DNA of 64,000 nt from Rhodanobacteraceae bacterium (GTDB lineage Bacteria; Pseudomonadota; Gammaproteobacteria; Xanthomonadales; Rhodanobacteraceae), in assembly GCA_004299555.1 (NCBI GenBank), contig SCQU01000006.1, forward strand, positions 62,001 through 126,000, read 5' to 3'. The first letter of the stretch is position 1, and each line of letters starts with the position of its first letter. Under the pieces are notes generated by a model, which searched no databases, had not been told where the DNA came from, and saw nothing but the letters and a program-made list of their open reading frames with translations. A program made the translations under genes and the position numbers. This document shows, in pieces, positions 1 through 64,000 of this stretch.

Positions 1-270
1 ATGGGGCTCAATTCGTTCCAGACCCTGAAACACATCGACGCCGACTACCTGAAGCTGGATCGCGCGATCACCGCCGACATCAGCCAGCACGCCGAGAACG
101 AACTGAAGGTACGGGAGCTGTGCTCGCAGGCGCACGCCGCCGGCAAGATGACCATGGTCGAGTGGATCGAGGAAGCCTCCAGCATGCCAGCCCTGTTTTC
201 GGCCGGCGTCCATTTCGCGCAGGGCAACTTCCTGGCGCCCCCCGCGCCCGAAATGCGCTACGTGACCTGA
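1..270 (+). CDS. EAL-domain protein, C-terminal fragment (FimX-like group)
   Basis: Only the last ~89 residues lie in the window, so the codon at base 1 is probably an internal Met. The fragment carries the late part of an EAL (cyclic di-GMP phosphodiesterase/receptor) fold: YLKLD near residue 17, and a closing segment FAQGNFLAPP that matches the usual xxQGxxxxxP end of EAL domains. The stretch that normally reads AEGVE here reads VEWIE, and the tail ending in EMRYVT resembles the C-terminus of FimX, a catalytically degenerate c-di-GMP receptor of type IV pilus control. I infer a FimX-like or related signalling protein; catalytic state cannot be judged because the EAL motif itself is outside the window. 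The downstream gene is convergent. Confidence 0.72.
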   Translation: MGLNSFQTLKHIDADYLKLDRAITADISQHAENELKVRELCSQAHAAGKMTMVEWIEEASSMPALFSAGVHFAQGNFLAPPAPEMRYVT

Positions 271-345
271 CGCCGGCAGGCGCGCGGAAGCCGGCGGTGC
301 CGAAGACACCGCGGATGTGGTGCGTTGCGGCTGCGGTACCTGAGG

Positions 346-1137
346 CTACGGTTCGAACTGCTCATCCAAAATGCGTTGCGCCAGGCTGCGCTCCGGGTCA
401 AACAGCAGCGTGATCGAACGCTCGTGCGCCTCGCGCACGTCAATCTGCACCGCATCGCGCACTTCGTGAAAATCGGCGGTGGCGCTGACCGGGCGATGTC
501 CCGGTTCCAGCACGCGCAGGCCCACCCGGGTCGCGACCGGCAGCAACGCTCCGCGCCAGCGGCGGGGCCGGAACGGACTGATCGGCGTCAACGCCAGCAC
601 GTTGGCATCCAGCGGCAGGATCGGACCGTGGGCCGAGAGGTTGTAGGCGGTCGAGCCAGCGGGCGTTGATACCAGCAGGCCATCGCACACCAGGCTTGCG
701 AGCTTCACCTTGCTATTCAGCGACACCTCGACGTGCGCGGCCTGGTTGGTCTGCCGCAGCAGGGATATTTCGTTGAATGCCAGCGCCGTCACCGCGCCGC
801 CAGCCGCCGCAGTCACCCGCATCTCGAGCGGGTGCAGCATTGCCGGGTGCGCGGCCGCGATCCGCGCCGGCAGGTCGTCTGGCGTATAGCCGTTCATGAG
901 GAATCCGACGCGGCCGAGCTTCATGCCGTACACCGGCAGTCCGCGATCCAGCTGCGCATGCAACGTGCGCAACATGAACCCGTCACCACCCAGCGCAACG
1001 ATGACATCGGCCGCATCCGGTGCCACGGCGCCGTAGCGGGTTTCAAGCGCAGCGCACGCATCACGCGCCGTGGCGGACGCCGAGGCGACGAATGCCAATC
1101 GCGGATGCACGCCCACCGGATGCAGGGCCGTGGTCAT
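346..1137 (-). CDS. nadK: NAD kinase
   Basis: Phosphorylates NAD to NADP in the cytoplasm, with ATP or polyphosphate as donor. The 263-residue product is slightly shorter than E. coli NadK (292). The GGDG nucleotide-binding/catalytic motif is at residues 50-53 (Asp52 the expected catalytic residue), followed by an FNE motif near 121-123 and the conserved block TPAGSTAYNLSAHGP around 158-172; the late segment LTPISPFRPRRWR is also typical. The ATG at 1137 has no strong Shine-Dalgarno sequence, but the frame begins close to the family start. It shares the minus strand with glutamate dehydrogenase, but a dispersed repeat lies between them, so co-transcription is uncertain. Confidence 0.95.
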   Translation of the reverse strand: MTTALHPVGVHPRLAFVASASATARDACAALETRYGAVAPDAADVIVALGGDGFMLRTLHAQLDRGLPVYGMKLGRVGFLMNGYTPDDLPARIAAAHPAMLHPLEMRVTAAAGGAVTALAFNEISLLRQTNQAAHVEVSLNSKVKLASLVCDGLLVSTPAGSTAYNLSAHGPILPLDANVLALTPISPFRPRRWRGALLPVATRVGLRVLEPGHRPVSATADFHEVRDAVQIDVREAHERSITLLFDPERSLAQRILDEQFEP

Positions 1138-1288
1138 GGCGTCAGTGTGGCGCGAACGCGGTCATTAGTGAATCACCACCCGGTATCGCCGGACGGCATC
1201 CCACCGATGCGGTCTGGTTGCGCGGCCGCGTCACCCCCTTGGTCCCGAAGGCGGTGGGCACCACAAGCCCAGCCGCAGGTGCCGTGAA

Positions 1289-1496
1289 CCGCTGAAGAGT
1301 CGTCGCGAGCGACGGCAGATTGCGGGTCGCCGGCGGGCCGGAAGCGGAGGGTACCCGTCGGTACATGGGCATGACCCGCCGCATCCGCCGCGCACCTTGC
1401 GGGCCATTCGCTTCGCGAATGTTTGCTCCGGCATCCTGCCTCCGCAGTCCGGGCACCGCCGGCGCGCAAGCTGCCGGGCGCAGCAGGCCATTCAGG
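1289..1496. repeat. Dispersed intergenic repeat, copy A (behind gdhB stop)
   Basis: This non-coding block matches 58975-59255. The outer end (from 1289, CCGCTGAA, then TCGCGAGCGA) and the inner end (from about 1400 to 1496) are nearly identical between copies; the middle aligns loosely, and copy A is about 73 bases shorter. Inside is a perfect hairpin, arms CATTCGC and GCGAATG with a 3-base loop at 1405-1421. The block ends six bases before the stop codon of gdhB. The stretch 1138-1288 between nadK and the repeat shows nothing recognisable. Short frames crossing this block translate to Arg/Ser-rich sequence and are not credible genes. Confidence 0.85.
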
Positions 1497-1502
1497 CATC
1501 CA

Positions 1503-4500
1503 TCAACCGGCCTGCGCCAGTTGGGCCAACCGCCGCAGCGCGACCGACGCGATCGGGTAGTCGACATCCACGCTGCGGATTTCATTGAGCATGCCGCGCG
1601 TGAACTTCAACTGCGGATCATCGCGGTCGAGCCACGCCGATACCGCACCATCGGCACTTTGCTTGCCGTGCTCGGAGTTGAGGATCTCGCGCACCATCTT
1701 GCGCTGTTGGACCGCCAGCTCGTCACGCAGGGCGCCGCGCGCCTGTGCGTGCCAGCGGCTCTCGACGACCAGTTTTTCAATCTGGCTGCGCAGCCATTCG
1801 ATGTCCAGCGCCTCGCCGAGGTCAAAGAACACGCGTGCGACGTGCTCGACCGGACGCCCGGATTCAAGCGAGGTTTCCAGTACATCCATCGCGACTTCCA
1901 GCGACGGGACGGTGGCCATGTGGCGCGCCAGCTCCGCCGGGAACCCAAGTCCCTTCCAGCCATCGAGGCGCGCGTTCCACGCCGCGCGCGTGGTCTCGCC
2001 CAACGCCGCGGGCAGCGCCTCGCGCAGTGTGTCCATCCCCGGCTGGTAGCGTTCGACGAGCGCCGAAATGCCGAGGGCCGACCCGCCGCGATTGAGCAGC
2101 CACCGTGTCATGCCGCGCAGCAACGACCAGATTTTCATCAGCGCGTCGGTCTGTGCTGCGGTCGGAACCTTGCCGTCCAGCGCATCGATCGCCGCCCACA
2201 GTTCGCGTGCGTGCAGGATCTGCCGCGCCGCATTGTAGGCCTTGACCACCGCCGCAGCCGTTTGCCCGGTGTCTTCCTGGGTGCGCAGCACGAAGGTTGC
2301 GCCCATGCGATTGACGATCGAGTTGGTGACGACCGTCGAGATGATTTCGCGCTTCAGCCGGTGCCGCTGCATGTGGGTTGCGTACTTGGCATGCAGCGGC
2401 TCGGGGAAGTAGCTCATCAGCTCGTGCGACAGGAACGGGTCCTCCGGTACGTCCGAATCCACCAGCTCCTGGAACAGCACGATTTTGGAGTACGACAGCA
2501 GGATCGCCAGTTCCGGCCGCGTCAGGCCGAGGTGGTGCGTGCGCCGCTCAGCCAGCTCGGAATCGGTCGGCAGCGACTCGATCTGGCGGTCGAGCTGGCC
2601 GCGCGCCTCGAGCGTGCGGATGAAGTGCGCCATGGTCCCGATGCGCCCGACCGACATGTGCTCCATGAGGCCCAGCGCGACGTTCTGCCGGTAGTTGTCG
2701 CGCAACACCAGCTGCGCCACTTCGTCGGTCATCGAGTGCAGCAGCTTGTTGCGCGCCTCGATGTCCATTTCCTTGCGCTGCACCGCGTCGTTCAGCAGGA
2801 TCTTGATGTTGACCTCATGGTCGGACGTGTCCACGCCTGCGGAGTTGTCGATGAAGTCGGTATTGAGGATCACGCCCGCCTGTGCCGCCTCGACGCGGCC
2901 CTTCTGCGTGAAGCCGAGATTGCCGCCTTCGCCGACGATCTTGCACCTGAGGTCGCCGCCGTTGATCCGCAGCGCGTTGTTGGCACGATCGCCAACGTCG
3001 GCGTTGGACTCGGATGCCGCCTTGACGTAGGTGCCGATACCGCCATTCCACAGCAGGTCAACCGGGGCCTTGAGGATCGCGCTGATCATCTCGGTTGGCG
3101 ACAACGACTCGACGCCATCGGCAATCCCGAGCGCGCGGCGCATCTCGGGCGTGATCGTGATGGCCTTAAGGCTGCGCGCAAACACGCCGCCACCCTTGGA
3201 GATCAGCGCCTTGTTGTAGTCGTCCCACGACGAGCGCGGCAGTGCAAACATGCGTTCACGTTCGGCAAACGACTTCTCCGTGTCCGGCGCGGGGTCGATG
3301 AAGATATGCCGGTGATCGAACGCGGCCAGCAGGCGCGTGTGCCGTGAACGCAGGAGGCCGTTGCCAAACACGTCGCCCGACATGTCGCCGATGCCGACGC
3401 AAGTGAAGTCTTCGGCCTGGCAATCGCGGCCCAGCGAGCGGAAGTGGCACTTCACCGACTCCCAGCCGCCGCGCGAGGTGATGCCCATGTCCTTGTGGTC
3501 AAACCCGGCCGAACCACCCGACGCGTAGGCATCGCCCAGCCAGTAGCCATGCGCGATGGAAATGCCGTTGGCGATATCGGAAAACTTCGCCGTGCCCTTG
3601 TCGGCCGCGACCACGAGGTACGGATCGTCCGCGTCGTGGCGCACCACATCGGCCGGATGCAGCACCTTGTTGGCTGCCGTATCGATGTTGTCGGTAATGT
3701 CCAGCAGGCCGTTCATGAACATCTTGTAGCAGGCGATGCCCTCAGCCAGCACCGCATCCCGGTCGCCCCCCACGGGCGAGCGCTTGACGAAGAACCCGCC
3801 CTTGGACCCCACCGGCACGATCACCGTGTTCTTCACCATCTGTGCCTTGACCAGGCCCAGCACCTCGGTGCGGAAGTCCTCGCGGCGGTCGGACCAGCGG
3901 ATGCCACCGCGTGCGACCGGCCCAAACCGCAGGTGGACGCCTTCCACCCGTGGCGCGTACACCCAGATTTCACGATACGGTACGGGCTTGGGCACGTCCG
4001 GCACCTGGTGCGAATCGAGCTTGTAGGCGATGTACTCGGCGGGCTTGCCATCATGCAGCTGCCAGTAGTTGGTGCGCAGCGTGGCGCGGATGAGGCCCAT
4101 GAACCCGCGCAGGATGCGGTCATCGTCCAGACTGGAAACGTCGACCAGCAGGGTCTTGATGGCGTTGATCAGTCCATCGACCTGTTCACCGCGCGGCTTT
4201 TCCAGCAACGCCGCAACGCGCTTGACGAAATCCGGATTGGCCCGGCACACGGTTTCCGGCGTCAGCGCCGTGAGCTCACGCTCGAGGTCGGCGCGCGCCT
4301 GCTTGCGGCTCGCGGCGTCATCCTGCTCGCGGCGCACGTCGAACTTGGCTTCAAACAGCTCAACCAGCAGGCCCGCAATCATCGGATAGCGGTTGAGGGT
4401 TTCCTCCATGTAGGCCTGCGAGAACGGCGTACCGACCTGTTGCTGGTACTTGCAGTAGCCGCGCAGCATCGCAATCTGGCGCCAGCCAAGGCCGGCGACC

Positions 4501-6455
4501 AGCAGCAGCGTATTGAAACGGTCGCTTTCCGCCTGGCCATGCCAGATTGCGGCAAACGCGGCTTCAAAACGCGCATGCACGTCCTCAAGCTTGAACTTCA
4601 AGGGTGACGCCGGGCGCACCACGAAGTCCTGGATGCAGGCCTTGGTGCCGTGCAGGTCCAGGGCGTGGACGTTTTCGGTGTCGACCTTGAGGCCGGCATT
4701 TTCCAGCAGCGGCAACGCGTCGGACAGCGGGATGTCATCGCCCGCGCGGAAAATCTTGAAGTGCAACTCGCCAGGCGTCCGGTAGGACTCGTGGAAGGCC
4801 AGGCGCATGTCCTCGCCGTGGTCGGTCAGCGCCGTCAGGATGCCAACGTCCTCGGCCGCGCGCGCGATCGTCTGCTCTTCGATGTAGGTCGAGGGCAGCG
4901 TGCTGCCCCAGCGGCTGGCCAGCTGTGTGCCGCGCTCCTCGCCGAGGCCGCCCACCAGCGCCGCCCGCAGCTCGTCGTGCCAGCTGCGCACGATCGGTGC
5001 GAGCCGGGATTCCAGCGCCGCCAGATCGACGTTTACGCTGTCACCCGTGCGCGGGCGCACGACCACATGCATCCGCGCCATTGGCGCGTCGCCGATCTGC
5101 ACCGTGGCATCGGCACTGGTACCGTGCAGTTCGCGCCGCAGCATGTCCTGCACGCGTTCGCCGACGGCCGCGTTGTAATGGTCGCGCGGAATGAACACCA
5201 GGCACGAGAAGAACCGGCCATAGGCGTCGCGCCGCACGAACAGCCGCGCCTGGCGGCGTTCATTTACCTCGAAAATGCCTTCGGCCAGCGTGTAGACCTC
5301 ATCGCTCGACGCCTGCAGCAATTCGTCGCGCGGCAAGGTTTCCAGGATCGAACGGAACGCCTTGCCGGAATGCGATTGTGGGCGCAGCCCCGACCGGTGC
5401 TCCGCGGTTTCAAACTTCTTGCGCACCAGCGGCACGTCCTGCGGACGGCGCATGTAGGAGGTCGAGGTATACAGGCCGAGGAAACGTGACTCGCCGGTCG
5501 GCTTGCCCTTGCGGTCAAAGCGCAGCACGCCGATGTAGTCCATGTAGCCCGCGCGATGCACGCGCGAACGCGCGTTGGTCTTGGTCAGGATGATGGCGTC
5601 CATCGAACCGGACTGCGGCAGGCGGCTCGCGGTCAGGCTCTTGACCGAACGCGGCGCGGTGGCCAGGCCCGGGTCGCGCAGGATGCCGAGGCCGGACCCC
5701 GCGCGCGCCTTCAGGAGCTCGTCCCCTTTTTCCGCCACCACGTCATATTCGCGGTAACCAAGGAACGTGAAATGGTTGTCCGCGGCCCAGCGCAGGAACG
5801 CCTGGCCTTCCGCGACCTCCTCCGGACCGAGGATGGTGTTGCCCTCGCCGAGGGTGTCGGCAATGGCCAGCATCTTGTCGTGCATGGCCTGCCAGTCATC
5901 GACCGCCGCATGGACGTCCGCCAGCGCCGCGGCCACGGCCGCCTGCAGCTTGTCCAGCGTAGCCTGGTCGACCCGATCGATTTCGGCATACATCACCGAC
6001 TCCGCCGGGCCGGCACCCGCACACGCGGTCACGCCTTGCAGATGGCCGTGCGCATCGCGCTGCACGTCCAGAACCGGATGCACCATCCGGTGCAACCGTA
6101 CGCCCACGCTGCCAACCGCCATTTCCAGCGAATCCACCAGGAACGGTGCATCGTCGGTGGCAACCTCGATGATCGAATGCGGCGAGCTCCAGCCCTGCTG
6201 CCCACGCTCGGGATTGAACGCGCGCACGCGGGTGCTGCCCGCAGCGCGCTGGTGCATCCAGCCGAACAGGTCAGCGACCAGCGCACCCCAATGCTCCGCT
6301 CCGCGCGGCGCCAGTTCCTCGACGTCAAGTTCGGCGCAGACGAGCTTGGCGAAGGCCTCGGCAGCATTGGCGTCGGCAGCGCCGACCCGGCCACGGACCG
6401 CGGCCGCGATGGCCGTAATTTCAGCGCCTCCGGTGGAGGTACGCAGTGCATTCAT
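1503..6455 (-). CDS. gdhB: NAD-specific glutamate dehydrogenase, large (180 kDa) type
   Basis: Catalyses NAD-linked oxidative deamination of glutamate to 2-oxoglutarate and ammonia. With 1650 residues it fits the giant GDH family of Proteobacteria and Streptomyces (about 1600-1650). The N-terminal half holds ACT-like regulatory segments (for example APFLVDSLEMAV near residue 90); the dehydrogenase core lies in the second half, with GSKGGFFVKR (substrate/catalytic lysine region), VGIGDMSGDVFGNG and the dinucleotide-binding-side block GEGGNLGFTQKGR. The frame is open another 101 codons upstream to 6758, but that extension overlaps the divergent efflux gene and looks unlike GDH; I chose the ATG at 6455, where family-like sequence begins. 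Its product feeds the 2-oxoglutarate dehydrogenase encoded further along. Confidence 0.95.
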   Translation of the reverse strand: MNALRTSTGGAEITAIAAAVRGRVGAADANAAEAFAKLVCAELDVEELAPRGAEHWGALVADLFGWMHQRAAGSTRVRAFNPERGQQGWSSPHSIIEVATDDAPFLVDSLEMAVGSVGVRLHRMVHPVLDVQRDAHGHLQGVTACAGAGPAESVMYAEIDRVDQATLDKLQAAVAAALADVHAAVDDWQAMHDKMLAIADTLGEGNTILGPEEVAEGQAFLRWAADNHFTFLGYREYDVVAEKGDELLKARAGSGLGILRDPGLATAPRSVKSLTASRLPQSGSMDAIILTKTNARSRVHRAGYMDYIGVLRFDRKGKPTGESRFLGLYTSTSYMRRPQDVPLVRKKFETAEHRSGLRPQSHSGKAFRSILETLPRDELLQASSDEVYTLAEGIFEVNERRQARLFVRRDAYGRFFSCLVFIPRDHYNAAVGERVQDMLRRELHGTSADATVQIGDAPMARMHVVVRPRTGDSVNVDLAALESRLAPIVRSWHDELRAALVGGLGEERGTQLASRWGSTLPSTYIEEQTIARAAEDVGILTALTDHGEDMRLAFHESYRTPGELHFKIFRAGDDIPLSDALPLLENAGLKVDTENVHALDLHGTKACIQDFVVRPASPLKFKLEDVHARFEAAFAAIWHGQAESDRFNTLLLVAGLGWRQIAMLRGYCKYQQQVGTPFSQAYMEETLNRYPMIAGLLVELFEAKFDVRREQDDAASRKQARADLERELTALTPETVCRANPDFVKRVAALLEKPRGEQVDGLINAIKTLLVDVSSLDDDRILRGFMGLIRATLRTNYWQLHDGKPAEYIAYKLDSHQVPDVPKPVPYREIWVYAPRVEGVHLRFGPVARGGIRWSDRREDFRTEVLGLVKAQMVKNTVIVPVGSKGGFFVKRSPVGGDRDAVLAEGIACYKMFMNGLLDITDNIDTAANKVLHPADVVRHDADDPYLVVAADKGTAKFSDIANGISIAHGYWLGDAYASGGSAGFDHKDMGITSRGGWESVKCHFRSLGRDCQAEDFTCVGIGDMSGDVFGNGLLRSRHTRLLAAFDHRHIFIDPAPDTEKSFAERERMFALPRSSWDDYNKALISKGGGVFARSLKAITITPEMRRALGIADGVESLSPTEMISAILKAPVDLLWNGGIGTYVKAASESNADVGDRANNALRINGGDLRCKIVGEGGNLGFTQKGRVEAAQAGVILNTDFIDNSAGVDTSDHEVNIKILLNDAVQRKEMDIEARNKLLHSMTDEVAQLVLRDNYRQNVALGLMEHMSVGRIGTMAHFIRTLEARGQLDRQIESLPTDSELAERRTHHLGLTRPELAILLSYSKIVLFQELVDSDVPEDPFLSHELMSYFPEPLHAKYATHMQRHRLKREIISTVVTNSIVNRMGATFVLRTQEDTGQTAAAVVKAYNAARQILHARELWAAIDALDGKVPTAAQTDALMKIWSLLRGMTRWLLNRGGSALGISALVERYQPGMDTLREALPAALGETTRAAWNARLDGWKGLGFPAELARHMATVPSLEVAMDVLETSLESGRPVEHVARVFFDLGEALDIEWLRSQIEKLVVESRWHAQARGALRDELAVQQRKMVREILNSEHGKQSADGAVSAWLDRDDPQLKFTRGMLNEIRSVDVDYPIASVALRRLAQLAQAG

Positions 6456-6749
6456 GTCGATTCGACTGAGGTTGATTAGGGAACGCCTAGAATACTGCGC
6501 CAGGCCAATACCGATCCACCCCATGCGGTCGCGGGACGGCGTAAACGCAAGGCGCGCACGCGCCTGATCCACGGGCTCGACACGGTTTTGGCGGCACCTG
6601 CGCAGCGCCGCCGACGGCCGTGCCGGGGTAGGCACATCACAGCTGAACGCGACGCCGAAAACCATTGCCCCATGACTGTTGACCCGTGGCGAATGCGGCA
6701 ATTTGCGCGATAATGGCCGATTACTGACCTGTTGAGTAGAGAAATCGCG
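6456..6749. other. Divergent intergenic region, gdhB / RND efflux genes
   Basis: About 294 bases separate the chosen starts of gdhB (minus) and the RND adaptor (plus), so both promoters should lie here. A GATAAT hexamer preceded by TGCGC at about 6710-6715 could be the -10 of the efflux genes; the nearest TTGACC is about 24 bases further upstream, too far for a standard -35. No clear inverted-repeat operator was seen and there is no TetR- or LysR-type regulator next to the pump. Confidence 0.4.
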
Positions 6750-7934
6750 ATGTCCCATTCGCTCTATCGCGTCGCCGGAAGCGTCGCGCTGATCCTCCTA
6801 CTCAGTGCCTGCAGCCACTCCGCTCCGCCCGCCGCCGCCGTGCCCGAAATCGGCGTGGTCATCGCGCAACCGCAAACCGTCCCCCTGACCCGCAATTTCG
6901 TCGGCCGGCTGTCGGCCTACCGCAGCGCGGATGTGCGCGCGCGGGTTGCGGGCGTGCTGCTGAAACGCGACTACCAGGAAGGCAGCGAGGTCAAGGCCGG
7001 ACAGCTCCTGTTCCAGATCGATCCGGCCCCGCTCAAGGCCGCACTGGCAAACGCCGAAGCCGGGCTGGCGCAGGCTGAAGCGGCCTACACCAACGCACGC
7101 GTCAACGCGCAACGTGCGCAAAGCCTCGCGCCCGAGGGTTACATTTCCAGGACCGATCTGGACAACGCCGAGGCGGCCGCGCGCACCACGCGCGCCCAGG
7201 TGCAGGCCGCCAGGGCACAGGTCCAGACCGCGCGCATCAATCTTGGCTACGCCAGCGTCACGGCGCCGATCGCGGGCCGCGCCGGCGAGCAGCAGGTCAC
7301 CGAAGGCGCCCTGGTCGGCAACGGCAGCGATACGTTGCTCACGACCATCGATCAGATTGACCCGCTGTATGTGAATTTCACCATCAGCGTCGGCGAGCTC
7401 GACCAGCTGCGCCAGGCCCAGCAGGGTGGCGGCGTGCAACTGCGCCAGATGAACAAGGCAACGGTCAAGGTCACGCTGCAAGACGGCACCGTCTACCCAC
7501 AAACCGGCAGCGTTGATTTTTCCTCGGTCAACGTCAACCCGGCGACGGGCGCGGTCAACCTGCGCGCCCTGCTGCCCAACCCCGCGCACACGTTGTTGCC
7601 GGGCACGTTCGTGACCCTCACCGTGGGGCTGGGGGAACGCCACAACGCGTACCTGGTGCCGCAGGCCGCAGTACAACGCGACACCGCCGGCACCTATGTG
7701 TTCGTCGTCGGCAAGGACGGCAAGGTCGCGCGGAGGAACGTCACCACCGCCGGTACGCACGGCGTGGACTGGGTGGTTACCCACGGCCTCGACAAGGGCG
7801 ATGCGGTCGTGGTGTCGGGCATCCAGGTCGTCCATCCCGGCGGCACCGCCAAGGCCGTACCATGGCAACCGGCGGCGCCCCCAGCCAGCGCGATGACGGC
7901 CGGCGCCCCTGCCGCAGCCGCCACCGCGAAGTAA
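6750..7934 (+). CDS. RND efflux periplasmic adaptor (membrane fusion) lipoprotein
   Basis: Links an inner-membrane RND pump to an outer-membrane channel. The N-terminus is a lipoprotein signal: hydrophobic VALILLLSAC with the lipobox Cys near residue 21. The rest has the AcrA/MexA order: beta-barrel and lipoyl halves around a long alpha-helical hairpin rich in Ala, Gln and Glu (about 90-170), then the second lipoyl half (INLGYASVTAPIAGRAGEQQ is not quoted in full elsewhere; key core TAPIAGR) and a barrel domain with NGSDTLLTTI. A TTG six codons upstream is an alternative start. The pump gene follows after 12 bases, so the two are surely co-transcribed. Substrates cannot be read from sequence. 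Confidence 0.93.
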   Translation: MSHSLYRVAGSVALILLLSACSHSAPPAAAVPEIGVVIAQPQTVPLTRNFVGRLSAYRSADVRARVAGVLLKRDYQEGSEVKAGQLLFQIDPAPLKAALANAEAGLAQAEAAYTNARVNAQRAQSLAPEGYISRTDLDNAEAAARTTRAQVQAARAQVQTARINLGYASVTAPIAGRAGEQQVTEGALVGNGSDTLLTTIDQIDPLYVNFTISVGELDQLRQAQQGGGVQLRQMNKATVKVTLQDGTVYPQTGSVDFSSVNVNPATGAVNLRALLPNPAHTLLPGTFVTLTVGLGERHNAYLVPQAAVQRDTAGTYVFVVGKDGKVARRNVTTAGTHGVDWVVTHGLDKGDAVVVSGIQVVHPGGTAKAVPWQPAAPPASAMTAGAPAAAATAK

Positions 7935-7946
7935 CAGGCCACCGGC

Positions 7947-10900
7947 ATGTTGTCCAAGTTTTTCATCGACCGGCCGATCTTCGCCTGGGTCATCGCGATC
8001 CTGATCACGCTGGGCGGCGTGATTTCAATCATGAACCTCGGCGTGCAGTCGTATCCCGACATCGCGCCGCCCGAGGTTTCGGTGGTCGCGCGCTACCCCG
8101 GCGCCAGCGCGAGCACCGCCGAAGGCTCGGTGACCGAAGTCATCGAGCAGCAGCTGACGGGCATCGACAACCTGCTGTATTTCAGCTCGTCGACCAGCTC
8201 CAACGGCCGCGTGAGCATTTCACTGACGTTCCGGCCCGGCACCAATCCCGACATCGCCGCGGTGCAGGTGCAAAACCAGGTCTCGCGCGCGGAGCCGCTG
8301 CTGCCGCAGGAAGTGGTGCAACAGGGCATCGTGGTCGCCAAGGCCAACCCCGACACGCTGATGGCCGTCGCCCTGCGCTCGGTCAATCCGGCGATCGACC
8401 GCGACCGCCTGAACGACATCGTGGCCTCGCAGGTACTTAACCCCATCTCGCGCATTTCAGGCGTGGGCACCACGCGCCAGTTCGGCGCCGAGTACGCGAT
8501 GCGGATCTGGCTCAACCCGGAAAAGCTCCAGGGTTACGGCCTGTCCGCCACCGACGTGCTGAACGCGATCCAGGCGCAGAACATCCAGATCGCGGCCGGT
8601 ACCCTCGGTGCCGATCCCGCCACCAAGGGCTGGGGCTTCACCGCCAACGTCTCCGGCGAAGGTCTGTTCTCGACCCCGCAGCAATTCCTGAACATCATCC
8701 TGCGCGCCAATCCCGATGGCACGGTGGTGAAACTCGGCGACGTGGCCACCGCGAACTTCGGGCCGCAGAACTACGGTTTTGACACCACCTACAACGGCAA
8801 GCCGATCGGCGCGTTCGCCATCCAGGCCCTGCCCGGCGCCAACGCGCTGACGGTGGCCAAGGCCGTGCGCGCCGAGATGGCCAAGCTGCAGGTGGGCTTT
8901 CCGGAGGGCGTTAGCTGGTTCATTCCCTATGACACCACCACCTTCGTCACCATCTCGATCCAGGACGTCCTGAAGACGCTGGTCGAGGCGTTGATCCTGG
9001 TGTTCGCGGTGATGCTGCTCTTCCTGCAGAATTTCCGCGCCACGTTGATCCCCGCCATCGTGATCCCGATCGCGCTGTTGGGCGCCTTCATCGGCATGGA
9101 CGCACTGGGGTTCACGATCAATCAGCTGACGTTGTTCGGCATGGTGATGGCCATCGGCATCGTGGTCGATGACGCGATCGTCGTGATCGAGAACATCGAA
9201 CGCATCATGACCGAGCAGGGCTTGCCGCCCAGGGAAGCGGCGCGCAAGGGCATGGGCGAAATCTCCGGCGCCGTCATCGCGATCACGGTGGTGCTGGCCG
9301 CCGTGTTCATCCCATCCGCGTTGCAGTCGGGCTCGACCGGCATCATCTACCGGCAATTCGCGCTCACCATCGCAATCTCGATGCTGTTCTCCGCGTTCCT
9401 GGCGCTGACCTTCACCCCCGCCTTGTGTGCAAACTTCCTGAAGCCGGCCGGCGAGGCCGGGCGCAAAAACATCTTCACGCGCAAGTTCAACCAGCTGTTT
9501 GCCTGGACCCACCACACCTACATACAGCACACCATGGCCGCGGTGCGCCACGCACCACGCTGGATGGCGGTGTTCGTGGTGGTCGCGATACTGGCCGGAT
9601 TCCTCTACACCAAACTGCCCGGAAGCTTTCTGCCCCAAGAGGACCAGGGCTACCTGATGGCAATGATCCAGCTGCCGCCAGGCGCGACCAAGCAGCGTAC
9701 CGAAAAGGCGATGCACCAGATGTACGCGGTGCTGAAGACCGATCCGGCAATCAAAAACGTGATGCAGATCGTCGGTTTCAGTTTCGTGGGCTCGGGCGAA
9801 AACAACGGCATGGCCTTCATCCAGTTGAAGGACTGGGGCCAACGCCAGTACACCGCCGAACAGCTGATACCGCGGCTCAACAAACAGCTTGGCCACGACA
9901 TCCGCGACGGCAAGATCGTCGTGGTCAACCTGCCGACGGTACATGGCCTCGGCCAGTTCGGCGGGTTTGACATGTTCCTGGAAAACCGCAGCGGTTCGGG
10001 CCGCGCGGCGCTCAACAGCGCGCTGCAAACGGTGGTCGACAAGGCAAAACAAAACAAGGTGCTGACCCAGGTGCGGCCGAACGAGCTGCCGCCCGCACCG
10101 CAACTCGATTTCAACATCGACCGCGTACAGGCCGCGTCCATGGGGCTGTCGGTGACCGACATTTCCAACGCCATCAGCCTGATGCTGGCCCCGGTGCAGG
10201 TCGGCCAGATGTTTGCCGAGGGCCGCGTCAAATTCGTGATGATGCAGGCCGCCGCGCCGTTCCGGATGAGCCGCTCGGCGTTCAACGACTTCTACACGCC
10301 AAGCAGTACCCAGAAGAATCCCGACGGCACGCCGGCGATGATCCCGATTGCCAACGTGGTCCACAGCCACTGGACGATGGTGTCGCCGTCATTGTCCCGC
10401 TTCAACGGCTACCCGGCGATCGAAGTCGTGGGCGATGCCACCGCCGGCCACGCGTCGGGCGAGGCCATGACCGCCGTGCAGAAGATCGTGCAGGACGACT
10501 TGCCCCACGGTTTCAGCTTCGACTGGACCGGACAATCCTTCCAGGAAATGGAATCGGGCAACGCGGCCACCATGCTGATGGTGCTGTCGATTCTCGTGGT
10601 GTTCCTGGCGCTGGCCGCACTGTATGAAAGCTGGTCGGTGCCGGTCGCGGTACTCCTGATCGTGCCGCTCACCCTGCTCGGCACGGTGCTGTTCACGATG
10701 GCACGCGGACTGCCCAACGACGTGTTCTTCAAGATCGGACTGGTCACCGTCATCGGCCTGGCCGCCAAGAACGCGATCCTGATCGTCGAGTACGCGGTAG
10801 CCGCGCAGAAGGAAGGCAAAAGCCTGCGCGAGAGCGTCGTCACCGCGGCCCGGCTGCGTTTCCGTCCGATCCTGATGACATCGCTGGCCTTCATCCTCGG

Positions 10901-11114
10901 CGTGTTCCCGCTGTTCGTGTCCTCGGGCGCCGGTGCCAACGCGCGTCACGCGATCGGCACCGGGGTCATCGGCGGCATGTTGTTCGCGACCTTCTTCGGG
11001 CTGCTGCTGGTACCCGTGTTCTACGTCATCGTCCGGCGGCTGGCCGGCGACAAGCTGGATGGCGGGGCGGCGGACACCGACGACGGCGTCGAGGAAATCA
11101 AGCCGTTCGATTGA
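7947..11114 (+). CDS. RND multidrug efflux permease, HAE-1 family
   Basis: Proton-driven inner-membrane exporter of the AcrB/MexB type; 1055 residues is the family's usual length. The start MLSKFFIDRPIFAWVIAI is the standard first helix. The twin aspartates of the proton relay are seen in GIVVDDAIVVIENIER (transmembrane helix 4), and GLAAKNAILIVEYA marks helix 10 with its conserved Lys. Two large periplasmic loops follow helices 1 and 7, as expected. It pairs with the lipoprotein adaptor immediately upstream. No TolC/OprM-like channel gene follows; the next gene is convergent, so the trimer must borrow a channel encoded elsewhere. Confidence 0.95.
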   Translation: MLSKFFIDRPIFAWVIAILITLGGVISIMNLGVQSYPDIAPPEVSVVARYPGASASTAEGSVTEVIEQQLTGIDNLLYFSSSTSSNGRVSISLTFRPGTNPDIAAVQVQNQVSRAEPLLPQEVVQQGIVVAKANPDTLMAVALRSVNPAIDRDRLNDIVASQVLNPISRISGVGTTRQFGAEYAMRIWLNPEKLQGYGLSATDVLNAIQAQNIQIAAGTLGADPATKGWGFTANVSGEGLFSTPQQFLNIILRANPDGTVVKLGDVATANFGPQNYGFDTTYNGKPIGAFAIQALPGANALTVAKAVRAEMAKLQVGFPEGVSWFIPYDTTTFVTISIQDVLKTLVEALILVFAVMLLFLQNFRATLIPAIVIPIALLGAFIGMDALGFTINQLTLFGMVMAIGIVVDDAIVVIENIERIMTEQGLPPREAARKGMGEISGAVIAITVVLAAVFIPSALQSGSTGIIYRQFALTIAISMLFSAFLALTFTPALCANFLKPAGEAGRKNIFTRKFNQLFAWTHHTYIQHTMAAVRHAPRWMAVFVVVAILAGFLYTKLPGSFLPQEDQGYLMAMIQLPPGATKQRTEKAMHQMYAVLKTDPAIKNVMQIVGFSFVGSGENNGMAFIQLKDWGQRQYTAEQLIPRLNKQLGHDIRDGKIVVVNLPTVHGLGQFGGFDMFLENRSGSGRAALNSALQTVVDKAKQNKVLTQVRPNELPPAPQLDFNIDRVQAASMGLSVTDISNAISLMLAPVQVGQMFAEGRVKFVMMQAAAPFRMSRSAFNDFYTPSSTQKNPDGTPAMIPIANVVHSHWTMVSPSLSRFNGYPAIEVVGDATAGHASGEAMTAVQKIVQDDLPHGFSFDWTGQSFQEMESGNAATMLMVLSILVVFLALAALYESWSVPVAVLLIVPLTLLGTVLFTMARGLPNDVFFKIGLVTVIGLAAKNAILIVEYAVAAQKEGKSLRESVVTAARLRFRPILMTSLAFILGVFPLFVSSGAGANARHAIGTGVIGGMLFATFFGLLLVPVFYVIVRRLAGDKLDGGAADTDDGVEEIKPFD

Positions 11115-11120
11115 CCGCGG

Positions 11121-11147
11121 CGTGCGGTGCAGCGAATGCGCCGCACG
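11121..11147. terminator. Hairpin between convergent genes (possible terminator)
   Basis: Arms CGTGCGG (11121-11127) and CCGCACG (11141-11147) form a perfect 7-bp stem seven bases behind the RND pump stop codon. There is no T-run, so it may protect the transcript end rather than terminate by itself. Confidence 0.4.
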
Positions 11148-11173
11148 GCCCCGACGATGCCGCAGCGGCCCGG

Positions 11174-12052
11174 CTACGCCCGCTTGCGCACGTGCGCGAT
11201 CTCGGCCAGCGCATCGAACTCGGCATCCGTGAGTTCGATGTCGGCGGCGGCAACGTTCTCTTCCAGGTGCGGGCGCTTGGACGTGCCCGGGATCGGGATC
11301 ATCACCGGGCTGCGCTTCAGCAGCCACGCAATCGCGATCTGGGTCGGGCTGGCCTGATGCCGCCGCGCGATTTCCGCCAGCGGTGAATCGGACTGGGTGA
11401 GAGAGCCCCCCGACAAGGGATACCATGGAATGAACCCGATGCCGTGCGCCTCGCAGTAGTCCAGCACGTCGTCGTACATGCGGTAATTGGCGCTGTAGCG
11501 GTTCTGTACGGTCGCCACCGGAAACACCTTCGATGCCGCCTCGATTTCCGCAACGGTCACCTCGCTCAAGCCCGCGTAGCGGATCAGGCCGGCATCGAGC
11601 ATGGACTTGATCGCACCAAACTGCTCATCCTTTGGTACCTTGGGGTCAATCCGGTGCAGCTGCCACAGGGTGATCTGTTCGAGGCCAAGCCAGCGCAGGC
11701 TCATCTTGACCTGCTGCAGCAAATAGCCTGGCCGCCCAAGCGGAATCCACTCGCTCGGCCCAGTGCGGATCTGTCCACCCTTGGTGCCGATCACCAGATC
11801 CTGCGGATACGGCCACAGCGCTTCGCGCAGCATGGGTTCGGACACCGTGGGGCCATAGGCATCGGCCGTGTCGATGAAATTCACGCCAAGCTCGGGTGCC
11901 CGCCGCACGGTTGCCAGGCATTGCGCGCGATCGGCAGGCTCGCCCCAAACGCCCGTGCCCGTGATGCGCATCGCGCCATAACCCAAGCGGTGGATTTCAA
12001 GTTCACCGCCGATCCGGAACGTTCCCGCATGTGCAGCGTTTGCAATACTCAT
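11174..12052 (-). CDS. Aldo/keto reductase
   Basis: NAD(P)H-dependent oxidoreductase with a (beta/alpha)8 barrel; 292 residues. Visible family marks: [10 protein letters not shown] near the start, the catalytic Asp-Tyr pair in DTADAYGP, the catalytic Lys in IGTKGG, the His-containing WQLHRID, and the NADPH-binding end [18 protein letters not shown]. The frame is open to 12085, but the ATG at 12052 has a strong GGAGGTG Shine-Dalgarno six bases ahead and gives a standard N-terminus. It resembles the YdhF/general stress AKRs; substrate unknown. It is separated from ffh by about 110 bases with no recognised signal. Confidence 0.9.
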
Positions 12053-12160
12053 GTGACACCTCCAACCAACCGCACCCACCAGCATACGCGCGCAGCGATC
12101 GGACTGCGCACGTGCGGCGGCAAGCAGCCAGCGCCCTTAGCCGCGTGATGACGCTTGCAG

Positions 12161-13531
12161 TCAACGCTGCGGCAAGCCGCGCCCGCCCATGCCCTTCATC
12201 GCACCGGACATTTGCCGCATCAGGCCTTTCATGCCGCCGCGCGCAAACTTGCCCATCATCTTTTCCATCTGTGTGTACTGTTTCAGCAAGCGGTTGACGT
12301 CCTGCGGCTGCGTGCCGGACCCGTGCGCGACGCGCGCGCGTCGCGAACCATTCAAGAGGTTCGGGTGCCGGCGCTCTTTTTTGGTCATCGAACCAATGAT
12401 CGCAATCATGCGTTTGACTTCCTTGTCGTTGACCTGTGACTTCACCTTGTCGGGCAGGCTCGACACCCCGGGCAGCTTTTCCATGAGGCCGGCAAGACCG
12501 CCCATGTTGAGCATCTGGTCCAGCTGATCCTTCATGTCGTTCAGGTCGAACTTCTTGCCCTTGGCGAGCTTCGCGGCGACCTTGGCGGCTTTCTCGGCAT
12601 CGGTCTTGCGCTGCACATCCTCGACCAGGCTGAGCACGTCACCCATGCCAAGGATGCGGCTGGCCATGCGGTCGGGATGGAAGGCCTCCAGCGCATCGGT
12701 TTTCTCACCTGCGCCCAGGAACTTGATCGGGCGGCCGGTGACGTAGCGCACGCTCAATGCCGCGCCGCCACGCGCATCGCCATCGACTTTCGTCAGGATC
12801 ACGCCGGTCAACGGCAGCGCATCGGCAAACGCTTTCGCGGTATTGGCGGCGTCCTGGCCGGTCATCGAATCGACCACGAACAGGGTTTCGACCGGGTTCA
12901 AGGCCGCGTGCAGTGCCTTGATCTCGGCCATCATGGCCGCATCGACCGCGGTGCGGCCGGCCGTATCGACGATGAGTACGTCCGCGACTTCACGTTTGGC
13001 CGCGGCAATCGCGGCCCGGGCGATTGCGACGGGCTGCTGGCCCGGCTGTGACGGGACGAAGCCGGCGCCGACCTGCTGCGCCAGCGTCTGCAATTGCTCA
13101 ATGGCGGCGGGGCGGTAGACGTCCGCGCTGACCACCAGCACCTTCTTCTTCTGTTCGATGAGGTGCCTGGCGAGCTTGGCGACCGTCGTGGTTTTGCCGG
13201 CGCCCTGCAGGCCCGCCATCAACACGATGGCCGGCGGCGTGGCCGCCACGTTGAGCGACGCGCTTTGCGTGCCCATCACCGCCGTCAGTTCATCGCGCAC
13301 CACCTTGACCAGGGCCTGGCCGGGGGTAAGCGATTTCAAGACCTCCTGTCCGACCGCGCGCACCTTGATGCGCTCGATCAGCGCCTGCACCACCGGCAGC
13401 GCAACATCAGCCTCCAGCAGCGCCACGCGCACTTCCCGCAGTGCCTCGCGAATGTTTTCCTCGGTCAGGCGCCCGCGCCCGGTCAGGCGCTGCACGGTCG
13501 CGGCCAGGCGTTGGGTCAAGTTGTCGAACAT
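12161..13531 (-). CDS. ffh: Signal recognition particle protein Ffh
   Basis: GTPase that binds the 4.5S RNA and signal peptides to bring nascent membrane proteins to FtsY. Length 456 is standard. Order: N domain (MFDNLTQRLAATVQRLTG), G domain with the P-loop GLQGAGKTTT near 108-117, DTAGR and TKVDGDARGG motifs, then the Met-rich M domain with the RNA-binding segment RHPNLLNGSRRARVAHGSG and a very Met/Gly-rich tail. Divergently placed relative to the CcsA-like gene (with one small gene between), an arrangement common in Gammaproteobacteria. No 4.5S RNA gene was seen in the window. Confidence 0.97.
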   Translation of the reverse strand: MFDNLTQRLAATVQRLTGRGRLTEENIREALREVRVALLEADVALPVVQALIERIKVRAVGQEVLKSLTPGQALVKVVRDELTAVMGTQSASLNVAATPPAIVLMAGLQGAGKTTTVAKLARHLIEQKKKVLVVSADVYRPAAIEQLQTLAQQVGAGFVPSQPGQQPVAIARAAIAAAKREVADVLIVDTAGRTAVDAAMMAEIKALHAALNPVETLFVVDSMTGQDAANTAKAFADALPLTGVILTKVDGDARGGAALSVRYVTGRPIKFLGAGEKTDALEAFHPDRMASRILGMGDVLSLVEDVQRKTDAEKAAKVAAKLAKGKKFDLNDMKDQLDQMLNMGGLAGLMEKLPGVSSLPDKVKSQVNDKEVKRMIAIIGSMTKKERRHPNLLNGSRRARVAHGSGTQPQDVNRLLKQYTQMEKMMGKFARGGMKGLMRQMSGAMKGMGGRGLPQR

Positions 13532-13623
13532 GGCGGCACGCTGAGTTGGAAACTTCGGATTGTAACGGGTCGCGGCCTGGCCCCACGCAGCGCAATCAAT
13601 ATGCCGGCGCTGCAGCGCCGCGC

Positions 13624-14052
13624 TCAGTGCAGCCCGGCATCCAGCGAACGCAGGGCCGGCACCTGCGCGGGATCAAGTATTTGCAAGCCGACAATCTGAT
13701 CCTTGGGGTTGCAGGCAAACACGGCGGCCATGTTCATCGCCTGAAACTTCATGGGTGCCGCCATCATCGCGTGCCCGTCCAGCGTCCGCGGGACGAACCG
13801 TCCCAGCGATTCAAACTTGCCGGCCTGCGCCACCAGCTGCTGCCACATCGCGTGCAACACGCTGGGTGAGAGGTGGATCTTGACCTCGGCGGAAAAATGC
13901 TGGCCAACGGCGCCGTAGAGGCCTTGCGTCCACGCCGCAAACGCAATCTCGCCATACCTCTGGCAGGTCGGGCTGGGGGCGCCGAGCGCCGAAGCACAGC
14001 ACAACACGCCACCCAGCACCGTCCCGGCCATCCACACCTTGCGAATTTTCAT
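13624..14052 (-). CDS. Secreted small protein, DUF3887-like
   Basis: 142-residue protein with a clear Sec signal (MKIRKVWMAG...ALGAPS, cleavage near residue 24), so periplasmic or secreted. The mature part has the pattern of small DUF3887-type proteins: a GLYGAVGQHFSAEVK segment, a central MWQQLVAQAGKFESLGRF (helix then strand) and an ending ..IVGLQIL. That family is often found next to hydrolases but has no settled activity. A 14-bp perfect palindrome (GGCGCTGCAGCGCC, 13606-13619) lies just behind the stop and may form the transcript end. Family call moderate; function unknown. Confidence 0.6.
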   Translation of the reverse strand: MKIRKVWMAGTVLGGVLCCASALGAPSPTCQRYGEIAFAAWTQGLYGAVGQHFSAEVKIHLSPSVLHAMWQQLVAQAGKFESLGRFVPRTLDGHAMMAAPMKFQAMNMAAVFACNPKDQIVGLQILDPAQVPALRSLDAGLH

Positions 14053-14165
14053 GCTGCATCCTTTAAGTTCCGAGCATCGCGGAAACTACGCGCACCCCCG
14101 TCAGCCCGCAAGCCGCCGCGAACTGCCAGTGGAACCGGTACCCGGCACCGTGCGACACTCATCCG

Positions 14166-14981
14166 ATGCCGATGCACTCAACCACCATGGGACTGGCCGC
14201 CGTTCTCGCGATTGCGCTGTATTTTGCCGCCGCCGCCGCCCTCGCGCGTCCGCTGCTCAGCCAGGGCGCCATCGCTCGCCGGGCCGCCCTGGCGATGGGT
14301 ACGGTCGCGGTACTGCTGCACTTCGCGATCCTGTTCGGTATCCATCGCGGCGCGGTGGACCTGCATTTTTATGCCGCGCTCTCGCTGGTGTCGGCGGTGA
14401 TCGCCGGACTCACCCTGATGGTCAACGTGACGCGCCCGGTCGCTGCGCTCGGCATCATCCTGTTCCCGCTGGCGGGCATGTTCCTTGCAATCGACGAATT
14501 CATCGCACCGCCCACCGCGCCGTTTCCGCTCGATTGGCAAATCGGCCTGCACGTCATCATCGCGCTGCTGGCCTACAGCCTGCTTGCGATCGCCGCGGTA
14601 CTGGCGCTGCTGCTGGCGAGCCAGGAGCGTGCGCTGCAGACCCGGCGCCTCAGCGCGTGGGCCGCCGCACTGCCGCCGCTGGTGCGGATCGAATCCCTGA
14701 TGTTCAAGCTGATCGGTGCCGGGTTCGCGCTGCTGACGCTGACCCTGCTGTCGGGCGTATTGTTCGTGCACAACCTGCACGCGCAGCACCAGGCGCACAC
14801 CGCGATCCTGTCGTTGGTGGCGTGGATCATGTTCGGGGTGCTGCTGTTCGGCCGCTGGCGTTGGGGTTGGCGCGGCCACCGCGCGGTGCGGATGACGCTG
14901 ACCGGCATGGCGATCCTGCTGCTGGCGTTCTTTGGTTCGAAGTTCGTGCTGGAACAGATCCTGCACCGGCCCGGCATGTAG
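14166..14981 (+). CDS. CcsA/HemX-type cytochrome c assembly membrane protein (YpjD-like)
   Basis: 271-residue integral membrane protein with about eight hydrophobic helices. Length, topology and position beside ffh match the inner-membrane protein YpjD of Gammaproteobacteria, a member of the CcsA/CcmC/HemX group that handles heme or cytochrome c maturation. Histidines in the membrane segments (for example in LLHFAILFGIH near residues 61-71, and in IGLHVIIALLAYS) are candidate heme ligands. The W-rich heme-handling loop of true CcsA is not evident, so its exact role is open. The ATG at 14172 is an equally possible start. Two small c-type cytochromes are encoded 15 kb away. Confidence 0.85.
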   Translation: MPMHSTTMGLAAVLAIALYFAAAAALARPLLSQGAIARRAALAMGTVAVLLHFAILFGIHRGAVDLHFYAALSLVSAVIAGLTLMVNVTRPVAALGIILFPLAGMFLAIDEFIAPPTAPFPLDWQIGLHVIIALLAYSLLAIAAVLALLLASQERALQTRRLSAWAAALPPLVRIESLMFKLIGAGFALLTLTLLSGVLFVHNLHAQHQAHTAILSLVAWIMFGVLLFGRWRWGWRGHRAVRMTLTGMAILLLAFFGSKFVLEQILHRPGM

Positions 14982-15073
14982 CGGCCGGCCGGCCTTGCGC
15001 GGATGGCGGTGCAACGCAAGCGCGATTGTGCAACCATCGGCCGCTTTGCAACCTTTAGTCTGACGGAGTTTCC

Positions 15074-17104
15074 ATGACAGCAGCGATCGGTTCCACGCCG
15101 GCGTGGCGCGGCAGGCCCTGGACGTTTGCGCGCCTGGCGGGGGGCTGGATGCTGGCGCTGGGTCTCGCCGGCGTCGCCATTGGCACCGCGCACGCCGATG
15201 CCACCTTGAACCCGGCACTGCTGCCGGCGATCCAGTCGGCGACCTTCGAAGTCGTGGCGGCCAAACCCAAGGACACGCTCAGCTACGAAAAACCGCTGCC
15301 GCTGGATCTGCTGCCGTACCAGGAACGCATCGACAAGTACTACTCGATCGGCACCGCGTTTGCGATCGGCCCCAACCGCTTCGTCACCGCCGGGCACGTG
15401 CTGATGCCGGGCTACCAGAGCCTGTGGGGGCCGCCGGAACTGCGGGACGCCGCCGGCAAGGTGTACGCCATCGACAAGATCGAAAAGTTCGCGCTGCGAC
15501 GTGACTTCGTGGTGTTCTCGCTGCAAGACCCGCCCAAGGTTACGCCGCTCGCGGTCGATGCGAATCCGGCGTTGAACCAAGTCGTGTACTCGGTCGGCAA
15601 TGCGCTCGGCACCGGCATCGTGATCAGGAACGGGCTTTACACCTCGAACACGCCGGAAGATCAAAGCGGCGCGTGGAAGTGGATCCGTTTCTCGGCCGCG
15701 GCATCGCCCGGCAACAGTGGCGGCCCGCTGCTGGATCAGAACGGCAAGGTGATCGGCGTGGTGCTGATGAAGTCACCCAACGAGAACCTCAACTACGCAC
15801 TGCCGATCAGCGAGGTATTGGACGCACCCAAGGACCTCGCCCGCTACGACAAGCGCATGAGCTACCAGTTTGACGTCTTCGACTCGACCCTGACCGGTAC
15901 CTTCAAGGGCAGTTTCAAATTGCCGCTGTCGACCGCGGATTTCTTCGCCGCCTACGCGCGCGCGTTCCACCCGTACCTGGACGCGCAGCTGCAGGCACTG
16001 CTCACGCAGCAATCGGCGCGGCTGTTCCCGCATGGCAATGGCGCACACCAGTTGCTCTACAACGGTCCGGCGATGGGCGATTTCCCGCAGCTGGTGACTC
16101 GCAACAGCGACGGCGTGTGGGCACTCGCCGGCCGTTCCACCACCAAGATCACCCTGCCCGCCAACGGCTACCTTTCGGGTGGCGTGGTGGCGCAGAACAT
16201 CCTCTTCCACCTGCGCAAGCCGGATACCATTCCGGAGGCAAGTTTCCATCACGATGCCAAGGGCGTGATGGACATGCTGCTCAGGACCGGCTTCCTGAAG
16301 CGCCGCATCGGTCCCGAACAAATCCGCGTCACCTCGCTCGGCAATCCCGGCCAGACCGGAACCTGGACCGACCGCTGGGGCCGGCATTGGCAAACCTGGC
16401 GCTGGCCGGTGCCCTACGCCAACGGTTTCATCAGCCTGTTCGCACTGCCCACCCCGGATGGCTACGCGCTCCTGATGCGCATCGAGCCGGCGGCATCGCG
16501 CCACGACACGACGATCAACATGCGGGCGTTGACCGACTTCGTGAGCCTGCCCTACGACGGCACGCTCGCGCAGTGGAAGGCCTTCCTGGCTGAAACCGAT
16601 CTGCTGCCGGACGCGTTCAAGCACATCCAGATCAGCTTTGATTACGGCGGGGCGTTCCACTACGACTCATCGCGGCTCGCGTTCTCATTCACGCCAGCGC
16701 TGCAGAAAATCAGCGCCGACAGCATGCTCACGCTCGGTTTCACCTTCTTCCCCGACCGCGCGGGCAAGGTCGTGTGGAACGTGGGCCAGGTCTGGCTGGC
16801 GCAGGACAACCACGATCACCACTGGCTCAGCCTGCTGCGCAACCATGCGCCACCGGCGGATCTGGCCGACAGCTACCAGAGCTACTGGAAGAAGATCGTG
16901 GACCGGCGCCATCCTTACGATGCCAAGGCCTACACCGAAAACGACATGACCAAAATCAACGCCGTCGTACCGCCGCCACCCGGCACCAGACCGGCATCGG
17001 TGCTCTACACCGCGTACGTTTACCAGCCCGGTACCCAGACGCAAGCCGAGATGCAGCAGAAGCTCGACCTGCTGCTGCAAAACCTGACCATCAAGGCCCG
17101 GTAG
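15074..17104 (+). CDS. Secreted trypsin-like serine protease with long C-terminal extension
   Basis: 676 residues. A twin-Arg-poor Sec signal with a long N-region ends near AHADA (residues 39-43). The following ~200 residues are a chymotrypsin-fold protease with a full triad: His108 in VTAGHV, Asp144 in RRDFVVF, Ser215 in SPGNSGGPLL. The remaining ~430 residues (from about 250) match nothing I recognise; they are mixed alpha/beta, with aromatic-rich segments such as WTDRWGRHWQTWRW. No PDZ domain is evident, so this is not a Deg/HtrA protein. Start ATG at 15074 follows a GGAG at about 15066. Monocistronic by spacing. Activity is well supported; substrate and the role of the C-terminal region are unknown. 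Confidence 0.85.
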   Translation: MTAAIGSTPAWRGRPWTFARLAGGWMLALGLAGVAIGTAHADATLNPALLPAIQSATFEVVAAKPKDTLSYEKPLPLDLLPYQERIDKYYSIGTAFAIGPNRFVTAGHVLMPGYQSLWGPPELRDAAGKVYAIDKIEKFALRRDFVVFSLQDPPKVTPLAVDANPALNQVVYSVGNALGTGIVIRNGLYTSNTPEDQSGAWKWIRFSAAASPGNSGGPLLDQNGKVIGVVLMKSPNENLNYALPISEVLDAPKDLARYDKRMSYQFDVFDSTLTGTFKGSFKLPLSTADFFAAYARAFHPYLDAQLQALLTQQSARLFPHGNGAHQLLYNGPAMGDFPQLVTRNSDGVWALAGRSTTKITLPANGYLSGGVVAQNILFHLRKPDTIPEASFHHDAKGVMDMLLRTGFLKRRIGPEQIRVTSLGNPGQTGTWTDRWGRHWQTWRWPVPYANGFISLFALPTPDGYALLMRIEPAASRHDTTINMRALTDFVSLPYDGTLAQWKAFLAETDLLPDAFKHIQISFDYGGAFHYDSSRLAFSFTPALQKISADSMLTLGFTFFPDRAGKVVWNVGQVWLAQDNHDHHWLSLLRNHAPPADLADSYQSYWKKIVDRRHPYDAKAYTENDMTKINAVVPPPPGTRPASVLYTAYVYQPGTQTQAEMQQKLDLLLQNLTIKAR

Positions 17105-17304
17105 ACACCGAAGGCACAGCACGCTGCCCACCCCAGCGGACCTCCGGCGCGTGGACCCGCCGGGGCGGTGAACCGCCGGCACGGCCCATCCAACGCGGGT
17201 ATCCGGCCGCAGTAGGTCCTTTGCGCAATCCGCGACCGGCGTCGAACCGCGTTCGCGCAAGTGGTGATGCGACGCACATATTCCCGACCGGCGCCATGGA
17301 AGAA
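17105..17304. other. Intergenic stretch without recognised content
   Basis: About 280 bases separate the protease gene from the next gene. It is GC-rich and has small imperfect hairpins (for example CCGCCGG/CCGGCGG-type runs around 17155-17180), which could end the protease transcript. The only sharp signal is the inverted repeat listed separately at 17305-17321. Confidence 0.4.
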
Positions 17305-17321
17305 TGTTACAAAATGTAACA
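17305..17321. promoter_or_regulatory. Perfect inverted repeat, candidate operator
   Basis: TGTTACA (17305-17311), spacer AAA, TGTAACA (17315-17321): a perfect 7-bp inverted repeat in an AT-rich island of an otherwise GC-rich gap, 67 bases ahead of the next start codon. A related TTGTTACAA string occurs at about 20228-20236, upstream of another small gene. The geometry suits a dimeric regulator; I cannot name it. Confidence 0.55.
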
Positions 17322-17387
17322 CGGGCCACGGGATGCCATTTCATCCAAGGCCGCAGGCCATCGGGAAGACCCACAGGGGAGCACAGC

Positions 17388-17753
17388 ATGGCGGTAACCA
17401 AGCAGTCGGTCGTCGAAGCCATCCGGTACCGGAATCAAACCTGGATGGTGCTGCTGGAGTTGACCGGTCAGGGGCTGTACCCGTGGCGCTGGTGGGCCAA
17501 ACCCACGACCGGCGGAGCCATGGTGAAGGGGGTGCTGGGGTTTGCAGGCCGCGCCAGCAGCGCGACCACCGCGGTGTTTCAGGCACGCGACGTGCTGGAA
17601 CGCTACGGCTTGTCCGACTACCAGATGTACCACGTTCCCGCGCTGCGCCGGGTCGCTCCGCTGCGCTGGCCGCAGCCGCACCTGCGGTCGGTCGCCGCCA
17701 ATCAGGCGGCGCCGGCCGCTCCACGGCCGCAACCGCGCCGGCTTGCCGCCTGA
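17388..17753 (+). CDS. Hypothetical protein of 121 residues
   Basis: Not recognised. The ATG at 17388 is preceded by AGGGGAG, a good Shine-Dalgarno, and codon positions look normal. The N-terminal two thirds are amphipathic and slightly hydrophobic (QTWMVLLELTGQGLYPWRWW; FAGRASSATTAVFQARDVLERYGL), and the C-terminus is a Pro/Arg/Gln-rich tail. No signal peptide and no clear membrane span. It may bind a membrane or nucleic acid, but that is a guess. A perfect inverted repeat 67 bases upstream suggests specific regulation. The next gene is convergent. Confidence 0.6.
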   Translation: MAVTKQSVVEAIRYRNQTWMVLLELTGQGLYPWRWWAKPTTGGAMVKGVLGFAGRASSATTAVFQARDVLERYGLSDYQMYHVPALRRVAPLRWPQPHLRSVAANQAAPAAPRPQPRRLAA

Positions 17754-17837
17754 GGGCCCCTGCGCGGCGGCCACCCCGCACGGCGATGCACGCGTTGCCG
17801 CCACGCAAACAAACGTACACGGCGCCACGCCCTTCGG

Positions 17838-19880
17838 TCAGCGGCGAAGCAGTTCCTCCGCCTGCGCCACCACGTTGTCCACCGTGAAACCGTATTTGGC
17901 CAACACCGTACCGCCCGGCGCCGATGCACCGTAGCGATCGATAGTCAGCGTTGCCCCCGCATCGCCTACCCAGCGCGACCAGCCTTGCGCTACGCCTGCC
18001 TCGACCGCGAGGCGCCGGTGTACCGCGGGCGGCAACACCGACTCGCGATACGCCTGATCCTGGGCCGCGAACAGCTCCCAGCTCGGCATCGACACCGCGC
18101 GCACCTTGACGCCGTCTGCCTGCAACCGCTCGGCCGCCTGCGCCACCAGGCCAGTCTCGGCACCGGTACCGATGAGAATGAGGTCCGGCGCGCCACCGGG
18201 CGCATCCAGCAACACATACGCACCGCGGCGCAGCCCTTCCGCGCTGGCGAACTTGTTGCGATCGAGCGTCGGCACGTTCTGGCGCGAGAGCACGATCACG
18301 GTTGGGCGGTGGCTGGACTCGATGGCGACCTTCCACGCGACGGCGGTCTCGTTGGCGTCGCCGGGCCGGATCACGTCGAGGTTCGGCACCGAACGCAGGC
18401 CCGCGAGTTGCTCGACCGGTTCGTGGGTCGGGCCATCTTCACCCACCGCGATCGAGTCGTGGGTGAACACGTTGATCACATGCAGCCCCATGAGCGCGGC
18501 GAGGCGCATCGGCGGGCGCATGTAGTCCGAAAACACCATGAAGGTCGCGGTGTAGGGAATGCACCCGCCGTGCGCCGCCATGCCGTTGGCGATGGCACCC
18601 ATCGCGTGCTCGCGTACGCCGAAGTGCAGGTTGCGGCCGGCATAGCTCCACACCTCATCGGCGCTGCCTTGCTCGTCGACTTCCTTGCCGGGCGAAAACA
18701 CGCCAAGGCCCTTGACCGCGGTGTGGGTGGACGGGTCGAGGTCGGCCGAACCGCCGCTCACGGCCGGCAAACGGGCGGCGATCGCCGACAGTACCTTGCC
18801 GCCCGCGACGCGGGTCGCGATGCCCTTGGCGTCGGCGGGAAATACCGGGATACCGGCATCCCAACCGGCCGGCAACCTGCCATCGAAGGACATCTGCAAT
18901 TCTGCCGCAAGCTCCGGAAATGTCTTGGCATACTTGTTCCAACGCCGCTTCCAGCCTGCTTCCGCGCCCTTGCCTTTCGCATCGGCCTCACGGAAATGCG
19001 CGAGCGCCTCGTCGGGTACCAGAAACGCCGGCTGCTCGGGCCAGCCGAGCGCCTTCTTGGTTGCAGCCGTATTGTCCACACCCAGCGGCGAGCCGTGCGA
19101 CTTGAAGCTGTCCTGCAGCGGCGAGCCGTAGCCGATGTGGGTACGCACCAGAACCAGCGACGGCTGCCCCTTCCTGCGCTGGGCCCGTTTGATGGCCTGC
19201 TCGATGGCGCCCAGGTCGTTGCCGTCCGCAACCGTCTGCACGTGCCAGCCGTAGGCCTTGAAACGCGCACCACGATCCTCGGTGAAGGTAATGTCGGTAC
19301 CGGCCGAAAGCGTCACGTAGTTGTCGTCGTAAAGGCAAATCAGCTTGCCAAGCTGCAGATGCCCGGCCAGCGAAGCCGCCTCGGAGGCGACGCCCTCCAT
19401 CAGGTCCCCGTCGCTGACGATCGCGTAGGTGTAATGATCGATGACCCTGTGCCCGTCGCGGTTGTAGCGCGCGGCAAGTTGGGCCTCGGCGATCGCCATG
19501 CCGACCGCGTTGGACATGCCCTGGCCGAGCGGCCCGGTGGTGGTTTCAACGCCCGGCACGTGGCCACGCTCGGGGTGCCCCGGGGCCTTGCTGCCCCACT
19601 GGCGGAACTGCTTGATGTCATCCAGCGACAAGTCGTAACCGGTCAGGTACAGCAGGCTGTACAGCAGCGCCGAGCCATGGCCGGCCGACAGCACGAAACG
19701 GTCGCGGTCCACCCAGTGGGGATTGGCCGGGTGGTGCTTGAGGAATTTCGTCCACAGTACATACGCCATGGGCGCGGCGCCGAGCGGCAAGCCAGGGTGG
19801 CCGCTGTTGGCCTTCTGGATCATGTCCACCGACAGAAAACGAACGGTATTGATACAAGTCTGGTCGAGATCGGCTGCCAC
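17838..19880 (-). CDS. tkt: Transketolase
   Basis: Thiamine-diphosphate enzyme of the non-oxidative pentose phosphate pathway that moves two-carbon ketol units between sugar phosphates. Family marks: [20 protein letters not shown] near the start, the ThDP/metal motif [19 protein letters not shown] (seen as SDGDLMEG), and the pyrimidine-domain block [19 protein letters not shown]. The GTG at 19880, with GGAG eight bases ahead, gives 680 residues and a standard N-terminus ([19 protein letters not shown]); the frame is open to 19949 but the extra 23 residues are unlike the family. Flanked by convergent and divergent neighbours, so probably a single-gene transcript. Confidence 0.95.
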
Positions 19881-20022
19881 GGCGCTAACTCCAGGACATT
19901 GGGCTGCGAAGCCACCTAGGATACCCTGCTGCCCGTACGCTGTCCGCACGCTTGCGACAAGCAGCCGCGCACGCTAGACTTTCTGGCTTCGTTTTGATCA
20001 GACCACCCTTGAGGAGCCCGCC

Positions 20023-20148
20023 GTGAAGGTGCTTTCATCCCTGAAGTCCGCCAAGACGCGGCATCGCGATTGCAAGATCGTGCGCCGGCGCGGCAAGGTG
20101 TTCGTCATCTGCAAGAGCAACCCGCGCTTCAAGGCGCGTCAGCGTTAA
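20023..20148 (+). CDS. rpmJ: 50S ribosomal protein L36, zinc-free (C-) type
   Basis: A 41-residue gene starting with GTG after a strong GAGGAG. The product begins [17 protein letters not shown] and ends [12 protein letters not shown], the L36 pattern. True zinc L36 has three Cys and one His as ligands; here only Cys17 and Cys30 remain and the His position reads Phe, so it is the C- paralogue type (like E. coli YkgO). In xanthomonads this form appears to be the general one. No Zur-like palindrome was seen upstream. A strong terminator follows, so it is a single-gene unit. Confidence 0.93.
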
Positions 20149-20168
20149 GTTGTACGCACAACCCCCTG

Positions 20169-20195
20169 AAAAGGCCGCACGCAAGCGGCCTTTTT
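20169..20195 (+). terminator. Rho-independent terminator of rpmJ
   Basis: Arms AAAAGGCCGC (20169-20178) and GCGGCCTTTT (20185-20194) form a 10-bp stem with a 6-base loop, followed by a run of T. It starts 20 bases after the L36 stop codon. Confidence 0.92.
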
Positions 20196-20277
20196 CTTGG
20201 CCGCAGCGCTGGCGCAGCGCGTCAAATTTTGTTACAACTGCGCATCGGCGCAGACGGCGCCCGGGGAAGCCAAGGCC

Positions 20278-20601
20278 ATGAAACGCATCGCTACCAGCTT
20301 GATTGCCGCCACACTCGCGCTGGCGGCAGTACCGTTGTTGATGCCGGCAGCCGCGCACGCCGAAACCCTGCGCATGAAGGTGCAGCAGGAACAGCGCATG
20401 AACCTGCCGGCCCGCGGCATGACCATGGCCGAGGTCAAGCGCGTCTATGGCCCACCACTGAAAATCCTGCCGACCCGCGGTGGCAGCTCGAAATTCCAGC
20501 CACCGATTCATCGCTGGGAATACGCGAAGTACGTGGTCTACTTCGAATACAGCCACGTGATCCATTCGGTGCTGCGTACGCCGGGCCGCAACGCGTTGTA
20601 G
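20278..20601 (+). CDS. Small periplasmic protein, BamE/SmpA-like fold suspected
   Basis: 107 residues with a good signal peptide (MKRIATSLIAATLALAAVPL..., cleavage after AHA at about residue 28). The mature part carries GMTMAEVKRVYGPP, which looks like the GMxxxxVxxxxGxP turn of BamE/SmpA-like proteins, and ends with two beta strands (HRWEYAKYVVYFEYSHVIHSVL). Not a lipoprotein: no lipobox Cys. Such BamE-fold proteins often act in envelope stability, but function here is unknown. The start follows GGGGAAG. A TTGTTACAA string about 45 bases ahead resembles the operator-like repeat at 17305. Confidence 0.7.
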   Translation: MKRIATSLIAATLALAAVPLLMPAAAHAETLRMKVQQEQRMNLPARGMTMAEVKRVYGPPLKILPTRGGSSKFQPPIHRWEYAKYVVYFEYSHVIHSVLRTPGRNAL

Positions 20602-20759
20602 GCGTATCCGCCGCGGACCGCCGCAGGTCCAGGCGTCCGGTTCGCGGCAAGACGTGATTTCCGGCGCTGCCGGCGCCGGTACTGAAACCGCCTGCAGCGA
20701 CCGTGGCCGCGTCCACACAGCTTCTGGTGCCGGGCATTGCATACGGTTTTGACCAACCC

Positions 20760-21803
20760 ATGAACAAACCTCGAGTGCGGCTGCCCGCGGAATGGGAGCC
20801 ACAGGCGGCCGTGTTGCTCGCATGGCCGCACGCCGGAACCGATTGGGCCGCGCGCCTGGACAGCGTGGAAGCGTCCTGCGCTGCCCTCGTTGCCGCGATT
20901 TCGCACTTTGAACCTGCCATCGTCTGCGTACCCGACGCCGAAATCGGCGCCCACGCCGCCAACCTGCTGCGCGAAACCGGCGCCGACCTCACACGCGTTC
21001 GTTTCCTTGACATCCCCTACGATGACACCTGGCTGCGCGACTCGGGGCCGATCACCCTGCACGACGGCGGCAGCCGCTTCGTCCTGCTGGATTTTCGCTT
21101 CACCGGCTGGGGCGGCAAGTACGAAGGCTCCCGCGACGACGCGTTGATCGCGGGCCTGATCGAACGCGGCCTGTTCCGCCGCGACGCACGCCATCAACGG
21201 GTGGACTGGGCGCTGGAAGGCGGCGCGATCGAAACCGACGGCCGCGGCACACTGCTGACGACCTGGCGTTGCCTGCACCAGCGCCACCCGGAGCAGTCAC
21301 GCACAGGGATCGAGCGGGCCCTGCTGGACGCGTTCGCCGCGCAACGCGTCCTGTGGCTGGACCGTGGCGGCCTGCTGGGCGACGACACCGACGCGCACAT
21401 TGACACGCTGGCCCGCTTCGCGCCGGACAACGCGATCGTGTACCAGGCATGCAGCGACCCGGACGACCCGCAACATGCCGAACTTGCCGCGATGCAGCGC
21501 GAAATCGAAGCCCTGCGCACCCTCGAGGGTCATCCCTACCGGCTGTTTCCGTTGCCGTGGGCGCGGCCGATCATGGATGCGGGGCGCCGGCTCGCGGCCT
21601 CGTATGCGAACTACCTGATCGTCAACGGCGCCGTCCTGGTGCCGGCCTACGGCGACGAGGCCGACGCCGCAGCGGCGGGGACGATCGCCCGCGCCCACCC
21701 CGGGCGAAAGGTCGTACCGGTCCCTTGCCGGCCGTTGATCTGGCAAAATGGCAGCCTGCATTGCATGACGATGCAGCTTCCGGATGGTGTAATGGCAGCC
21801 TGA
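20760..21803 (+). CDS. aguA: Agmatine deiminase
   Basis: Hydrolyses agmatine to N-carbamoylputrescine and ammonia, the first step of the AguA/AguB route to putrescine. 347 residues. Family marks: LPAEWEPQAAVLLAWPH at the start, the substrate-binding TWLRDSGPI and RFTGWGGKY-type segments, DGRGTLLTT with the preceding EGGAIETD (catalytic Asp/Glu region), a central His in DTDAHIDT, and the catalytic Cys335 in GSLHCMTM near the end. A GTG-type start up to 57 bases upstream is possible; I chose the ATG that gives the usual N-terminus. The partner amidase gene follows after 19 bases. Confidence 0.95.
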   Translation: MNKPRVRLPAEWEPQAAVLLAWPHAGTDWAARLDSVEASCAALVAAISHFEPAIVCVPDAEIGAHAANLLRETGADLTRVRFLDIPYDDTWLRDSGPITLHDGGSRFVLLDFRFTGWGGKYEGSRDDALIAGLIERGLFRRDARHQRVDWALEGGAIETDGRGTLLTTWRCLHQRHPEQSRTGIERALLDAFAAQRVLWLDRGGLLGDDTDAHIDTLARFAPDNAIVYQACSDPDDPQHAELAAMQREIEALRTLEGHPYRLFPLPWARPIMDAGRRLAASYANYLIVNGAVLVPAYGDEADAAAAGTIARAHPGRKVVPVPCRPLIWQNGSLHCMTMQLPDGVMAA

Positions 21804-21818
21804 ACCCCCAAGGCTGCC
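21794..21818. other. Hairpin across the aguA stop codon
   Basis: GGCAGCCT (21794-21801) and AGGCTGCC (21811-21818) form a perfect 8-bp stem over the aguA stop codon, ending five bases before the aguB start. No clear Shine-Dalgarno precedes aguB, so the hairpin may affect translational coupling of the two genes. Confidence 0.5.
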
Positions 21819-21822
21819 GTCG

Positions 21823-22713
21823 ATGTCCATCCGAATGCTCAAAGTCGCACTGCTGCAGGAAGTCGACCACGGCAGCGTTGCCGCCAATCTCGATGCCATC
21901 GAGAGCGGCCTGCGCAAGGCCGCCAAGGCGGGCGCGCAACTGGTACTGCTGCAGGAAATCCACAACGGCGCCTATTTTTGCCAGCACGAATCGGCAGCCG
22001 AGTTCGACCGCGCGGAAACGATCCCCGGTCCATCGACGGCGCGCCTCGGAAAACTGGCCGCCGAACTGCAACTGGTACTGGTGGCATCGCTGTTCGAGCG
22101 CCGCGCCGTGGGGCTGTACCACAACACCGCGGTCGTGTTTGACCGTTCGGCCGCGATCGCCGGCAGGTACCGCAAGATGCACATTCCGGACGACCCGGCG
22201 TACTACGAGAAATTCTATTTCACGCCGGGCGATCTGGGCTTTCATCCCATCCAGACGTCGATCGGCAAGCTCGGCGTGCTGGTGTGCTGGGACCAGTGGT
22301 ACCCCGAGGCCGCGCGCTTGATGGCACTCGCCGGCGCCGAACTCCTCTTGTATCCGACCGCGATCGGCTGGGACCCCGCCGACCCGCAGGATGAAAAGGA
22401 CCGGCAGCGCGACGCGTGGATCACCGTCCAGCGCGGCCACGCCATCGCCAACGGCTTGCCGCTTTTGGCCTGCAACCGGGTCGGATTCGAGCCCGCGCCC
22501 GGTGGCAGCGGCCGCGGCGCGCAGTTCTGGGGTTCGAGTTTCGTTGCCGGCCCGCAGGGCGAACTGCTGGCCATGGGCGGCACCGACAAGGCCGAGCTGC
22601 TGCTGGCCGATATCGACCTCGCGCGCAGCGAAGCCGTACGCCGCATCTGGCCGTTCCTGCGCGACCGCCGCGTCGACGCCTACGGCGACCTGACCAAACG
22701 CTTTCGAGACTAG
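21823..22713 (+). CDS. aguB: N-carbamoylputrescine amidase
   Basis: Nitrilase-superfamily enzyme that converts N-carbamoylputrescine to putrescine, CO2 and ammonia, completing the route begun by AguA. 296 residues, the usual length. The Glu-Lys-Cys triad is visible: Glu45 in LLLQEIHNG, Lys118 in GRYRKMHIPDDP, Cys155 in GVLVCWDQWYPEAAR. The ATG at 21835 (MLKVALLQ) is an alternative start. It lies 19 bases after aguA and 9 bases before the TraB-family gene, so the three probably form one transcript. Confidence 0.96.
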   Translation: MSIRMLKVALLQEVDHGSVAANLDAIESGLRKAAKAGAQLVLLQEIHNGAYFCQHESAAEFDRAETIPGPSTARLGKLAAELQLVLVASLFERRAVGLYHNTAVVFDRSAAIAGRYRKMHIPDDPAYYEKFYFTPGDLGFHPIQTSIGKLGVLVCWDQWYPEAARLMALAGAELLLYPTAIGWDPADPQDEKDRQRDAWITVQRGHAIANGLPLLACNRVGFEPAPGGSGRGAQFWGSSFVAGPQGELLAMGGTDKAELLLADIDLARSEAVRRIWPFLRDRRVDAYGDLTKRFRD

Positions 22714-22722
22714 GCCCGCACC

Positions 22723-23964
22723 TTGAACACGCAATCTGAAGCGGTGTCGAACGCCGACGCCGCGGCCGACCCACTGCACGACCAGCCGATCGCGCGCGTG
22801 ACCCGCGACGGCGTCGAGTACGTCCTGCTCGGCACCGCGCACGTCTCCCGCGCCTCTGTTGCCGCCGTGAACGCGATGGTCGCAGCCGAGCATTTCGACG
22901 CCATCGCCATCGAGCTGTGCGACAGCCGCGCGCGGGGGCTGCGTGATCCCGACGCGTTCGCGAAAATGGATTTATTCCACATCATCCGCAGCGGCAAGGC
23001 GGGCATGGTGTTCGCATCGCTCGCGCTGTCATCCTTCCAGCAACGCATCGCCGAACAATACGGCATCGAACCGGGCGCCGAGATGAAGGCCGCGATGGCC
23101 GCGGCCGACGCGGGCGGCGTGCCACTGTGGCTGGTCGACCGCGAGATTGGCACCACGCTCAACCACGCGTACCGCGGCGTACGTTTCCGCGATCGCATGG
23201 GCATCATCGGCAGCCTGTTCGCGAGCGTGTTCTCGCACGAGGCAATCGACGAAGCCGAGATCGAAAAGCTCAAGCAGGGCGACATCCTTGAAGGCGCGTT
23301 CGGCGAATTCGCGCACCAGTCCAAACCGCTGTACGACGCCCTGATCGGTGAGCGCGACCGCTTCATGGGCGCACGTTTGCGCGAAGAATCGGCACTGAAC
23401 CCGGACGTGCACCGTGTATTGGTCGTGATTGGCGCCGGACACCTCGCGGGCGTCAGCCGTGAAATCACCGGGCAGCAGCAACCACCGCGAACGGTGATCG
23501 AGCCCCTGGCGGCAAAGTTGCCCGCCCCCAGGTGGCCAAAATACGTCGCCATCGGCGTGATGCTGGCGATCGCCATCGCGATCGTGTTCCTGTTCTATCG
23601 CAACGCCACGATGGGCTGGCACGCGCTGCGTGACTGGGTGATCTACACCGCGGCGTTGAGCGCCATCGGCGCCGCGATCGCGGGCGGCCACCCGCTGTCG
23701 GTGCTGGTCGGGGCCATCATGGGGCCGCTCAAACCGCTACGTCCGCCGGGGTTGTCCTCGGGCGTGTTCTCGGGGATGACCGAGGCCTGGCTGCGCAAAC
23801 CGCGCGTCGCGGATTTCCAGTCGCTGCGCAAGGATCTCTTGCACGCATCCGGCTGGTGGCACAACCGCGTGGCCCGCACGCTGCTGGTATTCATGCTGAC
23901 CAACCTCGGCACCATCGCGGGCGAATACATCGCCGGCATCAGCATCTTCAGCAAACTGTTCTGA
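22723..23964 (+). CDS. TraB/PrgY-family membrane protein
   Basis: 413 residues. The first ~260 form a TraB/PrgY/GumN-type domain: VLLGTAHVSRASVAAV near the start (GTAH is a hallmark), IAIELCDSR (family Glu), then GERDRFMGARLR and VIGAGHLAGV (GxGHxxG). From about 280 there are four to five hydrophobic helices. The family resembles Tiki-type metalloproteases: PrgY acts against sex pheromone peptide and animal Tiki cleaves Wnt. The chosen start is TTG (MNTQSEAVS), close behind aguB; a later start cannot be excluded. Position suggests an operon with aguAB, but no metabolic link is known. Its stop codon abuts that of the convergent gene. Confidence 0.85.
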   Translation: MNTQSEAVSNADAAADPLHDQPIARVTRDGVEYVLLGTAHVSRASVAAVNAMVAAEHFDAIAIELCDSRARGLRDPDAFAKMDLFHIIRSGKAGMVFASLALSSFQQRIAEQYGIEPGAEMKAAMAAADAGGVPLWLVDREIGTTLNHAYRGVRFRDRMGIIGSLFASVFSHEAIDEAEIEKLKQGDILEGAFGEFAHQSKPLYDALIGERDRFMGARLREESALNPDVHRVLVVIGAGHLAGVSREITGQQQPPRTVIEPLAAKLPAPRWPKYVAIGVMLAIAIAIVFLFYRNATMGWHALRDWVIYTAALSAIGAAIAGGHPLSVLVGAIMGPLKPLRPPGLSSGVFSGMTEAWLRKPRVADFQSLRKDLLHASGWWHNRVARTLLVFMLTNLGTIAGEYIAGISIFSKLF

Positions 23965-24723
23965 TCAGGCGCCCACGGGCGGCCAGTACGCGCTGTCGGG
24001 GACCGCACGCGCACCAAAGATGGCCTGCCCGACGCGCACGGTCGTCGCGCCTTCCTCGATGGCGAGCTCAAAGTCGCCTGACATGCCCATCGACAGTTCG
24101 TCCATCACGACGCCGGCCGGTGCGGACTGCCGCAGGCGCTCGCGCAGTTGCCGCAGGCGCACGAAGCACGGGCGAACCTTGGCCGCGTCGGCGGAAAACA
24201 ACGCCAGCGTCATGAGGCCGCGTACCCGCAGGGATGCAAACGCCGGCAGCTGCTTGACGAACGCCTCCACCGCATCCGGCGCCAGACCAAACTTGCTCGC
24301 CTCGGCCGAGGTGTTGACCTGCACCAGCACATCCAGCGAGCGGCCAAGCGCCTGCAGATGCGTGTCCAGGGCCTTCGCCACGCGCAGGCTGTCCAGCGCC
24401 TGGAACTCGGACGTAAACTCGGCCACGAGCTTGGCCTTGTTGGTCTGCAGGTGGCCGATGATCGCCCAGCCCAGGTCGGGCAAGTCAGACATGGCCTGCC
24501 ACTTGCGGTGCGCTTCCTGCACCTTGTTTTCGCCCAGCCGCCGGCAACCCGCGGCGTAGGCGTGGCGAATCCGTTCCTCAGGCACGGTCTTGCTGACCGG
24601 CAACAGCCGCACCGTCGCCGGATCGCGCCCCGCGCGCTTGCACGCGGCGGCGATCCGCGCGTGGATGCCGGCAAGGTGCTGGCGGAATTCTTCGACCGTG
24701 CTGGCGGTGGTGTACGTAGTCAT
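23965..24723 (-). CDS. yggS: YggS-family pyridoxal phosphate homeostasis protein
   Basis: Small PLP-binding barrel protein (PLPBP family) that keeps free PLP and amino-acid/keto-acid pools in balance; no catalytic reaction is established. 252 residues. The Schiff-base Lys45 sits in LPVSKTVP; other marks are LGENKVQE, WAIIGHLQTNK and the C-terminal phosphate-binding LSMGMSGDFELAI with VRVGQAIFG. The frame is open to 24828, but the ATG at 24723 gives the family start. Often beside proC and pilT in this group of bacteria; here it is divergent from a DUF488 gene and convergent with the TraB gene (stop codons adjoining). Confidence 0.94.
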   Translation of the reverse strand: MTTYTTASTVEEFRQHLAGIHARIAAACKRAGRDPATVRLLPVSKTVPEERIRHAYAAGCRRLGENKVQEAHRKWQAMSDLPDLGWAIIGHLQTNKAKLVAEFTSEFQALDSLRVAKALDTHLQALGRSLDVLVQVNTSAEASKFGLAPDAVEAFVKQLPAFASLRVRGLMTLALFSADAAKVRPCFVRLRQLRERLRQSAPAGVVMDELSMGMSGDFELAIEEGATTVRVGQAIFGARAVPDSAYWPPVGA

Positions 24724-24782
24724 GCCGTCATTGTAGGCGCCGCGCCGTCGTGGCCCAAGGTCGACGCGCGTATCCTTGGCGC

Positions 24783-25370
24783 ATGCCGCACGTTGCCGCT
24801 GCACCCGCAAACCCACCCTGGCCCGCAACGCTGTGGACGATCGGGCATTCCACCCGCACCAGCGACGAGTTCATCGCCCTGCTGACCGCCAACCGGATCC
24901 AACTGCTCGCCGACGTGCGCCACTTCCCGGGCTCGCGCAAATATCCGCACTTCAACGTGGAGCCGCTGCAGCGCGCCGTGCATGACGCCGGCATCGATTA
25001 CCTGCCGTTTACCGAGCTCGGCGGGCGCCGCAGGGTACGGCCTGATTCACCCAACATCGCCTGGCGCCATCCCGCGTTCCGCGGTTATGCCGACTACATG
25101 GAGACCGAAGCGTTCCGGCAAGGGATCGAACGGTTGAAGGTCATCGCCTGCGTCAAACGCACCGCGATCATGTGCGCCGAGGCCGTGTGGTGGCGGTGTC
25201 ACCGCGGCCTGATTGCCGACGTGTTCAAGCTGGCGGGCACGCGGGTATTGCACATCACGGGGCCAAGTGCGCCGCGCGAGCACCCGTACACGTCAGCCGC
25301 GCAGGTCATCGACGGCCAGCTCGATTACACGCACCCGGAGACCGTGCCGGCACCTGACGCGACGCGCTGA
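24783..25370 (+). CDS. DUF488 domain protein
   Basis: 195 residues. The domain is recognised by TLWTIGHSTRTSDEFIALL at the N-terminus, LLADVRHFPGSRKYPHFN, the Gly-rich YLPFTELGGRRR, and a late CAEAVWWRCHRGLIADV where CAEA..CHR is the family's conserved cysteine/arginine end. DUF488 proteins have no firm function; the pattern (conserved Arg, Cys and His) suggests an enzyme acting on nucleic acids or phosphorylated substrates. The chosen ATG at 24783 is 60 bases from the divergent yggS start. Confidence 0.88.
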   Translation: MPHVAAAPANPPWPATLWTIGHSTRTSDEFIALLTANRIQLLADVRHFPGSRKYPHFNVEPLQRAVHDAGIDYLPFTELGGRRRVRPDSPNIAWRHPAFRGYADYMETEAFRQGIERLKVIACVKRTAIMCAEAVWWRCHRGLIADVFKLAGTRVLHITGPSAPREHPYTSAAQVIDGQLDYTHPETVPAPDATR

Positions 25371-25479
25371 AGCTGCAATCCAGCGCTGGCCGGTGCGGGG
25401 CCACTCTTGCGCCAACCGCAGTCGCATCGATACGCCGCACGGTCACAGCCGCTGGCTCGCTTTCGGTCATCCATGACTT

Positions 25480-25514
25480 TTGGCCGATTGCACTACTACG
25501 AAGTACACTATAGC
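25480..25514 (+). promoter_or_regulatory. Promoter of the padR-HAAS genes with palindrome
   Basis: TTGGCC (25480-25485), 18-base spacer, TACACT (25504-25509) gives a weak sigma-70 promoter; TATAGC at 25509-25514 is an alternative -10. TACT and AGTA with a 4-base spacer (25494-25505) form an inverted repeat inside it, suitable for autoregulation by PadR. The gap 25371-25479 shows nothing else. Confidence 0.45.
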
Positions 25515-25549
25515 TTGCTTCAACATACGAATTGAATCAAACCAGAGCC

Positions 25550-25906
25550 GTGGCAGACACCGACGTACATATCAAGAAATTTGAAAAGGAACTGGCCGCC
25601 GGCACGGTATCCCTGGTGTTGCTGGCGGTTTTGGCGGGCGCGCGCGAGCCGCTGTATGGCTACCAGATCGCCAAGCGGTTGGAGCAGGACGCCGGCGGCG
25701 TATTGCTGGGCAAGCAGAGCGCGCTATACCCCGTGCTGCGCAACCTTTCTGCCGCGGAATTGCTGGACACGTTCACGCAACCATCGGAAGCCGGGCCGCC
25801 CCGCCGTTATTACCGCGTCACTCCACTCGGCAAGAAAGTCCTGCGGCAATGGACCGACGCCTGGAACTCGACCCGCCGCTACGTCGACTCGATCTTGAAG
25901 GATTGA
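25550..25906 (+). CDS. PadR-family transcriptional regulator
   Basis: 118-residue winged-helix repressor. The PadR core is plain: TVSLVLLAVLAGAREPLYGYQIAKRLE, then LLGKQSALYPVLRNLSAAELLD (recognition helix) and the wing PRRYYRVTPLGKKVL. The start is uncertain: GTG at 25550 (used here) or TTG at 25532; neither has a strong Shine-Dalgarno. It is followed after four bases by a HAAS-type membrane protein gene, a pairing seen widely in bacteria in which the two proteins act together. The palindrome in the promoter suggests autorepression; the ligand is unknown. Confidence 0.88.
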   Translation: MADTDVHIKKFEKELAAGTVSLVLLAVLAGAREPLYGYQIAKRLEQDAGGVLLGKQSALYPVLRNLSAAELLDTFTQPSEAGPPRRYYRVTPLGKKVLRQWTDAWNSTRRYVDSILKD

Positions 25907-25910
25907 AGCC

Positions 25911-26834
25911 ATGCACGCCCCAGAAACCATCAGCGAATACCTCGCGCAGCTGCGCGCGGCACTTGCCGGCGCCGATCCCGCGATGATCCAGGACGCGCTG
26001 TACGACGCCGAGGAGCACCTGCGCTCGGAGCTCGCCGAAAGCACCGGTCTGAGCGAAGCCGAATTGTTGGCAAAAATTGCGACCAGCTACGGCGCACCGG
26101 ACGAGGTGGCCGAGATCTATCGCACGACCGAACAGACCGTCGCGCGGGCGCTGCACCGGCCACCGCCGCGCGTGCGGCGATCCGCGATCGGCCGCTTCTT
26201 CGGTGTGGTCGCCGATCCGCACACCTGGGGCGCGCTGTTCTACATGCTGCTGGCGCTTGCGACCGGCATCTTCTATTTCACCTGGGCCGTCACCGGGCTC
26301 TCGATGTCCGCCGGGTTTGCGCTGATGATTTTCGGCATCCCGTTTTTCCTGCTGTTCATGGCCTCGGTACGCGGGCTGTCGCTGCTGGAAAGCCGGATCG
26401 TCGAGGGCATGCTCGGGGTGCGCATGGCACGCCGCCCGCCCTACACGGAACACGACCAGCCGTGGCTGCGACGGATCGGGCGCATGCTGTCTGATCCGCG
26501 CACCTGGTTCACCCTGCTGTACATGGTGTTGATGCTGCCGCTTGGCATCGTCTATTTCATCGTCACGGTGACGCTGTCGTGCGTGTCGCTGGCACTGATC
26601 GCAACCCCGATCCTGAAGCTGTGGGCCGACGCGCTGCAGCAGGAAACCCAATGCAGCGGCGCGCCCGACTGGGTCTGCGGGCTTGCCAGCTGGTCAAGCA
26701 GTTGGAGCGGCGTCGCGGTGTGGTTCGTGCTCGGCATCGTGCTGCTGTTCGCGACCCTGCACCTGGTGCGCGCCATCGGCCGGATGCACGGCGCATTGGC
26801 CAAACAGCTGCTGGTACGCAGCGCGCGGGCTTGA
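25911..26834 (+). CDS. HAAS/sensor-domain membrane protein paired with PadR
   Basis: 307 residues. Residues 1-75 look like a HAAS signalling domain (helical: ISEYLAQLRAALAG, DALYDAEEHLRSELAE, YGAPDEVAEIYR). The rest has two similar halves, each starting with a DPxTW element (VADPHTWGALFYMLLALATGIFYF and SDPRTWFTLLYMVLMLPLGI), which is the 'putative sensor' membrane domain repeated twice; six or so transmembrane helices in all. A Cys pair in TQCSGAPDWVCG lies in an outer loop. By analogy with other PadR-HAAS pairs it probably passes an envelope signal to the regulator. The internal duplication is seen in sequence; the role is inferred. Confidence 0.8.
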   Translation: MHAPETISEYLAQLRAALAGADPAMIQDALYDAEEHLRSELAESTGLSEAELLAKIATSYGAPDEVAEIYRTTEQTVARALHRPPPRVRRSAIGRFFGVVADPHTWGALFYMLLALATGIFYFTWAVTGLSMSAGFALMIFGIPFFLLFMASVRGLSLLESRIVEGMLGVRMARRPPYTEHDQPWLRRIGRMLSDPRTWFTLLYMVLMLPLGIVYFIVTVTLSCVSLALIATPILKLWADALQQETQCSGAPDWVCGLASWSSSWSGVAVWFVLGIVLLFATLHLVRAIGRMHGALAKQLLVRSARA

Positions 26835-26847
26835 AGTCTGCAGCGGA

Positions 26848-27027
26848 TTAGCGTGTCGCGGTCTGTGCCTGCAGGAACGCGACAACCCGCCGCGTGGCAA
26901 TTCCGCCACGGTCAAAGCAATGGCGGATCACCCACACGCGCGGCCACGGACTCGTGAACCACGCAAGCGTGATGGCCACCGCAAGCACGCAACCCGCGGC
27001 GGCCACCCGCAGCGCCACCATTTTCAT
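26848..27027 (-). pseudogene. Small ORF of 59 residues, possible remnant of an alpha/beta hydrolase
   Basis: A short frame starts 11 bases behind the slipin stop on the same strand, with GTGGGATG just ahead of its ATG. The product has one hydrophobic helix (VALRVAAAGCVLAVAITLAW) followed by SPWPRVWVIRHCFDRGG. That last motif resembles the membrane-anchored N-terminus of a group of xanthomonad alpha/beta hydrolases, but the hydrolase domain is missing and the frame stops. It is either a real 59-residue membrane peptide or the stub of a lost gene. I cannot decide from sequence. Confidence 0.4.
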
Positions 27028-27038
27028 CCCACGGCGCG

Positions 27039-27833
27039 CTACGCCGCCGGCGGTGTGCTCGCGGCCGGCTTGTCATGCAGCTTGCGCATCAGCGGCTCGA
27101 ACAGATCCAGCGGCAACGGAAACGCGATGGTGTTGGTCTTGTTGCCGGAAATGCCGGCAACCTCGACCAGCGTCTGCAGGTAGCGCAGCTGGATCGACTG
27201 CGGCTGCTCCATCAGCGTCTGCGCCGCCTGCATCAATTTCTGCGATGCCTGCAATTCGCCCTCGGCGTTGATGACCTTGGCGCGGCGCTGGCGCTCGGCC
27301 TCGGCCTGGCGGGCGATGGCGCGCACCATGGTGTCATCCAGGTCCACCTGCTTGATTTCAACGTTCGACACCTTGATGCCCCAGGCGTCGGTGTGCTGGT
27401 CGAGGATGATCTGGATGTCGTGGTTGAGCTTGTCGCGCTCGGCCAGCATTTCGTCCAATTCGTGCTGGCCCAGCACCGAGCGCAGCGTGGTCTGCGCCAG
27501 CTGGCTGGTCGCCTCGGGTGCGTTCTCGACCTGGATGACCGCCTTCTCGGGATCAATTACCCGGTACAGGATCATGGCGTTGACCTTGACCGGCACGTTG
27601 TCGCGCGAGATCACGTCCTGCGGTGGCACCTCCATCACGATCGTGCGCAGGTCGATCCGCACCATCTGCTGCGCGATCGGGATGAGGATAATGATGCCCG
27701 GCCCCTTGACCGCCTGGAAGCGCCCGAACAGGAAGATCACGCCGCGTTCGTATTCGCGCAGCACCTTCAACGATGACATCAGGATGATCAGGACGACAAT
27801 CACGATCACCGCGATTACGGGATACAGCGTCAT
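27039..27833 (-). CDS. Slipin (SPFH/stomatin-like membrane protein)
   Basis: 264 residues: one N-terminal hydrophobic helix ([17 protein letters not shown]), then an SPFH/band-7 domain with [37 protein letters not shown] and the coiled region [28 protein letters not shown], ending in a conserved [12 protein letters not shown]. Slipins are scaffold proteins of membrane microdomains and are the usual partner of NfeD-type proteases. Its ATG overlaps the stop codon of the protease gene (4-base overlap), so the two are translationally coupled. Confidence 0.95.
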
Positions 27834-29206
27834 GGCAATGGCTCCTTCAAATTGCGGACAGGTTCAACGCTCAGGATCAAACCGTGCATGCCGGTCACGG
27901 TCACCTGCTGGCCGCGCCGCAAGGGGACACTGGAATCGGCCTGCCAGCGTTCACCGTGCAGGTGCACCATGCCGCGGCCATTGAAGTCGGCCACGACTTC
28001 GGCCAGGTTGCCGACCATTTCTTCGCGCCCGCTGACCACGCGCTGGCGGTGCGAGCGCAAGGCCAGCCAAACGATACCCGCCAGCACCCCCGCCGCCGCC
28101 AGCGCAATGCCGATCACGACCGGCACCGCAATGCCAAAACCCGGAACACCCGTGTGCATCAGGATCACCGAACCCATGACGAAGGAAATGACGCCGCCCG
28201 TGCCGAGCACACCGTAGGCCGGTACGAAGGCTTCCGACACGATCAGGATCACGCCGAGGAAAATCAGCGCCAGCCCGGCATAATTGACTGGCAACAGCTG
28301 GAACGCATACAACGCCAGCAACAGGCAGATCGCGCCGACCACGCCGGGCAGTATGCCGCCCGGATGCATGCCCTCCAGCACCAGCCCGCCAAGGCCGATG
28401 ATGAGCAGGATGTAGGCGATCGACGGGTTGGCGATCACGCCGAGAAACTGGCTGCGCACGCCGGGCCGGACCTCGGTAAGGGCCGCGCCCCTGGTGTGCA
28501 ACACCACCGTCCCGGCCGCAGTCTCGACGCTGCGGCCATCAACCTCGGCGAGCAGCGTTGGAATGTCGGGCGCGAGCAAGTCGACCACGTGCAGCTTCAA
28601 CGCCTCTGCAGCCGGCACACTCACCGCCTCGCGCACGGCCTTTTCGGCCCAGTCCGCGTTGCGGCCGCGACGTTCGGCCAGCCCGCGGATGTAGGCCACC
28701 GCATCGTTGGTGACCTTGCGCGTTTCGGTCGACTCGGTGGCCGCACGCGGCGGCTTGCCGCTGCTGGACGCCGGCAACGGCAGGCTGCCGCCGCCCGTGA
28801 TCGACACCGGCGTCGCCGCGCCGATATTGGTGGCTGGTGCCATGGCGGCGACGTGGCACGCATACATGATGTAGGTGCCCGCACTCGCCGCGCGCGCGCC
28901 GGACGGTGCAACGTAACCAATCACCGGTACCGGTGACGCGAGGATCGCCTTGACGATGTCGCGCATCGAGCTCGACAGCCCGCCAGGCGTATCCAGTTCC
29001 AGCACGATGGCATCCGCATGCACCGAATCCGCACGCGCGATGCCACGCACAATGTAAGCGGCGCTGGCCGGGCTGATCGCACCGTCAACCTGCAACACGA
29101 CAACCGTCGGCGCGGCCGCAGGTGCCGCTGGGCGCGCACCCGCAGCCACCCACATCGTCGCCAGCAGCGCGACCAACGCCCAGCCGATGGAATGCCATGT
29201 CCGCAT
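27830..29206 (-). CDS. NfeD-type membrane serine protease (1510-N/ClpP-like)
   Basis: 458 residues. After an N-terminal signal/anchor comes a ClpP-like protease domain with [17 protein letters not shown] and the catalytic Ser108 in [12 protein letters not shown]; a Lys in [16 protein letters not shown] is the likely base of the Ser-Lys dyad. Then about four transmembrane helices ([20 protein letters not shown] onward) and a C-terminal NfeD OB-fold ([16 protein letters not shown]). Archaeal homologues cut the C-terminus of the partner stomatin. Here the slipin gene follows with a 4-base overlap. Probably an inner-membrane quality-control pair. The C-terminal Pro/Ala linker before the protease domain is short. 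Confidence 0.94.
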
Positions 29207-29351
29207 GGGCCCATCAGAGCATTACCTGGCGCGCTTGGCAAACCCCCGCGGCGCGATCACTGGCGCTGCCGACGCTGACCGCCATCAACGCACGCAAACC
29301 CGAAAGGCGTACAGTAGGCCACCTGCACAACGTTACCTTGAGGAGACCACT

Positions 29352-29702
29352 GTGGAACACGCGATGTACCCCGAATCCAATACCGAGATCCGCCACAAAC
29401 GCCGCGACCTTGCACCCAAACAGCTGGAAGCGTTCCAGAACTTCAGCCGCGCGGCGTTCGCCGACGGCGCGCTGCCGTCAGTCACCAAGCAATTGATCGC
29501 GGTGGCCGTGGCGCATACGACCCAGTGCCCCTACTGCATCAAGGGCCACACCGAAGGCGCGCTGAAAGCAGGCGCCACCGAACAGCAGATCATGGAAGCA
29601 ATCTGGGTCGCGGCCGAAATGCGTGCAGGCGGTGCCTACGCGCACTCCACCCTCGCCATCGACGTCATGCAGCACGCGCACCCGGCGCCGCCCGCAGCCT
29701 GA
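29352..29702 (+). CDS. AhpD/carboxymuconolactone decarboxylase-family protein
   Basis: 116 residues, all-helical CMD fold. The redox motif CPYCIKGHTEGALKAGAT (CxxC with the following His) is the AhpD-type active site, so a peroxidase-like thiol activity is more likely than decarboxylation. The GTG at 29352 is preceded by AGGAG six bases ahead; the ATG four codons later is possible. It is divergent from the NfeD gene. The frame is open upstream to 29187, but that part overlaps the NfeD promoter region and lacks family likeness. Confidence 0.9.
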   Translation: MEHAMYPESNTEIRHKRRDLAPKQLEAFQNFSRAAFADGALPSVTKQLIAVAVAHTTQCPYCIKGHTEGALKAGATEQQIMEAIWVAAEMRAGGAYAHSTLAIDVMQHAHPAPPAA

Positions 29703-29803
29703 CCGCGCGAGCCGCCCCTTCCACGCTTTCCGCGACCGCCGGTCAGCGGCTATACTTTTGCTTTGCCACCGCGGCGCAGGCCGCCCGCAAGGAACCCGGA
29801 GAC

Positions 29804-30157
29804 ATGACCCGATCGATGCTGACTGTCGCCCTGATGGCGGGGTGCGTGTGCTTTGCATCCACTGCACTGGCCAAGGGCGACGCGGCCCAGGGCAAGTTCG
29901 AGGTGTATTCCTGCCACGGCTGCCACGGTGTGCCCGGCTATGAGTCGGCCTACCCGCAGTACCATGTGCCGCGCATCGCGGGGCAGAACGAGCAGTACAT
30001 CATCGATGCGCTCAACGAATACAGGAGTGGCGCCCGCAAGTACCCGACCATGAGCGCGCAGGCCCACAGCCTGACCGAGCAGCAGATCGAGAACATTGCC
30101 GCCTACTTGTCCAGTCTGGCGCCCAAGCAACTGCACGAGAACAGCCAGGAGTACTGA
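29804..30157 (+). CDS. Periplasmic c-type cytochrome
   Basis: 117 residues: Sec signal ending near ALAK (residue 23), then a class I cytochrome c domain with the heme-binding CHGCH at residues 37-41 and a probable axial Met in YPTMSAQAHSLT. The C-terminal helix IENIAAYLSSLAP is typical. A TATACT at 29752-29757 could be the -10 of the transcript. It is followed one base later by a second cytochrome c of similar size but limited identity, so the pair may pass electrons between periplasmic complexes or form one two-heme unit. Electron partners are not encoded nearby. Confidence 0.9.
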   Translation: MTRSMLTVALMAGCVCFASTALAKGDAAQGKFEVYSCHGCHGVPGYESAYPQYHVPRIAGQNEQYIIDALNEYRSGARKYPTMSAQAHSLTEQQIENIAAYLSSLAPKQLHENSQEY

Positions 30158-30158
30158 C

Positions 30159-30524
30159 ATGCAGCGGCGTATCCTTTGTGTTCCCCTCCTGGCCGCAGGC
30201 CTGCTGCTGGCATTTGGTACCGCGTCGGCTGACGGCAACATCGCGGCCGGCCAGAAGAAAGCGGTTGCGTGTGAGGCCTGCCACGGCACCGACGGCAACG
30301 GCATCGCACCGAACTACCCTGCGCTCGCCGGCCAGTATCAGGACTACCTTGAGCAGGCGCTGCACGACTACAAGGACGGTCAGCGCACGAACGCCATCAT
30401 GAACGGCATGGCCGCACCCCTGAGCGACCAGGACATCAAGGACGTGACGGCGTATTTTTCCAGCCTGAAGAGCAAGCTTTCCAGCCTGCACGGCAAGGTC
30501 CAGGGCAGCGGTCACGGGCTATGA
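30159..30524 (+). CDS. Periplasmic c-type cytochrome (second of tandem pair)
   Basis: 121 residues: signal peptide to about ASA at residue 24, heme motif CEACH at 38-42, NYPALAGQY (the usual xPxLAGQ segment) and a likely axial Met in IMNGMAAPLSDQDI. It resembles cytochrome c4/c5 half-domains. Its ATG lies one base after the stop of the preceding cytochrome gene, and its own stop overlaps the start of the pterin dehydratase gene by four bases, so the three are co-translated as an operon. Confidence 0.9.
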   Translation: MQRRILCVPLLAAGLLLAFGTASADGNIAAGQKKAVACEACHGTDGNGIAPNYPALAGQYQDYLEQALHDYKDGQRTNAIMNGMAAPLSDQDIKDVTAYFSSLKSKLSSLHGKVQGSGHGL

Positions 30525-30868
30525 GCATGACACTTGCCGAGCTAGCCGCACTTCGCTGTGAACCGCGCAAGGGTTCGCAGGATCTGCTGTCACCGGCGCG
30601 CGTTGGCGAACTGCTGGGATTGCTTGCAGGGTGGAAAGCGGCACCCGACGGCAAGGCCATCGGCAAGACCTTCCGGTTCGACAACTTCTACCAGACGCTT
30701 GGTTTCGTCAACGCGATCGGCTGGATGGCCAACCGGCAGGATCATCATCCCGACCTCGAGGTCGGCTACAACCGCTGCGCGGTGCATTGGTCCACGCACG
30801 ACGTCGGCGGCTTGTCGCTGAACGACTTCATCTGCGCCGCCCGCGTCAACGCAATCGCAACAGCGTAA
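30521..30868 (+). CDS. phhB: Pterin-4-alpha-carbinolamine dehydratase
   Basis: 115 residues. Removes water from 4a-hydroxytetrahydropterin so that the cofactor of phenylalanine hydroxylase can be recycled. The family motif is clear: RQDHHPDLEVGYNRCAVHW followed by STHDVGGLSLNDF. No phenylalanine hydroxylase gene is in the window. It overlaps the upstream cytochrome c gene by four bases, an unexpected partner; PCD-like proteins outside phh operons sometimes serve other pterin steps, for example molybdopterin, so the role here is not certain. Confidence 0.93.
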   Translation: MSMTLAELAALRCEPRKGSQDLLSPARVGELLGLLAGWKAAPDGKAIGKTFRFDNFYQTLGFVNAIGWMANRQDHHPDLEVGYNRCAVHWSTHDVGGLSLNDFICAARVNAIATA

Positions 30869-31130
30869 TGCCCGCTCCTTGAAGGGGCTCCGGGAAACCC
30901 ACCCATCTTGACCGCGCCATCGCCGCAAAGGCGGGCCGCATTGGCGCAACTGCCAGTGCGAACGCCGTGTGCGGCCCGGGGCCAGCAGGTGTGCGGCGAG
31001 TCCACCATAACCTTCTGCGTGAACAACACGAACCGCCGATCCCAGCCTTCGCGGGACGACGGTTTTTTTAAGGTTCCCCCGCAGGTGCAACAACGCGTAG
31101 GGCTACCTGGGGGCGAGCCATCCCCCTCAA

Positions 31131-31153
31131 TCCCCCTTCCTGCGGAAGGAGGA
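31131..31153. repeat. Short palindromic repeat unit 1
   Basis: TCCCCCTTCC and GGAAGGAGGA with a 3-base loop, 9 of 10 pairs. Same core as the unit at 31213. Confidence 0.7.
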
Positions 31154-31212
31154 AGAAGATCTGAGAACGTACCCTGCCCAACAGATCGAGGAAGAACGTT
31201 CGAGCGCGCGCC

Positions 31213-31233
31213 CCCCCTTCCAACGGAAGGGGG
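31213..31233. repeat. Short palindromic repeat unit 2
   Basis: CCCCCTTCC and GGAAGGGGG with a 3-base loop, a perfect 9-bp stem. Same core as the unit at 31131, 80 bases away. Confidence 0.75.
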
Positions 31234-31251
31234 CCGATGCGCAGCATCGGC
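31233..31251. repeat. Hairpin adjoining repeat unit 2
   Basis: GCCGATGC, loop GCA, GCATCGGC: a perfect 8-bp stem sharing its first base with the previous hairpin. Confidence 0.65.
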
Positions 31252-31295
31252 GGGATGCCGGCGCCACCTGCAACAATCCCGCGCCTCCCGCGCCG

Positions 31296-31326
31296 AAAAA
31301 AACGCGGCCCCAAGGCCGCGCTTTTT
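31296..31326. terminator. Bidirectional rho-independent terminator
   Basis: A-run, CGCGGCC, 4-base loop, GGCCGCG, then CTTTTT. It has a T-run on both strands and can end both the phhB transcript and the convergent FKBP gene transcript. Confidence 0.8.
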
Positions 31327-31394
31327 GTCCAATCAAACAGCTGGACCGGCTCACCGCACGTCCGTGCGCCAGCCGCAACGAGCCCATCCTGAGC

Positions 31395-32114
31395 TCACTT
31401 GGCGCCGATCTTCACCAGTGTGACATCAAACACCAGGGTTTCATTCGGCGGGAAGCCGTTCTTGGGCTCTGCGCCGTACGCGAGGTCGGATGGCACCACG
31501 AACTTGTAGTGGCTGCCTACCGGCATCAGCATCAGGGCTTCCTTGAAGCCGGGGAACACGTTGGCGAGGTCCAGTTTGGCCGGACCGGCACCGTGTTTGG
31601 CCGAGGAGTCAAACTCTTCGCCGTTGACGAACGAACCGGTGTAGTTGACCTGCACCGTATCGGTGGCCTTCGGCTTGGGGCCGGTGCCCTGCGTGATGAC
31701 CTGGTACTGCAAACCGTCCGCGGTCGTGCGGACGCCCGGCTGCGCCTTGTTCTTGGCGAGGAACGCCGCGCCTTCCCGCTGGTTCTGGGCCGAAACTTCC
31801 GCGTAGTGCTGCTTGGCGCGTGCCGCAAACTGCGCACCGAACGCCTTGGCCACGCTCTCCGCCTGGGTCTGGCTGAGTGTCGGTTTCTGGCCTTCCAGCG
31901 CACGCGTTACCGCCGCACCCACCTGCTGCGGATTGATCAGGCTGCGCGCCCAATCCGGGTAGCGGCCGGCCAGCTCATAGCCCACGACTTCGCTCGCCTG
32001 CGCCTTGTTGACGGGGGCGGTGCTGGTGCTGGTTTGCGCTTGCGAGACACCGGCCAAGCCGAGTGCCGCGATCACGGCAACGGCGGCCAAGGTCGGCCGC
32101 ATGATCTGCTTCAT
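31395..32114 (-). CDS. Periplasmic FKBP-type peptidyl-prolyl isomerase (Mip/FkpA-like)
   Basis: 239 residues. A signal peptide (MKQIMRPTLAAVAVIAAL..., cleavage after SQA near 26) is followed by an N-terminal helical dimerisation domain (YELAGRYPDWARSLINPQQVGAAV..., long helix AKQHYAEVSAQNQREGAAFL) and a C-terminal FKBP domain from about 135 with VQVNYTGSFVNGEEFDSS, LMLMPVGSHYKFVVPSDLAYG and NETLVFDVTLVKI. It is a chaperone-like isomerase for exported proteins. The start has AGAGGAA at good distance. The transcript ends at the shared terminator. Confidence 0.95.
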   Translation of the reverse strand: MKQIMRPTLAAVAVIAALGLAGVSQAQTSTSTAPVNKAQASEVVGYELAGRYPDWARSLINPQQVGAAVTRALEGQKPTLSQTQAESVAKAFGAQFAARAKQHYAEVSAQNQREGAAFLAKNKAQPGVRTTADGLQYQVITQGTGPKPKATDTVQVNYTGSFVNGEEFDSSAKHGAGPAKLDLANVFPGFKEALMLMPVGSHYKFVVPSDLAYGAEPKNGFPPNETLVFDVTLVKIGAK

Positions 32115-32376
32115 CTATGTATTCCTCTGGTCAAGGGGCTGCACGCCAAACCCTTGGCGTGAAGTACAGCACGAAGTTGCCCATTCTGCGTGTTCTGCCG
32201 CGGAATCGCAACGTGCCGAATTCTGACAACGGCAAATCGGCGGGGTTCATTCAGTGACACGCCCGGGTACGGGAAACGAGGCCCGCCGCGCAAGCAGCCC
32301 CAATACCCGCTCGCGCCGAAAACCCGCGATCCCGCAGCGGCGTGCGCGGGGACCCCATGACTGATGGCAGGGGGTA

Positions 32377-32412
32377 TTGACAGGCCAATTCCCAGTGTTA
32401 TAGTTCACTACA
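32377..32412 (+). promoter_or_regulatory. Promoter and operator of the GntR/ABC operon
   Basis: TTGACA (32377-32382), 16-base spacer, TATAGT (32399-32404): a strong sigma-70 promoter. Overlapping the -10, TATAGT and ACTACA (32407-32412) with a 2-base centre form an inverted repeat (TAGT/ACTA core perfect). This is where a YtrA-type GntR repressor would block transcription. The rest of the gap (32115-32376) carries the FKBP promoter region, with no other clear signal. Confidence 0.7.
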
Positions 32413-32446
32413 GCACCGGTAAACGAGATCACCAAGGAGCCCAGCC

Positions 32447-32716
32447 ATGAACATCCAAAAGTCCATCGCCTTCGCCGCTGCCGTCCTGATCACGGCCGCA
32501 GGCATGGTCGGCATCATCAACTACACCAACGCCGGCGCCAGCCCCACCCGCGAGGCGATCCCTGCCACCACCGACGTGATCCAGACCCTGCCGACCCTTC
32601 ACGTCTTCCCGACCCGCGAACAGCTGCGCCAGTTGCACGACGGCCAGGCCAACGCCAACCCGGCCAATCCCGACATGCCGTACTACTCGTTCGCGAACGA
32701 CACCACCGGTGTTTGA
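32447..32716 (+). CDS. Small exported protein, first gene of the GntR/ABC operon
   Basis: 89 residues, not recognised. A good AAGGAG precedes the ATG. The N-terminus is a signal or single anchor (IAFAAAVLITAAGMVGIINY, residues ~7-26); the mature part is short, Thr/Pro/Asn-rich and soluble, with LHVFPTREQLRQLHDGQ. No Cys, so not a lipoprotein. It sits 35 bases after the promoter and 63 bases ahead of the repressor gene, so it is the most strongly expressed product of the operon. It may be the exported signal, or a lid protein of the transporter; neither is shown. Confidence 0.7.
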   Translation: MNIQKSIAFAAAVLITAAGMVGIINYTNAGASPTREAIPATTDVIQTLPTLHVFPTREQLRQLHDGQANANPANPDMPYYSFANDTTGV

Positions 32717-32779
32717 CGCACCACGGGAGCGCCTCGCGCAATCGGCGAGGATGGCGGTACCACCGGCAGGACCTGAACC

Positions 32780-33157
32780 ATGAGCGTAACCTGGAATGAC
32801 AACGTCCCGATCTATCGCCAACTGCGCGCCCGCGTGGTCGCGATGATCCTGGACGGGGTCCTCAACGAGGGCGATGCCCTGCCCTCGGTGCGGCAGGTCG
32901 CGGCCGACTATCAGATCAACCCGCTCACCGTTTCCAAGGCCTACCAGGAATTGGTGGATGAGCAACTGGTGGAAAAACGCCGCGGCCTCGGGATGTTCGT
33001 CACCGACGGCGCCCGCGCCGCGCTGCTGAAAAGCGAGCGCGAACACTTCCTCAGCAAGGAATGGCCGCGCATCCGCGCCCGCATCGAACGCATGAACCTT
33101 GACCTGCAAAAATTGCTGGCCACGCCGGCACCTGCTCCCGACAAGAGGGAATCGTGA
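32780..33157 (+). CDS. GntR-family regulator, YtrA subfamily
   Basis: 125 residues: winged-helix DNA-binding domain (PIYRQLRARVVAMILDGVLNEGDALPSVRQVAADYQINPLTVSKAYQEL) with only a short C-terminal helix pair, the layout of the YtrA subfamily. In Bacillus and other bacteria such regulators repress an ABC transporter operon that they belong to, and respond to cell-envelope stress or antibiotics. Here the ABC genes follow directly, with the stop overlapping the next start (TGATG). The inverted repeat in the operon promoter is the likely binding site. Confidence 0.92.
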   Translation: MSVTWNDNVPIYRQLRARVVAMILDGVLNEGDALPSVRQVAADYQINPLTVSKAYQELVDEQLVEKRRGLGMFVTDGARAALLKSEREHFLSKEWPRIRARIERMNLDLQKLLATPAPAPDKRES

Positions 33158-34074
33158 TGAACGTTGCAGCTGAAACCATCGCGGAACGGCCCGCCACGCC
33201 ATCGGTCGACGGTTCTGACACCGTCATCCAAGCGCACGGACTGACCAAGCTTTACAAGAACGCGCGCGCCCTGGACGGTGCGGATTTTCGCGTCGGCGCG
33301 GGCCGCATCGTCGGCCTGATCGGCCCCAACGGCGCCGGCAAGACCACCGCCCTCAAGGCCATCCTTGGCCTGACCGATTTCCAGGGCGAGCTTGAGGTGC
33401 TGGGCATGGACCCGCGCAGGCAGCGGCCGCAGCTGATGCGCGACGTGTGCTTCATCGCCGACGTCGCCACCCTGCCCCGCTGGATCCGCGTACACGAGGC
33501 GATCGATTTCGTCGCCGGCGTACACCCGCGTTTCGACCGCGCCAAGTGCGAACGTTTTCTCGAACGCACGAAGTTGAAACCCAACCAGCGCGTACGCGAA
33601 ATGTCCAAGGGCATGATCGTGCAGCTGCACCTTGCGATCGTGATGGCCATCGACGCCCGGCTGCTGGTGCTGGACGAACCCACCCTCGGGCTCGACATCC
33701 TGTATCGCAAGCAGTTCTACCAGAGCCTGCTGGAAGATTACTTCGACGAGAACAAGACCATCCTCATCACCACCCATCAGGTCGAGGAAATCGAGCACAT
33801 CCTGACCGACCTGCTGTTCATCCGCGACGGCAAGATTGCGCTGACGACGACGATGGACGAAATGGGCGCGCGCTTTGCCGAGGTGTTGGTCAGCGCCGCC
33901 CAGGTCGAAGCAGCGCGGGCTCTCCACCCGATCGATGAACGCGCGGCGGTGTTCGGCAAAAGCATCTTCGTGTATGACGGCGCCGACCCGGAACCGCTGG
34001 CGCGGCTGGGTGAAGTCAAGCGGCCATCGGTCTCTGACCTGTTTGTCGCCATCATGAAAGGAACCTACGCATGA
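33157..34074 (+). CDS. ABC transporter ATP-binding protein (YtrB-like)
   Basis: 305 residues. Walker A GPNGAGKTT at 56-64, Walker B LLVLDEPTLGLD, and switch His in LITTHQVEEIEH are present. The signature motif, normally LSGGQ, reads EMSKGM, a weak form common in this YtrB/EcsA-like branch. The first ~22 residues are an extra N-terminal tail before the domain; a frame from the GTG at 33154 adds one residue. The C-terminal ~80 residues after the ATPase are an accessory domain. The gene overlaps the regulator before it and the permease after it. Confidence 0.93.
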   Translation: MNVAAETIAERPATPSVDGSDTVIQAHGLTKLYKNARALDGADFRVGAGRIVGLIGPNGAGKTTALKAILGLTDFQGELEVLGMDPRRQRPQLMRDVCFIADVATLPRWIRVHEAIDFVAGVHPRFDRAKCERFLERTKLKPNQRVREMSKGMIVQLHLAIVMAIDARLLVLDEPTLGLDILYRKQFYQSLLEDYFDENKTILITTHQVEEIEHILTDLLFIRDGKIALTTTMDEMGARFAEVLVSAAQVEAARALHPIDERAAVFGKSIFVYDGADPEPLARLGEVKRPSVSDLFVAIMKGTYA

Positions 34075-35066
34075 AAGCGCTCGTGAAATCGCCCTTCGTC
34101 TGGCTGCTGAGGCGCGAATACTGGCAGGAACGGCGCGGTGCCTTATGGTCCCAGGTCACCCTTGCCGCCATCCTGATCGTGCTGTCGATCTTCGGCATCA
34201 TCGTGGCCGAGGCAGCCCGCATCCGGGCTGGCGTCAACGTCCACTTCGTCACTGGCGGCGACATCGGGCAAACGCTGGCAAGCGCGCTCAGCCACGATAC
34301 CCCGGGGCTGGTGCTGGGGCTGGACAGCATGATGTGGACCTTTGGCCTGATGGCCGCGCTGGTGCTGTCCTTCACGCTGTTCTTCTACCTGCTCGGCGCG
34401 CTGTATGACGATCGCAAGGATCGCAGCATCCTGTTCTGGAAATCGTTGCCGGTGTCAGACACCGCCACCGTCCTGTCCAAGGTCGTCACCGCCATTCTGG
34501 TGCTGCCATTGATCGCGCTTGGCGTGACGCTCGCTGGCTACCTCGGCGAGCAGATCGTCGCCAGCATCTGGTTCGCGGCACACGGGCTCAATCCGTTCAC
34601 GCTGCTGTGGGCGCACTGGGGCCCGTACTCGACCTGGCTGCACCTCGTGGCGACGATTCCGGTCAGCGCGGTGTGGGCCTTGCCGGCCATTGGCTGGCTG
34701 CTCTTCTGGTCCGCTGCCGCACGCAGCAAGCCGTTCCTGTGGGCGGTCATGGTTCCGGTGCTGGCCGGCGTGCTGAACTCGTGGATCGCGCTGCTGCGGT
34801 TGCCGCACGTCCCGATCGAGTTTTTCTGGGGCAATCTGGTTGCCCGCCCGTTGCTCAGCATCATCCCGGGCAGCTGGGTGACAACCTATGCGGCCAACCC
34901 CGGCTTCGTCATCCCCGCCGACATCACGGGGATCGACCGCACACTCGGCACCTTCGGGACGATGTACCAGACGCTGCTGCAACCTGAAATGTGGATCGGC
35001 GCGATCGTCGGCACCGCCCTGATCGCCGCCGCGATCTGGTTCCGCCGCTGGCGCGATGAAGTGTAA
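34071..35066 (+). CDS. ABC-2 type transporter permease
   Basis: 331 residues with about six membrane helices: N-terminal cytoplasmic helix (FVWLLRREYWQERRGALW), then TLAAILIVLSIFGIIVAEA, an outside loop, MAALVLSFTLFFYLLGALYDDRKDRSILFWKSLPVSD (the typical ABC-2 coupling segment), further helices and a C-terminal helix ending FRRWRDEV. The ATG overlaps the ATPase stop by four bases. Together they form an exporter or an envelope-stress transporter; no substrate can be named. Confidence 0.9.
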   Translation: MKALVKSPFVWLLRREYWQERRGALWSQVTLAAILIVLSIFGIIVAEAARIRAGVNVHFVTGGDIGQTLASALSHDTPGLVLGLDSMMWTFGLMAALVLSFTLFFYLLGALYDDRKDRSILFWKSLPVSDTATVLSKVVTAILVLPLIALGVTLAGYLGEQIVASIWFAAHGLNPFTLLWAHWGPYSTWLHLVATIPVSAVWALPAIGWLLFWSAAARSKPFLWAVMVPVLAGVLNSWIALLRLPHVPIEFFWGNLVARPLLSIIPGSWVTTYAANPGFVIPADITGIDRTLGTFGTMYQTLLQPEMWIGAIVGTALIAAAIWFRRWRDEV

Positions 35067-35085
35067 ATCCGGTGAGGACACGACC

Positions 35086-35736
35086 ATGCGCAAACTTTGG
35101 ATCACCACGACCGCCACGCTTATCGGCCTCGCGCTCGCGGGCTGCAGCAGTGGCCAGCCAGACGCCACCACTGCCGCGGCAACGAGCTCGCCCCTGGACC
35201 ACGCGCTCAACCACGTGCTCGACCGCGCCGCCACCCAACTCCAAACCGAGGACCTGACGCTCGACAACAAGCACGATATCGCCCCGGAAGGCAAGATCAC
35301 GCCACAGGGCGATCTGCTTATCGCCGGCAAACCGGTACCGCTAACGTCCGCGCAACGCAGCGAAGTACTCGCCTACCGACAGCAAGCCATCGCCGTTGGC
35401 GAGCAAGGCATCGCGATTGGCCGCAGCGGCGCAGCGCTTGGCTTGCAAGCAGCCAGCACGGCAATTGCCGCAGTGTTCTCAGGTAAGTCCGGCCAAGAGG
35501 TCAAACAACAGCTCGAAGCAAAGGCGACGGGCATCCGCGAATCGGCGCTGAAACTTTGCCGGCAGTTGCCTGCGATGATGGCGGCGCAGCAGAAACTGGC
35601 CACCGACGTGCCGGCCTTCCGGCCCTACGCCACCATCACGCAACACGACGTGAGCCACTGCATGGATGACGCAGTCCACGGCGGCAACGCTACCAGCGGT
35701 GCAGCGACTTCGGCACCCAGGCGCACAACCCACTGA
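35086..35736 (+). CDS. Lipoprotein, DUF2884/YggN-like
   Basis: 216 residues. Lipobox LALAGC near residues 16-21. The segment ITPQGDLLIAGKPVPLTSAQR followed by a helix matches the pattern in E. coli YggN (ITPDGNVMYNGKQYTLNAAQR), the DUF2884 family, of unknown function. The Ala/Gln-rich middle (residues 105-165) is helical; a late pair of Cys (LKLCRQLP and SHCMDD) may form a disulfide. It is 19 bases after the ABC permease with a GTGAGGA ahead of the start, so it belongs to the GntR operon. Confidence 0.78.
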   Translation: MRKLWITTTATLIGLALAGCSSGQPDATTAAATSSPLDHALNHVLDRAATQLQTEDLTLDNKHDIAPEGKITPQGDLLIAGKPVPLTSAQRSEVLAYRQQAIAVGEQGIAIGRSGAALGLQAASTAIAAVFSGKSGQEVKQQLEAKATGIRESALKLCRQLPAMMAAQQKLATDVPAFRPYATITQHDVSHCMDDAVHGGNATSGAATSAPRRTTH

Positions 35737-35804
35737 CGCAAACCGCTGACGTAAAAAAGAAGGTCACCCATGGGCGGCCTTCCTTCCATTGCAACCACAG
35801 CGAA

Positions 35805-38649
<2,845 letters not shown>

Positions 38650-38650
38650 C

Positions 38651-39871
38651 ATGGCAGCGCCCGCGATCGAAGTCCACGCGCGCCGCCGGCAACCGCTGGG
38701 CATGCCGCCGGCCCGTTTCCTGCGCGACTATTGGCAGAAGCGGCCACTCCTGATCCGCCACGCATTCCCGGATTTCCAGCCACCGTTGACCCCCGACGAC
38801 CTTGCGGGTCTTGCCTGCATGGAAGGCGCACTGGCAAGAATCGTTTCACACCGGCAAAAGCCAAAGGTTCTGGATGCGCACCGGCGCCGGAACGACGGCG
38901 AATGGACGGTGCGTACCGGCCCCTTCGACGAGGCGCTGTTCGCCCAGCTGCCAGAGACCGGCTGGACGCTGCTGGTGCAGGACGTGGACAAATGGAATGA
39001 CGATACCGCGGCCCTGCTTGCGCACTTCGCGTTCATCCCCAGCTGGCGCATCGACGACGTGATGGTCAGCTACGCCACCGATCGCGGCGGCGTGGGCGCG
39101 CACGTTGACCAGTACGACGTGTTCCTGCTGCAGGGCTCCGGGCGGCGCCACTGGTCAATCGACGTGCGCCCGCATCCGGACCTGCGCTTCCGCGGCGATG
39201 TGGAGCTGAAACTGCTGCGCGCATTCCACCCCAGTCACAGCTGGATACTCGAGCCGGGGGACGTGCTGTACCTGCCACCGGGCGTGCCGCACGACGGCGT
39301 CGGCGTCGGCGAATGCACCACCTGGTCCGTTGGCATGCGGGCGCCGGCGACGGGCGAGCTGCTGTTGGACCTGGCCGCGCAACTCGCGGAGACACTGCCG
39401 GAAGCACAGCGGTTCGCCGACCCCGACCTCACGCCGGCAAAACAGGCTGGCGAAATTGACGCTGCAGCGATCGCGCGCGCGCGCAACACGCTCGGTCCCC
39501 TCGCGGCCATGCTCGATGACGACGCGCTCGGTGACTGGTTTGGCAGCTTCATCACGCGCTACCGCGCGGCGCAGGTCGCAACCCCCCGCAGGCGCACGTT
39601 GACGCCCGCGGCACTGGCCGCGCGCCTGCCGCGGTCCGTGGTGCAACGCGACCCATGGACGCGGTTCGCATGGCGTCGTACCGGTCGCGGCGCCAGGCTG
39701 TACGCGGGCGGAAACGCATACGACGCGCCACCCGCGTGGGCGCGTGCGCTGGCAGGAACGCCACGCAGCATCGATGGCGCCGTCCTGCAAGCGCTGCCCG
39801 GGCGGGCGCGCGGGCTCGCGCTTTTGACCGCGCTTGCCAACGCAGGCTGCGTCGGTTTGCGACGGCGCTGA
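38651..39871 (+). CDS. roxA: Ribosomal oxygenase (50S L16 3-hydroxylase), cupin/JmjC type
   Basis: 406 residues. A Fe(II)/2-oxoglutarate dioxygenase of the YcfD/RoxA family, which hydroxylates an Arg of ribosomal protein L16. Iron ligands are visible: His151 and Asp153 in GAHVDQYDVF, His214 in PPGVPHDG. The N-terminal part reads FLRDYWQKRPLLIRHAFPD, typical for the group; the C-terminal winged-helix part (from about 290) is present. E. coli RoxA is 373 residues. It uses 2-oxoglutarate as co-substrate and lies directly behind purB with a 1-base gap. Confidence 0.92.
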   Translation: MAAPAIEVHARRRQPLGMPPARFLRDYWQKRPLLIRHAFPDFQPPLTPDDLAGLACMEGALARIVSHRQKPKVLDAHRRRNDGEWTVRTGPFDEALFAQLPETGWTLLVQDVDKWNDDTAALLAHFAFIPSWRIDDVMVSYATDRGGVGAHVDQYDVFLLQGSGRRHWSIDVRPHPDLRFRGDVELKLLRAFHPSHSWILEPGDVLYLPPGVPHDGVGVGECTTWSVGMRAPATGELLLDLAAQLAETLPEAQRFADPDLTPAKQAGEIDAAAIARARNTLGPLAAMLDDDALGDWFGSFITRYRAAQVATPRRRTLTPAALAARLPRSVVQRDPWTRFAWRRTGRGARLYAGGNAYDAPPAWARALAGTPRSIDGAVLQALPGRARGLALLTALANAGCVGLRRR

Positions 39872-39884
39872 AGTTCTCTACAAT
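39857..39884 (+). promoter_or_regulatory. Promoter of the GNAT fusion gene
   Basis: TTGCGA (39857-39862), 16-base spacer, TACAAT (39879-39884), overlapping the roxA stop codon and 45 bases ahead of the next ATG. A GGAG near 39915 is the likely ribosome site. Confidence 0.6.
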
Positions 39885-39928
39885 CGACCCACACTCTACC
39901 CACCCGGTGCCCCGCGGAGCTCGAAGGC

Positions 39929-40930
39929 ATGCCGATCCCCGACGACTTTCACGTTGAAGTGTGCGACTGGCAGAGCACCGCCGATCGCGCAGCGCTGCTT
40001 GGCGTTCGCGCAACGGTATTCATCGAGGAACAACACGTGCCCGCCGACATCGAGCGCGACGATGACGATGCGCGCGCGGTGCACCTGCTGGCGCGCACGC
40101 CGGCCGGGGACCCGGTAGGTACCGGCCGGCTGCTGGTCGACCCCGCGCCCGGGGATGGCCACAGCACCGGCCGCACGGGCCACATCGGCCGCATGGCGGT
40201 GCTGTCCGCATGGCGCCGCCGCGGCGTCGGCAGCACCCTCCTGCACGGCCTGCTGGACCACGCACGTGCGCGCGGCGTCCGCGAAATCTGCTTGCACGCC
40301 CAGCACACCGCCATTGCGTTCTATCAGCGCCATGGGTTTACGGCGCGCGGCGCGGAATTCGAGGAAGCCGGCATTCCCCACGTCGAAATGACCCTGCAAT
40401 TGACACCGCTGGCGGCGCCCGAACGCCCGGCGCTTGCGCCGGCACCCGCGGCCGTGATCCTGCGCGCTGCGACCCGCGAAGAACTCATCGACGTCACCCG
40501 CACCCTGCTCGCGGGCGCCAAGCACAGCATCTGCATCCTGGTGCGCGAGCTGCATCCGCAACTGCTGGACGACACCGCATGCCTAGTCGAACTGCGGCGG
40601 CTCGCGGTCTCCGGCCGCGGCGCGTCAATCCGCATCGTTGCCCAGGACCTCAGCCGCGCGCTGGAGGAAGGCACGCGCGTGCTCGAATTGGCGCAACGCG
40701 TCTCCAGCGTCGTCCAGCTGCGGCGGCCGCTCGAACCGGCAGACCAAAAGTACGCGTCGGCGTTCATGTGTACCGACACGCAAGGCTACCTGTTCCGGCC
40801 GGTTGAAGGCGACATGATGGCCACCGGTTCCACCTACGCACCCGGCCGCCACGCTGAACTGACCCGCCTGTTCGAGGGTATCTGGGAGCGCTCCGAGCCC
40901 TGGCCGGAGCTGCGCATCCTCGGAATCTAG
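39929..40930 (+). CDS. GNAT N-acetyltransferase fused to a C-terminal domain of unknown function
   Basis: 333 residues. The N-terminal ~155 are a GNAT acetyltransferase with the acetyl-CoA loop RRRGVGSTLLHGLLDHA and a FYQRHGFTARGAEFEE end. This branch (ElaA-like beginning VFIEEQHVP) acts on small amines or unknown metabolites. From about 178, a separate alpha/beta domain begins with REELIDVTRTLLAGAKHSI and VRELHPQLLDDTACLVELRRL; it looks like the short domain found alone or fused to GNATs in xanthomonads and pseudomonads (DUF7931-like) and may bind nucleic acid or phospholipid, but it has no proven role. A good promoter precedes it. Confidence 0.85.
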   Translation: MPIPDDFHVEVCDWQSTADRAALLGVRATVFIEEQHVPADIERDDDDARAVHLLARTPAGDPVGTGRLLVDPAPGDGHSTGRTGHIGRMAVLSAWRRRGVGSTLLHGLLDHARARGVREICLHAQHTAIAFYQRHGFTARGAEFEEAGIPHVEMTLQLTPLAAPERPALAPAPAAVILRAATREELIDVTRTLLAGAKHSICILVRELHPQLLDDTACLVELRRLAVSGRGASIRIVAQDLSRALEEGTRVLELAQRVSSVVQLRRPLEPADQKYASAFMCTDTQGYLFRPVEGDMMATGSTYAPGRHAELTRLFEGIWERSEPWPELRILGI

Positions 40931-40980
40931 GCGGGCCATCGAATCTGGCCCGGCGCTCCCGCACTGCAGCATTTAACCGT

Positions 40981-40986
40981 TATAAT
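40981..40986 (+). promoter_or_regulatory. -10 element of the sucA promoter
   Basis: A perfect TATAAT, 65 bases ahead of the probable sucA start, in an AT-rich patch (ATTTAACCGTTATAAT). No clear -35 is 17 bases upstream (CCCGCA), so an activator or extended contact may be needed. Confidence 0.5.
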
Positions 40987-41051
40987 TGCAGGTCGCGGCG
41001 CGACACGGCCTTGGGCGGTGCCCGCAATCCAACCTTCGCGTGGTGACCATC

Positions 41052-43883
41052 GTGAGTGACGGCGGCAGTTTGTTGCAGCAATTGGCGGAAACGTCCCAGT
41101 TTGGCGGCGGCAACGCCGCCTATCTCGAGCAGTTGTACGAAGCCTGGCTGCACGACCCGCAGTCGGTCGCGCCCGCGTGGCGCACCTGGTTCCAGAGCCT
41201 CCACGGCGCGGGTGACGTTTCCCACACCGACGCCATCGCGCGGATTGTGGCCGCCCAGCAACAAGGGCGCCGTGCCGGAGCGCCGGTCGACGACGCCCAC
41301 GCGCGCAAACAGGCGGGCGTGCTGCGGTTCCTGACCGCCTACCGGTCGCGCGGACACCTCGCGGCCGACCTGGACCCGTTGGCGATCGCGCCCAAGCGCC
41401 CGGCCCCGGACCTCGACTTGCCGTTCCACGGTCTGGCCGACTCGGACCTCGACACCGAGTTTGATTGCGGCAGCTTCGCCGGCGGCGGCCAGCGCATGAC
41501 GCTGCGTGAACTGCGCGAACGCCTGCGGCGCACCTACGTCGGCAGCATCGGCGCCGAGTTCATGCACATCAGCGACCACACCCAACGGCGCTGGATCTAC
41601 GACCGGCTCGAGAAGGCCAGCGGCGACCCGGGCCTCGAGGACAGCGACCGCAGGCGCGTGCTGGCCAAACTGACCGCGGCGGACGGCCTCGAACGCTACC
41701 TGCACACCAAGTACGTTGGGCAGAAGCGCTTTTCGCTCGAGGGCGGTGACTCGCTGATCCCGCTGCTGGACGACATGATCCGCCGCGCCCGCGGCGACGG
41801 CGTCTACGAACTGGTGATCGGCATGGCCCACCGCGGCCGCCTGAACGTGCTGGTCAACATCCTGGGCAAGCCGCCGCAGCAACTGTTCGCCGAATTCGAA
41901 GGCAAGCACGACGGCCCGGATGACCCCGGTCATTCCGGCGACGTGAAATACCATCTTGGTTTTTCCGCCGACATCGTGGCGCCCGCGGGTGACATCCATG
42001 TGGCGCTGGCGTTCAACCCGTCGCACCTTGAGATTGTCAATCCGGTGGTGTCGGGCTCGGTGCGCGCGCGCCAGGTCCGCACCCACGACGGCGCCCACGA
42101 GCACGTGCTGCCGGTACTGATCCACGGTGACGCAGCGCTGGCCGGCCAGGGCGTTAACATGGAGCTGTTCAACATGTCGCAGACGCGCGGCTTTGGCGTT
42201 GGCGGCACCGTGCACATCGTCATCAACAACCAGATCGGTTTCACCACCGATTCCACCGACGGCCGCAGCACGCTGTACTGCACCGACGTGGCCAAGATGG
42301 TCAACGCGCCCGTGCTGCACGTGAATGGGGACGATGCCGAAGCCGTGATCCAGTGCGCGCGGCTGGCATTTGATTTTCGCCAGCAGTTTCACAAGGACGT
42401 GGTGCTTGACCTCGTCTGCTACCGGCGCCACGGCCACAACGAAGCCGACGAACCCGCGGCCACCCAGCCGGTCATGTACGCGGTCATCAAGCGCCTGCCG
42501 CCAACCCGCGAGGTTTACGCGCGGACGCTGGTCCAGCGCGGCCTGATTGCCGACGGTGACGCCCAGAAGCTGTTCGACGCATTCCGCGCCCAGCTCGACG
42601 CCGGTACGCCGGTGCCGGACCTGGCACCGCCCGGATCGCAAAAGTATGCCGTTGACTGGCGCCGCTTCATCGGCGGGCGCCTCGATCAGGACGTCAAGAC
42701 GGGGGTGCCGCGCAAGACGCTGGACGCCCTGGCCAGCAAAATCCTCACCTGGCCGGCCAACGTCACGCTGCATCCGCGCGTGGCCAAGATCTACCAGACC
42801 CGCCACCAGATGGCCGAAGGCAAGGTGCCGCTGGACTGGGGCTATGCGGAAAACATGGCCTACGCGACGCTGATCGCGGAGGGCAGCGCGCTGCGCCTGG
42901 TGGGCCAGGACACACCGCGCGGCACCTTCTTCCACCGCCACGCGGAATTGCACGACCAGAAGACCGGCGAAATCTACACGCCCCTCGCGCACATCCGCGA
43001 CGACGTCGCGGTCGAAGTCGTCGATTCGTTGTTGTCGGAAACCGCGGTGATGGCGTTCGAGTACGGCTTTGCCACCGCCGATCCGGACACGCTGGCCATC
43101 TGGGAGGCCCAATTCGGCGACTTCGCCAACAGCGCCCAGGTCGTGATCGACCAGTTCATTTCATCGGGTGAGGCCAAGTGGAACCGGCTGTGCGGGTTGG
43201 TGGTACTGCTGCCGCACGGCTACGAAGGCCAGGGCCCGGAGCATTCCTCCGCGCGCCTGGAGCGCTACCTGCAGCTGTGCGCCATGGACAACATGCAGGT
43301 GTGCATCCCGACGACCCCGGCGCAGATGTTCCACATGCTGCGACGGCAGATGTTGCGTGACTGCAGGAAGCCCCTGATCGTGATGACGCCAAAATCGCTG
43401 CTGCGCCACAAGCTCGCGGTATCGACGCTGGAAGACCTGGAAACGGGCCACTTCCACAAGGTCATTGGCGATCAGCGCATCCAGGCCGCGAAAAAGGTCA
43501 AGCGCGTGGTGCTGTGCGCGGGCAAGGTCTACTACGACCTGTTTGCCGCGGCCGAAAAAGCCGGGCTCGACAGCGTCGCACTCGTGCGCGTGGAACAGCT
43601 GTACCCGTTCCCGCGCGGCGAAGTCACCGCGGAGCTCGCGAAATATCCGGCGGCGCGCGAAGTCATCTGGTGCCAGGAAGAGCCGCAAAACCAGGGCGCG
43701 TGGTTCCAGATCCGCCATCACCTGCAGGCCTGCGCAGATGGTGACCACAGCCTCCATTACGCGGGCCGCGTACGCTCCCCGGCGCCCGCCGCCGGCTACC
43801 ACAACACCGACAGCGCCGAGCAGCAGGCACTGGTACAGCAGGCGCTGATTGATCCAGCGGGTGACGACCACTCGCTGGAGTAA
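41052..43883 (+). CDS. sucA: 2-oxoglutarate dehydrogenase E1 component
   Basis: ThDP-dependent decarboxylase of the 2-oxoglutarate dehydrogenase complex. 943 residues with the GTG at 41052 (E. coli: 933); a GTG at 41043 is an alternative, and the frame is open to 40986. Marks: the N-terminal E2-contact segment NAAYLEQLYEAWLHDPQSV, TLRELRERLRRTYVGSIGAEFMH, the catalytic-site GMAHRGRLNVL, the ThDP/Mg region ALAGQGVNMELFNMSQ with VHIVINNQIGFTT, and the end VWCQEEPQNQGAW (seen as IWCQEEPQNQGAW). First gene of the sucA-sucB-lpdA operon. Confidence 0.97.
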   Translation: MSDGGSLLQQLAETSQFGGGNAAYLEQLYEAWLHDPQSVAPAWRTWFQSLHGAGDVSHTDAIARIVAAQQQGRRAGAPVDDAHARKQAGVLRFLTAYRSRGHLAADLDPLAIAPKRPAPDLDLPFHGLADSDLDTEFDCGSFAGGGQRMTLRELRERLRRTYVGSIGAEFMHISDHTQRRWIYDRLEKASGDPGLEDSDRRRVLAKLTAADGLERYLHTKYVGQKRFSLEGGDSLIPLLDDMIRRARGDGVYELVIGMAHRGRLNVLVNILGKPPQQLFAEFEGKHDGPDDPGHSGDVKYHLGFSADIVAPAGDIHVALAFNPSHLEIVNPVVSGSVRARQVRTHDGAHEHVLPVLIHGDAALAGQGVNMELFNMSQTRGFGVGGTVHIVINNQIGFTTDSTDGRSTLYCTDVAKMVNAPVLHVNGDDAEAVIQCARLAFDFRQQFHKDVVLDLVCYRRHGHNEADEPAATQPVMYAVIKRLPPTREVYARTLVQRGLIADGDAQKLFDAFRAQLDAGTPVPDLAPPGSQKYAVDWRRFIGGRLDQDVKTGVPRKTLDALASKILTWPANVTLHPRVAKIYQTRHQMAEGKVPLDWGYAENMAYATLIAEGSALRLVGQDTPRGTFFHRHAELHDQKTGEIYTPLAHIRDDVAVEVVDSLLSETAVMAFEYGFATADPDTLAIWEAQFGDFANSAQVVIDQFISSGEAKWNRLCGLVVLLPHGYEGQGPEHSSARLERYLQLCAMDNMQVCIPTTPAQMFHMLRRQMLRDCRKPLIVMTPKSLLRHKLAVSTLEDLETGHFHKVIGDQRIQAAKKVKRVVLCAGKVYYDLFAAAEKAGLDSVALVRVEQLYPFPRGEVTAELAKYPAAREVIWCQEEPQNQGAWFQIRHHLQACADGDHSLHYAGRVRSPAPAAGYHNTDSAEQQALVQQALIDPAGDDHSLE

Positions 43884-43887
43884 TGCC

Positions 43888-43977
43888 CGGTCATCCCGGC
43901 CACGGGCGGGCCGGGGCCCAGCACCACGGACGGCGCCCACGCAATCCACTGGATTCCCGCCGCGGCGGGGATGACCG
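43888..43977. repeat. Palindromic repeat in the sucA-sucB spacer
   Basis: Outer arms CGGTCATCCC (43888-43897) and GGGATGACCG (43968-43977) are perfectly inverted. Inside are CCGGCC/GGGCCGG runs and a CCACTGGATTCCCGCC segment: the common type of interspersed repeat that reads GTCATxCCxGC...GGAATCCA in many Proteobacteria. It fills the 123 bases between sucA and sucB. Confidence 0.8.
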
Positions 43978-44006
43978 CACACAACTTACGCATCCGAGGA
44001 TATTCC

Positions 44007-45230
44007 ATGTCGATCGAAGTCAAAGTACCGGTACTGCCCGAATCCGTCAGTGACGCCACCATCGCGACGTGGCACAAGCAGCCGGGCGAAGCGGTCAAGC
44101 GCGACGAGAACCTGGTCGACCTCGAAACGGACAAGGTGGTGCTGGAAGTCCCCGCCCCCGCCGACGGCGTGCTGAAGGAAATCCGTCACGCCGAAGGCGA
44201 TACGGTCAACAGTCAGGACGTGATCGCGGTGCTCGAAGAAGGCGCGGTTGCGGCGGCACCCGCTCCTGCGAAGGAAGCGCCCAAGGCGGCACCTGCTGCG
44301 GCCAGCAAGCCCGCGCCCGCCGCACCCGCAAAGGCGGCACCAGCCGCGGCGTCGGCAGCCAGCGCCGGCCTGTCACCGGCAGGCCGCCGCGTCGCCGCCG
44401 AAGCCAACATTGACGTTGCGCAGGTTGAAGGCACGGGTCGCGGAGGCCGGGTTACCAAGGAGGATCTGGTCAATTTCGCCAAGGGCGGCAGCCCCGCGGC
44501 GGCCCCACGCGCCGCGGCAACGCCCGGCCTGCGCCCGGAAGAGCGTGTACCGATGACGCGGATGCGCGCGCGCATCGCCGAACGCCTGATGCAGTCGAAA
44601 AATTCGATCGCCATGCTGACCTCGTCCAACGAGGTCAACCTCGCGAAGGTCGTCGCCATGCGCAAGCAGCTGGGCGAACGGTTCCAGAAGACCCACGGCA
44701 TCAAGCTCGGTTACATGAGCTTTTTCGTCAAGGCCGCCAGTGCCGCGCTGCAGCGCTACCCGGTGGTCAACGCATCGGTCGATGGCAACGACATCATCTA
44801 CCACGGTTACCAGGACATCTCGATCGCGGTGGCAACCGATCGCGGACTGGTGACGCCGGTGCTGCGTGATGCCCAGGACATGGGTTTTGCCGATATCGAA
44901 AAGGCCATCGCGGATTTCGCCACCCGTGCCCGCGCCGGCAAGCTGACCCTCGATGACCTCCAGGGCGGCACCTTTACGGTCACCAATGGCGGCACCTTTG
45001 GCTCGTTGTTCTCGACCCCGATCGTCAACCCGCCGCAAAGCGCCATCCTTGGCATCCACACGATCAAGGAACGCGCGGTGGTCGAAAACGGCCAGGTCGT
45101 CGCGGCGCCCATGATGTACATCGCGATCAGTTACGACCACCGGATCGTCGATGGCAAGGATGCGGTACTGTTCCTGGTCGACATCAAGAACCAGCTTGAA
45201 AACCCGTACACGATGCTGCTGGAGATTTGA
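44007..45230 (+). CDS. sucB: Dihydrolipoyllysine-residue succinyltransferase (E2)
   Basis: Core of the 2-oxoglutarate dehydrogenase complex: transfers the succinyl group from lipoyl-lysine to CoA. 407 residues. Order: lipoyl domain 1-77 with the lipoylated Lys43 in [11 protein letters not shown], an Ala/Pro/Lys-rich flexible linker (~80-120), the E1/E3-binding domain ([32 protein letters not shown]), a second linker, and the acyltransferase domain ending with the catalytic [14 protein letters not shown] (His and Asp). AGGA precedes the ATG at 44007. Confidence 0.97.
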
Positions 45231-46796
<1,566 letters not shown>

Positions 46797-46945
46797 GTTC
46801 AGGACCAACGCATCCCGTGCCGGCCAGGGATGGCCGGCGACGCGGCATCGGGATCAGCAACCCACGGCAACAAACAGCGCACACGCGTGCATGTCCGTCG
46901 CGTCCAGTCCAAAATGGCAGCCTTGCCGCCCTGCACTGGAACACC

Positions 46946-47953
46946 ATGGGTTCGCCACCAGATTTCCGCGCCTTCCGCATCCATAACGATGACGCCGGCT
47001 ACCGCGCCGGCATCGAGTCGCTGCGCCTCGACGAACTGTCGCCCGGCGAGGTCGTGATCCAGACGGCGTACTCGGCGGTCAACTACAAGGATGCGCTGGC
47101 CGGTACGGGCAAGGGCAAGATCCTGCGCCGGTTTCCGCTGAACGGCGGGATCGACGTCGCCGGTCACGTGGTGCGTTCCAGCGATCCGCGCTTCAAGGCG
47201 GGCGACGCGGTGCTGTGCACCGGCTGCGGCCTGTCTGAGACCCGCGACGGCGGCTATGCCGAATACGCCCGGCTCAAGGCCGAATGGACCATCGCGCTGC
47301 CGGCGGGCTTGAGCCTGCGCGAAGCGATGATCCTCGGCACCGCAGGATTCACCGCGGCCCTGGCACTGCTCCGGATGCGCGACAACCGGCAGGTGCCTGA
47401 ACTTGGCCCGATCGCCGTTACCGGCGCCACCGGCGGCGTGGGCATGCTGGCGGTCGCCATTTTTTCCCGCGCCGGATTCGACACCCACGCGATCAGCGGT
47501 AAGCCCGAACACGCCGGTTTTCTGCGTGCGCTCGGCGCCCGCGAAGTACTCGACCGCCACCATCTCGACCTGGGTACGCGCGCGCTCGAGTCGGCCCGTT
47601 TCGGCGGCGCGGTGGACAGCGCCGGCGGTGCGCTGCTGGCGCAGCTGCTGGCCTGCACGCAGCCTTACGGCAACGTCGCCAGCATCGGCCTGGCCGCCGG
47701 CAGCAAGCTTGCGACCACCGTCATGCCCTTCATCATCCGTGGCGTCAGCCTGCTCGGCATCGCTTCGGCCGGGACCGCGCGCGACATCCGCGAGGCCATC
47801 TGGCAACACCTCGCCAGCGACTGGAAACCGGCACAGCTGGACCGGATTTGCACGCGCGAGGTCGATCTGGACGGGCTGCCAACCGTATTCGAGCCCATGC
47901 TGGGCGGACACTCGTTTGGCCGCACGCTGGTGCGCATCGGCGCGGATGCGTAG
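46946..47953 (+). CDS. acuI: Acrylyl-CoA reductase / YhdH-type quinone oxidoreductase
   Basis: 335 residues, zinc-free medium-chain dehydrogenase. Marks of the AcuI/YhdH branch: ETRDGGYAEYARLKAEW, TAGFTAALAL, the NADPH-binding TGATGGVGMLAVAI, and GGAVDSAGGALLAQLL. AcuI reduces acrylyl-CoA to propionyl-CoA with NADPH; other members act on small enones. No DMSP or hydroxypropionate genes are near, so the physiological substrate is open. The chosen ATG at 46946 lies 150 bases after lpdA; the in-frame part upstream overlaps lpdA in another frame and is not coding. Confidence 0.88.
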   Translation: MGSPPDFRAFRIHNDDAGYRAGIESLRLDELSPGEVVIQTAYSAVNYKDALAGTGKGKILRRFPLNGGIDVAGHVVRSSDPRFKAGDAVLCTGCGLSETRDGGYAEYARLKAEWTIALPAGLSLREAMILGTAGFTAALALLRMRDNRQVPELGPIAVTGATGGVGMLAVAIFSRAGFDTHAISGKPEHAGFLRALGAREVLDRHHLDLGTRALESARFGGAVDSAGGALLAQLLACTQPYGNVASIGLAAGSKLATTVMPFIIRGVSLLGIASAGTARDIREAIWQHLASDWKPAQLDRICTREVDLDGLPTVFEPMLGGHSFGRTLVRIGADA

Positions 47954-48106
47954 TAGAAACAACTTTGCGACCCGCATGCAACCTGCTGTATCGGCGGTTG
48001 TCCTTGGCCGGCGCGGGCGATTGTTCCGTTGCCGGCAACCCGCCCTGCCGTGGCGCTCGCGGCCTCGGATCCCTACAATACGCGCTTCCGCCTTGGGGAA
48101 TTTCGC

Positions 48107-48475
48107 ATGGCCCGCATCCTGATCGTCGATGATTCGCCGTCGCAACTGGAAGGCTTGAAGCGCATGGTCGAAAAACTCGGCCACCAGACCATCACAGCGA
48201 CCGACGGTGCGGCTGGGGTAGAAGCCACCAAGCGCGACCAGCCGGATCTGGTGCTGATGGACATCGTCATGCCAAACCTCAACGGTTTCCAGGCCACGCG
48301 GGCCATCGCCAAGAATCCGGAGACGGCGCACATCCCAGTCATTCTGGTGACGACCAAGGATCAGGAGACCGACAAGGTCTGGGGCATGCGCCAGGGCGCC
48401 AAGGCCTACGTCACCAAGCCGGTGAACGAGGCCGAACTGACCAAGGCGCTCGGCGGACTGCTCGGCGCCAAGTGA
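48107..48475 (+). CDS. pilH: Single-domain response regulator, PilH/PilG-like
   Basis: 122-residue CheY-like receiver. Acidic pocket Asp8/Asp9, phosphoacceptor Asp52 in LVLMDIVMP, switch Thr in ILVTTKDQETDK and conserved Lys in YVTKPVNEAE. The DKVWGMRQGAKAYVTKPV segment is typical of PilH, the receiver of the Chp system that controls type IV pilus twitching; xanthomonads often carry it outside the chp cluster. A TACAAT at 48074-48079 may be the -10. The FimX-like EAL fragment at the window start belongs to the same functional area. Confidence 0.85.
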   Translation: MARILIVDDSPSQLEGLKRMVEKLGHQTITATDGAAGVEATKRDQPDLVLMDIVMPNLNGFQATRAIAKNPETAHIPVILVTTKDQETDKVWGMRQGAKAYVTKPVNEAELTKALGGLLGAK

Positions 48476-48503
48476 GGCCCGCGCGAGGCGACGCGCACGC
48501 GCA

Positions 48504-49415
48504 TCACGCGCGCGGGTCGAACCCGGCAAACGCCCGCTCGAACGCCTGATACGCCGCTTTGGCGTCGGCCCCATTGGCCGGCGGCGTTCGAATCAGCAAG
48601 GCCACGATCTGGTCGCCAGCGACCTTGCCCGGCATGCCGCGCCCTTTCAGGCGCAGCTTTTGCCCGCTGTTGGCACCCGCCGGGATCCTGAGTTCGACCA
48701 CGCCACCCAGCGTCGGCACCGGCACCTTGGCGCCAAGTGCGGCCTCCCACGGCGCGACCGCCACCTCGACTTCGATGTTGCGCCCCCGCAACTTGTATTG
48801 CCGGTCATCGCGTACGTGCACTTCCAGCAGCAGGTCGCCGGTTGGGCCTCCGCCGGATCCCGGCTCGCCCTGCCCGGCCAGGCGGATGACCTTGCCCGGC
48901 AGGATGCCGGCCGGAATGTTGACCTCCAGCGTGCGCTCACCGGTCGCATCCCGCAGCCCGAACCGCTGCTTGCCGCCTGCATAGGCGGTACGCACGTCGA
49001 TTTCAACGTTCGCCCGCACGTCCTTGCCGCGCCTCGGCCCACGTTGCACGTGGGCGCCGCCGCGACCACCAAACAACGACTCGAAGAAGTCGCTGAAGCC
49101 GGCCGCATCGCCGCCACCGCCAAAGTCGCGGAATTCAAACCCGCCCGGTGCCTGCTGCTGCCAGCCCGGGGGCGGCCGGAAATGATCACCCGCGCTGTAA
49201 CCACCAGCGCGCAGGTTGTCATACGCGGCCCGCTTTTGCTTGTCGTGCAGCACCTCGTAGGCTTCGCTCACGGCCTTGAACTTGTCCTCGGCGCCCGGTT
49301 CCTTGTTCCGGTCGGGATGGTATTTGCGCGCGAGCTTGCGGTACGCCGACTTGATCTCGTCGTCGGCGGCACCCTGTTTGACGCCAAGCGTTTGGTAGTA
49401 GTCCTGAAACTCCAT
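48504..49415 (-). CDS. cbpA: DnaJ-type co-chaperone, CbpA-like
   Basis: 303 residues. N-terminal J domain with HPD at 33-35 (KYHPDRN), a Gly/Phe-rich linker (about 75-130, [22 protein letters not shown]), then the two C-terminal substrate-binding beta domains ([12 protein letters not shown]..., [21 protein letters not shown]). The zinc-finger CxxCxGxG repeats of true DnaJ are absent, hence CbpA type. It helps DnaK. The Hsp20 gene lies just upstream on the same strand, separated by a hairpin terminator, which makes a small heat-shock block. Confidence 0.93.
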
Positions 49416-49438
49416 CGACTCCCCCGGATCCAGACAAG

Positions 49439-49468
49439 AACCCGCGGCGGATCGCGCCGCCGCGGGTT
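49439..49468 (-). terminator. Hairpin terminator between hsp20 and cbpA
   Basis: AACCCGCGGCGG (49439-49450) and CCGCCGCGGGTT (49457-49468) make a perfect 12-bp stem with a 6-base loop. On the minus strand it is followed by a weak TTCTTGTCT tail. It should end most hsp20 transcripts before cbpA. Confidence 0.75.
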
Positions 49469-49513
49469 TCGATTATGCCGTACCGGTGCGCATAACCTGC
49501 GCGCCGGCCGTAC

Positions 49514-49963
49514 TCACTCGACTTCGATGTCGATCTTGCGCGGCGTGGTTTCCGGGCGCTTGGGAATCTCGATTTCCAGCACGCCGTACTTGCCGGTGGC
49601 CCGGATGCCGTCCGGGTTGGCGCTGTCGGGCAGCGCGAAGCGGCGGTGGAACACGCCATGTGCACGTTCGACCCGCGTGTACTTGCCATCCTCGACGGTA
49701 TGCTCACTCTTGCGTTCACCGCGGATCGACAGCACACCCTTGTCCATGTTGACTTCGATGTTCTTCGGGTCAACGCCGGGGATGTCGGCCTCAATCACGA
49801 AGCGCTTGTCTTCCTCACGGATGTCGACGCGTGGCGCCCATTCACTGGTCACGACGTCGGACTGGTCGGCCCCCGACAGGTCGAACAGGCGGCTGAACGC
49901 GCGGCTGAGGTCAGCCGGGAGATGATCGGACTCTTGCCAGAATGGAAAACGTTGAATTGCCAT
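49514..49963 (-). CDS. Small heat-shock protein, Hsp20/alpha-crystallin family
   Basis: 149 residues. The alpha-crystallin domain runs from about 45 to 135: WAPRVDIREEDKRFVIEADIPGV, IEVNMDKGVLSIRGERK, and GVFHRRFALPDSANPDGIRATGKYGVLEIEIPK with the conserved A-x-x-x-n-G-v-L pattern. Holds denatured proteins for the DnaK system, whose J-protein CbpA is encoded just downstream. A GGAG precedes the start. The chosen ATG gives the usual MAIQRFPF.. beginning. Confidence 0.95.
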   Translation of the reverse strand: MAIQRFPFWQESDHLPADLSRAFSRLFDLSGADQSDVVTSEWAPRVDIREEDKRFVIEADIPGVDPKNIEVNMDKGVLSIRGERKSEHTVEDGKYTRVERAHGVFHRRFALPDSANPDGIRATGKYGVLEIEIPKRPETTPRKIDIEVE

Positions 49964-50091
49964 GTTGCACTCCTAAGGTCAGATAGGCCGAGTCGGCCAC
50001 TGGTCCCGAGGTATGGGCCACGCCCGGAGTTTCAAGCCCGCGGACGCGGCATTGCGGTACGATGGCGGGATCACCCAACGCGGAAGCCACC

Positions 50092-50571
50092 ATGACCATA
50101 CGGATCGGCGAGCGCCTGCCCGCCGCCACCTTCGCCGTCCTGCGTGACGGCGTGCAAAAACTAACCACCGACGACGTATTCAAGGGCAAACGGGTCGTCC
50201 TGTTCGCGGTTCCCGGTGCGTTCACCCCGACCTGCTCGGAGCGGCACCTGCCGGGCTATATCAGCCACTATCAGGACTTCAAGCAGCGTGGCATCGACGT
50301 CGCCTGCATGGCCGTCAACGATGCCTTCGTGATGCAGGCCTGGGCACGCCACCGCAAGGTACCGGACGGCCTGACGATGCTGGCCGATGGCAACGGCGAC
50401 TTTGCCAAGGCGCTCGGTCTGGAAATGGACTCCACGCGATTTGGCATGGGCATGCGCTCCAGGCGCTTCGCGCTGTACGCCGACGACAGCGTGGTCAAGC
50501 TCCTGCACGTCGAAGCGCCGGGTGAGTTCCGCGTATCCAGTGCCGAAGCCATGCTGGCGGCCATCAGCTGA
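50092..50571 (+). CDS. Peroxiredoxin, Prx5 type
   Basis: 159 residues. Thiol peroxidase that reduces H2O2 and organic peroxides. The peroxidatic Cys48 sits in PGAFTPTCSERHLPGY, the Prx5 pattern; FGMGMRSRRFALYADD near 122-137 is typical. There is a second Cys in DVACMAVND (near 75) that could resolve the sulfenic acid; no fused glutaredoxin domain. The ATG at 50092 gives MTIRIGERLP; ten further codons upstream are open but not family-like. It is convergent with gyrA, with about 54 bases between stops. Confidence 0.94.
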   Translation: MTIRIGERLPAATFAVLRDGVQKLTTDDVFKGKRVVLFAVPGAFTPTCSERHLPGYISHYQDFKQRGIDVACMAVNDAFVMQAWARHRKVPDGLTMLADGNGDFAKALGLEMDSTRFGMGMRSRRFALYADDSVVKLLHVEAPGEFRVSSAEAMLAAIS

Positions 50572-50625
50572 GGCATGCCCCGATGAGCGGCGCCGCCGCA
50601 CGCGCACCGGGTGCCGCACAGCTGT

Positions 50626-53211
50626 TTACCCGGTGGTGGCGTCGGCTGCAGCCTCCGCGCCGTCCTCATCGCCGTCACTCTCGATTTTCACGACGCCCAC
50701 CAGCTTTTCATCATCGGGCAGGCGGATCAGGGTAACGCCCTGGGTGTTGCGGCCAACCTCCGAAACTTCCGCCACCCGCGTCCGCACCAGCGTGCCGTGG
50801 TCGGAAATCAGCATCAGGTCATGCCGGCCGGCGGTGGCAAGCGCCGCCACCAGCGCGCCGTTGCGCTCGCTGCACTGGATCGCAATCACGCCTTGCGTAC
50901 CGCGGCCCTTGCGCGGGAACTCCGCGAGCGCCGTGCGCTTGCCGTAGCCCCGCTCGGTCGCGGTGAGCACGTCGCAACCGTCAGCTTCCGAACGGTCGTC
51001 GGCAACCACCATCGATACCACCTCGGCGCCTTCGGCAAGGCGCATTCCGCGCACGCCATGTGCGGTGCGCCCCGTCGGTCGCACGTCACCGCCGGCAAAC
51101 CGTGCGGCTTTGCCATTGGACGCGAACAGGATCACGTCGCAGTTGCCGTCGGTCAGTTCCGCTTCGACCAGCCCGTCGTCCGCGTCGAGCCCGATCGCGA
51201 TCTTTCCACGCTGCAGCTGGTACTCGAACTCCGTCAGCGGCGTCTTCTTCACCGTGCCATGGCGCGTGGCAAAGAACACGAAGCGGTCCTCCGGATAGTC
51301 ACGCACCGGCAATACCGCCTGCACGGTTTCATGGGGCTCGAGCGGCAGCAGGTTGACGATGGGCTTGCCGCGCGCCCCCGGGCCCGCCTCGGGAATGCGG
51401 TACACATTGAGCCAGTACACGCGGCCGGCGCTGGTAAAGGCGAGCAGCGTGTCGTGGGTGTTGACGATCCACAACTTTTCGATGAAGTCTTCTTCCTTCA
51501 TGGCGGTCGCTGAGCGGCCCTTGCCGCCGCGCTTCTGCGCCCGGTAGATGTCCAGCGACTGGCGCTTGCAGTAGCCCGCGTGGGACAGCGTGACGGCCAC
51601 GTCTTCCTGCGCGATGAGGTCCAGGGTTTCCAGGTCTTCCTGGGTGTGCAGGATCTGGGTCCGCCGCGCATCGCCGTAGAGTTCCTTCATCTCGACCAGC
51701 TCGCCGCGGATCACCGCCAGCAACTTGTCGGGGTCCTCAAGGATCGCGATGAGCCCGTGGATGACCTCGAGCAGCTGCCGGTACTCCTCGGTCAGCTTGT
51801 CCTGCTCAAGCCCGGTCAGGCGATGCAGGCGCATCTCGAGGATCTCCTTGGCCTGTACATCGGACAGCTGGTAGCCGTCGGCCTGCAGTCCCTCCTTCGG
51901 GTCCAGCGCCTCCGGCCGCGACGCGCCGGCGCCGGTGGCCTCCAAAAGGCTCCGCACCATTCCGGGCTCCCACTTCCGCGCGAGCATCCGCTCCCGCGCA
52001 ACCTGCGGCGATGCCGACGTCTTGATCAGTTCGATCATGGCGTCGATGTTGGCCAAGGCAACCGTCAAGCCTTCGAGGACGTGCGCGCGTGCGCGCGCTT
52101 TCCGCAGGTCGAAAATCGTGCGCCGCGTCACCACCTCGCGGCGGTGGCGAATGAAGTGCCCGATGATCTCCTTGAGGTTCAGCAGGCGCGGCTGGCCCTC
52201 GACCAGCGCCACCATGTTGATGCCGAAGGTAACCTGCAGCTGGGTCTGCTGGAACAGGTTGTTCAGCACCACCTCGGCAACCGCGTCGCGGCGCACCTCG
52301 ATCACGACGCGCATGCCGTCCTTGTCGGACTCGTCGCGCAAGCCACTGATCCCCTCGAGCCGTTTTTCCTTGACCAGTTCGGCGATTTTTTCGATCAGGC
52401 GCGCCTTGTTGACCTGGTAGGGCAGCTCGGTGGCGATGATCGCCTCGTGGCCGTGCTCATTGGTTTCAATTTCAGTGCGCGCGCGTACCAGCACCCGGCC
52501 GCGCCCGGTGCGGTAGGCCTGCACGATACCGGCTGCCCCGTTGATGATCCCGGCCGTCGGAAAATCCGGACCTGGCACGAATCGCATCAACTCATCGATA
52601 CCAAGGCCGGGGTTGTCGATCAGCGCCACCGTCGCGTCGATCACCTCGCCCATGTTGTGCGGCGGCACGTTGGTCGCCATGCCCACCGCGATGCCGGCCG
52701 AGCCGTTGACCAGCAGGTTCGGCACCTTGGTCGGCAGCACCAGGGGCTCGTGTTCGCTTTCGTCGTAGTTGGGACCAAAATCAACGGTTTCCTTGTCGAT
52801 GTCGGCCAGCAGCTCATGCGTGAGGCGCGCCATGCGTACCTCGGTGTAGCGCATGGCCGCTGCGCTGTCGCCATCGACGGAGCCGAAATTGCCTTGTCCG
52901 TCCACCAGCATGTAACGCAGCGAAAACGGCTGTGCCATGCGCACGATCGCGTCGTACACCGAGGAATCACCATGCGGATGGTATTTACCGATCACGTCGC
53001 CCACCACGCGCGCGGATTTCTTGTACGGCTTGTTCCATACGTTGCCAAGTTCGTGCATCGCAAACAGCACCCGGCGATGCACCGGCTTCAAGCCGTCACG
53101 CACGTCCGGCAGTGCACGACCGACGATCACGCTCATGGCGTAATCGAGGTAGCTCTGCCGCATCTCGTCTTCAATGTTGACGCGAATTATTTCGCTGCCC
53201 GGCTCCGCCAT
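50626..53211 (-). CDS. gyrA: DNA gyrase subunit A
   Basis: Breaks and rejoins DNA in the gyrase A2B2 complex to introduce negative supercoils. 861 residues, standard. Catalytic Tyr122 in AAMRYTEV. The quinolone pocket [17 protein letters not shown] has Ser83 and Asp87 in E. coli numbering, the usual susceptible residues. The C-terminal beta-pinwheel has the GyrA box QKRGGKGRS with six blades, ending in a short acidic tail ([18 protein letters not shown]). The likely promoter and leader upstream contain a terminator-like hairpin, listed separately. Confidence 0.97.
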
Positions 53212-53238
53212 CCGTTTATGTCCCGTATTCGATGAACG

Positions 53239-53272
53239 AAAAAAGCGCGGGTTGCAAGAGCTGTCCGCGCTT
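53239..53272 (-). terminator. Terminator-like hairpin in the probable gyrA leader
   Basis: On the minus strand AAGCGCGG (53272-53265) and CCGCGCTT (53250-53243) form an 8-bp stem, followed by a T-run to 53239. It lies 28 bases before the gyrA ATG and behind gtrA. It can end the mtnA-gtrA transcript, but also lies downstream of a probable gyrA -10. Confidence 0.75.
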
Positions 53273-53288
53273 CGAAATCAACCCGCAA

Positions 53289-53297
53289 ATTGTATCA
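53289..53297 (-). promoter_or_regulatory. Probable gyrA -10 (extended)
   Basis: On the minus strand TGA then TACAAT (53294-53289): an extended -10, with no convincing -35. A start near 53282 would give gyrA a leader of about 70 bases that contains the hairpin at 53239-53272. Confidence 0.5.
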
Positions 53298-53343
53298 CAA
53301 CGGGGCTGGTTTCACCCCGGAAAAATCCAGCAGGGACGCCAAC

Positions 53344-53790
53344 TTACGCGTCCTGGTTGTGGCTGGCTCCGGAATCGCCGCGCGCGCGCTTGCGCGACCT
53401 CGCAAACACCCACTGCCTGGCCCCGAGAAAGTTGACCGCGGACCCCGGCAGGGACCCCGCGGCCACGCCGATCGCGGGCCACGCGCGGACGAAGTGCGAA
53501 AAGTAGACCACCAGCACGTAGGTCGCGTAGTTGAGCGCAAAGCCTGCCGACATGGCCGCAACGTAACGCGACCACTCACCAAACAGCGTGTACTCGCCAC
53601 GCTGATGAAAGGTATAACGGCGATTGAAAAGCCACGTCGCCGTCGCCGCACACAGGAAGGAAAACAGCCGTCCGAGGTAGGGATCCGCGTGCAAGGCGCT
53701 CACCAGCAGCTGCACGGTGCCGGCATCGACGACAAAGCCGACGAAGCCGCCGATACCAAACCACACGAGTTGCCTGGACAGGTGATGCAT
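53344..53790 (-). CDS. GtrA-family membrane protein
   Basis: 148 residues with four helices (FGIGGFVGFVVDAGTVQLLV; LGRLFSFLCAATATWLFNRRYTF; AAMSAGFALNYATYVLVVYF; AIGVAAGSLPGSAVNFLGARQWVF). The FNRRYTF and NFLGARQWVF repeats are the GtrA hallmarks. GtrA proteins help flip or transfer lipid-linked sugars for surface polysaccharide modification. No glycosyltransferase is beside it. Its ATG lies one base behind the mtnA stop codon, so it is in one operon with mtnA. Confidence 0.9.
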   Translation of the reverse strand: MHHLSRQLVWFGIGGFVGFVVDAGTVQLLVSALHADPYLGRLFSFLCAATATWLFNRRYTFHQRGEYTLFGEWSRYVAAMSAGFALNYATYVLVVYFSHFVRAWPAIGVAAGSLPGSAVNFLGARQWVFARSRKRARGDSGASHNQDA

Positions 53791-53791
53791 T

Positions 53792-54832
53792 TCAGCGCCG
53801 GGCCGGTCGCGCAAACACCGCATGCAGCGCCGCGCCGTTGGGCCGGGCAATCACGCCGCGTTCGGTCACCAGAACGTCGATCAGGTCGTGCGGCGTCACG
53901 TCAAACACCGGGTTCCACGCCCGGGTGCCGGCCACCGTTGTGCGCTGACCGGCATAGCCCAGCAGTTCGTCCGGACCACGCAGTTCTATTTCGATGGAAG
54001 CGCCGGTTGGCGTCGCAAGATCAACCGTCGTCGAGGGCGCCACCACCATGAATTTCACGCCGTGGTGCCGCGCCGCAATCGCCAGCTGGTAGGTACCGAT
54101 CTTGTTGGCGGTATCGCCGTTCGCGGCGATGCGGTCCGCGCCCACGACCGCCCACTGTACCTGGCCAGAATGCAGCAGGTACGCCGCGGCAGAATCCGCG
54201 ATCAGGGTGGCCGGTATGCCGTCGCGCGCCAGTTCCCACATGGTCAGCCGCGCGCCCTGCAGCCACGGCCGGGTTTCATCGGCGTACACGCGCGCGATGA
54301 CGCCCGCCGCGTAACCCGCGCGGATCACCCCGAGGGCGGTACCGAAACCGGCGGTCGCCAGCGACCCGGTGTTGCAATGGGTAAGTACCCCGCTGCCGGG
54401 CGCGATCAACGCCGCGCCCATGGCGCCCATGGCACGGTTGGCGGCCAGATCCTCGTCCTGCAACGCCTGGGCTTCATGCGCCAAGGCTGACGCGTCCGCA
54501 CCTGCAGCGACACACGCCTGCATCCGCTCCAGCGCCGCCATCAGGTTCACCGCGGTCGGGCGCGCCGCGCGCAGCGCCTGCACCGCCTGGGCGATGGCAT
54601 CGCCACGTTGGGCCGCCAGCACCACGCCCCACGCCGCGGCAATCCCGATCGCGGGCGCACCGCGCACCACCAGGTCACCGATTGCCTGCGCCACTTCGCC
54701 GGCATCACGGCACTCGACCCAGGCCTCGGCCTGCGGCAGCTGGCGCTGGTCCAGCAGGCGCAGACGATCGCGCTGCCATTGCACCGCGCGCACGCTGTCG
54801 TGGTCACTCAACGGTTGGGGAACAGCGGACAT
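53792..54832 (-). CDS. mtnA: Methylthioribose-1-phosphate isomerase
   Basis: Methionine salvage: converts 5-methylthioribose 1-phosphate to the ribulose phosphate. 346 residues. Marks: [14 protein letters not shown] (substrate binding), [13 protein letters not shown] with the catalytic Cys, [13 protein letters not shown], and [21 protein letters not shown] with the catalytic Asp. The ATG at 54832 is used; ATGs at 54847 and 54868 are possible and none has a strong Shine-Dalgarno. The gtrA-like gene follows. No other mtn gene is in the window. Confidence 0.95.
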
Positions 54833-54971
54833 GCGGTATCGCGCCATGGGATCGCGCAAGCGTAGCACGCGGGGCCCGTATTACCGCAGCCACGGCCGGC
54901 ATCCGACGGCAGCCTTTCCCCGGACCCCCGCTGCCGGCCAGAACCTGTCTCCGGCACCAGCAAAGAATCCA

Positions 54972-54993
54972 GCTAATGTATAATTTCATTAGC
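54972..54993 (+). promoter_or_regulatory. Promoter with perfect operator palindrome for the CGNR/MFS genes
   Basis: GCTAATG (54972-54978) and CATTAGC (54987-54993) are perfect inverted 7-bp arms around an 8-base centre that begins with a consensus TATAAT (54979-54984). A repressor bound here would cover the -10. The start codon of the regulator is 29 bases downstream. No clear -35 is visible. Confidence 0.78.
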
Positions 54994-55022
54994 CAATTAC
55001 TGATCGGTGCTTTTGGACCCAC

Positions 55023-55604
55023 ATGCCGGCATCCACGACAAACCGTTTCCCCTTGCTGGGTGAGCCCATCGCGCTGGACCTTGCGAACACCCGGGTCCGG
55101 CGCCAGGGTGAAACCGTTGACCTGCTGGACACGCCGGCCGCACTCGCGGCGTGGCTGCGGTACGAACACGCGCGCCTGCCCTGGGCAGGCACGGTCACAG
55201 GCGGCGACGTCACGGCCGTACGCGAGCTGCGCGATGCGGTGGTGGTGCTGCTGGATGCCGCCCAGCAGCACACCCGGGCCCCCGCCAGCGCACTGCATAG
55301 CCTGAATGCGGCGCTCGCGGACGGCCGCGCAACGTCCCTGCAACTCGGTTGGACCGACACGCAACCGCATCTGGTTGCGCCTCGGGCGCACACGCGGCGC
55401 AGCGTGCTGTTGCACGCGCTGGCGGCCGATGCCATCGCCTTGCTGACCGGCCCGGACGCCAAACGGCTGCGCCAATGCGCGCACCCCGATTGCATTCTCC
55501 GCTTCGTGGCCACCAACCCGCGCCGGCGCTGGTGCTGCGACGCCACCTGCGGCAACCGCGCGCGCGTTGCACGCCACTACCTGCGCCACCGCGAGGCACA
55601 TTGA
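55023..55604 (+). CDS. CGNR zinc-finger / ABATE-domain regulator
   Basis: 193 residues. An N-terminal ABATE domain (stress-induced regulator fold: RFPLLGEPIALDLANTRV, then helices) is followed by the C-terminal CGNR zinc finger: RQCAHPDCILRFV with RRRWCCDATCGNRARVARHY. Proteins of this type bind DNA and often regulate the gene beside them. Its stop overlaps the start of an MFS exporter gene (TGATG), and a perfect palindrome covers the promoter, so autoregulation of a regulator-exporter unit is likely. The start ATG follows the palindrome closely. Confidence 0.9.
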   Translation: MPASTTNRFPLLGEPIALDLANTRVRRQGETVDLLDTPAALAAWLRYEHARLPWAGTVTGGDVTAVRELRDAVVVLLDAAQQHTRAPASALHSLNAALADGRATSLQLGWTDTQPHLVAPRAHTRRSVLLHALAADAIALLTGPDAKRLRQCAHPDCILRFVATNPRRRWCCDATCGNRARVARHYLRHREAH

Positions 55605-56821
55605 TGGCTGCCGTACCGTTGCCGGCCACGCCGGCAGACACCCCGCGCTGGCTGCTGCCCGTCGTCTGCGGTGCGGCGTTCATGGTGTTTACGCAAACCT
55701 TCATGGTGGCGCCGCTCATTCCGCGTTTGGCGGCGGTATTTGGCAGCCCGATCGGATGGGTCGCGCTCGCCATTCCGGCGTACGTCGTGCCGCAGGCCAT
55801 CGGGACGCTCTGCAGCGGGCCGCTCTCGGACCGGCTGGGCCGCCGCGGCGTCATCCTCGGCTCGCTGCTTGTGTTCATCGTGTTGACCGCGGCCACGGCG
55901 ACCGCGCACCGGGTCGACACCTTCATCATCTGGCGCGTGCTCACCGGCGTGAGCGCCGCGGGCATCGTGCCGATCAGCCTGACGCTGATTGGCGACGTGG
56001 TGCCGTTCCAGCGCCGCGGCCGCGCAGTGGGCTGGCTGTTTGGATCGATCGCCGGCGGCACCGCAACGGGCGCCGCCATCGGGGCCCTGCTGGAACCTGT
56101 GCTCGGCTGGCGCAGCCTCTTTCTTGGCGTCGCCGCACTGTGCGCGCTGGTGGTGTTGCTCGCGATTGCGACCCGGGCGCTGCCACGGTCGCAACGCCTA
56201 ACGGCCGCGCCCGCATGGCGCCAGCTTGTACGCGGCTATCGCGCGCTGCTGGCGCGGCGGCGCGCGCAGCGCACCTACACCTACGTACTGTTGAACGCGA
56301 TCCTGCAATCGGGCGTGTTTACCTGGCTGGGTGTGTACCTGCACCAGCGCTTCGGCCTTGGTGAAATGGGCATCGGGCTGGTGCTGCTCGGCTACGGCGT
56401 ACCCGGGCTGTTGTTTGGCCCCGTCATCGGCAAGCTGGCCGATCGCTTTGGCCGCGCCCGCATCATCCCGGCCGGGGTTGCGCTGACCGGCCTGTGCGCG
56501 CTGGCGCTCGCGCTACCGCTCCATTTGGGTCTGGTGCAGACGGCGATCATCCTGCTGTCGCTCGGTTTCGACCTCACCCAGCCGCTGCTGGCAGCCATCG
56601 CCACCGACCTGCACGGCGACCGCGGGCAGACCGTGGCCCTGATGGCGTTCTCGCTGTTCACGGGGTTCGGCGTGGGCAGCCTTGTGTTTCAGGGTGCGCT
56701 CGCGCTCGGCTTCACGGCGGCGCTGGTGCTGTTCGGGCTGGCGGCACTGGCGGCCGCTGGCGTGGCGCTGCGGCTGTTTCGTGACGAGCGTCCGGCCGCC
56801 GCACCGCAGCTGCACGCGTAA
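55604..56821 (+). CDS. MFS transporter (12-helix drug/metabolite exporter)
   Basis: 405 residues, twelve helices. The MFS signature is in loop 2-3: GPLSDRLGRRGVI; a second copy, GKLADRFGRARII, follows helix 8. The motif RVLTGVSAAGIVPISLTLIGDVVPFQRRGRAVG matches DHA1-type proton antiporters. Overlap with the CGNR regulator gene shows translational coupling, and a zinc alcohol dehydrogenase follows at 54 bases, so the three may handle one toxic aldehyde/alcohol or antibiotic. Substrate unknown. Confidence 0.92.
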   Translation: MAAVPLPATPADTPRWLLPVVCGAAFMVFTQTFMVAPLIPRLAAVFGSPIGWVALAIPAYVVPQAIGTLCSGPLSDRLGRRGVILGSLLVFIVLTAATATAHRVDTFIIWRVLTGVSAAGIVPISLTLIGDVVPFQRRGRAVGWLFGSIAGGTATGAAIGALLEPVLGWRSLFLGVAALCALVVLLAIATRALPRSQRLTAAPAWRQLVRGYRALLARRRAQRTYTYVLLNAILQSGVFTWLGVYLHQRFGLGEMGIGLVLLGYGVPGLLFGPVIGKLADRFGRARIIPAGVALTGLCALALALPLHLGLVQTAIILLSLGFDLTQPLLAAIATDLHGDRGQTVALMAFSLFTGFGVGSLVFQGALALGFTAALVLFGLAALAAAGVALRLFRDERPAAAPQLHA

Positions 56822-56875
56822 CGGGCCGGCGCGCGGGTTTCCGGGTAGTCTGGCCGCATTCCTTGGCGCACATTC

Positions 56876-57904
56876 ATGCAAGCCATCCAAATCGTCGAAC
56901 TGGGCAAACCGCTGCAGGCACGCGACGTGCCGCTGCCGGAGCCGGGCCCGCACGAGATCCGGATCAAGATCGAAGCGGCGGGCATCTGCCATTCGGATGC
57001 CCACTACCGCGCCGGAACCGCCAGCGTCGCCCGCCTGCCGATCACGCCCGGGCACGAGATCGCGGGTCGCGTTGACAAGCTGGGTGCAGACGTCACCCGG
57101 TTGGCCGTGGGCGATCGCGTTGCCCTGCACTACCTTGTCACCTGTGGCACCTGCGATTACTGCGGCCGCGGCCTCGAGCAGTTTTGCCGCCACGGCCAGA
57201 TGCTCGGCAAGCACCTTGACGGTGGCTACGCGGAATATGTGGTGGCGCCGGCCCACAACGCGATTGCGATTGCGGCGGAGGTCAGCTCACCCGCTGCGGC
57301 GATCATGATGTGCTCAAGCTCCACCGCGTTCCATGCACTGCGCCAGGCGCGGATGCAGCCGGGCGACCGCGTTGCAATATTCGGTGCCGGCGGGCTTGGC
57401 ATGTCCGCCGTGCAGCTGGCACGCGCGTGCGGTGCAGCCGAAGTGTTCGCGGTGGATATCGATCGTCGCAAGCTCGGCGCGGCTGCACGCTACGGCGCCA
57501 TTCCGGTCGATCCTGCCGACGGCGCGCCCGACCGCCAGCTGCGCGCGGCCACGCACGGTGAGGGCGTCGAGGTTGCGCTGGAATTTGCGGGCCTGCCGGT
57601 CACGCAGCAACAGGCGACCGCAGCGCTGGCGGTACACGGGCGGGTGGCGCTGGCCGGCATTTCCCGCCAGCCGTTCGCGGTCGACAGCTTTGCGACCGTC
57701 ATCAACCAGGAAGCCGAGATCATCGGTGTATCCGATCACCTGCGCAGCGAGCTCGTGACCTTGATGGACTTCGCGCGCCGCGGCCTGCTCGACCTCGAGA
57801 GCGTGATCGCGGACCGCCTGCCGCTGGACGCCGACGAAATCAACCGGCGCCTGGACGCGTTGGCCGGGTTCCACGGCTTCACCCGCTCGGTGATCGTCGC
57901 GTAA
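56876..57904 (+). CDS. Zinc-dependent alcohol dehydrogenase (medium chain)
   Basis: 342 residues. Catalytic zinc ligands in GICHSDAHYR (Cys ~38) and GHEIAGRV (His-Glu near 59-60); structural zinc Cys set in CGTCDYCGRGLEQFC. Dinucleotide motif GAGGLGMSAVQLA, with VDIDRRKL: the Asp at the end of beta-2 points to NAD rather than NADP. It lies behind the MFS gene and may act in the same pathway. Physiological alcohol unknown; the closest general type is the AdhA/AdhT group. Confidence 0.92.
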   Translation: MQAIQIVELGKPLQARDVPLPEPGPHEIRIKIEAAGICHSDAHYRAGTASVARLPITPGHEIAGRVDKLGADVTRLAVGDRVALHYLVTCGTCDYCGRGLEQFCRHGQMLGKHLDGGYAEYVVAPAHNAIAIAAEVSSPAAAIMMCSSSTAFHALRQARMQPGDRVAIFGAGGLGMSAVQLARACGAAEVFAVDIDRRKLGAAARYGAIPVDPADGAPDRQLRAATHGEGVEVALEFAGLPVTQQQATAALAVHGRVALAGISRQPFAVDSFATVINQEAEIIGVSDHLRSELVTLMDFARRGLLDLESVIADRLPLDADEINRRLDALAGFHGFTRSVIVA

Positions 57905-57940
57905 GCGCAAATACCACGCATTGCGCGCAGCAACGCGAAT

Positions 57941-58666
57941 CTAGCGACGCCGACGCTTGGGCAACCACGATCCCAATGCAGCCTCGGCCAGTTCCGGCCA
58001 GCGCGCGTTGGCGGCCGGGCTTGCGGGACTCGGGTGCGGCAGGTAGCGGATTTCGACATCCTCACCCAGCACGGCGCGCGCGCGACGTTCGGCGTAGCGC
58101 CCGATGCCGACGACCGCGGCCGGTTGCAGCGCACGCACCACCGCGGTCAGTGCGCGGTCGCACACCGCGCCCAGCGCGGCGTGCTCAGTACGGCTCAAGC
58201 GCTCCGGGATCAGGTTGTGGTCATCGCCGATGAACAGCAGCGGGCAATAGTTCCACACAAAGAAGCGCGAGAAGAATGCATCCGGCGGCCCCAGCCGTGC
58301 TTCGGCCCAGCGCCACAGGCGCGAACCGCTGCCCTCGTTGCGATGGCACGCCATGCCGAGGATGGGGTACTTGCGATGCTGCGCCGGCAACCTGGCGCTG
58401 AGCTTGGCGTCGATGCCAAACCATTCGCGCACCATCAGCACGTCGCCAAAGGGCACGCCGGTTTGCGCCATGCCCCAGGGCCCGGGGTTCATGCCCAGCA
58501 GCAGTACCCGCCCGCACCCGCTGCCGTAGCGCCGCAGGTATTCGCGGTATCCGCCCCAGGCGTAAGCCAGCGGGTTGTAGACGTGGCTCGGCGTGCTCCA
58601 TTCGAGTGTTTCGACCTCGCGCGCGAGGCGCCGGGCGATGCGTTGCAGCGGGATCGAACCAGCCAT
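57941..58666 (-). CDS. Uracil-DNA glycosylase family protein, SMUG1-like
   Basis: 241 residues. The SMUG1 pattern is strong: LLLGMNPGPWGMAQTGVPFG (catalytic motif; GMNPGPxGM), FFVWNYCPLLF and the C-terminal HPSPASPAANARW (the intercalating His-Pro-Ser loop). It removes uracil and oxidised pyrimidines from DNA in base excision repair. The frame is open to 58759; the ATG at 58666 (MAGSIPLQ) is chosen as it does not overlap pspC. SMUG1 is sporadic in bacteria, so it is of some interest here. Confidence 0.9.
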   Translation of the reverse strand: MAGSIPLQRIARRLAREVETLEWSTPSHVYNPLAYAWGGYREYLRRYGSGCGRVLLLGMNPGPWGMAQTGVPFGDVLMVREWFGIDAKLSARLPAQHRKYPILGMACHRNEGSGSRLWRWAEARLGPPDAFFSRFFVWNYCPLLFIGDDHNLIPERLSRTEHAALGAVCDRALTAVVRALQPAAVVGIGRYAERRARAVLGEDVEIRYLPHPSPASPAANARWPELAEAALGSWLPKRRRR

Positions 58667-58731
58667 GCCCTTCAGTGCCCTACCCACCCCTGAAACCTCC
58701 GCCCGCAAACCAATGGTTCCGCGCCGCGTCA

Positions 58732-58929
58732 TCAATCTTCCTGCGGAATCAGAATCCACAGGATGATGTAGACCAGCAAGCCCGGAAACGCCGCCGAGAA
58801 AATCGACACCAGCACATAGATCACGCGCGCGAGCGTCGGATCCAGTCCGAAGTAGTCGGCAAGTCCGCCAACGACCCCGGCAATCCAGCGATCCCGGCGC
58901 GAACGACGCAAATGGCGTGCAGTGTCCAT
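58732..58929 (-). CDS. PspC-domain small membrane protein
   Basis: 65 residues. RDRWIAGVVGGLADYFGLDPTLARVIYVLVS is the PspC motif, followed by one helix (AAFPGLLVYIILWILIPQE). In E. coli PspC senses inner-membrane stress; this single-domain form occurs alone in many bacteria and may just support the membrane. No pspA or pspF is in the window. ATG at 58929 chosen for fit to family length. Confidence 0.9.
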   Translation of the reverse strand: MDTARHLRRSRRDRWIAGVVGGLADYFGLDPTLARVIYVLVSIFSAAFPGLLVYIILWILIPQED

Positions 58930-58974
58930 GCCGGCAATTCTAGCCGTACCCGCCATCTGGCGTTGCCAACGTGG

Positions 58975-59255
58975 CCGCTGAATAAGCGTCGCGAGCGATG
59001 GCAGATTGCGTGACGCCGGCTAAATCGACAGGGAACGCCGATTTGAACGCCGCAGGCGGCCCGTAGGGCGAGCCACAGGGATGTGGCGAGTCAGCGCAGG
59101 AAGCCGAGTGTACACGCCAGTACCTGAGCGTTGACTCGTCGCGTCCGCGACTCACCCTTCGGGCCATTCGCTTCGCGAATGTTCGCTCTGGCATCCTGCC
59201 TCCGCGGTCGGGCACCGCCGGCACGCAAGCTGCTGAGCGCAGCGGGCTGTTCAGG
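58975..59255. repeat. Dispersed intergenic repeat, copy B (behind phaC stop)
   Basis: The longer copy of the repeat described at 1289-1496. It shares the start (CCGCTGAATAAGCGTCGCGA), the CATTCGC/GCGAATG hairpin (59165-59181) and the tail up to TTCAGG; it carries about 73 extra bases in the middle. It ends two bases before the phaC stop codon. Both copies are in the same orientation relative to the minus-strand gene they follow. Confidence 0.85.
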
Positions 59256-59257
59256 AG

Positions 59258-60325
59258 TCACCGGGTGCGCTTGGCCAGCCACTCATGGATCGCCGGCGGT
59301 ACCTCGCGCTGCGCGCGACCCGAAACATAGATGCCGATGTGGCCGCCCTTGAACGCCAGTTGCGTGTAATCCTTGGTACCCACGTGCTCACCCAGCGGGC
59401 GCGCTGCCGACGGCGGCACCAGGTGATCCTGCTCGGCAAAGATGTTCAGCACCGGCAGCGTGATGTTTTTCAGGTCGATCGCGTGGCCGCCAATCTCAAG
59501 CCCGCCTTCGACCAGTTTGTTGCCCTGGTAGAAATCCTTGATGAACTGCCGGAACGCCTCGCCGGCCTGGTCGGGCGAATCGAAGATCCACTTTTCCATG
59601 CGCAGGAAGTTTTCCAGCTCGACCTTGTCGTCCATGATGTCCAGCATCGCGATGTACTTCTGCTGGTTGAGGCGCACCGGCTTCAGGGTGAGGTAGCAGA
59701 AGTTCATCAGGTCGGCCGGCACGTTGCCCAGCGTGTCAACGAACAGGTCCACGTCCATGTCGCGCGTCCAGTGCGACAGCATGTTGTCCTTGGTGTGGAA
59801 ATCACAGGGCGTCACCATCGTGATCAGGTTCTGCAGCTTGTCCTGATGCAAGGCGGCGAAGCAGAGCGAAAACGCGCCGCCCTCGCAAATGCCAAGCAGG
59901 TTGATCTTCTTGACGCCCGAATGATTCGCGACGGCGTCGACGCAGCGCCGGATGTAGCCATTGATGTAGTCGTCCAGGGTCAGCCAGCGATCGGCGCGGT
60001 CCGGATAGCCCCAGTCGATGATGTAGACATCCTCGCCAAGCGCCAAGAGATTCTTCACCAGCGAGCGGTTGTCCTGCAGGTCCACCATGTACGGACGATT
60101 GACCAGCGCATAGCAAATCAGGATCGGCGCCTTGGCGGTCGGCTTGCCCTTGCCCTTGTAGCGATATACGACGACCTTGTCCTCGGTGTAGATCGCTTCC
60201 TTGTCGGTCGCACCGTAGTTGACGTCGTCGATTTCCCGCAGGGTGCGGAAGCTCGCGGCCAGTTTCTGCTGGGCGCGCAGGGCCTCATCCAGCGCACGCT
60301 TCGGATCAATGCGGATCGATTCCAT
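59258..60325 (-). CDS. phaC: Class III PHA synthase, catalytic subunit PhaC
   Basis: Polymerises (R)-3-hydroxyacyl-CoA into polyhydroxyalkanoate storage polyester. 355 residues, the length of class III PhaC. The lipase-like box is GICEGG at 145-150 with catalytic Cys147; the Asp lies in IFAEQDHLVPP and the His in KGGHIGIYVSGRAQ. YIIDWGYPDRADRWLTLDDY is family-typical. It needs PhaE, whose gene stops five bases before this start. Start ATG at 60325 (MESIRIDPKRAL); the longer open frame upstream is the phaE gene read in another frame. Confidence 0.96.
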   Translation of the reverse strand: MESIRIDPKRALDEALRAQQKLAASFRTLREIDDVNYGATDKEAIYTEDKVVVYRYKGKGKPTAKAPILICYALVNRPYMVDLQDNRSLVKNLLALGEDVYIIDWGYPDRADRWLTLDDYINGYIRRCVDAVANHSGVKKINLLGICEGGAFSLCFAALHQDKLQNLITMVTPCDFHTKDNMLSHWTRDMDVDLFVDTLGNVPADLMNFCYLTLKPVRLNQQKYIAMLDIMDDKVELENFLRMEKWIFDSPDQAGEAFRQFIKDFYQGNKLVEGGLEIGGHAIDLKNITLPVLNIFAEQDHLVPPSAARPLGEHVGTKDYTQLAFKGGHIGIYVSGRAQREVPPAIHEWLAKRTR

Positions 60326-60330
60326 GGCGG

Positions 60331-61362
60331 TCACTCCTTGCGCTGCCTGGCGGCAGCCTTCGCAGTGGGTTTGCGTGGACGCGGAGCCTTTGGCGGCCCC
60401 GCTTTCAACCGCGCGACGTCCGCGCGCAGCGCGGCAATTTCCGCGCGCAGCGCGGCATCGCTCTCCGCACGGTTCTTCGCCGCACGATGCAGCTCGTGTA
60501 CGCGTTTGCCGATGCTGTCGACCTCGGTACGCGTGGGCATGCCAAGATCGTTGGAAACCTTCTCCACCTCGCGCTGGACGCCCTGGCGCACGCGCATCTG
60601 GGCGTTGACCAGCGCCCCGTAGACTTCGCGGAACTCGGGCGACAGGGCAACCTCCGCGTAGGCCTCTTCCGCCGCATCCACCCACACGTCGTACAACCCG
60701 CGTACCGAATCGATCTGCCGGCCGGGTTCGGCGCGCTCGCCCAATTTGTCTTCAAACAGCGTGAACGCGCGCTGGCTGGCGCGGGCAATCAAGGCGTTGT
60801 AGCGATTGGTTTCATGCTGATAGTCCAGCCACGCCTTGGCCATGCGCTGGTAGTGTTCCTGATGCTCGCGCGCGAAGCCGAATGCCGGCACGTCAAGCAG
60901 CGACCGCGCCTCGGCCAGCGCCGGTTCCAGGCCTTGCATCATCTGTTCGAAACCCTTGGCGCCATGCCCGGCCAGCTCGCGCAGCGCGCGTGCCAGCGGA
61001 TTGTCGCGGAGCGCGGCGTCGGCGCCCGGAAAATTGAACGACTCGCGCAGGCACTCGGCCCAGGCTTGCGGATCGGCCTTGCCATCCGCGCCCTTCTCGG
61101 CCAGTGACTGCAGCAGCGCAAAATAGCTGCGCGCCCCGGCCAACAGGCGCTCGACCACCTCGCTTTGGCTGTCCTGCGCCTTGTGCGCGTCAAACAGCCG
61201 CGACCATTGCTCAAGCCCTTCGTGCCACGGCATCTTGCCGGTGCTGGCGTCGGCGGTGGTACCGAACGCGTTGCGCGTGGCGTCGGTCCACGCGTCCCAA
61301 TACTGCTGCGAAAGCGCCTGCCAATCACCCTGCACGCGCGTGGAACCGGCGCCCTTGGCCAT
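60331..61362 (-). CDS. phaE: Class III PHA synthase subunit PhaE
   Basis: Partner that stabilises and activates PhaC. 343 residues, helical and charged. Marks: YQRMAKAWLDYQHETNRYNALIARA, YDVWVDAAEEAYAEVALSPEFREVYGALVNAQMRVR (the conserved PhaE block) and a C-terminal coiled coil (HRAAKNRAESDAALRAEIAALRADVARLK) with a basic Pro/Lys tail. The ATG at 61362 is chosen; a weak AGAGA precedes it. A candidate promoter (TTGCGG, 17-base spacer, TACCAT) lies just upstream on the minus strand. phaC follows at once. Confidence 0.93.
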   Translation of the reverse strand: MAKGAGSTRVQGDWQALSQQYWDAWTDATRNAFGTTADASTGKMPWHEGLEQWSRLFDAHKAQDSQSEVVERLLAGARSYFALLQSLAEKGADGKADPQAWAECLRESFNFPGADAALRDNPLARALRELAGHGAKGFEQMMQGLEPALAEARSLLDVPAFGFAREHQEHYQRMAKAWLDYQHETNRYNALIARASQRAFTLFEDKLGERAEPGRQIDSVRGLYDVWVDAAEEAYAEVALSPEFREVYGALVNAQMRVRQGVQREVEKVSNDLGMPTRTEVDSIGKRVHELHRAAKNRAESDAALRAEIAALRADVARLKAGPPKAPRPRKPTAKAAARQRKE

Positions 61363-61431
61363 GTCGATGGTCTCTGGAAATAGTCGTTGCCTATGGTAGT
61401 TGCGTTGATGCTGCACCGCAACAATCGGCGT

Positions 61432-62487
61432 TCAGCGCAACCCCGCGTTGATCTGCGCCAGGATGGCGCTGCCAGGGCACAGCTCGCGTTCGTGCAAGGT
61501 ATTGAAAGCCACCGGTACGGTATCGAGGTGCGCGTGCAGATCCGGGGCATCGGGATCGACGTACAACAGGCCGGTGACAATTTCTCCGCGCGCCTGGCAG
61601 GCGTGCAGGTAGTTCATTGCCGCCACCCGGTCACCGGTGTCGTGCGACGCCGGCAGCTTGTGCAGGAGTAGAACGCTGCCATCGTGCTGGCGCACTTCAC
61701 GCACCTCGCCGGCCGGATAGTCAACGCTGATCGCATCCTGCGGCGCAATGAAATCCATTTGGCACAACGCGTGATTGTGCTCGCGCACATAGTCGTAGCT
61801 CTTGGTGCTGCCGGGGTGATTGTTGAACGCCACGCACGGGCTGATGACGTCCACGAACGAGGTCCCCACGTGCGTCATAGCGGCTTTGAGCGTCGGCACC
61901 AGCTGCGCCTTGTCACCCGAAAAGCTGCGCGCGACGAAACTGGCGCCGAGCTGCAGTGCCATGCCGACCATGTCGACCGGTGCGTCGGTATTGATCGCGC
62001 CCTTCTTGGACTTGCTGCCCTGATCGGCCGTGGCCGAAAACTGTCCCTTGGTCAGGCCATACACACCATTGTTTTCGACGATGTAGACCATGTTGACGCC
62101 ACGCCGGACCGCATGCACGAACTGGCCGATACCGATGGACGCGGAATCGCCGTCGCCGGAGATCCCCAGGTACATCAGCTCGCGGTTGGCGAGGTTGGCG
62201 CCGGTCAATACCGAGGGCATGCGGCCATGCACGGCATTGAAGCCGTGCGAGGCCGACAGGAAATACGTGGGCGTCTTGGAACTGCAGCCGATCCCGGAAA
62301 TCTTGGCGACCCGATGCGGCTGGATATCCAGTTCCCAGCAGGCCTGGATGATGGCCGCCGAGATCGAGTCGTGCCCACAACCGGCGCACAGCGTTGACAT
62401 GGCGCCTTCGTAGTCGCGCCGCGTGAAGCCGACGCGGTTTCTCTGCAGCGACGGGTGGTGGATTCTGGGTTTGGGCAGATAGGTCAT
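61432..62487 (-). CDS. 2-oxoacid:ferredoxin oxidoreductase, beta subunit
   Basis: ThDP subunit of an enzyme that oxidatively decarboxylates a 2-oxoacid with CoA and reduces ferredoxin. 351 residues. Marks: CAGCGHDSISAAI (CxxC of the ThDP-binding region), KISGIGCSSKTP, GISGDGDSASIGIGQF (ThDP/Mg motif) and VENNGVYGLTKGQ. It resembles KorB/OforB of aerobic bacteria (2-oxoglutarate type). No ferredoxin domain is fused. The ATG at 62487 gives MTYLPKPRIHHPS. It lies 69 bases ahead of phaE on the same strand, after the alpha gene. Confidence 0.93.
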   Translation of the reverse strand: MTYLPKPRIHHPSLQRNRVGFTRRDYEGAMSTLCAGCGHDSISAAIIQACWELDIQPHRVAKISGIGCSSKTPTYFLSASHGFNAVHGRMPSVLTGANLANRELMYLGISGDGDSASIGIGQFVHAVRRGVNMVYIVENNGVYGLTKGQFSATADQGSKSKKGAINTDAPVDMVGMALQLGASFVARSFSGDKAQLVPTLKAAMTHVGTSFVDVISPCVAFNNHPGSTKSYDYVREHNHALCQMDFIAPQDAISVDYPAGEVREVRQHDGSVLLLHKLPASHDTGDRVAAMNYLHACQARGEIVTGLLYVDPDAPDLHAHLDTVPVAFNTLHERELCPGSAILAQINAGLR

Positions 62488-62504
62488 ATCAAGCCGTCCG
62501 CTGC

Positions 62505-62660
62505 GGGCCGTTCTCCCGAGGGGAGAAGCGAATGCATCGATCCCTCTCCTTCCGGGAGAAGGGGCTGGGGTGAGGGTCCGCACTCGCGCAATGTTGAATC
62601 GTGCATTTTCCGAACCCTCATCCGGCGCTGCGCGCCACCTTTTCCCGGAGGCAGAAGGGG
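62505..62660. repeat. Palindromic/REP-like repeat cluster between the oxidoreductase subunit genes
   Basis: Contains TTCTCCCGAGGGGAGAA (about 62510-62526), a CCTTCCGGGAGAAGG hairpin, the string GGGGTGAGGGTCCG (as behind sucB) and, from 62620, ATCCGGCGCTGCGCGCCACC, the same unit as at 45311. It fills most of the 177-base gap between the alpha and beta genes. Confidence 0.8.
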
Positions 62661-62664
62661 AAAG

Positions 62665-64000
62665 CTACGCCACCTTGTCGCCGCGCAGCGCCTGTACACA
62701 CACCGGCTGCATCCGCGTACCGATTGCCCTGGCAATGAAGCGCGCGGTAACCGGTGTGCCGTCGTAATGCAGGATCCTGACCAGACGCGCAGGGTCGATT
62801 TCAAACTGCTCGATCAGCAACGCGCGCAGTTGCGCGTCGCGGTTCTGCTCGACCACGAATACGGACTCGTGCGCGGCGATGAATTCACGCACGGCATCGG
62901 CAAAGGGGTAGCCACGCACCCGCAGCGCGTCCACGTGCATGCCATCGGCATCGAGCTTCGCGATCGCCTCGGCCATCGCCGGCGAGGTCGAGCCAAAGTA
63001 GATTGCGCCGTGCCGGGCCGGCTGCCGCGCGCGCTGGAGCACAGGCTGTGGCAGCAGTGCTTTCGCGGTTTGCAATTTGCGCTGCAGGCGTTCGACGTTT
63101 TCGACGTAGTCTTCGCCCTTTTCCGAATACCGCGCGTCGGCGTTCTTGCTGGTACCGCGCGTGAAAAAGCTGCCGCGCGCCGGATGGGTGCCTGGATACG
63201 TGCGATACGGAATTCCGTCGCCATCCACATCGCGGTAGCGGCCGAAGGGCCGGCCGGCTTCCAGTTCCTCGGCCGTCAGCACCTTGCCGCGGTCATAGCG
63301 GCGCGCATCGTCCCACGCAAACGGTTGGCATAGCCGATGGTTCATGCCAATGTCGAGATCGCTCAACACGAACACCGGCGTCTGCAGGCGATCAGCCAGG
63401 TCCAGCGCCGCAGCCGCAAACTCGAAGCACTCGTACGGGTCCTCCGGGAACAGCAGCACGTGGTTGGTGTCGCCATGCGACGCGTGCGCACAAAACGTGA
63501 CATCGGCCTGCTGGGTACGCGTCGGCATGCCGGTGGATGGCCCGCCCCGCTGCACGTCCACGATGGTCACCGGGATCTCGGCGAAGTACGCCAAGCCGAT
63601 GATTTCGTTCATCAGCGAAATACCGGGACCGGAGGTGGCGGTGAACGCCCGCGCGCCATTCCAGCCGGCGCCGGTCACGATGCCGATCGAGGCAATCTCG
63701 TCCTCGGCCTGTACGATCGCGTAGCGATGCTTGCCGGTTGCAGGATCGATCCGCAGCGTCACGCAATACTTCTGGAACGTTTCGGCCAGCGATGACGAGG
63801 GCGTGATCGGGTACCACGCACACACCGTCGCGCCGCCGTACACCATGCCCAACGCGGCGGCGCTGTTGCCGTCGACGAAGATGCGGCCGCCCACGCAGTC
63901 ACGGCGTTCGATCTTCAACGCCAGCGGCTGCAGGTGGTCGGCCACATAGGCGCGGCCGAGATCCAGCGCGCGCACGTTGGGCTCCAGCAACGCCTGCTTG
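62665..64000 (-). CDS. 2-oxoacid:ferredoxin oxidoreductase, alpha (or gamma-alpha fused) subunit, partial
   Basis: The reading frame runs off the window with no stop (the Leu codon at 63990 is internal), so only the last ~445 residues are seen. They hold the alpha domain: YPITPSSSLAETFQ, VQAEDEIASIGIVTGAGWNGARAFTATSGPG, and GGPSTGMPTRTQQADV, then a C-terminal domain ending RPDKVA-like (LRGDKVA). The start of the visible part (ALDLGRAYVADHL) looks like the tail of a gamma domain, so this is likely the fused gamma-alpha type of about 610 residues. It would pair with the beta subunit gene that follows. Confidence 0.92.
   Translation of the reverse strand, partial: KQALLEPNVRALDLGRAYVADHLQPLALKIERRDCVGGRIFVDGNSAAALGMVYGGATVCAWYPITPSSSLAETFQKYCVTLRIDPATGKHRYAIVQAEDEIASIGIVTGAGWNGARAFTATSGPGISLMNEIIGLAYFAEIPVTIVDVQRGGPSTGMPTRTQQADVTFCAHASHGDTNHVLLFPEDPYECFEFAAAALDLADRLQTPVFVLSDLDIGMNHRLCQPFAWDDARRYDRGKVLTAEELEAGRPFGRYRDVDGDGIPYRTYPGTHPARGSFFTRGTSKNADARYSEKGEDYVENVERLQRKLQTAKALLPQPVLQRARQPARHGAIYFGSTSPAMAEAIAKLDADGMHVDALRVRGYPFADAVREFIAAHESVFVVEQNRDAQLRALLIEQFEIDPARLVRILHYDGTPVTARFIARAIGTRMQPVCVQALRGDKVA

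Follow-up and report, generated by a model that had tools for sequence, protein, structure and literature searches.

Two insert-bearing copies of one element follow gdhB and a PhaC-like gene

The window (the whole stretch of DNA analysed, 64,000 nucleotides in length, from the 2.98-Mb, 29-contig genome G000 of a Rhodanobacteraceae bacterium) contains two related blocks, each located behind a minus-strand gene, gdhB in the first case and a PhaC-like gene in the second, and each in the identical orientation to its gene. An earlier note, made from the letters of the window, had described such a like-oriented pair behind gdhB and phaC, and both the sequence and the gene ends confirm it. The blocks it delimited at 1289–1496 and 58975–59255 are real, except that the unit including its outer stem spans 1285–1504 and 58971–59263. 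That the blocks are not random sequence is borne out by a DNA search of the genome with copy 2, which returned 28 matching pieces (query included). The features are as follows.

1285..1504, + strand (strand of the model, the better-folding one): element copy 1 (L036) with insert D within it; covariance model R1 and sequence
1285..1301, + strand: left outer arm of copy 1; alignment and fold, sequence
1372..1448, + strand: insert D in copy 1, 77 bp, a separate dispersed palindrome; repeat sorting
1405..1421, no strand: hairpin CATTCGCTTCGCGAATG of the earlier note, in insert D of copy 1; sequence and repeat sorting
1486..1502, + strand: right outer arm of copy 1, adjoining the gdhB stop; alignment, fold, sequence
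1503..1505, − strand: stop codon (TCA) of gdhB, abutting the right end of copy 1; sequence and gene ends
58971..59263, + strand: element copy 2 (L040) with inserts B and D within it; covariance model R1 and sequence
59020..59092, − strand (nominal: pieces opposite to D): insert B in copy 2, 73 bp, a separate dispersed repeat; repeat sorting
59134..59208, + strand: insert D in copy 2, 75 bp; repeat sorting
59165..59181, no strand: hairpin CATTCGCTTCGCGAATG in insert D of copy 2; sequence and repeat sorting
59258..59260, − strand: stop codon (TCA) of the PhaC-like gene, in the last bases of copy 2; sequence and gene ends

The basic unit is an imperfect palindrome of ~145 bp, in which a conserved core of ~111 nt lies between 17-bp terminal inverted arms, the whole forming one long hairpin. 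In the source genome the unit is bare (without D) in four copies (L013, L019, L021 and L026), and insert D (75–77 bp) is present in four others, namely both window copies, L002 and L004. Two copies of the unit, window copy 2 and L002, hold insert B (72–73 bp), each at a site of its own, and B recurs at about ten further places of the genome, partly incomplete; B and D are each found outside the unit as well. Thus, the CATTCGC/GCGAATG hairpin that had been taken for the element's conserved structure is part of insert D and is absent from bare copies, and the 73 extra bases reported for the second copy are present at 59020–59092 as the separate dispersed repeat B.

A few points in the interior of the unit recurrently hold small palindromes that are unrelated to one another, with the outer stem remaining intact (B in L040, L108 and L113; D-like inserts in L036, L097, L118 and L120; another insert in L048 and L059). 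At a contig end of the source genome (G000:C3:23138-23394; L011, L016) there is a tandem array of a tRNA-Ser-like 5′ half, with a D-type palindrome interrupting it in the region of the anticodon loop; ARAGORN calls no tRNA at this array.

The element belongs to a large dispersed family

To search for further copies, we used the covariance model R1, for which eight copies of the source genome (four with inserts cut out) were aligned and folded. In the source genome, R1 gives 14 rows, comprising 11 distinct places (E ≤ 1.1e-5), two opposite-strand duplicates, and one weak row (E 0.03), so that the two window copies are not the only ones. Among 21 genomes, the source genome included, the unit is present in 11, namely the source genome and 10 of its 12 other congeners; two congeners have no copy, and the unit occurs in 0 of the 8 genomes of other families. 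With stricter filters and a ceiling of 40 or 15 scored candidates for each genome, R1 detects the unit in 15/78 genomes and 6/26 genera of the family and in 32/200 genomes and 16/70 genera of the order. The rows per genome, which partly count both strands of one copy, reach 44 (G021), 57 (G029), 33 (G092) and 46 (G236). An exact pattern occurs in 55 named stretches, whose titles read Lysobacterales, Lysobacteraceae, Rhodanobacter, Rudaea, or only Gammaproteobacteria or Proteobacteria. The family is therefore far larger than two copies and is dispersed over many gamma-proteobacterial genomes.

Carriers mostly differ in which genes have a copy, and the gdhB copy is found only in two of the genomes read. 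One copy in G021 (L269) is a neighbour of the tmRNA gene; at the corresponding position of the source genome (L014) there is no copy, and a D-type repeat is located nearby. Tandem arrays of the element or its core are seen at G132:C43:31730-32267 and G144:C3:975669-976162. We rejected the idea that the element is phage cargo, since the exact pattern matches 0 viral contigs; one Yersinia phage carries a diverged copy.

The right end of the element prefers stop codons

Gene ends were taken from a codon-usage gene caller made for this analysis, annotated public records apart. Of the 222 copies in all sets, 89 have their right end ≤6 nt from a stop codon, compared with 16 for left end to stop, 15 for right end to start, and 3 for left end to start within the same distance (n = 222). 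A stop lies inside the right arm in a further 21 copies and inside the left arm in 15, and it is at this edge only, in such copies, that translation reaches the block.

The preference recurs in three sets of genomes, which are not independent, having a genus in common and some orthologous copies. In the first set (90 copies, genus g1; partial, weak and opposite-strand rows omitted), a gene ends towards the right end in 73 of 90 copies, and its stop lies at −18 to +1 in 63 of these 73, compared with 20.4 expected when copies are slid within their gaps. In the second set (the best 90 rows, from G021 of the same genus and two Rudaea genomes), the corresponding figure is 32/45, compared with 22.1 expected, and both orientations to genes are common. 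In the third set (42 copies from other genera and families), it is 14/22, every one between −4 and 0. Accordingly, the element has a preferred, orientation-specific position at stop codons, as the earlier note had proposed from two copies.

Truncation of the upstream gene is rejected as a general cause of the contact, because the PhaC proteins of nine congeners and the GdhB of the seven congeners read in frame and alike (four of 13 rows being left out as misread) end at the same residue as their element-followed counterparts. Where the stop lies inside an arm, the last residues can differ from those of relatives; the phaC copy L235 of Rudaea is an example. Among copies whose right end has no called stop, some of which may adjoin uncalled genes, stop-like trinucleotides are present at 40/85 right and 26/85 left ends (background 0.145). 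In other genera, they are present at 31/42 right and 16/42 left ends, and a group of Rudaea copies has CTAG at both ends. As stop-like ends also occur away from called stops, we think selection together with a target of TA or stop-like type a better account than a device that recognises stop codons as such.

The hairpin covaries and is maintained on one strand

For structural analysis, 69 copies from two genera (53 + 16), picked from the fetched loci, were aligned with MAFFT. The consensus fold is a single long hairpin of 45 pairs, in which both sides have changed in 30 of the 45 pairs and 95.8% of cells are paired. In the shuffle control, 0/500 alignments reach any of the measures, and slid versions pair 29–40%. 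Covariation extends to the inner pairs: columns 61/87 hold 42 GC and 26 CG pairs, and columns 67/82 hold 35 CG and 32 UA pairs.

The fold is maintained on one strand. Specifically, 113 G-U cells stand against 34 A-C cells (22 vs 4 columns, one consensus G-U column omitted), the bias is found in both genera (82:29 and 31:5), and 65 of the 69 copies are more stable when folded on the favoured strand. When the fold is computed for the other strand, its own pairs hold 65 G-U and 77 A-C cells. With respect to the gene whose stop abuts the right end, the favoured strand is the antisense one, and the maintenance of the fold on this strand argues that a single-stranded form of antisense polarity may matter too. 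A T-rich tract follows the hairpin in only 1/180 and 4/180 copies on the two strands, so that the element is not a simple intrinsic terminator, and the suggestion of a transcript end in this sense is not upheld.

The outer arms are complementary but do not track the core

Pairing of the arms is 0.67–0.97 per position over 17 bp and falls to 0.52 at the first position outside and then to 0.30–0.40 (115 of 135 copies placed, 20 dropped, at least 13/17 pairs being required). At the 12 outer positions, the arms of one copy pair at 0.89 and arms of different copies at 0.64. In 89 copy pairs with cores at least 95% identical, the arms are 0.55 alike, the other bins of core identity giving 0.47–0.56 and the overall correlation of arm with core similarity being weak (Spearman 0.17); for the 43 of these high-identity pairs whose two copies share a genome, the arms are between 0.27 and 0.97 identical. 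Common arms are seen in seven Rudaea copies and one copy of G010. As pairing is kept and the arms do not track the core, the arms are part of the element and are either exchanged or fast-evolving under a pairing constraint. An origin of the arms in host DNA was set aside: the Rudaea phaC copy L235 and the near-empty pairs are suggestive singly, not generally. One locus behind a stop codon (L295) is an arms-only remnant with few core bases left, and reads as a deletion product.

Orthologous copies have arms ranging from nearly identical (L078/L260) to changed in a compensated manner (L080/L265, L097/L176). In 9 rows (8 gene pairs) obtained from the 16 rows found, the core is 0.85 alike compared with 0.61 at four-fold sites, and is the more alike in 9/9 rows. 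Since the cores of unrelated copies are 0.81 alike, this excess is no proof of host selection.

One half of the element corresponds to the small RNA sX9

An Rfam scan of the window at the gathering score gave nothing. Among 16 scanned loci of the order, 15 have one half of the element aligned with sX9 (RF02228, 76 positions) at E ≤ 0.1, and 6 of the 16 exceed the gathering cut-off (44 bits), with a best match of 89 bits (E 7.8e-15). Of the 19 rows at E ≤ 0.1, 18 lie opposite the model strand and one weak row lies on it. In the scanned copies of the window's genus and of Rudaea, the score stays below the cut-off (≤33.3 bits), and the window copies are thus related to sX9 without being members by the Rfam cut-off. 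The link to a small RNA source, which the earlier note had raised, is real, and half of the element is already in Rfam. sX9 was reportedly discovered through RNA sequencing in Xanthomonas. Its Rfam model differs from the element in covering one half only, opposite to the better-folding strand, and includes neither a dispersed palindrome nor contact with stop codons.

More distant relatives were found by blastn with one copy, which matched E. coli and Klebsiella records in the plasmid collection, Yersinia phage and Salmonella records in the phage collection, and 1958/5426 E. coli genomes. R1 aligns end-to-end to two E. coli stretches and the Klebsiella stretch (E 3.7e-21 to 1.8e-20), and over its positions 10–134 to the Yersinia phage (E 7.1e-15). 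In the Klebsiella dnaN-recF spacer, the match includes the dnaN stop in its final four bases. The copy at qseE in E. coli DTU-1 has its right end 5 nt from the qseE stop, and a third form, located between nuoL and nuoM of E. coli, is not at a stop (about 70 nt away). The qseE-qseG form has matches in 5375/5426 E. coli genomes, at a median of 5 places. We presume from size and copy number that the E. coli copies may be the RSA repeat (about 150 bp, few copies). The Yersinia phage copy, from one phage present as two records, is diverged, and sX9 matches it at E 1.2e-4. In vB_YenM_42.18 (L359:560-683), it is located between the terminase and head-completion genes and takes up the greater part of an annotated hypothetical protein of 93 nt that is possibly no real gene.

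Discussion

The element has the traits of a miniature inverted-repeat element: it is short (145 bp) and non-coding, it has 17-bp terminal inverted arms, and it reaches tens of copies in some genomes; TA or CTAG occurs at both ends in only some copies. We consider it somewhat probable that the copies represent a non-autonomous MITE/ERIC-like palindromic element that comes to lie behind stop codons by target preference, places a hairpin in the 3′UTR, and sometimes gives rise to a small RNA. Under this explanation, copies would spread by transposition, with a transposase acting in trans, and would enter at stop-like or TA-type trinucleotides. In GC-rich genomes, such sites would be scarce save at stop codons, and insertion at a stop codon would spare the protein, so that copies would gather there. 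Transcription of a gene should run on into an element at its stop, which would form the beginning of the 3′UTR; there, the hairpin would act on the decay of the mRNA or on the release of ribosomes and could yield a stable small RNA such as sX9. Judging from ERIC and REP repeats, ribosomes should leave more slowly, or 3′–5′ decay should be blocked, where a hairpin immediately follows a stop. The mobile element suggested in the earlier note fits the patchy distribution and the variable copy number, from which we infer mobility itself; our searches, which for transposases covered PF01797, turned up neither a transposase to go with the element nor a duplicated target nor an empty site that was clean, and the best near-empty pair was not clean. 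A function in the 3′UTR only would not predict a fold that is kept antisense to the abutting gene; sX9 lies on the other strand. Also counting against the explanation are the arms that do not track the core, the frequency of both orientations to genes in G021 and Rudaea, and the nuoL-nuoM copy away from a stop.

We leave some room, tentatively, for a second reading, in which the element might be a mobile element that is widespread in gamma-proteobacteria and acts as a folded single strand of one polarity. Its mechanism would set one end on stops, its arms would be rewritten at or after moves and kept complementary, and sX9 and the E. coli and Klebsiella spacers would be pieces of it.

It is unlikely, in our judgement, that the copies are instead host-serving 3′UTR or small RNA elements, kept and partly inherited vertically, whose hairpin regulates the gene and which move rarely and did so long ago. 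Speaking for this view are the covariation along the entire stem, like or compensated arms in orthologous copies, the excess of core over four-fold conservation, the sX9 half, and the near-universal qseE-qseG form of E. coli. However, unrelated cores are nearly as alike as orthologous ones, the set of genes with copies varies among most carriers, and two congeners have none.

A more specific proposal, which we find quite doubtful, is that the element acts when one of its strands, always of the same polarity, is folded as ssDNA or RNA. A recombinase would recognise this form, or it would be copied in the manner of single-strand transposition, so that it would work like IS200/IS605 ends or attC sites without being one of them. 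Consistent with it are the strand-specific pairing in two genera and a switch of orientation on contig C1 of Rudaea cellulosilytica (G029), where copies change at about 1.09 Mb, near a sampled sign change of GC skew, from 12+/6− to 2+/12− (12/18 plus to 12/14 minus; the cut was chosen post hoc). Yet no matching recombinase was found, Y1 transposase genes do not track the family, and the orientation looks mixed on the long contigs of G021.

Movement as a REP/BIME repeat by a RAYT (Y1 transposase) is highly improbable. The element is palindromic, intergenic and near stops, as reported for E. coli REPs (PMC12306157), but PF01797 is absent from seven searched carriers (G002, G003, G010, G011, G012, G021 and G092), whereas G008 and G009, which lack the element at E ≤ 0.001, do match it, and the unit is far longer than 20–40 bp; we rejected RAYT as the driver on the distribution of PF01797. 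Least credible of all is insertion of the core into ready-made palindromes behind stops, such as terminator hairpins, with the arms being host DNA: arms that do not track the core, and YPAL targets that are described as spanning or adjoining dyads (PMC2229807), speak for it, but the arms end at a fixed length and are common to the seven Rudaea copies and one of G010, the consensus dyad occurs alone in 0/14 genomes, and hairpins 0–3 nt behind stops are not enriched where the element is absent (16, other 4-nt bins holding 14–51; 744 genes, 115 set aside as occupied), and we rejected such targets.

Among known systems, the element can be compared with ERIC/IRU (127 bp), likewise a dispersed, imperfect, non-coding palindrome near genes that forms one long stem-loop, and for which orientation-dependent destabilisation of upstream transcripts is reported (PMC2229807 and PMC2267715). 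It differs from ERIC, known here by description, in having mostly stop-like rather than plain TA ends, copy-specific arms, and one end on stops. YPAL/RU-2 of Yersinia (~168 bp) is likewise a GC-richer palindromic mobile repeat behind genes, but it is longer and described without terminal inverted repeats (PMC2229807 and PMC2759123); it is reported to be mobile (PMC2229807). A by-eye comparison with the YPAL sequence printed in PMC2759123 revealed no common apical motif or similarity. REP/BIME repeats are also palindromes near stops, but they measure 20–40 bp against 145 bp, and the element is unlinked to Y1 transposase genes. REPs ≤15 nt from a stop are reported to stall ribosomes (in a paper cited in PMC12306157). 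BoxC, a G/C-rich triplex motif of other make-up, was set apart by its description in PMC4666352. For skipping-rope RNA, the scanned copies gave no Rfam match of that name.

Integron attC sites have conserved RYYYAAC/GTTRRRY end boxes and stand in cassette arrays. We excluded them by inspection, since the outer arms of the element vary, its centre is conserved, and its copies are dispersed among chromosomal genes.

A literature search of partial coverage, with the sX9 paper outside it, found no paper describing the element. The large structured repeat family is real and of a known general kind, MITE/ERIC-like. For the orientation-fixed contact with stops, the copy-specific complementary arms, and the strand-specific covariation, we found no description in the literature covered by that partial search.

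One structured family thus unites an intergenic repeat, a Xanthomonas small RNA, the E. coli qseE-qseG spacer, and the Klebsiella dnaN-recF spacer. Its members are a ready set on which to test hairpins of this kind for control of translation termination, of mRNA decay, or of the birth of small RNAs from 3′UTRs, and culturable carriers exist in laboratory E. coli and in Rudaea cellulosilytica DSM 22992, which has some 50 copies. Furthermore, the copy-specific self-complementary arms and the strand of the fold raise the question of how palindromic elements copy and maintain themselves.
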